Source: Actinomycetes bacterium
GTDB taxonomy: Bacteria; Actinomycetota; Actinomycetes; Nanopelagicales; Nanopelagicaceae
Direction of reading: 5' to 3'
NCBI GenBank assembly: GCA_025363635.1
Contig: JANYDL010000087.1
Coordinates: forward strand, 1-39,304
Length of the DNA stretch: 39,304 bases
Shown here in pieces: positions 1 to 39,304 of the stretch (position 1 is its first letter; each line of letters begins with the position of its first letter). The notes under the pieces were generated by a model. It was not told the DNA's origin. It did no database searches and saw only the letters and a program-made list of their open reading frames with translations. The position numbers and the translations under genes were made by a program.

Positions 1-1
1 T

Positions 2-421
2 GTGCGAAAGTGGCACGTCATCGATGCTGAAGATGTCGTATTGGGACGTCTTGCTACCCACGCTGCTGTGCTTCTACGTGGCAAGCACAAAGCCACTTTC
101 GCTCCCCATATGGATATGGGTGACTTCGTCATCATCATCAACGCCGAGAAGGTCGCACTTTCTGGTCAGAAGACAAAGCAGAAATTTGCACACCAACATT
201 CAGGTTTCCCGGGCGGCCTAACCTCAACCGTTTATGGAGATCTTCTCGTCAAGCACCCAACACGCGCCGTAGAGAAAGCGATTAAGGGTATGTTGCCCAA
301 GAATCGTCTAGGTCAAGTTGTTGCCACAAAGTTAAAGGTTTACGCAGGGCCTAACCACCCACACGCAGCACAAGCACCGACGCCATATGTTTTTGACCAA
401 GTCTCACAGATCGTTAAGTAG
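2..421 (+). CDS. rplM: 50S ribosomal protein L13 (5' end cut by window)
   Basis: Large-subunit ribosomal protein L13, an early assembly protein that binds 23S rRNA. The visible 139 residues open with [17 protein letters not shown], which in full-length L13 lies about ten residues inside the protein. The GTG at position 2 is therefore probably an internal valine codon and the true start lies before the window. The remaining length fits a family of about 147 residues, and the HPHAAQ-type tail is intact. rpsI follows after 12 bases, the universal L13-S9 operon order. The shared promoter must lie upstream of the window. Identification is secure; only the start is missing. Confidence 0.95.
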
Positions 422-433
422 AGGAACTTATAA

Positions 434-931
434 ATGATGTCTGAAAATTCTGTAGTTAACGATCTTGATACTGACGAGAACGAAGTACCTACTTCTTACT
501 CTTCATCCACACCAGCCGCGGCGACAAATCGTCCAGCAATCAAGGCTCCAGGTGGAGGAACAGGTCGTCGTAAGGAGGCGGTCGCCCGAGTACGTCTAGT
601 TCCGGGAACTGGTCGCTGGGTTGTCAATGGGAAAGATCTTCCTAATTACTTCCCAAATAAAGTTCACCAACAACTTGTCTCAGAACCCTTCCGCACCGTT
701 GGCGCTGAAAATGGATATGACGTTTTTGCTCGGATTGATGGTGGAGGAGTATCTGGTCAAGCTGGTGCACTCCGACTCGGCGTTGCTCGCGCACTAAATC
801 AAATTGATGAAGAAGCGCATCGCCCCGCGTTGAAGAAGGCTGGCTTCCTTACTCGTGACTCGCGTGTTATTGAGCGCAAGAAATACGGACTGAAGAAGGC
901 CCGTAAGCGCTCGCAGTACAGCAAGCGATAA
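434..931 (+). CDS. rpsI: 30S ribosomal protein S9
   Basis: Small-subunit protein S9, whose C-terminal tail reaches the decoding site and contacts P-site tRNA. The 165-residue product has the conserved [14 protein letters not shown] segment around residue 42, the [19 protein letters not shown] core and the basic [12 protein letters not shown] tail ending in the required Lys-Arg. The first 40 residues are an acidic, low-complexity extension, as in many actinobacterial S9 proteins. A GAGGAA Shine-Dalgarno lies just upstream; the first of two adjacent ATG codons was chosen. It is co-transcribed with rplM, and glmM starts 29 bases later. Confidence 0.97.
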
Positions 932-960
932 TTTACATCCGCGAGATTTAACCCGCGATC

Positions 961-2301
961 ATGGCGCTCTTTGGCACCGATGGTATTCGTGGTTTAGCTA
1001 ACCGTGATCTCACTGCTGAACTTGCTCTTGATGTAGCAGTTGCTGCCGCACATATTCTGATCGAAAGCCTTGGCTCAACCGCATCTCGTCCCTTTGCCAT
1101 AGTCGGGCAAGATTCGCGCGCGTCTGGTGAATTTCTTGAGGCTGCGGTAGTGGCAGGTCTAACGAGTGCCGGCGTGGATGTCTATCGAGTGGGAATTCTC
1201 CCGACTCCTGCGATTGCATATCTGGTGGGTGAGACGGGTGCAGACCTTGGCGTAATGATTAGCGCCTCGCACAATCCCATGCCAGATAACGGAATAAAGA
1301 TTTTTTCACGCGGAGGCGGGAAGCTTGACGATTCTCTTGAAGCGGCTATAGAAGCCCGAATGCGCGAACCGTGGCTTCGACCCGTTGGAAGAGATGTAGG
1401 TCGGGCTGTAAATGATGAAACGGCTGCAAATCGATATTTAGATCATTTGCTCTCATCGGTTGAAATAAATCTTGGGGGAATAAAGATTGTTGTGGACTGT
1501 GCGAATGGCGCCTCATCGATAGTTGCTCCCGAGGCTTATCGCCGCGCGGGGGCTGAAGTGATCGCGATCTCTCACCATCCAGACGGTTGGAATATCAACG
1601 ACGGATGCGGTTCTACACATATGGATAGTCTGCGCGAAAGAGTAATTGCAGAGAATGCTCACATTGGAATTGCACACGATGGTGACGCTGACAGGTGCTT
1701 AGCGATTGATGAAAATGGCAATGATATTGATGGAGATCAAATACTCACAGTCCTTGCCTTGAGTATGAAAGCTCGTGGAATTTTGAAAGATAACACCATT
1801 GTTGCAACCGTCATGAGCAATCTAGGTTTTCAATTAGCCATGAAGGATGCTGATATCGATGTCGTAACAACTTCGGTTGGTGATAGATACGTCTTGGAAA
1901 AAATGATTGAATCCGATTTCTCAATTGGCGGCGAGCAATCTGGACATGTAATCCTTCGTGATTTTGCAAATACGGGCGATGGAATTTTGACCGCGCTGGC
2001 TTTACTGCAAGAGATAGCTCGGTCAAAGAAGAGGGCAAGTGAACTTGCTGGAGCCATGTCAAAATTTCCGCAAGTACTCATAAATGTTAGTGGAGTCGCA
2101 AAAGACCGTCTTGGAGATTCCGAAAAAATATCCGAATCTGTAAAAGCTGCGCAAGCCGAACTGGGCGATGAAGGGCGAGTTTTGTTGCGCGCTTCTGGGA
2201 CCGAACAATTGATTCGCGTGATGGTCGAAGCCTCAAGTGATAGCGTTGCCTCTTCTGTGGCAAGTCGTCTGGCAGAAGTCGTACTGCAGGAATTGGGGTA
2301 A
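961..2301 (+). CDS. glmM: phosphoglucosamine mutase
   Basis: Converts glucosamine-6-phosphate to glucosamine-1-phosphate, the step after GlmS toward UDP-GlcNAc, peptidoglycan and glycan precursors; cytoplasmic. The protein begins MALFGTDGIRG, carries the phosphoserine loop ISASHNPMPDNGIK near residue 101, the metal-binding DGDADRCL near residue 240, the sugar-binding GGEQSGH and the phosphate-binding RASGTEQLIRVM near the C-terminus. The length of 446 residues is normal. No convincing Shine-Dalgarno precedes the ATG. It sits in the standard actinobacterial place between rpsI and glmS, four bases before the glmS GTG. Confidence 0.96.
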   Translation: MALFGTDGIRGLANRDLTAELALDVAVAAAHILIESLGSTASRPFAIVGQDSRASGEFLEAAVVAGLTSAGVDVYRVGILPTPAIAYLVGETGADLGVMISASHNPMPDNGIKIFSRGGGKLDDSLEAAIEARMREPWLRPVGRDVGRAVNDETAANRYLDHLLSSVEINLGGIKIVVDCANGASSIVAPEAYRRAGAEVIAISHHPDGWNINDGCGSTHMDSLRERVIAENAHIGIAHDGDADRCLAIDENGNDIDGDQILTVLALSMKARGILKDNTIVATVMSNLGFQLAMKDADIDVVTTSVGDRYVLEKMIESDFSIGGEQSGHVILRDFANTGDGILTALALLQEIARSKKRASELAGAMSKFPQVLINVSGVAKDRLGDSEKISESVKAAQAELGDEGRVLLRASGTEQLIRVMVEASSDSVASSVASRLAEVVLQELG

Positions 2302-2305
2302 ATAA

Positions 2306-4144
2306 GTGTGCGGAATTGTGGGATACACAGGACCACAATCAGCAATCACACCTCTTATTGAGGGATTGCGGCGTTTGGAATATCGCGGCTATGACTCAGC
2401 GGGAATCGCACTTGGAACTAGTGATCGCCTTTTCATCGAAAAACGTGCAGGCAAACTTCTCAATCTTGAATCGGCTTTAACTGCAACACCGCCTATCGCA
2501 AATAGTGGAATCGGGCACACGCGTTGGGCGACTCATGGTGGTCCTACAGATCGTAATGCGCATCCTCATGTTGATAATGAAGGAAAGTTAGCCGTCATCC
2601 ACAATGGAATTATCGAAAATTACACCCAACTTCGCGCTGACCTAGAAGCGAGGGGACATATTTTCACTTCGGAGACGGATACGGAGTCGGTGGCGCATCT
2701 TCTTAGTGATTTGCGTAAAGAACACTCTGGAGATTTATCCGCCGCAATGCGCGAGGCCGTTAAGTCGCTGCGCGGTTCCTTTACCCTATTGGCCATTCAC
2801 GCTGACCAACCCGAAGTGATTGTTGGAGTTCGTCGCAATTCGCCATTAGTTGTTGGCCTAGGAGATAGTGAGAACTTCCTCGCTTCAGATGTTGCCGCTT
2901 TTATCGATTATACAAAGCGCGCTGTAGAACTTGGGCAAGACGAGGTAGTAACAATTACTCCGCTCGGAATCAAAATCACAGACCTTGATGGCACGCACTT
3001 AGAACCAAGAGAGTACGAAATCACATGGGATGCAAGTGCTGCGCAAAAAGGTGGATTTGCCCACTTCATGTTGAAGGAGATTTTCGAACAACCCAAAGCG
3101 GTTGCCGACACATTGCTTGGCCGAATTAATGAACAAGACCAGATTGTTTTAGACGAACTGCATCTCACGCATGAAGAGATATTGGGACTCAAAAAGATCG
3201 TTGTACTTGCTTGCGGTACCGCGTTTCATGCCGGGATGATCGCCAAGTATGCTATTGAAAGATGGGCGCATATTTCTGTTGAAGTCGAATTAGCGAGTGA
3301 ATTTCGCTATAGGGATCCTCTCGTAGATTCGCAGACTCTTGTGATTGCCATTTCACAATCGGGTGAGACGATGGATACTTTGATGGCGCTACGACATGCG
3401 AAAACTTTCGGCGCAAGAATTTTGGCGGTGTGCAACACAAATAGCTCCACAATTCCTCGTGAATCTGACGCAGTTCTCTATACGCATGCGGGGCCAGAGA
3501 TTGCAGTCGCCTCGACCAAAGCTTTTCTGACTCAGGTGGTTGCAACCAATCTCATCGGGCTTTATCTAGCGCAAGCCAGAGGAGTAATGACAGGATCTCA
3601 GGTACGGGAGATTTTTGAAGAAATGTCCGAGCTTCCCGCGAAGATAGAACAGATACTAGAAACAGTTGAGCCCCTGAGAGAACTAACTCGGGGATTTAAA
3701 GATTCTACTTCTGTGCTTTTTTTGGGCCGCCATGTTGGATTCCCCGTAGCGCTAGAGGGTGCGTTGAAACTCAAAGAGCTTGCTTATATGCACGCGGAAG
3801 GTTTTGCTGGAGGCGAATTGAAACACGGACCGATTGCGCTTATCGAAGAGGGGACGCCAGTTATTGCGATTTTGCCATTCGGTCACGAACATGGCTTAGA
3901 TGAAAAGATGTTAAGCAACGTGCAGGAAGTGAAAGCGCGCGGAGCCCGAGTAATTGTGATTGCAAAAGAGGGTGCAGAAGTTACGGGAGCAGAACACATC
4001 ATTCGCGTCCCGAGCTCATCGCCACTTCTCCAACCAATCTTGGCAACAGTGCCGCTTCAGGTTTTTGCATATGAAATGGCTGTCGTCCGGGGAAATGATG
4101 TTGATCAACCTCGAAACCTTGCAAAGTCCGTCACGGTCGAATAA
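2306..4144 (+). CDS. glmS: glutamine-fructose-6-phosphate aminotransferase (isomerizing)
   Basis: Makes glucosamine-6-phosphate from fructose-6-phosphate and glutamine, the entry to amino-sugar synthesis. The GTG start is followed at once by Cys2, the N-terminal nucleophile of the class II glutaminase domain (CGIVGYTGP); HTRWATHG and the substrate loops follow. Two SIS sugar-isomerase domains occupy roughly residues 290-600 (ACGTAFHAGMIAKY, SQSGETMDTL). The C-terminal NLAKSVTVE is the conserved end containing the late lysine. The 612 residues match the family. It is coupled to glmM. I see no glmS ribozyme, and there is no room for one in the 4-base gap. Confidence 0.97.
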   Translation: MCGIVGYTGPQSAITPLIEGLRRLEYRGYDSAGIALGTSDRLFIEKRAGKLLNLESALTATPPIANSGIGHTRWATHGGPTDRNAHPHVDNEGKLAVIHNGIIENYTQLRADLEARGHIFTSETDTESVAHLLSDLRKEHSGDLSAAMREAVKSLRGSFTLLAIHADQPEVIVGVRRNSPLVVGLGDSENFLASDVAAFIDYTKRAVELGQDEVVTITPLGIKITDLDGTHLEPREYEITWDASAAQKGGFAHFMLKEIFEQPKAVADTLLGRINEQDQIVLDELHLTHEEILGLKKIVVLACGTAFHAGMIAKYAIERWAHISVEVELASEFRYRDPLVDSQTLVIAISQSGETMDTLMALRHAKTFGARILAVCNTNSSTIPRESDAVLYTHAGPEIAVASTKAFLTQVVATNLIGLYLAQARGVMTGSQVREIFEEMSELPAKIEQILETVEPLRELTRGFKDSTSVLFLGRHVGFPVALEGALKLKELAYMHAEGFAGGELKHGPIALIEEGTPVIAILPFGHEHGLDEKMLSNVQEVKARGARVIVIAKEGAEVTGAEHIIRVPSSSPLLQPILATVPLQVFAYEMAVVRGNDVDQPRNLAKSVTVE

Positions 4145-4147
4145 CTC

Positions 4148-4813
4148 ATGGAGCAGGTTCTGCGACGTCGCGCTCAGATGATTACAGCGCTTCGCTGGTC
4201 GGCGATATTTTTAGTCGGTTTTCTCATTGTTACCCAACAAGTAATGAGTGACGGACCGCTAATTTCTTTAGACAGCAAGATTGCGGGGGCAAAACGTCAC
4301 AACTTTGGCTCCTTCGTTGATTTCCTTCTTCGTAAAGTGGATAACCTCGGACTCCGAGGACTTACAGCAACAATTTTAATTTTGTCTGCCCTTTATATCT
4401 CTCGCCAATTCAAATCTTGGCGCCCTGTAAATCTTGCGGTGCTTTCCCTTCTCTCCCTTAATCTTGTTGTTGGCGTGGCGAAGTTGGCGATAGGTCGAAC
4501 CAAGCCGAAATTGAATGTGGATTTAATTCATGCGGGAGGCCTTTCCTACCCCAGCGGGCACGCATCTAATGCTTTGCTTTCTTGGGGAATGTTGGCTTAT
4601 CTTATTTATCGCTACACGCGTCATGAGAGTTATCACGGACGACTATTGAGCGGGATCGTTGCGCTCATTACCTTATCTGTGTGCACAGTTTCGCTTTTTC
4701 GATCCACACATTGGCTTTCCGATCTTCTTGGTGGCTTATTTATTGGGGGAGCACTTCTAGTTTTAATTATCGCTATTGATCGATATTTTCCTTCAGAAAG
4801 CCAACACTCCTGA
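4148..4813 (+). CDS. PAP2-family membrane phosphatase
   Basis: An integral membrane phosphatase of the PAP2 / phosphatidic acid phosphatase family, which usually dephosphorylates lipid phosphates or undecaprenyl diphosphate. The 221 residues hold about five to six hydrophobic helices. Family motifs are visible but drifted: motif 1 reads KLAIGRTKP at 112-120 (Lys where Arg is usual before Pro), motif 2 is PSGH at 135-138, and motif 3 ends in HWLSD at 188-192 but lacks the usual SR dipeptide upstream of His188. The gene starts three bases after glmS, so it is probably co-transcribed; a role in cell-wall lipid-carrier recycling is plausible from context only. The substrate is unknown. Confidence 0.8.
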   Translation: MEQVLRRRAQMITALRWSAIFLVGFLIVTQQVMSDGPLISLDSKIAGAKRHNFGSFVDFLLRKVDNLGLRGLTATILILSALYISRQFKSWRPVNLAVLSLLSLNLVVGVAKLAIGRTKPKLNVDLIHAGGLSYPSGHASNALLSWGMLAYLIYRYTRHESYHGRLLSGIVALITLSVCTVSLFRSTHWLSDLLGGLFIGGALLVLIIAIDRYFPSESQHS

Positions 4814-4843
4814 CTTAGTATTGACCTGTGAGAGAGTGCAATC

Positions 4844-5191
4844 GTGATTGAAGGAATCGGCATTGATGTTGTCGATATTGAACGCTTCGCGCAATCTCTG
4901 CTCAGAACTCCTGCGCTTGCCGATCGACTTTTTACTTCGCGAGAAAAGATTCATCCGCCTTCTTCATTGGCGGCGAGGTTTGCCGCTAAGGAGGCTTTGG
5001 CTAAAGCCTTGAATGCAGGCAAAGGTTTACCTTGGCTCGATGCAGAGGTGATTAATACTGAATCCGGCAAACCTGTCTTTCTCTTTAGGGGAATAATCGC
5101 TGACCTTGTAGATGGCGCCGAAGTGCATTTGTCACTTTCTCACGACGCTGGAATCGCTTCGGCGATTGTGATTGTCGAGCGAAACCCATGA
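4844..5191 (+). CDS. acpS: holo-[acyl-carrier-protein] synthase
   Basis: Transfers 4'-phosphopantetheine from CoA to acyl carrier protein, activating fatty-acid synthesis. The 115-residue protein shows the two family signatures: [12 protein letters not shown] near the N-terminus with the Mg-binding aspartate, and [12 protein letters not shown] near residue 46. The GTG at 4844 was chosen because the protein then begins directly at IEGIGID, and a GAGAG sequence precedes it. Its TGA overlaps the alr ATG (ATGA), so the two are translated together. In mycobacteria an nnr gene lies in this neighbourhood; it is absent here. Confidence 0.94.
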
Positions 5192-6312
5192 TTAATCGAG
5201 CAGAAGTCGTGGTGGACTTAAATTGCATCGCGATGAACATCTCCAAAATTCGCGCAGTTGCAGGCGTACCAGTTATGGCAGTTGTCAAGGCAGATGCCTA
5301 TGGCCATGGATTGATACTCGTCGCTCAAACTGCCATCGCCGCGGGTGCTCAGTGGTTGGGAGTGGCGCTCTTAGAAGAAGCCTTCACGCTTCGCGCTGCG
5401 GGAATACAAGCACCGATTTTATGCTGGCTTGCTCCTCCAGGTTCTGATTATCTTGCGGCAATACGATCGGAGATTGACTTAGCTGTTCCATCAATTCAGA
5501 TATATGAAGAAATTGTTCTCGCAAGTCAATTAGCAGGCAAACGCGCTCGCATCCACATTGAAGTTGATACGGGCATGACGAGGGGTGGTTTCCTGGACGA
5601 ATGGGAGACTTTTATAGATTTGCTGCAAGCTTCGAGGGATGATGTAGAAATTATTGGCATCTTCTCGCACTTTGCTCGAGCCGATGAGCCTGGTGCTGAT
5701 CAGAACTCAGATCAACTCAAGAGATTTACCCAGATGTCTGATGACTTAAATGGCATTGGTATCGAACCGTCGCTACACCATCTTTCAAATTCTGCCGCGA
5801 CGCTAATAGATGCTGCTTCTCATTTTGATCTTGTGCGCGTCGGTATTGCCATGTATGGCTTAACTCCAGACCGCGAAAACTTGGGTTCGTCAAACTCATT
5901 AGGTTTGCGACCTGCAATGACTTTGAGAGCAAGGTTGCATCTTGTGAAGAAAGTTCCCTCACACAGTTTCGTTGGCTATGGGGCCTCATTCCAAACAGAA
6001 CGGGACACCGTGATTGGCGTTGTTGCAATCGGTTATGCCGATGGAATCCCTAGAATTGCCACAGGTGCCGGCGTACTCACTCATGGAATCAAGGCTCCGA
6101 GTGTGGGAAGAATTTCCATGGATCAATTTGTCGTGGATCTGGGCCCGGACTCAACGGCAAAGGCTGGTGAATGGGTAACTATTTTTTCTTCTAGTGAAGA
6201 TGGTGGCTATACCGCTGATGACTGGGGTAAGGCGAGTCAGAGCATCAATTACGAAATCGTTACGAGGATTGGCTCGCGAGTACCGCGGTTATATCTACCG
6301 GTGCATTCATGA
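5188..6312 (+). CDS. alr: alanine racemase
   Basis: PLP enzyme interconverting L- and D-alanine for peptidoglycan. The N-terminal barrel carries the PLP lysine motif [11 protein letters not shown] near residue 34. The C-terminal beta domain shows VGYGASFQ, with the catalytic tyrosine, and [13 protein letters not shown]. The 374 residues are a normal length. It overlaps acpS upstream by ATGA and livG downstream by another ATGA, so the liv transporter genes appear to be attached to the end of the cell-wall operon. Confidence 0.96.
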
Positions 6313-7070
6313 CCACGCCATCGGCGATCTTGGCTGTCGAAAGACTGTCAGTTGATTTTGGGGGCCTGCACGCACTCAGAGATGTATATCTGGAGCTGTA
6401 CAGCCAAGAAGTTGTGGGAGTCATCGGACCAAACGGAGCAGGAAAGTCAACGCTGTTTAATGCCCTATGCGGCATAGTCGCGCCAAAAGACGGATCGCTG
6501 ACTTTGAATGGTCTTTCACATCCATGGCCAAAAACGCGGGAGTTGGCTGATTTGGGTATTGCTCGAACGTTGCAGGGGGTTGGACTTTTTCCCGACCTCA
6601 CAGTTTTAGAAAATGTAATGGTCGGTGCGACTAAATTTGTTCACTCCGGATTTATTTCAGCAGCTTTCGGTAGAAGTAGAGACGAATCGCATTTGCGAGA
6701 ACGAGCGATGTTGGCACTTGAAAGGGTTTACGGAACTAGCCTTGCACATATTCGGGCGGATTCTCTTTCATATCCTGATACGAAACGAGTTGCCATCGCA
6801 CGGGCGCTGGTAAGTGAGCCAAGAATTTTAATGCTTGATGAACCGGCTGGCGGATTAGGTAATGCAGATATTGAATGGATGAATGGGCTCATAAATAATC
6901 TGAAATTGCAGTGTTCGGTATTACTTGTTGAACATCACATGGATGTTGTTATGTCGGTCTGCGACCGACTATATGTCCTCAACTTTGGAGAAGTTATTGC
7001 GAGTGGATTCGCAGACCAAGTGCGTCGTGATCCCGCAGTTATAGCTGCATACCTCGGGGCGGGAATCTAA
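6309..7070 (+). CDS. livG: branched-chain amino acid-type ABC transporter ATPase, LivG-like
   Basis: One of two ATPases of a HAAT-family (hydrophobic amino acid/amide) importer. Walker A is GPNGAGKST near residue 40; Walker B with the catalytic Glu is ILMLDEPAG near 173; the H-loop VEHHMDVV follows. The C-loop is unusual: where LivG normally has a YGQQR-type signature, this protein reads LSYPDTKR (153-160), so the signature glycine is missing. The Liv-type tail (VRRDPAVIAAYLG) is present. The ATG overlaps the alr stop and its own TAA overlaps the livF ATG. Substrate is inferred from the family only. Confidence 0.9.
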   Translation: MTTPSAILAVERLSVDFGGLHALRDVYLELYSQEVVGVIGPNGAGKSTLFNALCGIVAPKDGSLTLNGLSHPWPKTRELADLGIARTLQGVGLFPDLTVLENVMVGATKFVHSGFISAAFGRSRDESHLRERAMLALERVYGTSLAHIRADSLSYPDTKRVAIARALVSEPRILMLDEPAGGLGNADIEWMNGLINNLKLQCSVLLVEHHMDVVMSVCDRLYVLNFGEVIASGFADQVRRDPAVIAAYLGAGI

Positions 7071-7780
7071 TGAGCCTGGAAGTGCGGGAGGTAAGTGTTC
7101 ACCATGGTCCAATACGTGCCATCAACAAAATATCCTTTGATGTCCAGGCCGGAGAACTGGTTGCAATGATTGGTTCAAATGGCGCGGGCAAAACGAGCTT
7201 ATTGCGAGCGTTATCTGGCCTCAATCGCTCGGCGGAAGGATCTGCTCGGTGGAATGGTTTTGAGCTTTTACATACGAAACCTGAAATCCTGGTGCGTCAT
7301 GGTGTTTCCCATGTCTCAGAAGGTAAATCGGTAATTCCAGAATTGACGGTTGAAGATAATCTAAATTTGGGCGCCCTCTGGCGACGTGATCAAAGTCAAG
7401 CCCATCGAACTCGTCAGAGCCTTTTAGATCATTTTCCAAGATTGGCAGAACGTATGAAGCAATCGGCAGACACGCTCTCGGGCGGGGAGCGACAGATGTT
7501 AGCGATTTGTCGAGCCATGATGTCCCAACCTGAGCTTCTACTTTTAGATGAACCATCGCTAGGGTTAGCTCCACTGATAGTTGCTCAGATCTTTGAGACC
7601 ATCCGAGATCTCACAACAACAATGGGACTCACTGTGATTTTGGTTGAACAAAACGCGATGAGTGCATTGAAAGTGGCAGATCAAGGGATTGTTCTCAATC
7701 TCGGAAGTATTGCTGCGATCGGTAGTGCCCAATCTCTTATCGCCGATCCAAAGGTCCGCGCGGCCTACCTAGGTTATTGA
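7070..7780 (+). CDS. livF: branched-chain amino acid-type ABC transporter ATPase, LivF-like
   Basis: Second ATPase of the importer. It has GSNGAGKTS as Walker A, the Liv-specific SHVSEGKSVIPELTVEDNL segment, an intact LSGGERQML signature, and LLLLDEPSLGLAP as Walker B. Length 236 matches LivF. Unlike its partner, its signature motif is canonical, so the two ATP sites of the heterodimer may be unequal. It starts on the last base of the livG stop codon (TAATG) and ends two bases before the preferred livH ATG. Confidence 0.93.
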   Translation: MSLEVREVSVHHGPIRAINKISFDVQAGELVAMIGSNGAGKTSLLRALSGLNRSAEGSARWNGFELLHTKPEILVRHGVSHVSEGKSVIPELTVEDNLNLGALWRRDQSQAHRTRQSLLDHFPRLAERMKQSADTLSGGERQMLAICRAMMSQPELLLLDEPSLGLAPLIVAQIFETIRDLTTTMGLTVILVEQNAMSALKVADQGIVLNLGSIAAIGSAQSLIADPKVRAAYLGY

Positions 7781-7782
7781 CC

Positions 7783-8691
7783 ATGTATCAATTCATAAAC
7801 ACCATTTTCATCGGGATAACCTCTGGCGCCATCTACTCGCTGATGGCTATCGCGCTAGTACTTGTCTGGCGAAGTACCCGCGTAGTGAATTTCGCTCAAG
7901 CGGGAATGGCACTTCTCTCGACCTACATTGGTTACGAGTTTATTCAGCGATTTCATTCTTTTTGGTTGGCGCTATTCCTAGCAATGGTTGCTGGCGCGGG
8001 AATTGGCGCCCTCGTAGATTCAATTTTCATGCGAACTCTCTTTCGCCGCGTCGCGCACGGTCCAATTGCCGGAGTCGCTCCTATAATTGCAACGTTGGGT
8101 CTTCTTGGATTAATTCGAGCAAGCCTTGGACTTGCAGTTGGAAATAGTGATGTGAGTATTCGACCGCCCGTGTCTAATGTTGGGTACACAATTTCGGGAC
8201 ACACTCTGGCTTTCTCCCCACTTAAACTGGTAATAGTCTCTGCTGCAGTATTTCTGATGATTGCTCTTTCTATTCTTTTTTCAAAAACTAATATTGGACT
8301 TTCATTGAGAGCATCGGCATTTTCTCCGGAGATTGCACGCTTAGCAGGTGTACGCGTTGATCGAGTCAGAACACTTGGTTGGGCAATTGCAGGAGCGGCC
8401 GGCGCAGCCGCAGGAATGTTACAAACCCCAAGTGGTACTGGGGCGCTTTCGCCAGACTCACTTGATTTCAGTTTGCTCTTGGTCTTCGGGTTTATCGCAG
8501 CAGTGATCGGCGGCTTGGAAAGTTTGATTGGAGCGGTCCTTGGTGGAGTGCTTCTTGGATTAGTTCTGGCATTTGTCTTGACATACATGAGTGGATCTCT
8601 GGTCTTCATCACTGCATTCGTTCTCCTCATCATTGTGTTGCTTGTACGGCCACAAGGCATTATTGGCATGAATCGCGGGCGACGTGCATAA
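7783..8691 (+). CDS. livH: branched-chain amino acid-type ABC permease, LivH-like
   Basis: Inner-membrane permease subunit of the importer, about 302 residues with around eight transmembrane helices. LivH hallmarks include the N-terminal GITSGAIYSLMAIALVL segment, RVVNFAQAGMALL (usually VxNFAxG), ASAFSPEIARLAGVRVDRVRTL with the EAA-like coupling loop, and the conserved tail VRPQGIIG. An in-frame TTG at 7777 overlaps the livF stop, but the ATG at 7783 fits family N-termini better. It shares an 8-base overlap with livM. Confidence 0.93.
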   Translation: MYQFINTIFIGITSGAIYSLMAIALVLVWRSTRVVNFAQAGMALLSTYIGYEFIQRFHSFWLALFLAMVAGAGIGALVDSIFMRTLFRRVAHGPIAGVAPIIATLGLLGLIRASLGLAVGNSDVSIRPPVSNVGYTISGHTLAFSPLKLVIVSAAVFLMIALSILFSKTNIGLSLRASAFSPEIARLAGVRVDRVRTLGWAIAGAAGAAAGMLQTPSGTGALSPDSLDFSLLLVFGFIAAVIGGLESLIGAVLGGVLLGLVLAFVLTYMSGSLVFITAFVLLIIVLLVRPQGIIGMNRGRRA

Positions 8692-9688
8692 ATTAAAAAG
8701 TACAAATCTCACACGTTTTCTTTTTTTCGTATTACTCGGTGTGGCCCTGTTCTTCTTAGGTAATCGAGTCGATGAGTTACGTGTTTATCAAGGTGCGACG
8801 CTTTCCATGTACGTCATAGCAATTGCTTCGATAATTCTCTTGACAGGATATTCTGGTCAAGTTTCCCTTGGCCACGGGGCGCTGATGGCGATTGGTGGTT
8901 ATGCGGCCGCGATTACTCGAGAACATCTTGGGTGGCCCATTTGGATCTGTTTTGCCGTTGCCGTTTTGGTGGCAGCTCTTGCTGGGTCGGTTTTAGGGAC
9001 GGCCGCGGCTCGCCTCTCGGGTCCATATCTGGCTGGCACCACCCTTGCCTTAGCAGTTGGATTGCCCTCGATCGCCAATCAGTTTTCGATTCTTGGTGGC
9101 GAGCAGGGCCTCCTCTTTGATGTCGGCGCGCCTCCTGCCAGCATGGGGGCAGATTTCACCCAATATAAGTGGTACTTCTGGATTGCCGCGCTTACTGCCT
9201 TGATTGTTATGTGGTGGCTTCAAAATATCTTGCGCTCTCGTTATGGTCGCACATGGCGGGCTGTACGAGGCAATGAAGTGGCCGCAGAATTGGCCGGAAT
9301 CCATGTCGGAAAATCAAAAACTCTCGCATTCACTGTGAGTTCTGGCGTAGCGGGTCTGGCCGGGGCAGTGCTTGCGATGACGATAAGCACCGTCTCTCCC
9401 AGCGCGTTCCCACTTTCGCTTTCATTTTCTTTGCTCACGGGCGCTGTTTTGGCTGGCGTAAGTACCCTCTCTGGGGTCATTATTGGAGCACTAACTCTGG
9501 TCGCAACCCCTGAAATTGCCGATGCGATATCTCGTCGCCTTGGAAGTTCGGAGAACGTGACTACGAACTTACCTGGTTTGTTGGTGAGTGCGTTGTTGAT
9601 CATCGTGGTCCTTCTCGTGCCCAATGGACCCCTTGAACAATTGCGCAGCGCCCGCGCAAGAAAAGCGCGTGAGGCTACTCATCAGTAG
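8684..9688 (+). CDS. livM: branched-chain amino acid-type ABC permease, LivM-like
   Basis: Second permease subunit, 334 residues with about nine hydrophobic helices. LivM features include ILLTGYSGQVSLGHGALMAIGGY near residue 50, the cytoplasmic loop RSRYGRTWRAVRGNEVAAELAGI, and a final helix ending in VPNGPLEQL. The GTG start lies inside the livH gene (8-base overlap), indicating tight coupling. The basic C-terminus (ARARKAREA) is cytoplasmic. With livH it should form the transmembrane channel served by LivG and LivF. Confidence 0.93.
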   Translation: MHKLKSTNLTRFLFFVLLGVALFFLGNRVDELRVYQGATLSMYVIAIASIILLTGYSGQVSLGHGALMAIGGYAAAITREHLGWPIWICFAVAVLVAALAGSVLGTAAARLSGPYLAGTTLALAVGLPSIANQFSILGGEQGLLFDVGAPPASMGADFTQYKWYFWIAALTALIVMWWLQNILRSRYGRTWRAVRGNEVAAELAGIHVGKSKTLAFTVSSGVAGLAGAVLAMTISTVSPSAFPLSLSFSLLTGAVLAGVSTLSGVIIGALTLVATPEIADAISRRLGSSENVTTNLPGLLVSALLIIVVLLVPNGPLEQLRSARARKAREATHQ

Positions 9689-9721
9689 AGCGGTAACTCA
9701 ACTCTCGACGGAAGGACTTAC

Positions 9722-11026
9722 ATGTTTGGATTCAATCGCGGAAAGCTACTTGTGGCAACCGCTGTGCTTGCGACGGGCGGACTGACTCTCTCAGCTGTTC
9801 CCGCGCAAGCCTTCTCGCCACATCTAGAAGTTGGTGTGAGTAGCACCGAGATCAAACTCGGCGTCACGTTGCCTATGACAGGAACTGCATCTCCCGGATA
9901 CAACAAAGTTCCCGGAGCGATGAAGGCGTACTTCGACTATGTCAATGCCAACGGTGGTGTCAATGGCAGGAAAATCACTCTGGTCGTAAAAGATGATCAG
10001 TACGTGCCGACTTTGGCTGTCGCTAAGACAAACGAACTTATTCTCAAAGATAAAGTTTTCGCACTGTTGGCCCCTCTTGGTACCGCAAATAACAAGGCAG
10101 TCGCCGCGGCAGTTAACCCGGGACGTCGAGGAATTCCAGTTCTTTTTGTTAATACTGGATACAGCGGATTTGCGAACAAGAAGGTTTATCCAACAACATT
10201 CACAATGCTGCCTTCCTACATTGTGGAAGCAAAGATTATGGCTCAGTATTTGAAAGAGAACTATCCAGATAAGAAGATTGGTTTGCTCTATCAAGATGAC
10301 GACTTTGGCGATGACGCTCTTGCAGGTTTCAAGCAAGCGGGTCTTAATTTCGCTATCAAGGTCCCGTATGCCAGTGGATCACAAGGTGTATCTGGGGTTC
10401 CGGCAACATGGATTGGCAAATTATCTGCCGCAGGCGCTGAGGTAGTTGTGCTCTTCGGTGTTTCGAGTGCGACTGGCGCAGCTTTGGGAACCGCCGCGGT
10501 GATGAAGTACGCACCAAAGTGGGTCCTAGGTTCTGTTGGTGGAGATGCCACCACAATCAAGGCACTCGGTGTTCCTGCTGGTGTTCTTTATAACGCTACG
10601 GGTGCTTCTTTCTTGCCAGCGACTACGGACACAACTGATGAGTACATCAAGTTGTTCCAAGATATCAACACGACTTACAACAAGAGCGCTGTATTTGATA
10701 ACAACGTTCTCGTTGGAATGAACACGGCATTTGTGACGGTTCAGGCCTTAATGGCGGCTGGTGCAAATCCAACTAGAAAATCGCTGATCGCTGCTATTGA
10801 GCGCAAAGGTGCATCTTTTGCCAGTGCTGGTTTGACGCCACTTAACTTCTCAGCGACCAGTCACGTTGGATTCGCCGGCTACTGGTTTGGAACATATGGT
10901 CCAACAGGTGACCTGAAGCCCAATGGAGGCGCTTATACCGTTTACACAACCGATTCAGCAGGGGGTGCAGTTGTGAAATCAACTTATAAGCGTCCTGCAA
11001 TGCCAGCAAAGGGGTTACCTAACTAA
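9722..11026 (+). CDS. livJ: ABC transporter substrate-binding protein, LivJ/periplasmic-binding type I
   Basis: Extracytoplasmic ligand-binding component of the importer. A signal peptide (positively charged start, hydrophobic stretch, cleavage likely after VPAQA near residue 29) precedes a type I periplasmic-binding fold starting IKLGVTLPMTGTASPG. Segments GRKITLVVKDDQY, LLYQDDDFGDDAL and the internal VVLFGVS are typical of Leu/Ile/Val- or amide-binding receptors. No lipobox cysteine is visible, so it may be released or held by another means. An AAGGA Shine-Dalgarno sits in the 33-base gap after livM. Its TAA overlaps the hydrolase ATG. The ligand cannot be read from sequence. Confidence 0.92.
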   Translation: MFGFNRGKLLVATAVLATGGLTLSAVPAQAFSPHLEVGVSSTEIKLGVTLPMTGTASPGYNKVPGAMKAYFDYVNANGGVNGRKITLVVKDDQYVPTLAVAKTNELILKDKVFALLAPLGTANNKAVAAAVNPGRRGIPVLFVNTGYSGFANKKVYPTTFTMLPSYIVEAKIMAQYLKENYPDKKIGLLYQDDDFGDDALAGFKQAGLNFAIKVPYASGSQGVSGVPATWIGKLSAAGAEVVVLFGVSSATGAALGTAAVMKYAPKWVLGSVGGDATTIKALGVPAGVLYNATGASFLPATTDTTDEYIKLFQDINTTYNKSAVFDNNVLVGMNTAFVTVQALMAAGANPTRKSLIAAIERKGASFASAGLTPLNFSATSHVGFAGYWFGTYGPTGDLKPNGGAYTVYTTDSAGGAVVKSTYKRPAMPAKGLPN

Positions 11027-12681
11027 TGAGTATTCTGCGATCTAAGAAATCTCGAGCAATTTCACTTCTCTCTGCAACCACGTTAGTAACAATGATGGTT
11101 GTAGCAATTCCTGGTTCTGCTCATGCAGCACCAGCGTGCGATGGTGGATTAGCAATCAATACATGCGGTGGAGTGACCAGCGATGGTGCGCCCTATGTAA
11201 TGAAAGTCCCAGGCAACTTTAATGGAACCGTTGTCATCTATTCGCATGGCTACCGCCCGAACATCAATGTTCCAGCGGGGATTCCTGGATATGGTGGATA
11301 TGTTGTCAACAACACTCCACAACCAGGACCTATTGCGGCGGGAAATAACACAGCGGCGATTTCTTATCTATTGGGCAATGGATATGCAATTGCCGGATCG
11401 GGATTTGCTCGTCAAGGGTGGAATGCTGATTCTGCCATTGCAACAGATGTTGAACTCATTGGCGCATTCAAGACGAAATTCCCTACGACAAAACATGTTG
11501 TCGCTTGGGGAGAATCACTTGGAGGTTTTATTACTCAAGGTCTGGCAGAAAAACATCCAGAACTCATTGATGCAGCAGCGCCAATGTGTGTCGCTGACAA
11601 CATTGGAGCGGAACTCACCGCCGCTGGAGATTTCCTCTGGGGTGTAAAAGTTCTCTTTGATCCCACAATTAAGGGGGGCAATTACTCTGCAGGTGCCGCG
11701 GGTTATGGTGAAGCAATGGGAGATCTCGTTAAGTTCTTTACCGTTCTTGGTAAATTACAAGCGGCAGTTTCCTCTGGTGCTTGGCCAGACACCTCAAGTG
11801 CAACTGGAAAAGCTTTGGCAGCTGCAGGGGTTCCATCTCGCAGTGCATTGCTTCTTCTTGGCTTGATGGCTGGATTGCCAACACAATCAGCACACTTTGA
11901 TTCGATCTCAGGACCAACCGGCGCGTTGAAGTTAACCTTCCCGTTGGCTGTTAGCCCGGCGCTTGCCATTCTTGAAAATGGTGCAAATGCTGGTGGCCTG
12001 GCAGTTCTAGCAACCCATGACATCGAACTCCAAGCAGGTGGAGCGGTATACGACAACACCCAGACTGATTACAGGGCGAGAGTTGCGAACGAAAGAGTTG
12101 TGTTCAATGCGGCTCTGAGTGGCAACACGGTAATCGATGCCCTTCTTGGAGCGCTAAGCCCGTTGAATCCTGATGCACCACGTGCAAAGGGAAATGCTGC
12201 GGCCATGGCGAAGATGAATACGCTTCAGGCCAACACCGGCAAGATTAATGTTCCAACAATCACAATGGTTGGAACAGCAGATCCGATTACTCCTGCAGGT
12301 TCATCGATGCGTATCGCTGAGGCTTATGCCGCACAATATGCCTCGGAGAAGGCAGCCGCAATTGCGAATTACAAGAAGACAAAATCATACGTCTCACCAC
12401 AGAAGAAGTTGCTTTCCATTTGGAATACAACTCCTGCTGCGTACACGACCTTTGATGCGACTACAGGTGCTCCGATAACTTCTACTCCTGCAGCCTCAGG
12501 TACGAATCACTGCAACTTCACTGTAGATCAGTATCTGGTTGTGGCGAAGCAACTTGTCACCGCGGGTACGACAGGTAAATTCCTGTCAGGAGCAACTACG
12601 GCGACGCTTGTTAGGAAAGCAAAGAACTTGTCAACAGATCCGCTCATCAGTATTCCGTTGATGAAGTTCTATCAGCAGTAA
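11026..12681 (+). CDS. secreted alpha/beta hydrolase coupled to the liv operon
   Basis: A 551-residue exported protein of the alpha/beta-hydrolase superfamily. A signal peptide runs to about residue 35 (GSAHA then AP). The oxyanion strand VVIYSHGY is near 70, the nucleophile elbow GESLG places Ser164, the probable acid is Asp419 in VGTADPITP, and the probable base is His495 in TNHCNF. A long insertion between strand six and the acid probably forms a lid. It begins on the last base of the livJ stop (TAATG), so it is translated with the transporter and may release the ligand the importer takes up. That link is inference. Peptidase, esterase and amidase activities are all possible. Confidence 0.82.
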   Translation: MSILRSKKSRAISLLSATTLVTMMVVAIPGSAHAAPACDGGLAINTCGGVTSDGAPYVMKVPGNFNGTVVIYSHGYRPNINVPAGIPGYGGYVVNNTPQPGPIAAGNNTAAISYLLGNGYAIAGSGFARQGWNADSAIATDVELIGAFKTKFPTTKHVVAWGESLGGFITQGLAEKHPELIDAAAPMCVADNIGAELTAAGDFLWGVKVLFDPTIKGGNYSAGAAGYGEAMGDLVKFFTVLGKLQAAVSSGAWPDTSSATGKALAAAGVPSRSALLLLGLMAGLPTQSAHFDSISGPTGALKLTFPLAVSPALAILENGANAGGLAVLATHDIELQAGGAVYDNTQTDYRARVANERVVFNAALSGNTVIDALLGALSPLNPDAPRAKGNAAAMAKMNTLQANTGKINVPTITMVGTADPITPAGSSMRIAEAYAAQYASEKAAAIANYKKTKSYVSPQKKLLSIWNTTPAAYTTFDATTGAPITSTPAASGTNHCNFTVDQYLVVAKQLVTAGTTGKFLSGATTATLVRKAKNLSTDPLISIPLMKFYQQ

Positions 12682-12693
12682 ATCATTCTGGTC

Positions 12694-12732
12694 GAACGGA
12701 GGCTTGGGAGACCAAGCCTCCGTTCTTTTTTT
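12694..12732 (+). terminator. strong rho-independent terminator after liv-hydrolase operon
   Basis: A perfect 14-bp stem (12694-12707 with 12712-12725) is closed by a GAGA tetraloop of the GNRA class and followed by seven T. It lies 13 bases after the hydrolase stop and cleanly separates the transporter unit from tsaE. Confidence 0.95.
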
Positions 12733-12746
12733 CTCTGCCTTTCCAC

Positions 12747-12752
12747 TAAACT
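12747..12752 (+). promoter_or_regulatory. candidate -10 element for tsaE (leaderless-type start)
   Basis: TAAACT matches the actinobacterial TAnnnT -10 pattern and lies nine bases before the tsaE ATG, immediately after the upstream terminator. No Shine-Dalgarno is present, which would fit a leaderless or nearly leaderless transcript. No good -35 is visible. Confidence 0.4.
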
Positions 12753-12761
12753 TGGAAAATC

Positions 12762-13202
12762 ATGATTGAGATTGCACATCCAGATGAAATGTTTGAGTTG
12801 GGCAAACGCCTCGGCGATCAGTTTCGGGCTGGCGATTTGGTTTTGGTAAATGGGCCGCTTGGGGCGGGAAAAACGCTCCTTACCCAAGGTATCGGCGCGA
12901 GTCTTGGAATAAGTGGAATCACTTCGCCGACCTTTGTCATATCTCGACTGCACCGAGGAAAAGTGAATCTCATTCATGTGGATGCGTATCGTTTACTAAC
13001 AGCGGAGAATCCGAATCTTTCACTCGACGATTTAGATTTGGATTCAGAACGTGAAGGCGCAATAACAGTGGTGGAATGGGGCGGTTCCGCCGCCGCTCGG
13101 TTGTCGGAAGATCGCCTTGAAATTTACATCGATCGAGAATCTGAAACGAGAAAAGTTTCCTCCTTTGGTCGTGGCTCACGGTGGGAAGGCTTCATGCTAT
13201 GA
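12762..13202 (+). CDS. tsaE: tRNA t6A biosynthesis ATPase TsaE
   Basis: P-loop ATPase that works with TsaB and TsaD to make the universal N6-threonylcarbamoyl-adenosine at tRNA position 37. The 146-residue protein has Walker A GPLGAGKTLLTQG near residue 30, then SPTFVI (switch region), HVDAYRL and the VVEWGG motif. It follows a terminator, so it probably opens a new operon, and its TGA overlaps the tsaB ATG (ATGA). Confidence 0.94.
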   Translation: MIEIAHPDEMFELGKRLGDQFRAGDLVLVNGPLGAGKTLLTQGIGASLGISGITSPTFVISRLHRGKVNLIHVDAYRLLTAENPNLSLDDLDLDSEREGAITVVEWGGSAAARLSEDRLEIYIDRESETRKVSSFGRGSRWEGFML

Positions 13203-13801
13203 CTGTCTCCTTAGTCATCGATACTTCAACCTCGCGTACCTCTGTTGCGATTATCGATGACACTGCGATTCTTTGGCAGGGTTTTCGCGATGGAGCAACT
13301 GCCCACGGTCATGTACTTCCTGCACTGGCGCAAGAGGGGTTGTCTGCATATAGCGTCATTGATCAAGTTGTTGTTGGCATGGGTCCAGGTCCATATACCG
13401 GGCTCAGAGTGGGGATTGCATTCGCTCGAAGTTTCGCCTTGGCGCGCACTATTGGAGTGATAGGTATATGTTCACTAGACGCAATTGCGGCGTTAGTAAC
13501 TGAAGAAAATGATTTCATCATTGCGACCGATGCTCGTCGTAAGGAAGTTTATTGGGCTAAATATGAATCTGGGATGCGTGTAGGAAATCCGAGCATTGAA
13601 TATCCCCTCAAACTTTCTGAAAGCCCTCTTCAGATTTTCGGAGAAGGCGCCGCAAAGTACGGCATCGGATCCAAATCTGAGATTCTCTATCCCGATTTAC
13701 GCGCAATGGCTGGCCTGAGTCAGGACTCACAAAATTGGATTGATGAGCCTATGTATTTGCGACGTCCAGATGCAGTCCCGACAAGTGAGCGACCATCGTG
13801 A
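13199..13801 (+). CDS. tsaB: tRNA t6A biosynthesis protein TsaB
   Basis: ASKHA-fold partner that stabilises TsaD in the t6A complex. The ATG at 13199 was chosen over an in-frame GTG at 13181 because it gives the classical start MTVSLVIDTSTSRTSVAI and the four-base overlap with tsaE. GMGPGPYTGLRVGIAFARSFA near residue 61 is the family signature. At 200 residues it is slightly short. The C-terminal half is weakly conserved, as usual for TsaB. Its TGA overlaps the rimI GTG. Confidence 0.93.
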   Translation: MTVSLVIDTSTSRTSVAIIDDTAILWQGFRDGATAHGHVLPALAQEGLSAYSVIDQVVVGMGPGPYTGLRVGIAFARSFALARTIGVIGICSLDAIAALVTEENDFIIATDARRKEVYWAKYESGMRVGNPSIEYPLKLSESPLQIFGEGAAKYGIGSKSEILYPDLRAMAGLSQDSQNWIDEPMYLRRPDAVPTSERPS

Positions 13802-14256
13802 AACCGACGACTCGTGCGATGACCGCATTGGATTTGCCGGTCGTAATTTCGATGGAACGCGAGATCTATAAAAATGACGCCTGGTCGGTGGGTCAATTCA
13901 AGGAGGAGTTGTCTAGCGTTCCAAAGAATCGGCTCTATCTCGTCGCGGTGAATGAGACGGACGAAGTGATTGGTTATGCCGGGATATTCGCTCCGAGTGA
14001 AGGATTGGATTCGGAAGTCTTAACACTGACCGTGAAGGCAGAATATCGAAGACACGGTATAGGTCGTTCATTGTTGCAAGAATTGATTGCCTGGGCTCAG
14101 AGGCGCAAATCAAGTGTTATTTTTCTTGAAGTTCGTGAGGGCAATGAAGAGGCCAATCCTCTATACATTTCAGAAGGTTTTGCCCCGATTTCACACAGAG
14201 ATAATTACTACACCGCTGGCGTTCGCGCAGTTGTCATGAAGAAGGACCTTTCATGA
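13798..14256 (+). CDS. rimI: ribosomal protein S18-alanine N-acetyltransferase, RimI-like
   Basis: GNAT-fold acetyltransferase of 152 residues. The acetyl-CoA motif is [16 protein letters not shown] near residue 82, followed by [15 protein letters not shown] and GF, the typical RimI C-terminal half; the N-terminal IYKNDAWS resembles the RimI substrate loop (usually FxxPWS). Its place between tsaB and tsaD is the standard one in actinobacteria. Substrate S18 is inferred from the family; broader N-terminal acetylation is possible. It overlaps both neighbours by four bases. Confidence 0.9.
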
Positions 14257-15290
14257 TTCACGAACCGTTGGTGTTAGGTATCGAAACCTCATGTGATGAG
14301 ACTGCGGTAGGAATTGTGCGGGGTCGCAAATTATTGTCTAATGTCCTTTCGTCCAGTGTCGATGAGCATGCGCGATTTGGCGGAGTTGTGCCTGAGATTG
14401 CAAGTCGCGCACATCTGGAAGCCATGGGCACCGTAATTGAAGCAGCGCTTCACCAATCGAAAGTCACGCTTAATGAGATTGATGCGGTTGCAGTGACTGG
14501 TGGGCCTGGACTTGTTGGAGCACTGCTTGTCGGTGTCGCTTCTGCCAGCGGATTAGCACTCGGATTGAACAAACCTTTTTATGCGGTGAATCATCTCGCC
14601 GCTCACGTGAGTGTGGACTTACTTACTCACCAACTTCCAGTCGAGCCGACCATTGCGCTATTAGTGAGTGGTGGACATTCATCTTTGCTACAAGTAGATG
14701 ACATTACTTCTTCCATTACGAAGCTCGGTGAGAGTATGGATGACGCGGCTGGGGAGGCCTTCGACAAGATAGCCCGCGTCATGGGACTTGGATTTCCCGG
14801 TGGCCCAGCACTCGATCGGGAATCCGTAGGGGGAAATTCTTCGGCGATTGATTTTCCACGAGGATTGACACAATCAAGTGATTGGCAAACTCGTCCCTTT
14901 GATTTTTCTTTCTCTGGTCTCAAAACTGCAGTCGCGCGATATCTGGAGTCCACGCCGAATTACAACAGAGCCGATGTCGCCGCATCTTTTCAAGAAGCGA
15001 TAGTTGATGTACTGCTTCTCAAAGCAATTGCGGCTTGCAAAAAAACTGGAATCGATTCTCTTGTCATTGCAGGAGGAGTGGCGGCTAACGCTCGTTTGCG
15101 AGCAGTGGCGCAAGAACGCTGCGAAAATTCGAAAATCCAACTTCGAATTCCAGCCCCCGGACTCTGTACAGATAATGGAGCTATGGTGGCCGCACTTGGA
15201 TCCTTGATGGTTTCGGCTGGGCGAGCGCCTAGTCCGCTCGATGCCGAGGCCGATTCCAGCCTGTCGGTGACGACGGTGAGTCTTGTGTAG
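14253..15290 (+). CDS. tsaD: tRNA N6-adenosine threonylcarbamoyltransferase
   Basis: Catalytic subunit of t6A synthesis, transferring the threonylcarbamoyl group from TC-AMP to A37 of ANN-decoding tRNAs. The 345-residue protein starts [15 protein letters not shown], has [14 protein letters not shown], the metal-binding [21 protein letters not shown], and [21 protein letters not shown]. The conserved end CTDNGAMVA is intact. It is the last gene of the tsaE-tsaB-rimI-tsaD unit; the next start is that of the toxin-antitoxin module. Confidence 0.96.
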
Positions 15291-15308
15291 CCTTAGCAAT
15301 CGATCATC

Positions 15309-15331
15309 TGGTAATATCTTGATACATCAAG
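15309..15331 (+). promoter_or_regulatory. extended -10 promoter with abutting operator palindrome (toxin-antitoxin)
   Basis: TG at 15309-15310, one base, then TAATAT at 15312-15317 form a good extended -10. Directly next is the inverted repeat CTTGAT-AC-ATCAAG (15318-15331), which would cover the transcription start. This layout fits autorepression by the antitoxin or toxin-antitoxin complex. The -35 is weak, as expected for extended -10 promoters. Operator function is inference. Confidence 0.6.
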
Positions 15332-15349
15332 ATGAAACTGGAGCAAGAG

Positions 15350-15577
15350 ATGACGATTTCTCGAAAGAAGTTTTCTTCACAGGCCGATCCTGAAATTTTG
15401 GATGCGGCGCGTGCTGCGGCTCAGGCTGAGGGGCGTCAATTCCAATCTCTACTTGAAGATGCCCTTTCTCAATATCTAGAGCGAACACAGTCCCAACGGC
15501 CTAGAACGCATGTTCTCGAAGCCTTTGGCATGAGTTTGCAGGAGTTTGATTCCTTGTATGAAGAACTTGCAAAGTGA
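15350..15577 (+). CDS. antitoxin of Phd/Doc-like module
   Basis: Small protein of 75 residues if started at the ATG at 15350, which has a GGAG Shine-Dalgarno six bases upstream; an ATG at 15332 would add six residues. MTISRKKFSSQADPEILDAARAAAQ followed by a helix resembles ribbon-helix-helix or similar DNA-binding antitoxins. The C-terminal part (HVLEAFGMSLQEFDSLYEEL) is acidic and amphipathic and is the likely toxin-binding arm. Its TGA overlaps the toxin GTG (GTGA), the usual arrangement for balanced expression. The exact antitoxin family is not assigned. Confidence 0.78.
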   Translation: MTISRKKFSSQADPEILDAARAAAQAEGRQFQSLLEDALSQYLERTQSQRPRTHVLEAFGMSLQEFDSLYEELAK

Positions 15578-15957
15578 GCCAAGAATTCCAGTATTTAACG
15601 CTTGCCGACACTCTTGCACTTCACGCAATTCTGATCCGCAGATACGGCGGTACCGATGGTGTTCGGGAGATGGGCGCTCTGGAATCCGCGCTTTTCCGCC
15701 CACAAACGGGGTACTACGCCGATCTTATTGCGGAGGCGACGGCCTTGCTTGAGAGTTTGACCATGAACCATCCATTTCTTGATGGCAACAAAAGGGTCGC
15801 ATTTGCAGTAACGGACACCTTTCTACGGATAAACGGATACCGAATCGAGCTATCAAGCGCTCAAATACACGCTGGTCTGATGAATTTCTTTGAGACGGGC
15901 ACCTTTCTCTTTGCCCATCTGGAACCGTGGCTCCGAGCGGCAGTCCGGCCCCTTTAG
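15574..15957 (+). CDS. doc: Doc-like Fic-fold toxin
   Basis: A 127-residue Fic-fold protein of the Doc type. The core motif HPFLDGNKRVAF spans 66-77: His66 and Asn72-Lys73-Arg74 are the Doc-type NKR signature rather than the GNGRxxR of AMP-transferases. The Doc family phosphorylates elongation factor EF-Tu and stops translation. Upstream elements YLTLADTLALHAILI and GALESALFRP are typical of Doc N-termini. Residue Gly71 takes the place of the Ala common in phage P1 Doc. Inserted between tsaD and groES, which are adjacent in many actinobacteria, so the module was probably acquired. Confidence 0.88.
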   Translation: MSQEFQYLTLADTLALHAILIRRYGGTDGVREMGALESALFRPQTGYYADLIAEATALLESLTMNHPFLDGNKRVAFAVTDTFLRINGYRIELSSAQIHAGLMNFFETGTFLFAHLEPWLRAAVRPL

Positions 15958-15966
15958 TTCGCCAAA

Positions 15967-15995
15967 TTGACCACAGGGAACGACCCTTCTAGGCT
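15967..15995 (+). promoter_or_regulatory. groESL promoter
   Basis: TTGACC (15967-15972), 17-base spacer, TAGGCT (15990-15995). This predicts a start around 16002, inside the CIRCE repeat, so bound HrcA would block initiation. Confidence 0.75.
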
Positions 15996-16000
15996 TGGCG

Positions 16001-16027
16001 TTAGCACTCAGGGGTCGAGTCTGCTAA
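16001..16027. promoter_or_regulatory. CIRCE element (HrcA operator)
   Basis: TTAGCACTC, nine bases, GTCTGCTAA. The left arm is a perfect match to the CIRCE consensus and the right arm matches seven of nine (consensus GAGTGCTAA). It is located between the groES promoter and start codon, as in other HrcA-regulated chaperonin operons. hrcA itself is not in this window. Confidence 0.88.
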
Positions 16028-16091
16028 TCAGAGTTTCGCCCCATGAGGGAAGTTCCATCAATCGTTAGATACCTAAAGAAGGAGTCAACAA

Positions 16092-16388
16092 ATGGCCGTT
16101 GCCATTAAGCCGCTAGAGGATCGCATTGTTGTTAAGGCTATTGAAGCCGAGAAGACCACTGCGTCAGGTCTTGTCATTCCTGACACCGCAACTGAAAAGC
16201 CACAAGAGGGAACAGTTATCGCTGTTGGACCCGGTCGCTTTGATGATGGCGTTCGTGTTCCTATGGATGTCAAAGTTGGCGATGTCGTTCTCTATAGCAA
16301 GTACGGCGGAACTGAAGTGAAGTACAACAACGAGGAATATCTTGTTCTTTCAGCCCGCGACATTCTTGCAGTGATTGAGAAGAAGTAA
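16092..16388 (+). CDS. groES: co-chaperonin GroES
   Basis: Ten-kilodalton lid of the GroEL folding chamber. The 98 residues begin [28 protein letters not shown], with the mobile loop in TASGLVIP, and continue with [19 protein letters not shown] strong AAGGAG Shine-Dalgarno lies eight bases before the ATG. It has a vegetative promoter and a CIRCE operator upstream, indicating heat-shock control by HrcA. groEL follows without any gap. Confidence 0.97.
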
Positions 16389-18023
<1,635 letters not shown>

Positions 18024-18036
18024 ATCTCAATAAAGT

Positions 18037-18075
18037 AAAGACGGGCTTTTCACTTTGGTGAAGAGCCCGTCTTTT
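18037..18075 (+). terminator. terminator of groESL operon
   Basis: A 17-bp stem with a single G-U wobble pairs 18037-18053 with 18058-18074 across a TTTG loop; the T-run is short because the stem itself ends in TTT. It lies 13 bases after the groEL stop and may work on both strands. Confidence 0.9.
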
Positions 18076-18076
18076 A

Positions 18077-18106
18077 TTGTGATGCGCCTAGCAATGCATC
18101 TATGCT
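18077..18106 (+). promoter_or_regulatory. candidate promoter of the GNAT gene
   Basis: TTGTGA (18077-18082), 18-base spacer, TATGCT (18101-18106), ten bases before the ATG with no Shine-Dalgarno between. It is placed right after the groESL terminator. Confidence 0.5.
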
Positions 18107-18116
18107 CAAATAAGGC

Positions 18117-18671
18117 ATGGAAATTCTTCGTCCCACGCTCGAGATGTTGGAGAGTTATCGCGCGGGTCTGTTTCAGTCGCTTGCGGCTGGTGGCGATCTC
18201 AATCCTGAATATGTCGAGGATCAGTTGGAGAAAATTGCTGCGGACCCAGAAAAATTTATTGAGTTTCAAGATGACCCAGATGGACTTGGCGGGGATGCTC
18301 GGTTACCTGATGGAACTTTCGTGCCTCGATTGCCGGGTTTTTCTCGTTGGATCTGGGATGGCGAAGTCTGTGGATCAATCAATTTTAGATGGCAAAAGGG
18401 GAGTACCGATCTTCCAGATTATTGCCTGGGACATATCGGCTATGGAGTCTTCCCGCGGAAGAGGGGAAATGGCTATGCAACTCAGGCTTTAGGCCAACTT
18501 TTGGATGAAGTGAGAGTTCTCAAGATGCCTTTTGTGGAGTTCGTAACGGATCCTGAAAACTTGATCTCCCAAAAAGTAATACTTACTAATGGCGGCGTGC
18601 TTCACGAGAGATTCGAGATTTCACAGCAACGTGGTGGGGGAGAAGGACTTCGTTTTCGCTACTATTTTTGA
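18117..18671 (+). CDS. GNAT-family N-acetyltransferase
   Basis: A 184-residue acetyltransferase-fold protein. The acetyl-CoA-binding segment GYGVFPRKRGNGYATQALGQLLDEV near residue 101 carries the RxxGxA pattern; a beta strand with GSINFRW precedes it and a variable VTDPENLISQKV segment follows, as in the Acetyltransf_3 (RimJ/RimL-like) branch. Substrate unknown. The gene is monocistronic in appearance, between the groESL terminator and the ECF sigma promoter. Confidence 0.82.
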   Translation: MEILRPTLEMLESYRAGLFQSLAAGGDLNPEYVEDQLEKIAADPEKFIEFQDDPDGLGGDARLPDGTFVPRLPGFSRWIWDGEVCGSINFRWQKGSTDLPDYCLGHIGYGVFPRKRGNGYATQALGQLLDEVRVLKMPFVEFVTDPENLISQKVILTNGGVLHERFEISQQRGGGEGLRFRYYF

Positions 18672-18717
18672 AGATTCTCCTTGGACTGCTCAGCCTAGAA
18701 AATATGCAAAAAGTGTG

Positions 18718-18745
18718 TGAACCTTTTGTCCCCCCACTTCGTTGT
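18718..18745 (+). promoter_or_regulatory. ECF-type promoter, probable autoregulation of the sigma gene
   Basis: TGAACC (18718-18723), 16-base spacer, CGTTGT (18740-18745). A TGAACC -35 with a CGT-containing -10 resembles promoters recognised by mycobacterial SigL-type ECF factors. It precedes an ECF sigma gene, so autoregulation is the natural reading, but it remains inference. Confidence 0.6.
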
Positions 18746-18764
18746 AGCCAATAAGGAGGTATCC

Positions 18765-19271
18765 ATGCCGGCTAGACAAGACGAGTTATTAATTGCTCTA
18801 CAGGAGTCTCATGGACCTTCGCTTTTGCGTTTTGTTGCTCACATGACCCATGACACAAATTTTGCAGAGGATGTAGTTCAAGAGGCGCTCCTACGTGCTT
18901 GGCGGCGACCAGAAGTTCTCCTATTGAGTGATGATTCTGCTCGTGCTTGGCTCTTCACCGTCGCTCGCAATCTCGTTATAGATGACAGACGGAGTGCTCG
19001 CTATCGACACGAAGTCCCCACGGAGGTAGTTCCAGAAACAGGGACAGAAGATGAAACTAATTCCGCCCTTGATGCGTGGATTCTCTCTGATGCTCTTTCA
19101 ACTCTCTCGGAGCATCATCGGAAGGCGGTTGTCGCCGCTTATTACCTCGGGCAATCTATTACAGAGATTTCTCGCCAAGAAGGTGTGCCTGAAGGCACGA
19201 TTAAATCACGTCTGCATTTCGGGCTTCGCGCCCTTCGACTTTCCCTGCAAGAAAAAGGTGCAATTCTATGA
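18765..19271 (+). CDS. ECF sigma factor (SigL-like)
   Basis: A 168-residue extracytoplasmic-function sigma factor with only regions 2 and 4. Region 2 is LLRFVAHMTHDTNFAEDVVQEALLRAWRRP and ARAWLFTVARNLVIDDRRS; region 4 is LSEHHRKAVVAAYYLGQSITEISRQEGVPEGTIKSRLHFGLRALR. The ATG at 18765 was chosen because AAGGAGGT ends four bases before it; an in-frame ATG at 18717 overlaps the promoter. It overlaps the anti-sigma gene by ATGA. The SigL-like label rests on anti-sigma type and promoter resemblance, not on a search. Confidence 0.9.
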   Translation: MPARQDELLIALQESHGPSLLRFVAHMTHDTNFAEDVVQEALLRAWRRPEVLLLSDDSARAWLFTVARNLVIDDRRSARYRHEVPTEVVPETGTEDETNSALDAWILSDALSTLSEHHRKAVVAAYYLGQSITEISRQEGVPEGTIKSRLHFGLRALRLSLQEKGAIL

Positions 19272-19990
19272 TTAAAGTAGATGAATTCCGCGATTGGGAT
19301 GCCGCATATGTTTTGGGTGCCTTGAGTAGTGACGAGCGAAGAGCATTCGAACGGCACTTAGAAACATGTTCGGCCTGTACAAGTGCAGTGACTGAGCTCG
19401 CGGGTATCCCCGGGTTTCTCACAAAGATAAGTACAGAGACGGCTTTGGAAATCGTTGAGTCGCCGCTTTTCCCGAAAGAGAATGGCAAAGTTGTTAGCTC
19501 GATCCAAGAACTTGCATCACTAGCGATTCAACGAAGGCAAATGTCGCGACGAAGATTAGTGAGTGCTATGGCTGTCGCAGCCGCATTTTTGATGGTGATT
19601 GGAATCGGGATCGGTGGCCGTCTGGAAAGTAATCGTGCTATCAAATCTCCGGCGTTTACAACTTTGACAGCCGGGACGCCTGTCTTGTTCGCCCCACATA
19701 AGTCTGGGTCTATGCAAGTGAAGATGCAGATGTCGAGCAAGAAATGGGGAACCCAGTTTCAATGGAACTGTGCATATACTGAAATACGAACCGCTGCTGA
19801 GGTTCCGGAATCTTATGACTTAGTTGTTACGGATCCATCGGGCGCAAAGGTTGTCATAGCGACTTGGCGGGAAATTGGTAAAAATGCGACTGGATTAGTG
19901 GCTGCAACCAGCATCGCATTTGCTGATATTCGTGCCATCGAAATTCGCGCCAGTGGAAGTAACGAACCAATTCTTACTTCGCAGATTTAG
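19268..19990 (+). CDS. membrane anti-sigma factor with zinc-binding HxxxCxxC domain
   Basis: A 240-residue partner of the upstream sigma factor. The N-terminal anti-sigma domain (DWDAAYVLGALSSDERRAFERHLETC) has His30, Cys34 and Cys37 in the ZAS pattern. One transmembrane helix covers about 97-117, leaving an exported C-terminal domain with a WGTQFQW segment and a cysteine, as in RslA/RskA-like proteins. It would hold the sigma factor at the membrane and release it on redox or envelope stress. The signal is unknown. It converges with mscL. Confidence 0.88.
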   Translation: MIKVDEFRDWDAAYVLGALSSDERRAFERHLETCSACTSAVTELAGIPGFLTKISTETALEIVESPLFPKENGKVVSSIQELASLAIQRRQMSRRRLVSAMAVAAAFLMVIGIGIGGRLESNRAIKSPAFTTLTAGTPVLFAPHKSGSMQVKMQMSSKKWGTQFQWNCAYTEIRTAAEVPESYDLVVTDPSGAKVVIATWREIGKNATGLVAATSIAFADIRAIEIRASGSNEPILTSQI

Positions 19991-20026
19991 GTAAATACCT
20001 CTTACGAGCTGACTTCCCCCGAGCTC

Positions 20027-20413
20027 TTAGGAGAGAGAATTCTTCTTCAGAAGGTCACGAATTTCGGTAAGTAGTAGAAGTTCTTCTGCAACTGCAGGCG
20101 CTGGAACTTCTTCAGCCGCCTTGAGTTTCGCCGAAATTCGATTCATCGGAGTGACGATAAGGAAGTAAACGACTGCGGCCACAATGAGGAAATTAAGGAT
20201 TGCGTTAATGAATGCACTCCAATCAAAGGCGACGCTATTAACAATGAAGGCTCCTCCATGGACGCCACCCCCACCGATGAGTTTGATCAAAGGTTCAATA
20301 AAGGATTTCGTCAGTTGAGTGACTATCCCGCTGAAGGCTGCACCAATTACCACTGCGATTGCTAGATCCACGACGTTGCCACGCATAATAAAATCCCTAA
20401 AGCCTTTAATCAT
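20027..20413 (-). CDS. mscL: large-conductance mechanosensitive channel
   Basis: Pentameric membrane channel that opens under turgor to protect against hypo-osmotic shock. The 128 residues begin MIKGFRDFIMRGNVVDLAIAVVIGAAF (cytoplasmic helix and pore-lining TM1), then a periplasmic loop, TM2 near 65-85 ending VTPMNR, and a cytoplasmic coiled tail with LLTEIRDLL. The start at 20413 was chosen over an upstream ATG because it gives the standard N-terminus and has GAAGGA just before it. It is transcribed divergently from the hydrolase at 20481. Confidence 0.95.
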   Translation of the reverse strand: MIKGFRDFIMRGNVVDLAIAVVIGAAFSGIVTQLTKSFIEPLIKLIGGGGVHGGAFIVNSVAFDWSAFINAILNFLIVAAVVYFLIVTPMNRISAKLKAAEEVPAPAVAEELLLLTEIRDLLKKNSLS

Positions 20414-20480
20414 GTCCTTCTCCCACCATTCGACGGATAATGCGAGTAATTTACCCAAATATCGAGAGAGTGGAATATAT

Positions 20481-21167
20481 ATGGGTGAAGTAGTTTTGTT
20501 TCCTAGTAATGGCGATCCGTGTTCTGGCTACCTCGCCTTGCCAAACCGCGCCGGTGGTCCCGCCGTCATCGTGATTCAAGAATGGTGGGGCTTAGTCGGG
20601 CACATTACCGAGGTCGCGGATAGATTTGCCGAGGCGGGTTTTGTTGCCCTCGCCCCTGATCTTTATCACGGCGAAATTGCTCAAGAACCTGACCACGCAA
20701 TGAAATTACTGATGGGGCTGGCGATGGATAAAGCCGCTCTTGATATCGCGGGAGCGGCTGACTATCTCTCTGGGCGAAAGGAAGTTGTGGGTAAAGGAGT
20801 TGGTGCTGTCGGATTCTGCATGGGTGGCTCACTCGCGCTCTGGAGTGCGACAATTTCTACGAAGGTCAGAGCCAGTGTTGCCTTCTACCCAGGTATGCCA
20901 TGGCCTCGGATGAATCCGCAATGGGAAAATTATTCGGGAAAACGTGCTCTTATTCATTGCGCCGACAGTGATGGGACTTCTAGCGCACTGGGAATTCAAG
21001 AGGCGCTGGCTGGAATTCGCGCTGCTGGAGGAATTGTTGAGGCAGTGGATTACCCAGGCACGCGCCATGCCTTTTTCAATAATGAACGTTTAGAAGTTTA
21101 TGATCCTCTGGCATCTAAGGTCGCATGGGATCGCACACTTGGATTTTTGCGGGGCGCAATATCGTAA
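20481..21167 (+). CDS. dienelactone hydrolase-family protein
   Basis: A cytoplasmic alpha/beta hydrolase of 228 residues. The nucleophile is a cysteine in GFCMGG, the acid is in the HCADSDG region and the base is the histidine in GTRHAFFN, giving the Cys-Asp-His triad of dienelactone hydrolases; QEWWGL near residue 36 is the family's oxyanion/Glu segment. The ATG at 20481 was chosen because upstream in-frame codons overlap the divergent mscL start. Many genomes carry such proteins without a chloroaromatic pathway, so the true substrate is open. Monocistronic. Confidence 0.88.
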   Translation: MGEVVLFPSNGDPCSGYLALPNRAGGPAVIVIQEWWGLVGHITEVADRFAEAGFVALAPDLYHGEIAQEPDHAMKLLMGLAMDKAALDIAGAADYLSGRKEVVGKGVGAVGFCMGGSLALWSATISTKVRASVAFYPGMPWPRMNPQWENYSGKRALIHCADSDGTSSALGIQEALAGIRAAGGIVEAVDYPGTRHAFFNNERLEVYDPLASKVAWDRTLGFLRGAIS

Positions 21168-21262
21168 TACTTTTTAGGGCTGCCACTCTTGAGTCGCGAA
21201 CGCTTTGCTTGCACTAGGAAAAAATTGAGAGAAGCCTTGATATTCCAAGCGAAGGGAATTTC

Positions 21263-22905
<1,643 letters not shown>

Positions 22906-22920
22906 AGAGGTCCATGCGCC

Positions 22921-24033
22921 ATGAGCGAAATTGAAATTGCACCAGGTAAGCGAGCCCGTCAGGCATATTCGTTTGACGACATCGCAATCGTTCCGAGCCG
23001 ACGTACTCGCGATCCTGAGGACGTATCGACCGCCTGGCAAATCGACGCATATAAATTCGGGATTCCGATGATGGCGGCGCCCATGGATTCAGTTGTATCA
23101 CCACACACTGCCATTGCAATTGGGAAATTAGGTGGTTTGGGAGTTTTGAATTTAGAGGGACTGTGGACGCGATATGAAGATCCCCGAATTCAATTGGGTG
23201 AAATCGCCTCGATGCCGGATGCGCACGCAACTCGCAGAATGCAAGAGTTGTATTCGGCACCAATTCAACCTTCTCTCATCAAAGAACGTATCGCACAAAT
23301 TCGTGAAGCGGGTGTGACCGTTGCCGCCTCTCTTTCACCACAAAGAACGGCCACCTTATACAAATCAGTAGTTGACGCTGGCGTTGATATTTTTGTTATT
23401 CGCGGAACAACCGTCAGCGCCGAACACGTTGCTACAAAGAACGAAGCACTGAACCTCAAGAAGTTTATTTATGAACTTGATGTTCCCGTCATCGTCGGCG
23501 GTGTGGCCACTGGCGTTGGCGCGCTTCACTTGATGCGCGCAGGAGCTGCTGGAGTACTTGTTGGATTCGGTGGAGGATCTGCCCACACCACAAGAAAAGT
23601 ATTGGGTATCGAGGTCCCGATGGCTTCTGCTGTTGCAGAAGTTGCATCGGCCCGTCGAGATTACCTTGATGAGTCTGGTGGGCGATACGTACATGTGATT
23701 GCAGATGGCGCAGTGGGACGAAGCGGCGATATTGCAAAGGCCATTGCTTGTGGCGCCGACGCGGTCATGATGGGTTCGCCTCTCGCGAAAGCGGTTGAAG
23801 CACCCGGACTCGGTTGGCATTGGGGAAGTGAAGCCCATCATCCAGAACTCCCACGTGGAGAGCGAGTTGCGGTAGGAACTTCAGGAACCTTAGAGGAAAT
23901 CTTGCTCGGTCCATCACGAGCCGCGGACGGATCAATGAATCTCTTTGGTGCTCTACGTCGCGCGATGGCCACCTGTGGCTATTCAGATGTAAAAGAGTTC
24001 CAGCGAGTTGAGGTACTCATACATCGTGACTAA
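22921..24033 (+). CDS. guaB3: GuaB3-family IMP dehydrogenase-related protein
   Basis: Paralogue of IMP dehydrogenase found next to guaB in actinobacteria and in cyanobacteria. The 370-residue barrel starts [27 protein letters not shown]. At the place of the IMPDH catalytic loop it reads GGGSAHTTR, with His222 where IMPDH has Cys; this is the normal state for actinobacterial GuaB3 as I recall them. [30 protein letters not shown] and [17 protein letters not shown] are further family marks. Biochemical role uncertain in this lineage. guaA begins inside its last codons. Confidence 0.92.
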
Positions 24034-25576
24034 AGGCAATGGCGTTTTAGTCGTCGATTTTGGTGCTCAGTATGCACAATTGATTGCGCGGCGAGTGCGA
24101 GAGGCTCATGTTTTTAGCGAAATTGTTCCTTCCACGATCAACGCCGCAGAAGTACGTGCAAAGGATCCTGAGGCGATTATCCTTTCTGGCGGTCCCTCGA
24201 GTGTTTACGCAGAGAATGCTCCTACATTTGATGGCGAAATTTTAGGCCTTGGTATTCCGGTCTTTGGAATTTGCTATGGATTTCAAGTTATGGCTCTCGC
24301 ACTCGGTGGCGTAGTAAGCCAAACGGGAAAATCTGAATTTGGTCGTACTCAGGTTAGCGTTTCTACTTTGTCTGAGCTTTTTTCATCTCTTCCTGTTACT
24401 CAATCTGTCTGGATGAGCCATGGAGACGCTGTTACTCAAGCACCTCCTGGGTTTTCTGTTTGCGCCGTGACTCTTGATACTCCAATTGCGGCCTTTGAAG
24501 ATGAGACGGGTCAATTGGCTGGGGTTCAGTTCCATCCGGAGGTTTTACATTCTGAGTATGGCCAGCAGCTATTGAAACGGTGGCTAGTGGATATTGCGCA
24601 TTGTTCGCCTCGTTGGACAACTTCCAATATTGCAGAAATTGAAATTGAGAAAGTCAAATCCTTGGTAGGAGATAAGCGAGTCATTTGCGGATTGTCAGGC
24701 GGTGTGGACTCCGCGGTCGCGGCGGCTATCGTTCAACGCGCAATCGGTTCACAACTCACCTGTGTATTTGTTAACCACGGGTTGTTAAGAAGTGGCGAAG
24801 AGGAACAAGTGCAAAAGGATTTTGTTGCTGCAACTGGAGTGGATCTCGTGGTTGTAGATGCTCGCGAGCAGTTTCTTACCGCCCTTGTAGGCGTGAGCGA
24901 CCCTGAAACAAAACGGAAAATTATCGGGAGAGAGTTCATACGTTCTTTTGAATCGGCTGCTCGGAAAATTGCCGCCGGGGGAGAGGTCGAGTTCTTAGTT
25001 CAAGGAACCCTTTATCCTGATGTTGTTGAATCTGGTGGAGGCACAGGGACCGCTAATATCAAATCGCATCACAACGTCGGAGGGCTTCCTGATGATCTTG
25101 CCTTTACATTAGTGGAACCGCTTCGTACTTTATTTAAAGATGAAGTGCGTCAGGTAGGTATCGAACTCGGTTTGCCCGCAGAGATTGTTATGCGGCAACC
25201 ATTCCCCGGGCCCGGCCTGGCAATACGAATTATTGGCGAAGTGACCGAAGATCGATTGACTATTTTGCGACAAGCAGATTCGATCGTTCGCGAAGAACTT
25301 CGTGCGGCCGGCCAAGATAGAGCAATTTGGCAATGCCCGGTTGTGCTTTTGGCCGATGTCAGAAGTGTTGGCGTGCAAGGAGATGGCAGAACTTACGGTC
25401 ACCCAATAGTTCTTCGTCCTGTTTCAAGTGAGGATGCTATGACGGCAGATTGGTCACGGCTACCGTATGACCTGCTAGAACGGATTTCTACGCGCATAAC
25501 CAATGAGGTCAAGGAGGTAAACAGGGTGGTTTTGGACATTACCAGTAAACCCCCAGGGACTATTGAGTGGGAATAG
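24026..25576 (+). CDS. guaA: GMP synthase (glutamine-hydrolysing)
   Basis: Amidates XMP to GMP. The N-terminal class I amidotransferase domain starts [20 protein letters not shown] and has the nucleophile cysteine in [15 protein letters not shown] plus His in FHPEV. The ATP-pyrophosphatase domain has [11 protein letters not shown] near residue 210; the dimerization tail ends [13 protein letters not shown]. The start is GTG at 24026, overlapping guaB3 by eight bases; an in-frame TTG at 24008 would only add six residues of guaB3-overlapping sequence. Length 516 is normal. Confidence 0.96.
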
Positions 25577-25619
25577 CCCTAAAGCAAATTAGAATAAACG
25601 CATCGATACGAGGAGAAAA

Positions 25620-26261
25620 ATGAAGCGCTTTAGTTATGTAGCAGTGATTGCAATGCTTGCCGGAGTCGTTATTGCGACAACACCATCTGTGTCGCAGGCA
25701 GCCGCCTTAAAATGCAATCCAACGAAGGCAGTTGGGCACGCGGCAAAGGTTGTGAAGAAGCCCGCCACTGTAACTAAAGGCGTCAATGGCAAAATGACCC
25801 TTGTTACCAACTGCGGGAATATCGTCATCACCACTTTTGGCAAGAAGGCTCCCAATACGGTTCACACTATGGGCGTACTTGCAAAGGCTGGTTTCTTCAA
25901 CGGATCTCTCTGCCATCGCCTGACAACTTCAGGTCTGTATGTTTTGCAGTGTGGTGATCCAGGCGCAAATGGAATGGGTGGACCTGGTTGGAACTACGCA
26001 GATGAGAACTTACCTAAATCCGTTGCAAATAATTATCCTGCTGGAACGGTGGCGATGGCCAACAGCGGTGCAAACACCAATGGAAGCCAGTTCTTTTTAG
26101 TATTCGGGAACACCACACTCAATCCGTTTTATACGGTCTGGGGTCAAATAACTTCCGGCCTTGACATCGTCCAAGCGATTGCAGCTAAAGGTGTAACTGG
26201 CGGCGGCGCAGACGGAACCCCTCTTCAGACCATCGCCATTGAAAAGGTGATTGTCAGTTAG
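25620..26261 (+). CDS. exported cyclophilin-type peptidyl-prolyl isomerase
   Basis: Cyclophilin fold of 213 residues behind a signal peptide (cleavage likely after SVSQA near residue 28). The catalytic Arg is in CHRLTTSGLYVLQCGDP, the FHR/QGGDP segment of cyclophilins in slightly altered form; NGSQFF and the conserved Trp in VWGQITSGLDIV follow. A strong GAGGAG Shine-Dalgarno is present. It probably assists folding of secreted proteins. Converges with the PIG-L gene after 18 bases. Confidence 0.9.
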   Translation: MKRFSYVAVIAMLAGVVIATTPSVSQAAALKCNPTKAVGHAAKVVKKPATVTKGVNGKMTLVTNCGNIVITTFGKKAPNTVHTMGVLAKAGFFNGSLCHRLTTSGLYVLQCGDPGANGMGGPGWNYADENLPKSVANNYPAGTVAMANSGANTNGSQFFLVFGNTTLNPFYTVWGQITSGLDIVQAIAAKGVTGGGADGTPLQTIAIEKVIVS

Positions 26262-26262
26262 G

Positions 26263-26288
26263 CTTATTAGTTCGTCTTATTAGTTCGT
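26263..26288. repeat. 13-bp tandem duplication at the PIG-L 3' end
   Basis: CTTATTAGTTCGT occurs twice head to tail (26263-26275 and 26276-26288). The second copy contains the PIG-L stop codon; the first lies in the 18-base gap between convergent genes. It looks like a recent slippage or duplication event. Confidence 0.9.
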
Positions 26289-27002
26289 ATTGACGATCTT
26301 AAACGCTTCGGCAATTCTTCCTTCCGGAAGTCCTGCAACATTTGCGTTTCGCTGGCCCCATGCTCGGACCATATTTTCTAATTCCGCATTATGGGCAACC
26401 TGCGAAACATGTGAATGAAGTGCGGCCATTTTCATGTGGAAGAAATCGGTGATGTCTACAAAGTGATCTGGCTCGTGATGAGCTGTAACCCATACTTCTT
26501 TCACTCGCCAGGGCTTGAAGCCAGCATCTAAAAGATCTGGGAAAGCGTAAGGATTACGCGCGTCTGGATAGACCGCCTGAATCGCCGCTTCCCCCGCGGC
26601 TAGGTGATCAGGATGGCTTGCGCCGATTCGCTCCCAATTTCTTTCAGGGCTCTGAATAACAAGTCGATCAGGTTCCACTTGACGTATCGCGCGGACGATA
26701 TCTTTTCTCAATTCAAGTGTCGGAGCGAGAGAGCCATCTCGGTAATTCAAGAAGATGATATTTTCAACTCCGATGGCGAGGCCTGCAGCGCGTTGCTCGC
26801 GTTGACGGACCGCGGGCATTTCTTCAACTGGTATTCCAGATTCTTCTCCACCCTGATCTCCATTGGTGCATATGCAGTAAGAAACATGAATTCCTTTAGC
26901 TATCCACGAAGAAATTGTTCCTGAAGCGCCGAAATCAGAGTCATCGGGATGTGCGCTTACAACTAGTACTTTCTTTATCTCATTGTCGTCCAGCGGTTCC
27001 AT
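26280..27002 (-). CDS. PIG-L/LmbE-family deacetylase
   Basis: Zinc-dependent N-acetyl deacetylase fold, 240 residues. Metal-binding AHPDDSDFGASGT near residue 16 and SHPDHLAAGEAA near 128 are intact; TNGDQGGEE and the FLNYRDGSL segment are typical. Relatives act on GlcNAc-containing lipids or thiols (MshB, Mca) but this protein is shorter than those, so no specific substrate is assigned. AAGGAG precedes the ATG. Transcribed divergently from pcrA. Confidence 0.85.
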   Translation of the reverse strand: MEPLDDNEIKKVLVVSAHPDDSDFGASGTISSWIAKGIHVSYCICTNGDQGGEESGIPVEEMPAVRQREQRAAGLAIGVENIIFLNYRDGSLAPTLELRKDIVRAIRQVEPDRLVIQSPERNWERIGASHPDHLAAGEAAIQAVYPDARNPYAFPDLLDAGFKPWRVKEVWVTAHHEPDHFVDITDFFHMKMAALHSHVSQVAHNAELENMVRAWGQRNANVAGLPEGRIAEAFKIVNTN

Positions 27003-27066
27003 CGATGCTCCTTCTTAAATGAGGTCACTCTCCGATTGCGATGAATCTAGTGTCGCGCAAGCCTAA

Positions 27067-27072
27067 TAGAAT
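27067..27072 (+). promoter_or_regulatory. candidate -10 for a leaderless pcrA transcript
   Basis: TAGAAT lies seven bases before the ATG at 27080, without a Shine-Dalgarno in between. This spacing places the transcription start at or next to the start codon. No clear -35. Confidence 0.42.
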
Positions 27073-27079
27073 ACTGAAT

Positions 27080-29311
27080 ATGATGAGCCATTCACCATTA
27101 CTGGATGGGTTGAATCCTGCACAAATGGCTGCCGTCCAGCACATCGGCGGACCGCTCTTGGTTGTAGCAGGAGCAGGATCTGGCAAGACGCGCGTTTTGA
27201 CGCGTCGCATCGCATATTTAATGGCGGAACGTGGGGTTGCTCCATATCAAATTTTGGCTATCACCTTCACAAATAAAGCCGCTGGTGAGATGAAGGAGCG
27301 AGTTGCAGAATTAGTAGGACCTATCGCAAGATCAATGTGGGTCTCAACCTTTCACTCGGCCTGCGTACGTTTATTACGACAAGAAGCATCCAGACTTGGA
27401 TACGGCAACTCTTTTAGTATTTATGATCAAGCTGATAGCTTAAAACTGATTTCCTTAGTGGCTAAGGATCTCAACCTTGATGTGAAGCGATATCCGGCTC
27501 GCCAATTTCAATCGATGATTTCAAGCGCCAAGAATGAATTACTTGGACCACATGACTACGCCGCCAAGGCTCAGAATCAATTCGAACAAGTGGTCGCAGA
27601 AGTTTATGCTGTGTACCAGAGACGTCTGCAGAGCGCCAATGCCATGGATTTTGACGATTTAATTCTTAAGTCTGTAGAAGTTCTGCAATCTTTCCCCGAG
27701 GCTAAAGCCCGATTTAGGTCGCGCTTCCGTCACGTGCTCGTTGATGAGTATCAAGATACGAATCACGCTCAATATATTTTAGTTCGCGAGTTAGTTGGCA
27801 GTGATAATGAAGGAATTGCGCCTGCCGAACTTTGTGTCGTGGGAGATGCCGATCAATCTATCTATGGATTCCGCGGAGCGACAATTCGAAATATTCTCCA
27901 ATTTGAAATGGACTATCCCAATGCGACAACCATTCTTCTCGAGCAGAATTATCGTTCGACGCAGAATATTCTCGATGCGGCAAATGCAGTTATAACAAAG
28001 AATGAAAGTAGAAAAGAGAAGAACCTTTGGACGGAGGCCGGCAGTGGAGCCCAACTCGTCGGTTACGTTGCCGAAAACGAGCATGATGAGGCGGAGTTCG
28101 TCAAAGATGAGATACGGTCTTTGCAACGCGCTGGGACTTCAGAACCTGGAGATTCCGCTATCTTTTATCGGACCAATGCGCAATCTCGAGTTTTTGAAGA
28201 AATTTTTATGAGAGCGGCTCTTCCATACAAAGTGGTGGGAGGTCTGCGTTTTTACGAGCGTAAGGAAGTAAAGGACTTGTTGGCATATTTACGAGTGCTA
28301 GCAAATCCAAATGATGAAGTTTCACTTCGAAGAATTATTAACGTGCCCAAACGAGGAATTGGAGATCGCGCCCTCGATCACGTGGATGCTTATGCAGTCA
28401 GAAACAATTTGACTTTTTGGAGTGGGTTACATCGAAGTAATGAGATCCCAGAGATGCCCGCCCGCGCTGCCGGGGCCGTAAATCTATTTCTATCGATGCT
28501 TTCAGCCCTCCACGTACTTGTTGAAGCAAAAATCCGTCCCTCCGTCATTATTGAAGCTGTGCTTGAACAATCGGGATTAATGTCAGAATTATCATCGAGT
28601 TCAGATCCGCAAGATGAGGTGCGTTTAGAAAACCTGCAAGAGTTAGTTGCGGTTTCAATGGAATACGAGTCGCGTCCAATCGAGTCTCTGGGCGAGGATG
28701 AGGAAATTTCACTGGCGGGTTTTCTAGAACAAGTTTCGTTAGTTGCTGATGCAGATGAAATTCCAGAAGGAGAAGATCATGGAGGCGTCGTCACTTTAAT
28801 GACTCTCCACACAGCGAAAGGTCTGGAATTTCCAACGGTTTTCTTAACGGGGCTAGAAGACGGCGTCTTCCCACACTCCCGCACCTTGGGAGAGAAGAGT
28901 GAAATCGAGGAGGAACGGAGATTGGCCTATGTCGGTCTAACGCGTGCGCAAGCGCGGCTATATGTGACGCGGGCTGAGTACCGATCTTCGTGGGGTTCGC
29001 CAACTTACAATCCAGCGTCGCGTTTTCTTGACGAGATTCCAGAGACAGTGATCGATTGGCGAAATAAGGGCACTGCATCTTCGACCTTTACCAAGGTTCG
29101 CAATTTCTCTGCCCCGCCGGCACGGCCTACTGGCAAGAAGAGCACCGCCATTGAACTCACAGTTGGTGAGCGTGTGTCACATGACACATTTGGTCTAGGC
29201 ACTGTTATTTCCCTTGCCGGCGAGGGAGATCGGGCCGAAGCGACGATAAATTTCGGCCCCTATGGTGAGAAGCGATTGCTCTTGCGCTATGCACCTGTTG
29301 AGAAGCTCTAG
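27080..29311 (+). CDS. pcrA: ATP-dependent DNA helicase PcrA/UvrD
   Basis: SF1A 3'-5' helicase for repair and replication-fork maintenance, 743 residues. Motifs in order: LNPAQMAAVQH (Q motif), Walker A GAGSGKTRVLTRRIAYL, TFTNKAAGEMKERV (Ia), DEYQDTNHAQY (II), GDADQSIYGFRGA (III), LEQNYRST (IV), VTLMTLHTAKGLEFPTVF (V), EERRLAYVGLTRA (VI). The C-terminal VGERVSHDTFGLGTVISL is the Tudor-like RNA-polymerase-binding domain of PcrA/UvrD. The start at 27080 is preferred; an in-frame ATG at 27041 would add 13 residues that look like promoter DNA. Confidence 0.95.
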   Translation: MMSHSPLLDGLNPAQMAAVQHIGGPLLVVAGAGSGKTRVLTRRIAYLMAERGVAPYQILAITFTNKAAGEMKERVAELVGPIARSMWVSTFHSACVRLLRQEASRLGYGNSFSIYDQADSLKLISLVAKDLNLDVKRYPARQFQSMISSAKNELLGPHDYAAKAQNQFEQVVAEVYAVYQRRLQSANAMDFDDLILKSVEVLQSFPEAKARFRSRFRHVLVDEYQDTNHAQYILVRELVGSDNEGIAPAELCVVGDADQSIYGFRGATIRNILQFEMDYPNATTILLEQNYRSTQNILDAANAVITKNESRKEKNLWTEAGSGAQLVGYVAENEHDEAEFVKDEIRSLQRAGTSEPGDSAIFYRTNAQSRVFEEIFMRAALPYKVVGGLRFYERKEVKDLLAYLRVLANPNDEVSLRRIINVPKRGIGDRALDHVDAYAVRNNLTFWSGLHRSNEIPEMPARAAGAVNLFLSMLSALHVLVEAKIRPSVIIEAVLEQSGLMSELSSSSDPQDEVRLENLQELVAVSMEYESRPIESLGEDEEISLAGFLEQVSLVADADEIPEGEDHGGVVTLMTLHTAKGLEFPTVFLTGLEDGVFPHSRTLGEKSEIEEERRLAYVGLTRAQARLYVTRAEYRSSWGSPTYNPASRFLDEIPETVIDWRNKGTASSTFTKVRNFSAPPARPTGKKSTAIELTVGERVSHDTFGLGTVISLAGEGDRAEATINFGPYGEKRLLLRYAPVEKL

Positions 29312-29320
29312 GATTACCTC

Positions 29321-29349
29321 TTGTTCTAGATTTTGGCTCGTCGTTATAC
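29321..29349 (+). promoter_or_regulatory. candidate sucCD promoter
   Basis: TTGTTC (29321-29326), 17-base spacer, TTATAC (29344-29349), in the 103-base gap between pcrA and sucC. The match is moderate and would leave a leader of about 60 bases. Confidence 0.35.
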
Positions 29350-29414
29350 GTTGTCAGTGGCTCTTAGCGCAGGCCAATCCGACTCGCACTCTCCTCTTAT
29401 GAATGGAGTCCTTA

Positions 29415-30578
29415 ATGGATCTCTTTGAATACCAAGCTAGAGATCTATTCGAGAAGCATGGAGTTCCCGTTCTCGCTGGAGCCGTGGCAACTACTGCAGA
29501 TGAAGCAGAAGCAGCTGCCACTTCAATGGGTGGAAAAGTAGTGGTGAAAGCGCAGGTAAAAGTTGGTGGTCGCGGAAAAGCGGGCGGAGTGAAATTAGCC
29601 CAGGATGCAAAGGATGCGCGTGAAAAGGCGGCCGCGATTCTTGGAATGGATATCAAAGGACACATTGTTGGAAAGGTAATGATCGCTCAGGCGGCGCCAA
29701 TTGAAGAAGAGTATTACTTAGCCATTTTGCTCGATCGTTCTAATCGAACCTTTCTCGTTATGGCCTCAGTTGCAGGTGGTATGGATATTGAGCAGGTTGC
29801 GCGTGAAACTCCAGAGAAATTAGCCAAGGTTCCCGTCAACTCAAATGATGGCATCTCGGCACAGCAGGCTCTCGCAATTATTCGACAGGCTCAATTTCCC
29901 GCGGTGATAGAAGATCAAGTTGCAAGTGTGCTCACACTGTTGTGGAAGGTATTTACCTCTGAAGATGCAACCTTGGTTGAAGTAAACCCACTGGTGAAGA
30001 CTTCAGATGGAAGGATTATTGCTCTCGACGGAAAAATCACTCTGGACGATAATGCAGATTTTCGGCATCCAGATCATGAGGCGCTGATCGATCACGCCGC
30101 AACTGATCCTTTAGAAGCAATCGCAAAAGAAAAGGGACTGAATTACGTCAAGCTTGACGGAGAAGTTGGGATCATTGGAAATGGTGCGGGGCTAGTGATG
30201 AGCACCTTGGATGTTGTTGCCTACGCCGGAGAAAAGTTTGGTCATGTAAAGCCCGCCAACTTCCTTGATATCGGGGGTGGTGCGTCGGCTCAGGTAATGG
30301 CGGATGGTCTTTCTATCATCTTGGGAGATAAAGATGTAAAGAGTGTTTTCGTCAATGTCTTTGGTGGCATCACGGCATGCGATGAAGTTGCCAATGGCAT
30401 TGTTCAAGCCCTTGAAATATTGGGCGAAACAGCCACAAAACCTATTGTCGTAAGGCTTGATGGAAATAACGTTTTGGAAGGTCGCAGAATTTTAAACGAA
30501 GCTGCACATCCCCTTATTCAACAACTCGACACAATGGATGGCGCCGCAGCGCGCGCCGCGGAATTGGCGGCAAAGTAA
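29415..30578 (+). CDS. sucC: succinate-CoA ligase, beta subunit
   Basis: ATP-grasp subunit of succinyl-CoA synthetase in the TCA cycle. 387 residues starting [39 protein letters not shown] is the nucleotide-binding lysine region, LVEVNPLV and [17 protein letters not shown] are canonical, as is [15 protein letters not shown]. The ATG at 29415 is preceded by GGAG and gives the standard N-terminus; an ATG at 29403 adds four residues. It overlaps sucD by one base (TAATG). Confidence 0.96.
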
Positions 30579-31459
30579 TGTCAATCTTTATTGATAAGAG
30601 CAGTCGCGTGATCGTTCAAGGAATGACGGGATCTGAAGGAACTAAACACACACGTCGGATGATTGCTTCGGGAACCACGATCGTCGGCGGAGTTACACCT
30701 GGCAAAGGTGGTCAAAGTGTAGATATTGATGGACATATTCTTCCTGTCTTCAACACGGTTGCAGAGGCAGTCGCTACAACGGGAGCAAACACATCAGTGG
30801 TATTCGTCCCACCAAAGTTCGCGAAAGCAGCGGTTGTTGATGCAATTGATGCCGCGGTTCCGCTCGTAGTAGTTATCACTGAAGGAATTCCGGTTCACGA
30901 CACCGCAGCCTTTTTTGCCTACGCGCAAGCAAAAGGTTCTACGCGATTAATTGGACCAAACTGCCCTGGTCTCATCACTCCCGGACAGTCCAATGTCGGG
31001 ATTATTCCTGCAGATATCACAGGCTCTGGACCTATTGGTTTAGTTTCAAAGTCAGGAACTCTTACTTATCAAATGGCGTTCGAATTGCGAGATATTGGAA
31101 TTAGCACAGCAGTCGGAATTGGCGGCGACCCGGTAATCGGAACCACGCATATTGATTGCTTGCGTGCATTCCAAGATGACCCAAATACCGAAGCCATTGT
31201 TATGATCGGCGAAATTGGCGGAGATGCTGAAGAGCGTGCCGCAGCATTTATTGGAGAGTATGTTACAAAGCCCGTGGTCGGTTATGTCGCAGGTTTTACC
31301 GCGCCTGAAGGCAAGACTATGGGGCATGCTGGTGCGATTGTTTCTGGATCCTCCGGCACAGCCCAAGGCAAGAAGGACGCTCTTGAAGCGGCCGGTGTTC
31401 GCGTGGGTCAAACTCCGAGTGAATCCGCGCGATTAATGCGCGCAATTCTAAAGCGGTAG
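30578..31459 (+). CDS. sucD: succinate-CoA ligase, alpha subunit
   Basis: CoA-binding and phosphohistidine subunit of succinyl-CoA synthetase. 293 residues; [45 protein letters not shown] and [16 protein letters not shown] are family marks, and the phosphorylated His is in [10 protein letters not shown]. Coupled to sucC. The PerM-like gene starts five bases after the stop. Confidence 0.96.
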
Positions 31460-31464
31460 AACGG

Positions 31465-32568
31465 ATGTTCCAACGCGTCCTTTGGGTCTCGTTGACGCAA
31501 GCAATTCGTAGCACTGCATTGGTACTTTTACCCACATCCTTTATTTCGCTACTCGCTTGGGCAACTGCTGGGAGCAGCAATGGAAATACAACGGAGCCAA
31601 TGCGTGCCGCGCTCTGGATGTGGCTGGGCGCACATCACGTGCCTTTTCATGTGATAGTTCCACCCGCAGGCCTGCCAGGGCTCTTCTCATATCTGCCAGC
31701 GGGGGCTTTGGTCTTTCCACTTTTGGCAATCCGAAGTGGATTGAAACGCGCCTTCGATGGTTGCGATTTTAATCCCCGTGCTCTTCGACTCATTCGAATT
31801 CTGTACGCGACGTGTTACAGCGGGATTGCCACTTTGCTTGCTTGGGCTTCGACATCGCGCGCTGTCACGCCGATTCTGTATTTAGTTCCTCTCATGTCAA
31901 TCTCTTTGGTCTTCGTGGCGAGTATTGGAATCAACTCATCACGCAAGACCCGTGACTTTTCGCCCATACGTCTGGCTTCATATCTATTAGTGATAGTGAT
32001 GGGGTTCTCTTCGCTTGCTCTCGGAGCAAGCATGTTTCGACATCTGAAAACAATCGAAAACCTAACGGTCGTACTTCAGCCAGGACTTTTGGGCGGACTT
32101 CTCCTCTTTATTTTGATGGCTTTGTACATCCCCAATGTTGTCGTTGCGACTTTCGCCTATGCCGTTGGACCCGGTTTTGCGGTCGGACGTGACACTCTCG
32201 TATCGCCACTCACACATCGTGTACTCGAAATTCCTGCGCTACCGATTTTGGGCGCGCTGCCTTCGAGTCGACATCCATTCATTCTTTTTAGTGCTTTGGT
32301 TGTGGTCGCTGGAGGTATCGTTATTTATCGTGTGACAATGTTGCATAGTGTGCGAGCACTGGCACACTCGTATTTGTATGCGGTCGCGGGAGTTGCACTT
32401 CTGAGTGTTCTGAGTTGCGGATCGCTTTTCACACGTTCGTTGAGTGCGGTGGGAGTTTCACCGTGGCAGGTAACGGCTTACGTAGCGGTTGAATTGCTTG
32501 TGGGAGTTTTGCTAGGTTGGTTACTTCCCCTTCTTTTTGGACAATTACGAAATAGAGTTGCCCGATGA
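31465..32568 (+). CDS. PerM-like (DUF6350) polytopic membrane protein
   Basis: A 367-residue membrane protein with about nine hydrophobic helices, starting VLWVSLTQAIRSTALVLLPTSFISLLAWA and including LPAGALVFPLLAIRSG, GPGFAVGRDTLVSP and LPILGALPS. These segments and the position just upstream of purN match the actinobacterial DUF6350 family that includes mycobacterial PerM (Rv0955), linked to cell division stability. The assignment is from recalled synteny and overall pattern, without a search. It overlaps purN by ATGA. Confidence 0.78.
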   Translation: MFQRVLWVSLTQAIRSTALVLLPTSFISLLAWATAGSSNGNTTEPMRAALWMWLGAHHVPFHVIVPPAGLPGLFSYLPAGALVFPLLAIRSGLKRAFDGCDFNPRALRLIRILYATCYSGIATLLAWASTSRAVTPILYLVPLMSISLVFVASIGINSSRKTRDFSPIRLASYLLVIVMGFSSLALGASMFRHLKTIENLTVVLQPGLLGGLLLFILMALYIPNVVVATFAYAVGPGFAVGRDTLVSPLTHRVLEIPALPILGALPSSRHPFILFSALVVVAGGIVIYRVTMLHSVRALAHSYLYAVAGVALLSVLSCGSLFTRSLSAVGVSPWQVTAYVAVELLVGVLLGWLLPLLFGQLRNRVAR

Positions 32569-33137
32569 AGCGGATTCTGATTCTTGCTTCGGGAGAAGGC
32601 TCATTAGCCCAAGCAATCATTGATGCCGTGGGCGATGGTCGATTAAATGCCAAATTGGTCGCGATAATTTCTGACAATTCAAAAGCGCATGTTCTGATGC
32701 GTGCTCAGCGCGCCGATATCGCCACCTCGGTGATTACAATGAAACCTGATAGGCAACATTGGGATGAAGAGATTTTTAGCGCCGTACGAGGATTCCACCC
32801 TGATCTCGTTGTCAGCGCGGGCTTCATGCGCATTCTCTCTCCTGATTTTGTTCAGACATTCAAGACCATAAATACGCACCCAGCTCTTCTTCCTCTTTTT
32901 CCTGGAGCGCACGCAGTGCGGGATGCTTTAAATGCTGGAGCAAAAATCACGGGAGCCAGTGTTCATTGGGTCGACGCTGGTTTGGACTCAGGAGAAGTAA
33001 TTTCTCAGGTGAGCCTCGAGGTTCTACCTGAAGATTCGGAGGAGTCGCTTCATGAAAGAATAAAGATTGTGGAACGCTCCCTTATCGTTTCTACTTTGAT
33101 CGAACTATTGCCTACATTGGAGAAGAAAGATGCCTGA
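32565..33137 (+). CDS. purN: phosphoribosylglycinamide formyltransferase
   Basis: Third step of purine synthesis: formylates GAR using 10-formyl-THF. 190 residues; [14 protein letters not shown] near the N-terminus, [28 protein letters not shown] and the catalytic Asp in [14 protein letters not shown] are canonical. The usual SGxGSNL P-loop reads SGEGSLA here. It overlaps purH by eight bases, as in other actinobacteria. Confidence 0.95.
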
Positions 33138-34686
33138 GAGAAAAGTAATCCGTCGGGCACTAGTGAGCGTATACGACAAAACTGGACTAGCAGAGTTGGG
33201 CGAATTTCTTCAAGAACATGGAATTGAGATTCTCTCAACGGGATCCACTGCCAAGACACTTACGGCGGCAGGGATAAGAGTCACCGAGGTAGTTGAATAC
33301 ACCGGATTTCCAGAGATGATGGGCGGCAGAGTGAAAACGCTACATCCTCGAATTCACGCGGGTATTTTGGCAGATCAAAAAAATCCACTACATCTTGACC
33401 AAATCGCAGAACATAATATTGCTACATTCGATTTGGTCGTTGTCAATCTCTATCCCTTTGCGCAGACGATTGCTAGTGGCGCCACATTTGAGGAATCAAT
33501 AGAACAAATTGATATCGGCGGACCGGCGATGTTGCGAGGCGCGGCTAAAAACCATGGTTCGGTTGCGGTGCTCTGTCAAGTATCGCAATATGACTTGCTC
33601 AAAACCTCAATCCGCTTGGGTGGGTTTACACAGCAAGATCGGCAGGATTTAGCGTTAGCAGTATTTCGAACTACAGCCGAATATGACTTGAGCATTGCGA
33701 CGTGGTTGGGAAGTCAAGGATTTGCTAGCCACCTTGAATCCCCGGAATGGTTCGGACAAATTTGGCACCGAAAGAACACTTTGCGCTACGGCGAGAATCC
33801 ACATCAAGGGGCCGCTGTGTACACAAATGCGGGGATCCCGACTGGACTTGTTGGTGCTGTGCAATTGCACGGAAAAGAAATGTCATTTAATAACTACACA
33901 GATGCTGACGCGGCTTGGCGTGCCGCCCATGATCACTCCGAACCTTGCGTCGCAATTATTAAGCACGCCAACCCGTGTGGGATTGCAATTTCTCATAATA
34001 TTTCATCCGCTCATAAGAAGGCACATGATTGCGATCCTGTATCGGCATTTGGTGGAGTAGTTGCCGCTAACCGCGAAGTTGACTTGGTAATGGCACAAAC
34101 ACTGTCGGAGATTTTTACTGAAGTGATTGTGGCCCCAAGTTTTAGTCCACAAGCGCTAGAACTTTTGATGAAAAAATCCGCAATCAGATTATTGACCTGC
34201 CAGACCTCAACTACATCTCCACTAGAACTTCGACCTGTTTCGGGTGGAATATTGATCCAACAATCTGATTTGGTTGATGCTGCCGGTGATGATTCTAAAA
34301 CCTGGACTCAAGTTGCCGGTGATCTCGTGTCCGAAGAAGTGTTGGAAGACCTTACTTTTGCGTGGAGATCGGTCCGCGCGGTAAAGAGCAACGCAATTCT
34401 GCTCGCAAAAGGTGGAGCATCTATTGGTGTTGGCATGGGACAAGTCAATCGGGTCGATTCCTCGAGATTGGCTGTCACGAGAGCAGGGGACCGTGCAAAG
34501 GGGAGCGTTGCCGCGAGCGATGCCTTCTTCCCGTTCGCTGATGGTTTGCAGATCCTGATTGACGCTGGTGTGAGCGCCCTCGTGCAACCGGGCGGAAGCA
34601 AACGTGACGACGAAGTGATTCAAGCAGCAAAAGAGGCTGGAATTGCGATGTTCTTCACGGGCACCCGCCATTTCTCGCATGCCTAA
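33130..34686 (+). CDS. purH: bifunctional AICAR formyltransferase/IMP cyclohydrolase
   Basis: Last two steps to IMP. The N-terminal MGS-like cyclohydrolase domain begins [20 protein letters not shown] with STGSTAKTL and [15 protein letters not shown]; the C-terminal AICARFT domain has [26 protein letters not shown] and ends [32 protein letters not shown]. The 518 residues are normal. With purN it uses 10-formyl-THF, which FolD from the next gene can supply. Confidence 0.96.
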
Positions 34687-34693
34687 AGGTGAA

Positions 34694-34699
34694 TAGGAT
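34694..34699 (+). promoter_or_regulatory. candidate -10 upstream of folD
   Basis: TAGGAT six bases before the folD ATG, in the 19-base gap after purH, with no close Shine-Dalgarno. It could support a separate leaderless folD transcript. No -35 seen. Confidence 0.33.
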
Positions 34700-34705
34700 T
34701 GCAGA

Positions 34706-35545
34706 ATGAGCGCACAAATTCTGGATGGAAAAGCCCTAGCTAAGAAAATGAAGAACGAAATGGCAACAGAAGTTGTTCGCCTCAAAGCACTAGGCAAGTC
34801 TCCCGGGCTCGGCACAGTTCTTGTTGGAGATGACCCGGGCTCTCATTCATACGTCGCTGGCAAGCATCGTGACTGTCATGAGGTAGGAATCAATTCCATC
34901 AGAGTGGATCTTCCGGTCGACGCCACTGAAAAAGATATTCTTGCCGCGATTGCAGATTTGAATGCTTCGCAAGAGTGCACTGGCTATATTGTCCAACTTC
35001 CACTTCCACGCGGAATAAATGCCCAACGGGTACTGGAAGCGATTGATCCAAATAAAGATGCGGATGGATTGCATCCTTTGAATTTAGGTCGTCTTGTAGC
35101 GGGAGAGGATGCTCCTTTGCCGTGTACGCCTCACGGAATTGTCGAACTACTCCGTCACCATGGCGTGCCTCTGGACGGCGCTGAGGTGACAGTTATTGGA
35201 CGCGGGTTGACAGTCGGTCGCCCATTAGGACTATTGCTTACACGCAAGAGCGAAAATGCCACTGTCTCTTTGACTCACACTGGCACGAAGGATCTTGAAC
35301 GTCACACGAAGAACGCCGACATAGTTGTTGCTGCGATTGGTAAAGCACATTTCCTCACCGCCGCGATGATCAAGCCAGGAGCGGCGATAGTTGATGTTGG
35401 GATTTCACGGACGGATGCAGGGTTACTCGGAGATGTGCATCCCGACGTCATGGATAAAGCAGGATGGGTTGCGCCGATGCCAGGTGGCGTAGGACCAATG
35501 ACTCGAGCGATGCTCTTACGAAATGTCGTTGACGCATGCCAATAA
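34706..35545 (+). CDS. folD: methylenetetrahydrofolate dehydrogenase/cyclohydrolase
   Basis: Interconverts 5,10-methylene-THF and 10-formyl-THF. 279 residues; the catalytic Tyr-Lys pair is in [43 protein letters not shown] is highly typical, [14 protein letters not shown] replaces the commoner GRSxIVGxP, and [10 protein letters not shown] lies near the C-terminus. Its last codons contain the start of the next gene. Confidence 0.95.
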
Positions 35546-35778
35546 GTTCGACAGCGATTCTACGTGTGGGTTTATCCCGAATCGGATACACGCTCATTGG
35601 CGTAGGTGTGCTCGCGGGAATTGCAGGTACGGTCCGAGCAGGCTTGATTAGCATCGCGATCGGTTCAGTAGGGCTCAGTTTTGGAAAAGAAGGAAGGGGC
35701 AAGATCGAGCGATTTATGCCTCTCGTTTTAGCGCTGGCGCTCCTTGCGCTGGCGATTGCACTTCCCGGAAACGGGTAG
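35536..35778 (+). CDS. small membrane protein, DUF3017-like
   Basis: An 80-residue protein with two or three hydrophobic helices ([29 protein letters not shown] and [14 protein letters not shown]) and a short charged loop. Position directly after folD and size match the DUF3017 family of actinobacteria. It overlaps folD by ten bases. Function unknown. Confidence 0.72.
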
Positions 35779-35785
35779 ACTTATC

Positions 35786-35813
35786 TTGATATCAAGAGAG
35801 TTTTTCTTACACT
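35786..35813 (+). promoter_or_regulatory. mdh promoter overlapping a palindrome
   Basis: TTGATA (35786-35791), 16-base spacer, TACACT (35808-35813). The -35 lies inside the perfect 12-bp palindrome CTTGATATCAAG (35785-35796), a possible regulator site. Confidence 0.5.
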
Positions 35814-35831
35814 GCGATGAGAGGGACGAAA

Positions 35832-36782
35832 ATGGGAAAGAAAGTAAGCGTTGTCGGAGCAGGGTTCTATGGCTCGACTACCGCACTTCGATTGGCGCAA
35901 TATGACATCTTCGAAACAGTTGTCCTTACAGACATTGTGGAAGGAAAACCAGAGGGCATTGCCCTAGATATCAATCAATCCCGATCGATTGAGGGATTCC
36001 AAACTAAAGTCGTCGGTGCAACTACCACTGCCGAAGGCGCGGGCTACGAAGCCACTGCCAATTCAGATGTGGTTGTGATTACTGCAGGTTTACCGCGCAA
36101 GCCAGGCATGAGTCGTATGGATCTCATTGGAGTCAACGCAGGCATTGTGCGCGGAGTGGCAGAAAATATTGCAAAGCATAGTCCCAATGCCGTCATCATC
36201 GTTGTCTCTAATCCCCTTGATGAAATGACAGCGCTGACGCAACTTGCGTCAGGATTCCCACGCAATCGCGTGATGGGCCAAGCTGGAATGCTTGATACAG
36301 CTCGCTTCACCAACTTCGTTGCGGAAAAGCTTGGCGTACCTGTGGCCTCAGTAAAGACTCTGACTCTTGGCTCGCATGGCGAGACGATGGTTCCTGTCCC
36401 AAGCCGTTGCACCGTTGATGCAATTCCACTTTCACAGAAGTTATCTGCAGAAGAAATTGATGACCTTGTGACACGTACACGCAATGGTGGCGCAGAGATC
36501 GTCGCTCTACTCAAAACAGGATCTGCGTATTACGCCCCATCTGCTGCCGCTGCGCGTATGGCGAAAGCTGTCATCGAAAACTCTGGTGCGGTAATGCCCG
36601 TATGCGCGTGGGTCGATGGTGAGTACGGAATCTCAGGTGTCTATCTCGGTGTTGAAGCAGAGATCGGTAGAGAAGGAATCCGCAAAGTGGTAGAGACTGA
36701 TCTTTCTACAAGTGAATTGGCGGAACTCAAAGTTGCCGCAGAAGCGGTTCGCACCAAGCAAGCAGACGTGCAAACGCTGTAG
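35832..36782 (+). CDS. mdh: malate dehydrogenase
   Basis: NAD-dependent malate/oxaloacetate oxidoreductase of the LDH-like MDH type, 316 residues. Rossmann motif VVGAGFYGSTTA, acidic NAD-binding Asp in VVLTDIVEGKPEG, substrate arginines in LPRKPGMSRMDL (Arg at the LDH/MDH discriminating position), VSNPLDEMT, DTARF and the catalytic His in LGSHGETMVP. The ATG at 35832 follows a GAGGGA site; an ATG at 35817 would add five residues. It has its own promoter. Confidence 0.94.
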   Translation: MGKKVSVVGAGFYGSTTALRLAQYDIFETVVLTDIVEGKPEGIALDINQSRSIEGFQTKVVGATTTAEGAGYEATANSDVVVITAGLPRKPGMSRMDLIGVNAGIVRGVAENIAKHSPNAVIIVVSNPLDEMTALTQLASGFPRNRVMGQAGMLDTARFTNFVAEKLGVPVASVKTLTLGSHGETMVPVPSRCTVDAIPLSQKLSAEEIDDLVTRTRNGGAEIVALLKTGSAYYAPSAAAARMAKAVIENSGAVMPVCAWVDGEYGISGVYLGVEAEIGREGIRKVVETDLSTSELAELKVAAEAVRTKQADVQTL

Positions 36783-36824
36783 CCCCCTTTTAATCAAAAT
36801 CGAGACGAAATTCTGGAGATAGAT

Positions 36825-38039
36825 ATGAATAAGATCAAAGTAGTTGGAACGGTCGTCGAACTCGATGGCGATGAGATGACGCGAATCATCTGGCAATTCA
36901 TTAAAGAGCAGTTGATTTTGCCCTATTTGGATATCAATCTTGAGTACTACGACTTGGGTATGGAACATCGTGACGCAACAAATGATCAAGTCACTATTGA
37001 TTCCGCCCACGCAATTCAAAAACATGGTGTTGGAGTTAAGTGCGCGACTATCACACCCGATGAAGCCAGAGTGGAGGAGTTTCACTTAAAGAAAATGTGG
37101 AAGTCTCCTAATGGAACCGTCCGCAACATTCTCGGTGGCGTAATTTTCCGCGAGCCGATCATCATCAGTAATGTTCCACGCCTTGTTCCTCACTGGACCA
37201 AGCCAATCGTTATCGGCCGTCATGCATTTGGTGATCAATACAAAGCAACGGATTTTCTAGTCCCAGGAGCTGGAACTCTGACAATGACCTTTACGCCAGA
37301 AGACAATTCAGCGCCAATCGAATTTGAAGTCTATAAATTCCCTGGCTCTGGTGTCGCAATGGGTATGTACAACCTAGATGAGTCGATCCGCGATTTTGCT
37401 CGCGCATCCCTCAACTATGGAATTCTTCGCAAATACCCCGTTTTCCTATCAACAAAGAACACGATTCTTAAGGCGTACGACGGACGATTCAAAGATATTT
37501 TCCAAGAAGTCTTTGAAACTGAATTTAAAACGCAATTTGATGCTCTCGGAATTACATATGAACACCGTCTCATTGACGACATGGTCGCAACCGCACTTAA
37601 GTGGGAGGGCGGCTACGTCTGGGCTTGCAAGAACTATGACGGTGACGTTCAGTCAGACACTATCGCGCAGGGCTACGGATCACTTGGTTTGATGACTAGC
37701 GTCCTGATGACACCGGATGGGAAAACCGTAGAGGCAGAAGCCGCTCACGGAACTGTCACTCGCCATTATCGCGAGCATCAAAAGGGACGACCCACATCTA
37801 CTAATCCGATTGCATCGATCTTCGCGTGGACTGGTGGCTTAGCTCATCGTGCAAAGTTGGACAACAATCCTGAGTTAGCGAAGTTCGCTTCAACGTTAGA
37901 ACGTGTATGCATCGAGACCGTCGAGTCGGGCAAGATGACAAAAGATCTTGCTCTTCTCATCTCACCAGATGCTCCCTGGCAGACCACCCAAGATTTCTTG
38001 GCATCGATTGACGAGAACTTGCGCAAGGCAATGTCTTAA
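36825..38039 (+). CDS. icd: NADP-dependent isocitrate dehydrogenase, dimeric eukaryote-like type
   Basis: Oxidative decarboxylation of isocitrate to 2-oxoglutarate. The 404 residues belong to the subfamily II (homodimeric, eukaryotic-like) [17 protein letters not shown] at the N-terminus, [59 protein letters not shown] and [23 protein letters not shown] is the NADP-binding stretch. It follows mdh by 42 bases with a GGAGAT site, and is closed by a terminator. Confidence 0.95.
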
Positions 38040-38057
38040 ACTTTTACTCGTTTAGAG

Positions 38058-38090
38058 AAGGCGCCCTGCGAGAGTGGGGCGCCTTTGTTT
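38058..38090 (+). terminator. terminator after icd
   Basis: AAGGCGCCC (38058-38066) pairs with GGGCGCCTT (38077-38085) across a ten-base loop, followed by TGTTT. It lies 18 bases after the icd stop. Confidence 0.85.
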
Positions 38091-38143
38091 ATCCCAGTAT
38101 TGATGTCCGATATTGACTTGGCTCGCCCGGTGGTTACTTCCAC

Positions 38144-38178
38144 AAAAGGAAAGAGCCCCGAGTTTCCCCGAGGCTCTT
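38144..38178 (-). terminator. minus-strand terminator downstream of the tRNA-like gene
   Basis: On the minus strand a ten-base-pair stem with one U-G pair (38178-38169 with 38160-38151) precedes TCCTTTT. It lies about 78 bases beyond the 3' end of the tRNA-like gene. Confidence 0.78.
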
Positions 38179-38198
38179 GCTCAATTTCTCGAACTACT

Positions 38199-38234
38199 AG
38201 ATCAGTACCAATAGATCAGTACCAATAGATCAGT
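38199..38234. repeat. 14-bp tandem repeat, about 2.6 copies
   Basis: The unit AGATCAGTACCAAT occurs twice in full (38199-38212, 38213-38226) and is followed by AGATCAGT. It lies between the tRNA-like gene and its terminator. Purpose unknown; probably slippage. Confidence 0.9.
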
Positions 38235-38255
38235 TGGAGAACGTGAGACTGCGGT

Positions 38256-38328
38256 GTTGCCGACGGGATTCGAACCCGCATCGTACGATTGGCGGAAACG
38301 CATGTGCTACCAATTACACCACGACAAC
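38256..38328 (-). tRNA. tRNA-like gene, isotype not assignable
   Basis: Read on the minus strand, 73 bases form a seven-pair acceptor stem (GTTGTCG with CGGCAAC, one G-U), U8, a D-arm GTGT/GCAC with AATTGGTA loop including GG18-19, and a perfect T-arm GCGGG-TTCGAAT-CCCGT. The anticodon arm does not fold normally: stem positions 27-31 (TGCGT) and 39-43 (AATCG) pair at only three of five sites, and the loop by standard numbering is TTCCGCC, giving nominal CCG (Arg) with an unusual C37. No CCA is encoded; the next base is A. It may be a degenerate tRNA, a noncoding tRNA-like RNA, or a tRNA with an odd anticodon arm. Confidence 0.55.
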
Positions 38329-38410
38329 ATCGCCCGTGAATCCGGCCTACTTTCCAGTAAGTGGCATTTTCCGAAGTTGATGCTTGTGGAAACCTTCGGT
38401 GAGTGAATGG

Positions 38411-38445
38411 AAAAAAAGGGACCCGAGGAAATCCTCAGGTCCCTT
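38411..38445 (-). terminator. minus-strand terminator below the Nudix gene
   Basis: A 13-pair stem (38445-38433 with 38428-38416 read on the minus strand) contains one U-G pair that is a C-A mismatch on the plus strand, so it is oriented for minus-strand transcripts; seven or more T follow. It is 174 bases beyond the Nudix stop, leaving room for another transcript. Confidence 0.88.
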
Positions 38446-38490
38446 AATTCGCCAATCGTAAGATGCACCGAAAGTATGGCGCAAAACTCT

Positions 38491-38569
38491 GTTACTCAGA
38501 GTAGCGAACTCTTTTTTCGCATTCCGCGATTTACTGAGAGGCATTTGCTTCCAATTACAAGGCTTCAAT
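38491..38569 (-). other. diverged tRNA-like sequence, possible relic or small RNA
   Basis: Minus-strand sequence related to the tRNA-like gene at 38256-38328: 35 of 51 bases match without gaps (38518-38568 against 38277-38327, my count). The D-stem is TTGT/GCAA instead of GTGT/GCAC, a compensated change, and a T-arm-like AGAG-TTCGCTA-CTCT is retained. The acceptor stem does not pair well and U8 is lost. It sits between the Nudix stop and the terminator at 38411-38445. Confidence 0.35.
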
Positions 38570-38618
38570 ACCTTTCATCAATATTTGCATTCGATCTAGA
38601 TTCCAATCGAGTATCCGA

Positions 38619-39104
38619 CTAGACGCCAACATTTTTCGGTGTAAGGGGAGGTTCGGCAGTTAACAGTTCTGGAAGAAGTTGTGCAAGCGAGCGAGGCGTC
38701 AGGAGATCTTGCGTTTCTTTCAATTCATCCAATGTCCACCACCTGTGCTCTTTGAGGACTTCATTCTCAACTTCTGTAAACCAGGTTGTATCAACAATGA
38801 AATGGGGCACCTTAGACAAGAACCACTTTTCACGGAAGTCCTGCTCTTTCCCAAAAAATGTAAAAACATGTCGTCGATTCCAGACGTGGGGACCAAGTAT
38901 GAAATCTTTCAGACCGGTTTCTTCAAAGACTTCTCTCTTGGCGGCTTCCTCAGGAGTTTCAACGCCTTCAATTCCGCCGCCCGGTGGAAACCAAAATCGG
39001 ACGCTTGGATTGTCTGGGTCTTGCCCGCGAAAAAGTAGAACTCGGTCATGTTCATCAATGAGTAGCACTCGGGCCGTGTGACGAATGGGAACGGGTGCTT
39101 TCAT
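38619..39104 (-). CDS. Nudix hydrolase
   Basis: Pyrophosphohydrolase of the Nudix fold, 161 residues. The Nudix box is complete: it begins at GGIEGVETPEEAAK and continues REVFEETGL near residue 50, with all metal-binding glutamates. HTARVLLIDEHDRVLLFRG opens the fold and FWFPPGGGIE leads into the box. Substrate class not assignable; the FFGKEQDFREKWFLSKV stretch is typical of actinobacterial housekeeping-type members. No Shine-Dalgarno; a TAACCT seven bases before the ATG suggests a leaderless start. Confidence 0.92.
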   Translation of the reverse strand: MKAPVPIRHTARVLLIDEHDRVLLFRGQDPDNPSVRFWFPPGGGIEGVETPEEAAKREVFEETGLKDFILGPHVWNRRHVFTFFGKEQDFREKWFLSKVPHFIVDTTWFTEVENEVLKEHRWWTLDELKETQDLLTPRSLAQLLPELLTAEPPLTPKNVGV

Positions 39105-39111
39105 ATAAGTG

Positions 39112-39117
39112 AGGTTA
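39112..39117 (-). promoter_or_regulatory. candidate -10 of the Nudix gene
   Basis: TAACCT on the minus strand, seven bases before the ATG at 39104. No good -35 is visible. Confidence 0.38.
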
Positions 39118-39159
39118 TCCGAAACGGTTCGTCTTGTTTTACGAATAAATGTCTAGAAA

Positions 39160-39197
39160 ATAGAAAAGAAAAGCCCCTGAAAATCTCAGGGGCTTTT
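39160..39197 (-). terminator. terminator of the sugar ABC ATPase gene
   Basis: A perfect 12-bp stem (39197-39186 with 39180-39169 on the minus strand), five-base loop, then CTTTTCT. It lies 13 bases after the stop of the gene entering from the right edge. Confidence 0.92.
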
Positions 39198-39210
39198 CGA
39201 CGGAATCTAT

Positions 39211-39303
39211 TTATTTCAGACGCTCACCAGACACTGCATCGAATAGGTGGATGGCGTTTGGATTGGCAACAACCGAAATTGTTGAACCTGGCTTTGGTGG
39301 GCT
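39211..39303 (-). CDS. C-terminus of an MsmK/UgpC-type sugar ABC ATPase (cut by window)
   Basis: Only the last 30 codons are in the window. They read SPPKPGSTISVVANPNAIHLFDAVSGERLK, which resembles the end of the TOBE domain in the MalK/MsmK/UgpC/SugC group (the usual form is NLHLFDxxTGERL). The full protein would energise carbohydrate uptake. The stop TAA is at 39213-39211, followed by a terminator, so it ends its transcription unit. The call is based on a short segment. Confidence 0.7.
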   Translation of the reverse strand, partial: SPPKPGSTISVVANPNAIHLFDAVSGERLK

Positions 39304-39304
39304 C

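Follow-up and report, generated by a model that had tools for sequence, protein, structure and literature searches.

In type I pairs of the hok/sok kind, a cognate antisense RNA holds a toxin mRNA, several divergent copies occur per genome, and the outcome is addiction. YrlA and other bacterial Y RNAs carry a tRNA-like domain in a longer small RNA; they are tied to a Ro-type protein and are not known to have an antisense partner. In part of a published account, the type VIII system CreTA is described as a pair in which both partners are RNA, with a toxin RNA linked to tRNA and translation and an addiction logic (PMC12737573). In the same part, CreA resembles a crRNA, depends on Cas6 and Cascade, and acts as a repressor of the creT promoter, and CreT acts via a strong ribosome-binding site and rare AGA codons (PMC12737573).

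We analyzed a window of 39,304 nucleotides from an actinomycete of the family Nanopelagicaceae. The live feature at the locus is a two-RNA unit, RNA A and RNA B, both predicted genes on the minus strand. As in what is described for CreTA, both partners are predicted RNAs, the proposed toxin RNA has a link to tRNA and translation, and we propose an addiction logic; in contrast to that description, RNA A is predicted to pair with RNA B itself, no Cas protein takes part in the proposed working, and RNA B is a cloverleaf rather than a mini-mRNA. The unit shares with the hok/sok kind a cognate antisense RNA and several divergent copies per genome, which fits addiction, but the target RNA B is a structured non-coding RNA, and RNA A lies upstream on the same strand instead of opposite to it. 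RNA B resembles the Y RNAs in having a tRNA-like domain within a longer small RNA and differs from them in being paired with an antisense RNA. The features are as follows, with the start of RNA B placed at the conserved first base of the extended acceptor stem and the transcript ends predicted.

38518-38568, minus strand: element 2, a decayed remnant of an RNA B copy, from its 5′ part (35/51 identity, 7.0 bits in covariance model R1, best match L053)
38492-38504, minus strand: palindrome CTACTCTGAGTAA, located in the -35 region of RNA A; shares bases with the supposed T-arm of element 2 and precedes RNA A in relatives
38473-38478, minus strand: -10 element CATACT of RNA A, conserved in relatives; predicted promoter
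38411-38466, minus strand: RNA A, short antisense-type RNA of about 56 nt, start placed from the -10 element (match 38410-38478, 34.4 bits, in covariance model R2, which was built from 38 sequences with this RNA A among them)
38449-38465, minus strand: seed of RNA A complementary to RNA B (sequence complementarity, cofold)
38411-38443, minus strand: intrinsic terminator of RNA A (sequence, scripted terminator scan)
38385-38393, minus strand: GTTTCCACA box upstream of RNA B, resembling a DnaA box; the family keeps this motif at about -60 and -77
38147-38333, minus strand: RNA B, tRNA-like, predicted to start at 38333 and to end in a U-tract near 38147 (R1 match 38204-38333, 126.6 bits)
38253-38328, minus strand: tRNA-like cloverleaf of RNA B with a non-canonical anticodon arm (ARAGORN "tRNA-Ala(cgc)"; Rfam tRNA, 50.4 bits)
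38278-38294, minus strand: stretch of RNA B complementary to RNA A in 16 of 17 bases, spanning the anticodon loop, the 3′ anticodon stem and beyond (sequence, cofold)
38200-38231, minus strand: hairpin(s) forming the second domain of RNA B, with loop TATTGGTA present in tandem; predicted to make a kissing contact with the anticodon loop (loop R and hairpin Y covary, 103 copies)
38147-38178, minus strand: intrinsic terminator of RNA B (sequence, fold)

The flanks of relatives follow one plan on one strand: palindrome and -10 element, RNA A with its terminator, a spacer of ~80-110 nt, RNA B with its second hairpin, and a terminator. The kissing hairpin of the window RNA B is tandemly duplicated (14-nt repeat, 38200-38233), a duplication absent from the other 16 copies of the first alignment.

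The original prediction concerned an ungapped match of 35 of 51 bases, and this match is confirmed exactly (minus strand 38568-38518 against 38327-38277). Its identity was reached by 0/300 dinucleotide shuffles of the intergenic region (closest shuffle 30), and 33 is reached nowhere else in the window. The exchange in the D-stem and the AATCG common to both copies are likewise present, but AATCG, described as unpaired, is part of the stretch predicted to be paired by RNA A. The two copies had been read as possibly a pair of small tRNA-like RNAs, each followed by its own terminator. The minus strand does hold two short predicted RNA genes, with ends near 38411 and 38147, and two terminators (38411-38443 and 38147-38178), but the first of these terminators belongs to RNA A rather than to element 2, and the second RNA is of the antisense type, not tRNA-like. 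The T-stem GAG/CTC proposed for element 2 (38499-38511) does not stand, as it overlaps the 13-bp promoter palindrome of RNA A; half of the supposed structure of element 2 is the promoter of another gene.

Stems that covary in relatives, as had been suggested, are seen for RNA B, whereas element 2 scores only 7.0 bits in its covariance model (38504-38560), compared with 126.6 for the window RNA B. Among family members, L053, the nearest relative of the window RNA B, aligns best with element 2 (local score 44), and against a subset of 26 Bs element 2 scores 40 (shuffled maximum 35). Based on this low score and the alignment to L053, sequence comparison identifies element 2 as a real but decayed 5′ fragment of a copy of the tRNA-like RNA. 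A second live tRNA-like RNA was considered and rejected for element 2, given its 7.0 bits, its relic identity of 35/51 and its best match to L053. It is extremely improbable that the locus holds only two decayed, functionless tRNA genes. That description is true of element 2 itself and is kept for it only; across many genomes, RNA A and RNA B are strongly constrained, both in structure and by each other, which refutes it for both RNAs.

RNA B has a conserved structure. In 17 MAFFT-aligned copies, 86.2% of cells in the named structure are paired, compared with 78.2 in shuffled and at most 45.6 in slid versions, and the covariation score is 0.310 (0.162 shuffled, 0/500). Double changes occur in 14 pairs, located in the acceptor stem including its three-pair extension, in the anticodon stem, and in the second hairpin's outer stem; RNAalifold provided an independent structure prediction for the alignment. 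The predicted kissing pair joins the base before CC in the anticodon loop to the base after GG in the second hairpin, and is A-U in 78, G-C in 20, G-U in 2 and a gap in 3 of 103 copies. With the partner slid by -3 columns, 99/103 copies are still pairable, so the weight of the kissing evidence is on the A-U/G-C exchange and not on the count. The same position changes in RNA A too: TTGGT occurs with ACC and TTGGC with GCC in nearly all rows of the A/B table, which leaves out four duplicate loci (L190, L191, L193, and L194).

Compared with tRNA (RF00005), RNA B has a cloverleaf with a 7-bp acceptor stem, a D-arm, and a T-arm with a TTCRA loop, and it keeps the D- and T-loop consensus. ARAGORN detects it, and Rfam sees only "tRNA" there. 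It differs from tRNA in lacking a 5-bp anticodon stem with a 7-nt loop and any single anticodon; instead, the anticodon stem runs into the loop, leaving a short loop around RCC (TTTCCGCCAAT in the window). Its acceptor stem is also lengthened, by one mismatch and three further pairs; it has a predicted kissing 3′ domain, its own terminator, and an antisense partner, and it is patchy and mobile. The extension covaries, so the 3′ end of RNA B would lie in a helix, which argues against aminoacylation or a free CCA end. In a Planktophila subfamily (L068:8081-8209 and similar copies), the acceptor stem contains G3:U70 and is followed by ACCA. G3:U70 and A73-CCA are identity elements of alanine tRNA. 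ARAGORN found no tmRNA in the window or in loci L001-L017.

Could RNA B be a working tRNA with an odd anticodon arm, tuned by RNA A? The ARAGORN and Rfam calls, the conserved D- and T-loops, the G3:U70 and A73-CCA of some copies, and the ACCA after the acceptor stem in Planktophila copies speak for this. We consider it very unlikely, because RNA B has no standard anticodon loop and is dispensable: at a strict cut-off, 219/296 genomes of the order are without a strong copy. The helical 3′ end and the missing single anticodon also count against it. In the complete genome G062, 39 tRNA matches were found in addition to its RNA B.

The 5′ end of RNA A complements RNA B in one of two places, the anticodon loop and 3′ stem (class i) or the acceptor 3′ strand and tail (class ii). 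In the window, the A:B cofold gains 10.0 kcal/mol over the two RNAs apart, with RNA A opening the cloverleaf in the predicted fold, and among 49 As the window's own is predicted to bind its RNA B best. Cognate duplexes average -29.4 compared with -20.0 for all other combinations (0/20000 permutations) in 49 of 54 loci; the remaining five have no recognized A terminator at the usual distance. The own B ranks best in 25/49 loci and the own A in 18/49, partly because the set contains near-identical units.

At loci with a single A, the variable heptamer pairs 7/7 in 42/54 cases (32 by Watson-Crick pairs alone), with a permuted mean of 2.6 and maximum of 9. At loci with two As, exactly one is cognate in 20 of 22, both in one and neither in one, with G-U pairs allowed. 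These heptamer counts cover Bs with a recognizable CCAA loop and exclude eight A hits that were only antisense images of a terminator. By a looser criterion, a cognate run of at least 10 Watson-Crick pairs lies upstream of 94 of the 98 Bs with complete upstream sequence; five more Bs, outside the 98, are cut by contig ends. Two of the four Bs without a cognate A (L067 and L030:665) are visibly damaged, with a broken T-loop and a large D-arm insertion, L173 is one pair below the threshold, and L049 looks mostly intact; greater damage in these Bs is not significant (p = 0.09, n = 4). The private heptamer is diversified over 55 B types. The specific pairing of RNA A with its own RNA B is evident as sequence complementarity, RNA-like conservation is present in both, and we infer that both are transcribed.

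The unit has conserved control elements. The RNA A palindrome TTACTNCGAGTAA has 10 matches in 14 genomes, 9 of them at an RNA A by position (one of class ii), and 7 genomes have none. One palindrome copy (G064:C1:17508-17520) is away from any detected RNA A. Near -60 or -77 of RNA B, a TTATCCACA-like motif resembling a DnaA box matches in at least 7 of 9 positions at 48/54 loci, where about 12 are expected. Upstream of RNA B, the motif occurs at two positions that are fixed and lie 17 bp from each other (38385-38393 in the window and the spacers of relatives).

These elements may also belong to a non-toxic regulatory pair. In such a pair, RNA B would be a functional tRNA mimic, for example a Y-RNA-like RNA or a decoy that engages RNase P, a synthetase or some other protein that binds tRNA, and RNA A would be a dedicated antisense switch under a palindrome-binding regulator. 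The anatomy and pairing data fit equally here, and conservation of the palindrome at A promoters and of the boxes before B suggests that expression of both RNAs is controlled. We nevertheless regard this as a rather unlikely account: nothing in the role of a dedicated regulator requires a private heptamer that varies over 55 B types, orphan antisense genes that match other units, or travel as a cassette.

RNA B rarely stands without a cognate A, whereas RNA A often stands without B. There are 20 extra As in two-A loci and 9 without a downstream B, together carrying 16 distinct heptamers. Twelve of these 16 match some B fully (9 by Watson-Crick pairs alone), compared with a shuffled-letter mean of 0.8 (0/5000). 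For example, the solo A L071:14143 fits the B of L145/L068 and the solo A L081:3015 fits the B of L163. Solo A genes also occur in arrays of the rnpB repeat described below. Judged from these sequence matches, orphan As would fit immunity, but also loss of B from former pairs; they may be remnants of units after such loss, which is expected under any function of A and B.

Units were found in 77/296 genomes of the order and 9 of its 17 genera (E<=1e-13), in Ca. Planktophila and relatives. In the window's genus, 14/21 genomes have a strong copy and 7/21 do not at this cut-off. The first DNA search found similar loci in 10/41 genomes, all in the window's genus of 21. When the GTDB collection was searched with one exact pattern, the named matches were Actinomycetota of fresh water or groundwater, Ca. 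Planktophila lacus MMS-21-148 among them (25 loci); some records are labeled "Bifidobacterium breve" or "Ferrovum" MAGs, which we take as submitters' labels. Outside the window's family, no sampled genome of the class scores above about 66 bits, and 13 genomes score 61-66, just above ordinary tRNAs. In a search for a protein partner, no family was present in more than 8/40 neighborhoods.

Integrative elements use the 3′ ends of RNA genes (tRNA and tmRNA att sites). The variable cassettes here similarly have their start precisely at the 3′ end of an RNA gene, which they restore, but this gene is rnpB, and in many cassettes there is nothing besides the two RNAs. Direct repeats of CCGGCTTATAGGGCGACTCTTCTTTA, the 3′ end of rnpB, bound the units in Planktophila and some relatives; the gene itself (RF00010 at L068:7550-7901) is present in 6/10 loci scanned, of which L008 and L026 are the same place. 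By hand count, the rnpB-end repeat is on both sides of 38/103 units, usually at about -200 (one A) or -290 (two As) and at +52, and a second repeat type is on both sides of 5/103. The window unit has neither type (11 or more mismatches). The complete genome G051 is without a unit, and its similarity to relatives stops exactly at the rnpB end (L217:2445), which marks rnpB as an integration hotspot. In a variable island of many Planktophila-like genomes, copies of the rnpB 3′ end follow one orientation (L068:7878-7903, with further repeats in L070-L087), and rnpB thus serves tandem cassettes as an attachment site. Another dispersed repeat, GGCAACCCCACTAATCGTTAATACAACCC (L048, L049, and L195-L206), borders units and other cassettes in a groundwater genus; no Rfam RNA gene was found there.

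A phage origin was rejected, based on 0 viral-contig matches to one exact pattern and no match of Planktophila unit L071 in 50,697 phage records, although these were pattern or BLAST searches and could miss distant phage forms. Mini-cassettes with direct repeats, together with the excess of DnaA-box-like motifs at about -60 or -77, would be expected if the unit controlled copy number or replication of a minimal mobile element, as RNA I/RNA II do for ColE1. RNA B would then prime or license copying, RNA A would repress it, and the paired TTATCCACA-like boxes would bind DnaA. This seems improbable to us: RNA A lies upstream on the same strand and not opposite RNA B, the neighbors include no recurrent replication protein, the copies are chromosomal, and the one pattern and the one unit searched gave no match in viral contigs and phage records, respectively.

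We estimate a probability of slightly under one half (about 0.48) that the locus is an RNA-only, type-VIII-like addiction or immunity module in which RNA B is harmful and RNA A is the antidote. This reading is based on mutually specific pairs, Bs that rarely occur without A, As that often occur without B, orphan As that fit other Bs, and mini-cassettes at integration sites. Our preference stems from three features: a private and diversified specificity, As that outlast Bs, and a mobile unit that is protein-free. Computation shows the fold of RNA B, its covariation, the cognate complementarity, the orphan matches and the cassette borders, whereas transcription, neutralization by strand invasion, the harm done by RNA B and its target are inferred. 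Against it, the Bs of L049 and L173 look mostly intact yet have no perfect A, and a strong copy is absent from 7/21 genomes of the genus.

A more detailed version is correspondingly more tentative. It holds that the unit is a selfish or immunity module with a toxic tRNA mimic B, a kissing-dependent fold and a hypervariable antisense A, carried in ~400-bp cassettes at the rnpB 3′ end, with orphan antidotes that protect against the modules of other strains. In the main reading itself, RNA B would mimic a tRNA through its cloverleaf, extended acceptor stem, and second hairpin kissing the anticodon loop, and may interfere with a tRNA-handling machine, such as RNase P, a tRNA synthetase or the ribosome. 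RNA A would be transcribed upstream of RNA B from its own promoter. Its 5′ end (TTGGY) may imitate the kissing hairpin and continue through the hypervariable heptamer, which is predicted to complement no 3′ anticodon stem except that of its own B. Through strand invasion, RNA A would break the kissing contact and open the cloverleaf (in the second class, the acceptor stem), thereby inactivating RNA B.

Literature searches for "Planktophila" with tRNA-like, for tRNA-like/antisense/RNA toxin, and for Nanopelagicales RNA/toxin-antitoxin returned nothing describing such units, and by title there was no rnpB integration or genomic island of this kind in these bacteria; most subscription journals were outside the scope of both. 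The two-RNA system thus looks undescribed, although this does not prove its absence in print. The "tRNA" calls made by Rfam and ARAGORN in these genomes include non-tRNAs, which is a warning for annotation. If the addiction or immunity reading is true, the units would provide RNA biologists with a natural set of some 55 variable pairing types, and would show a tRNA fold turned into an RNA effector that another RNA switches off. Some of the most abundant freshwater bacteria would then have a protein-free conflict system with its specificity in seven variable bases.
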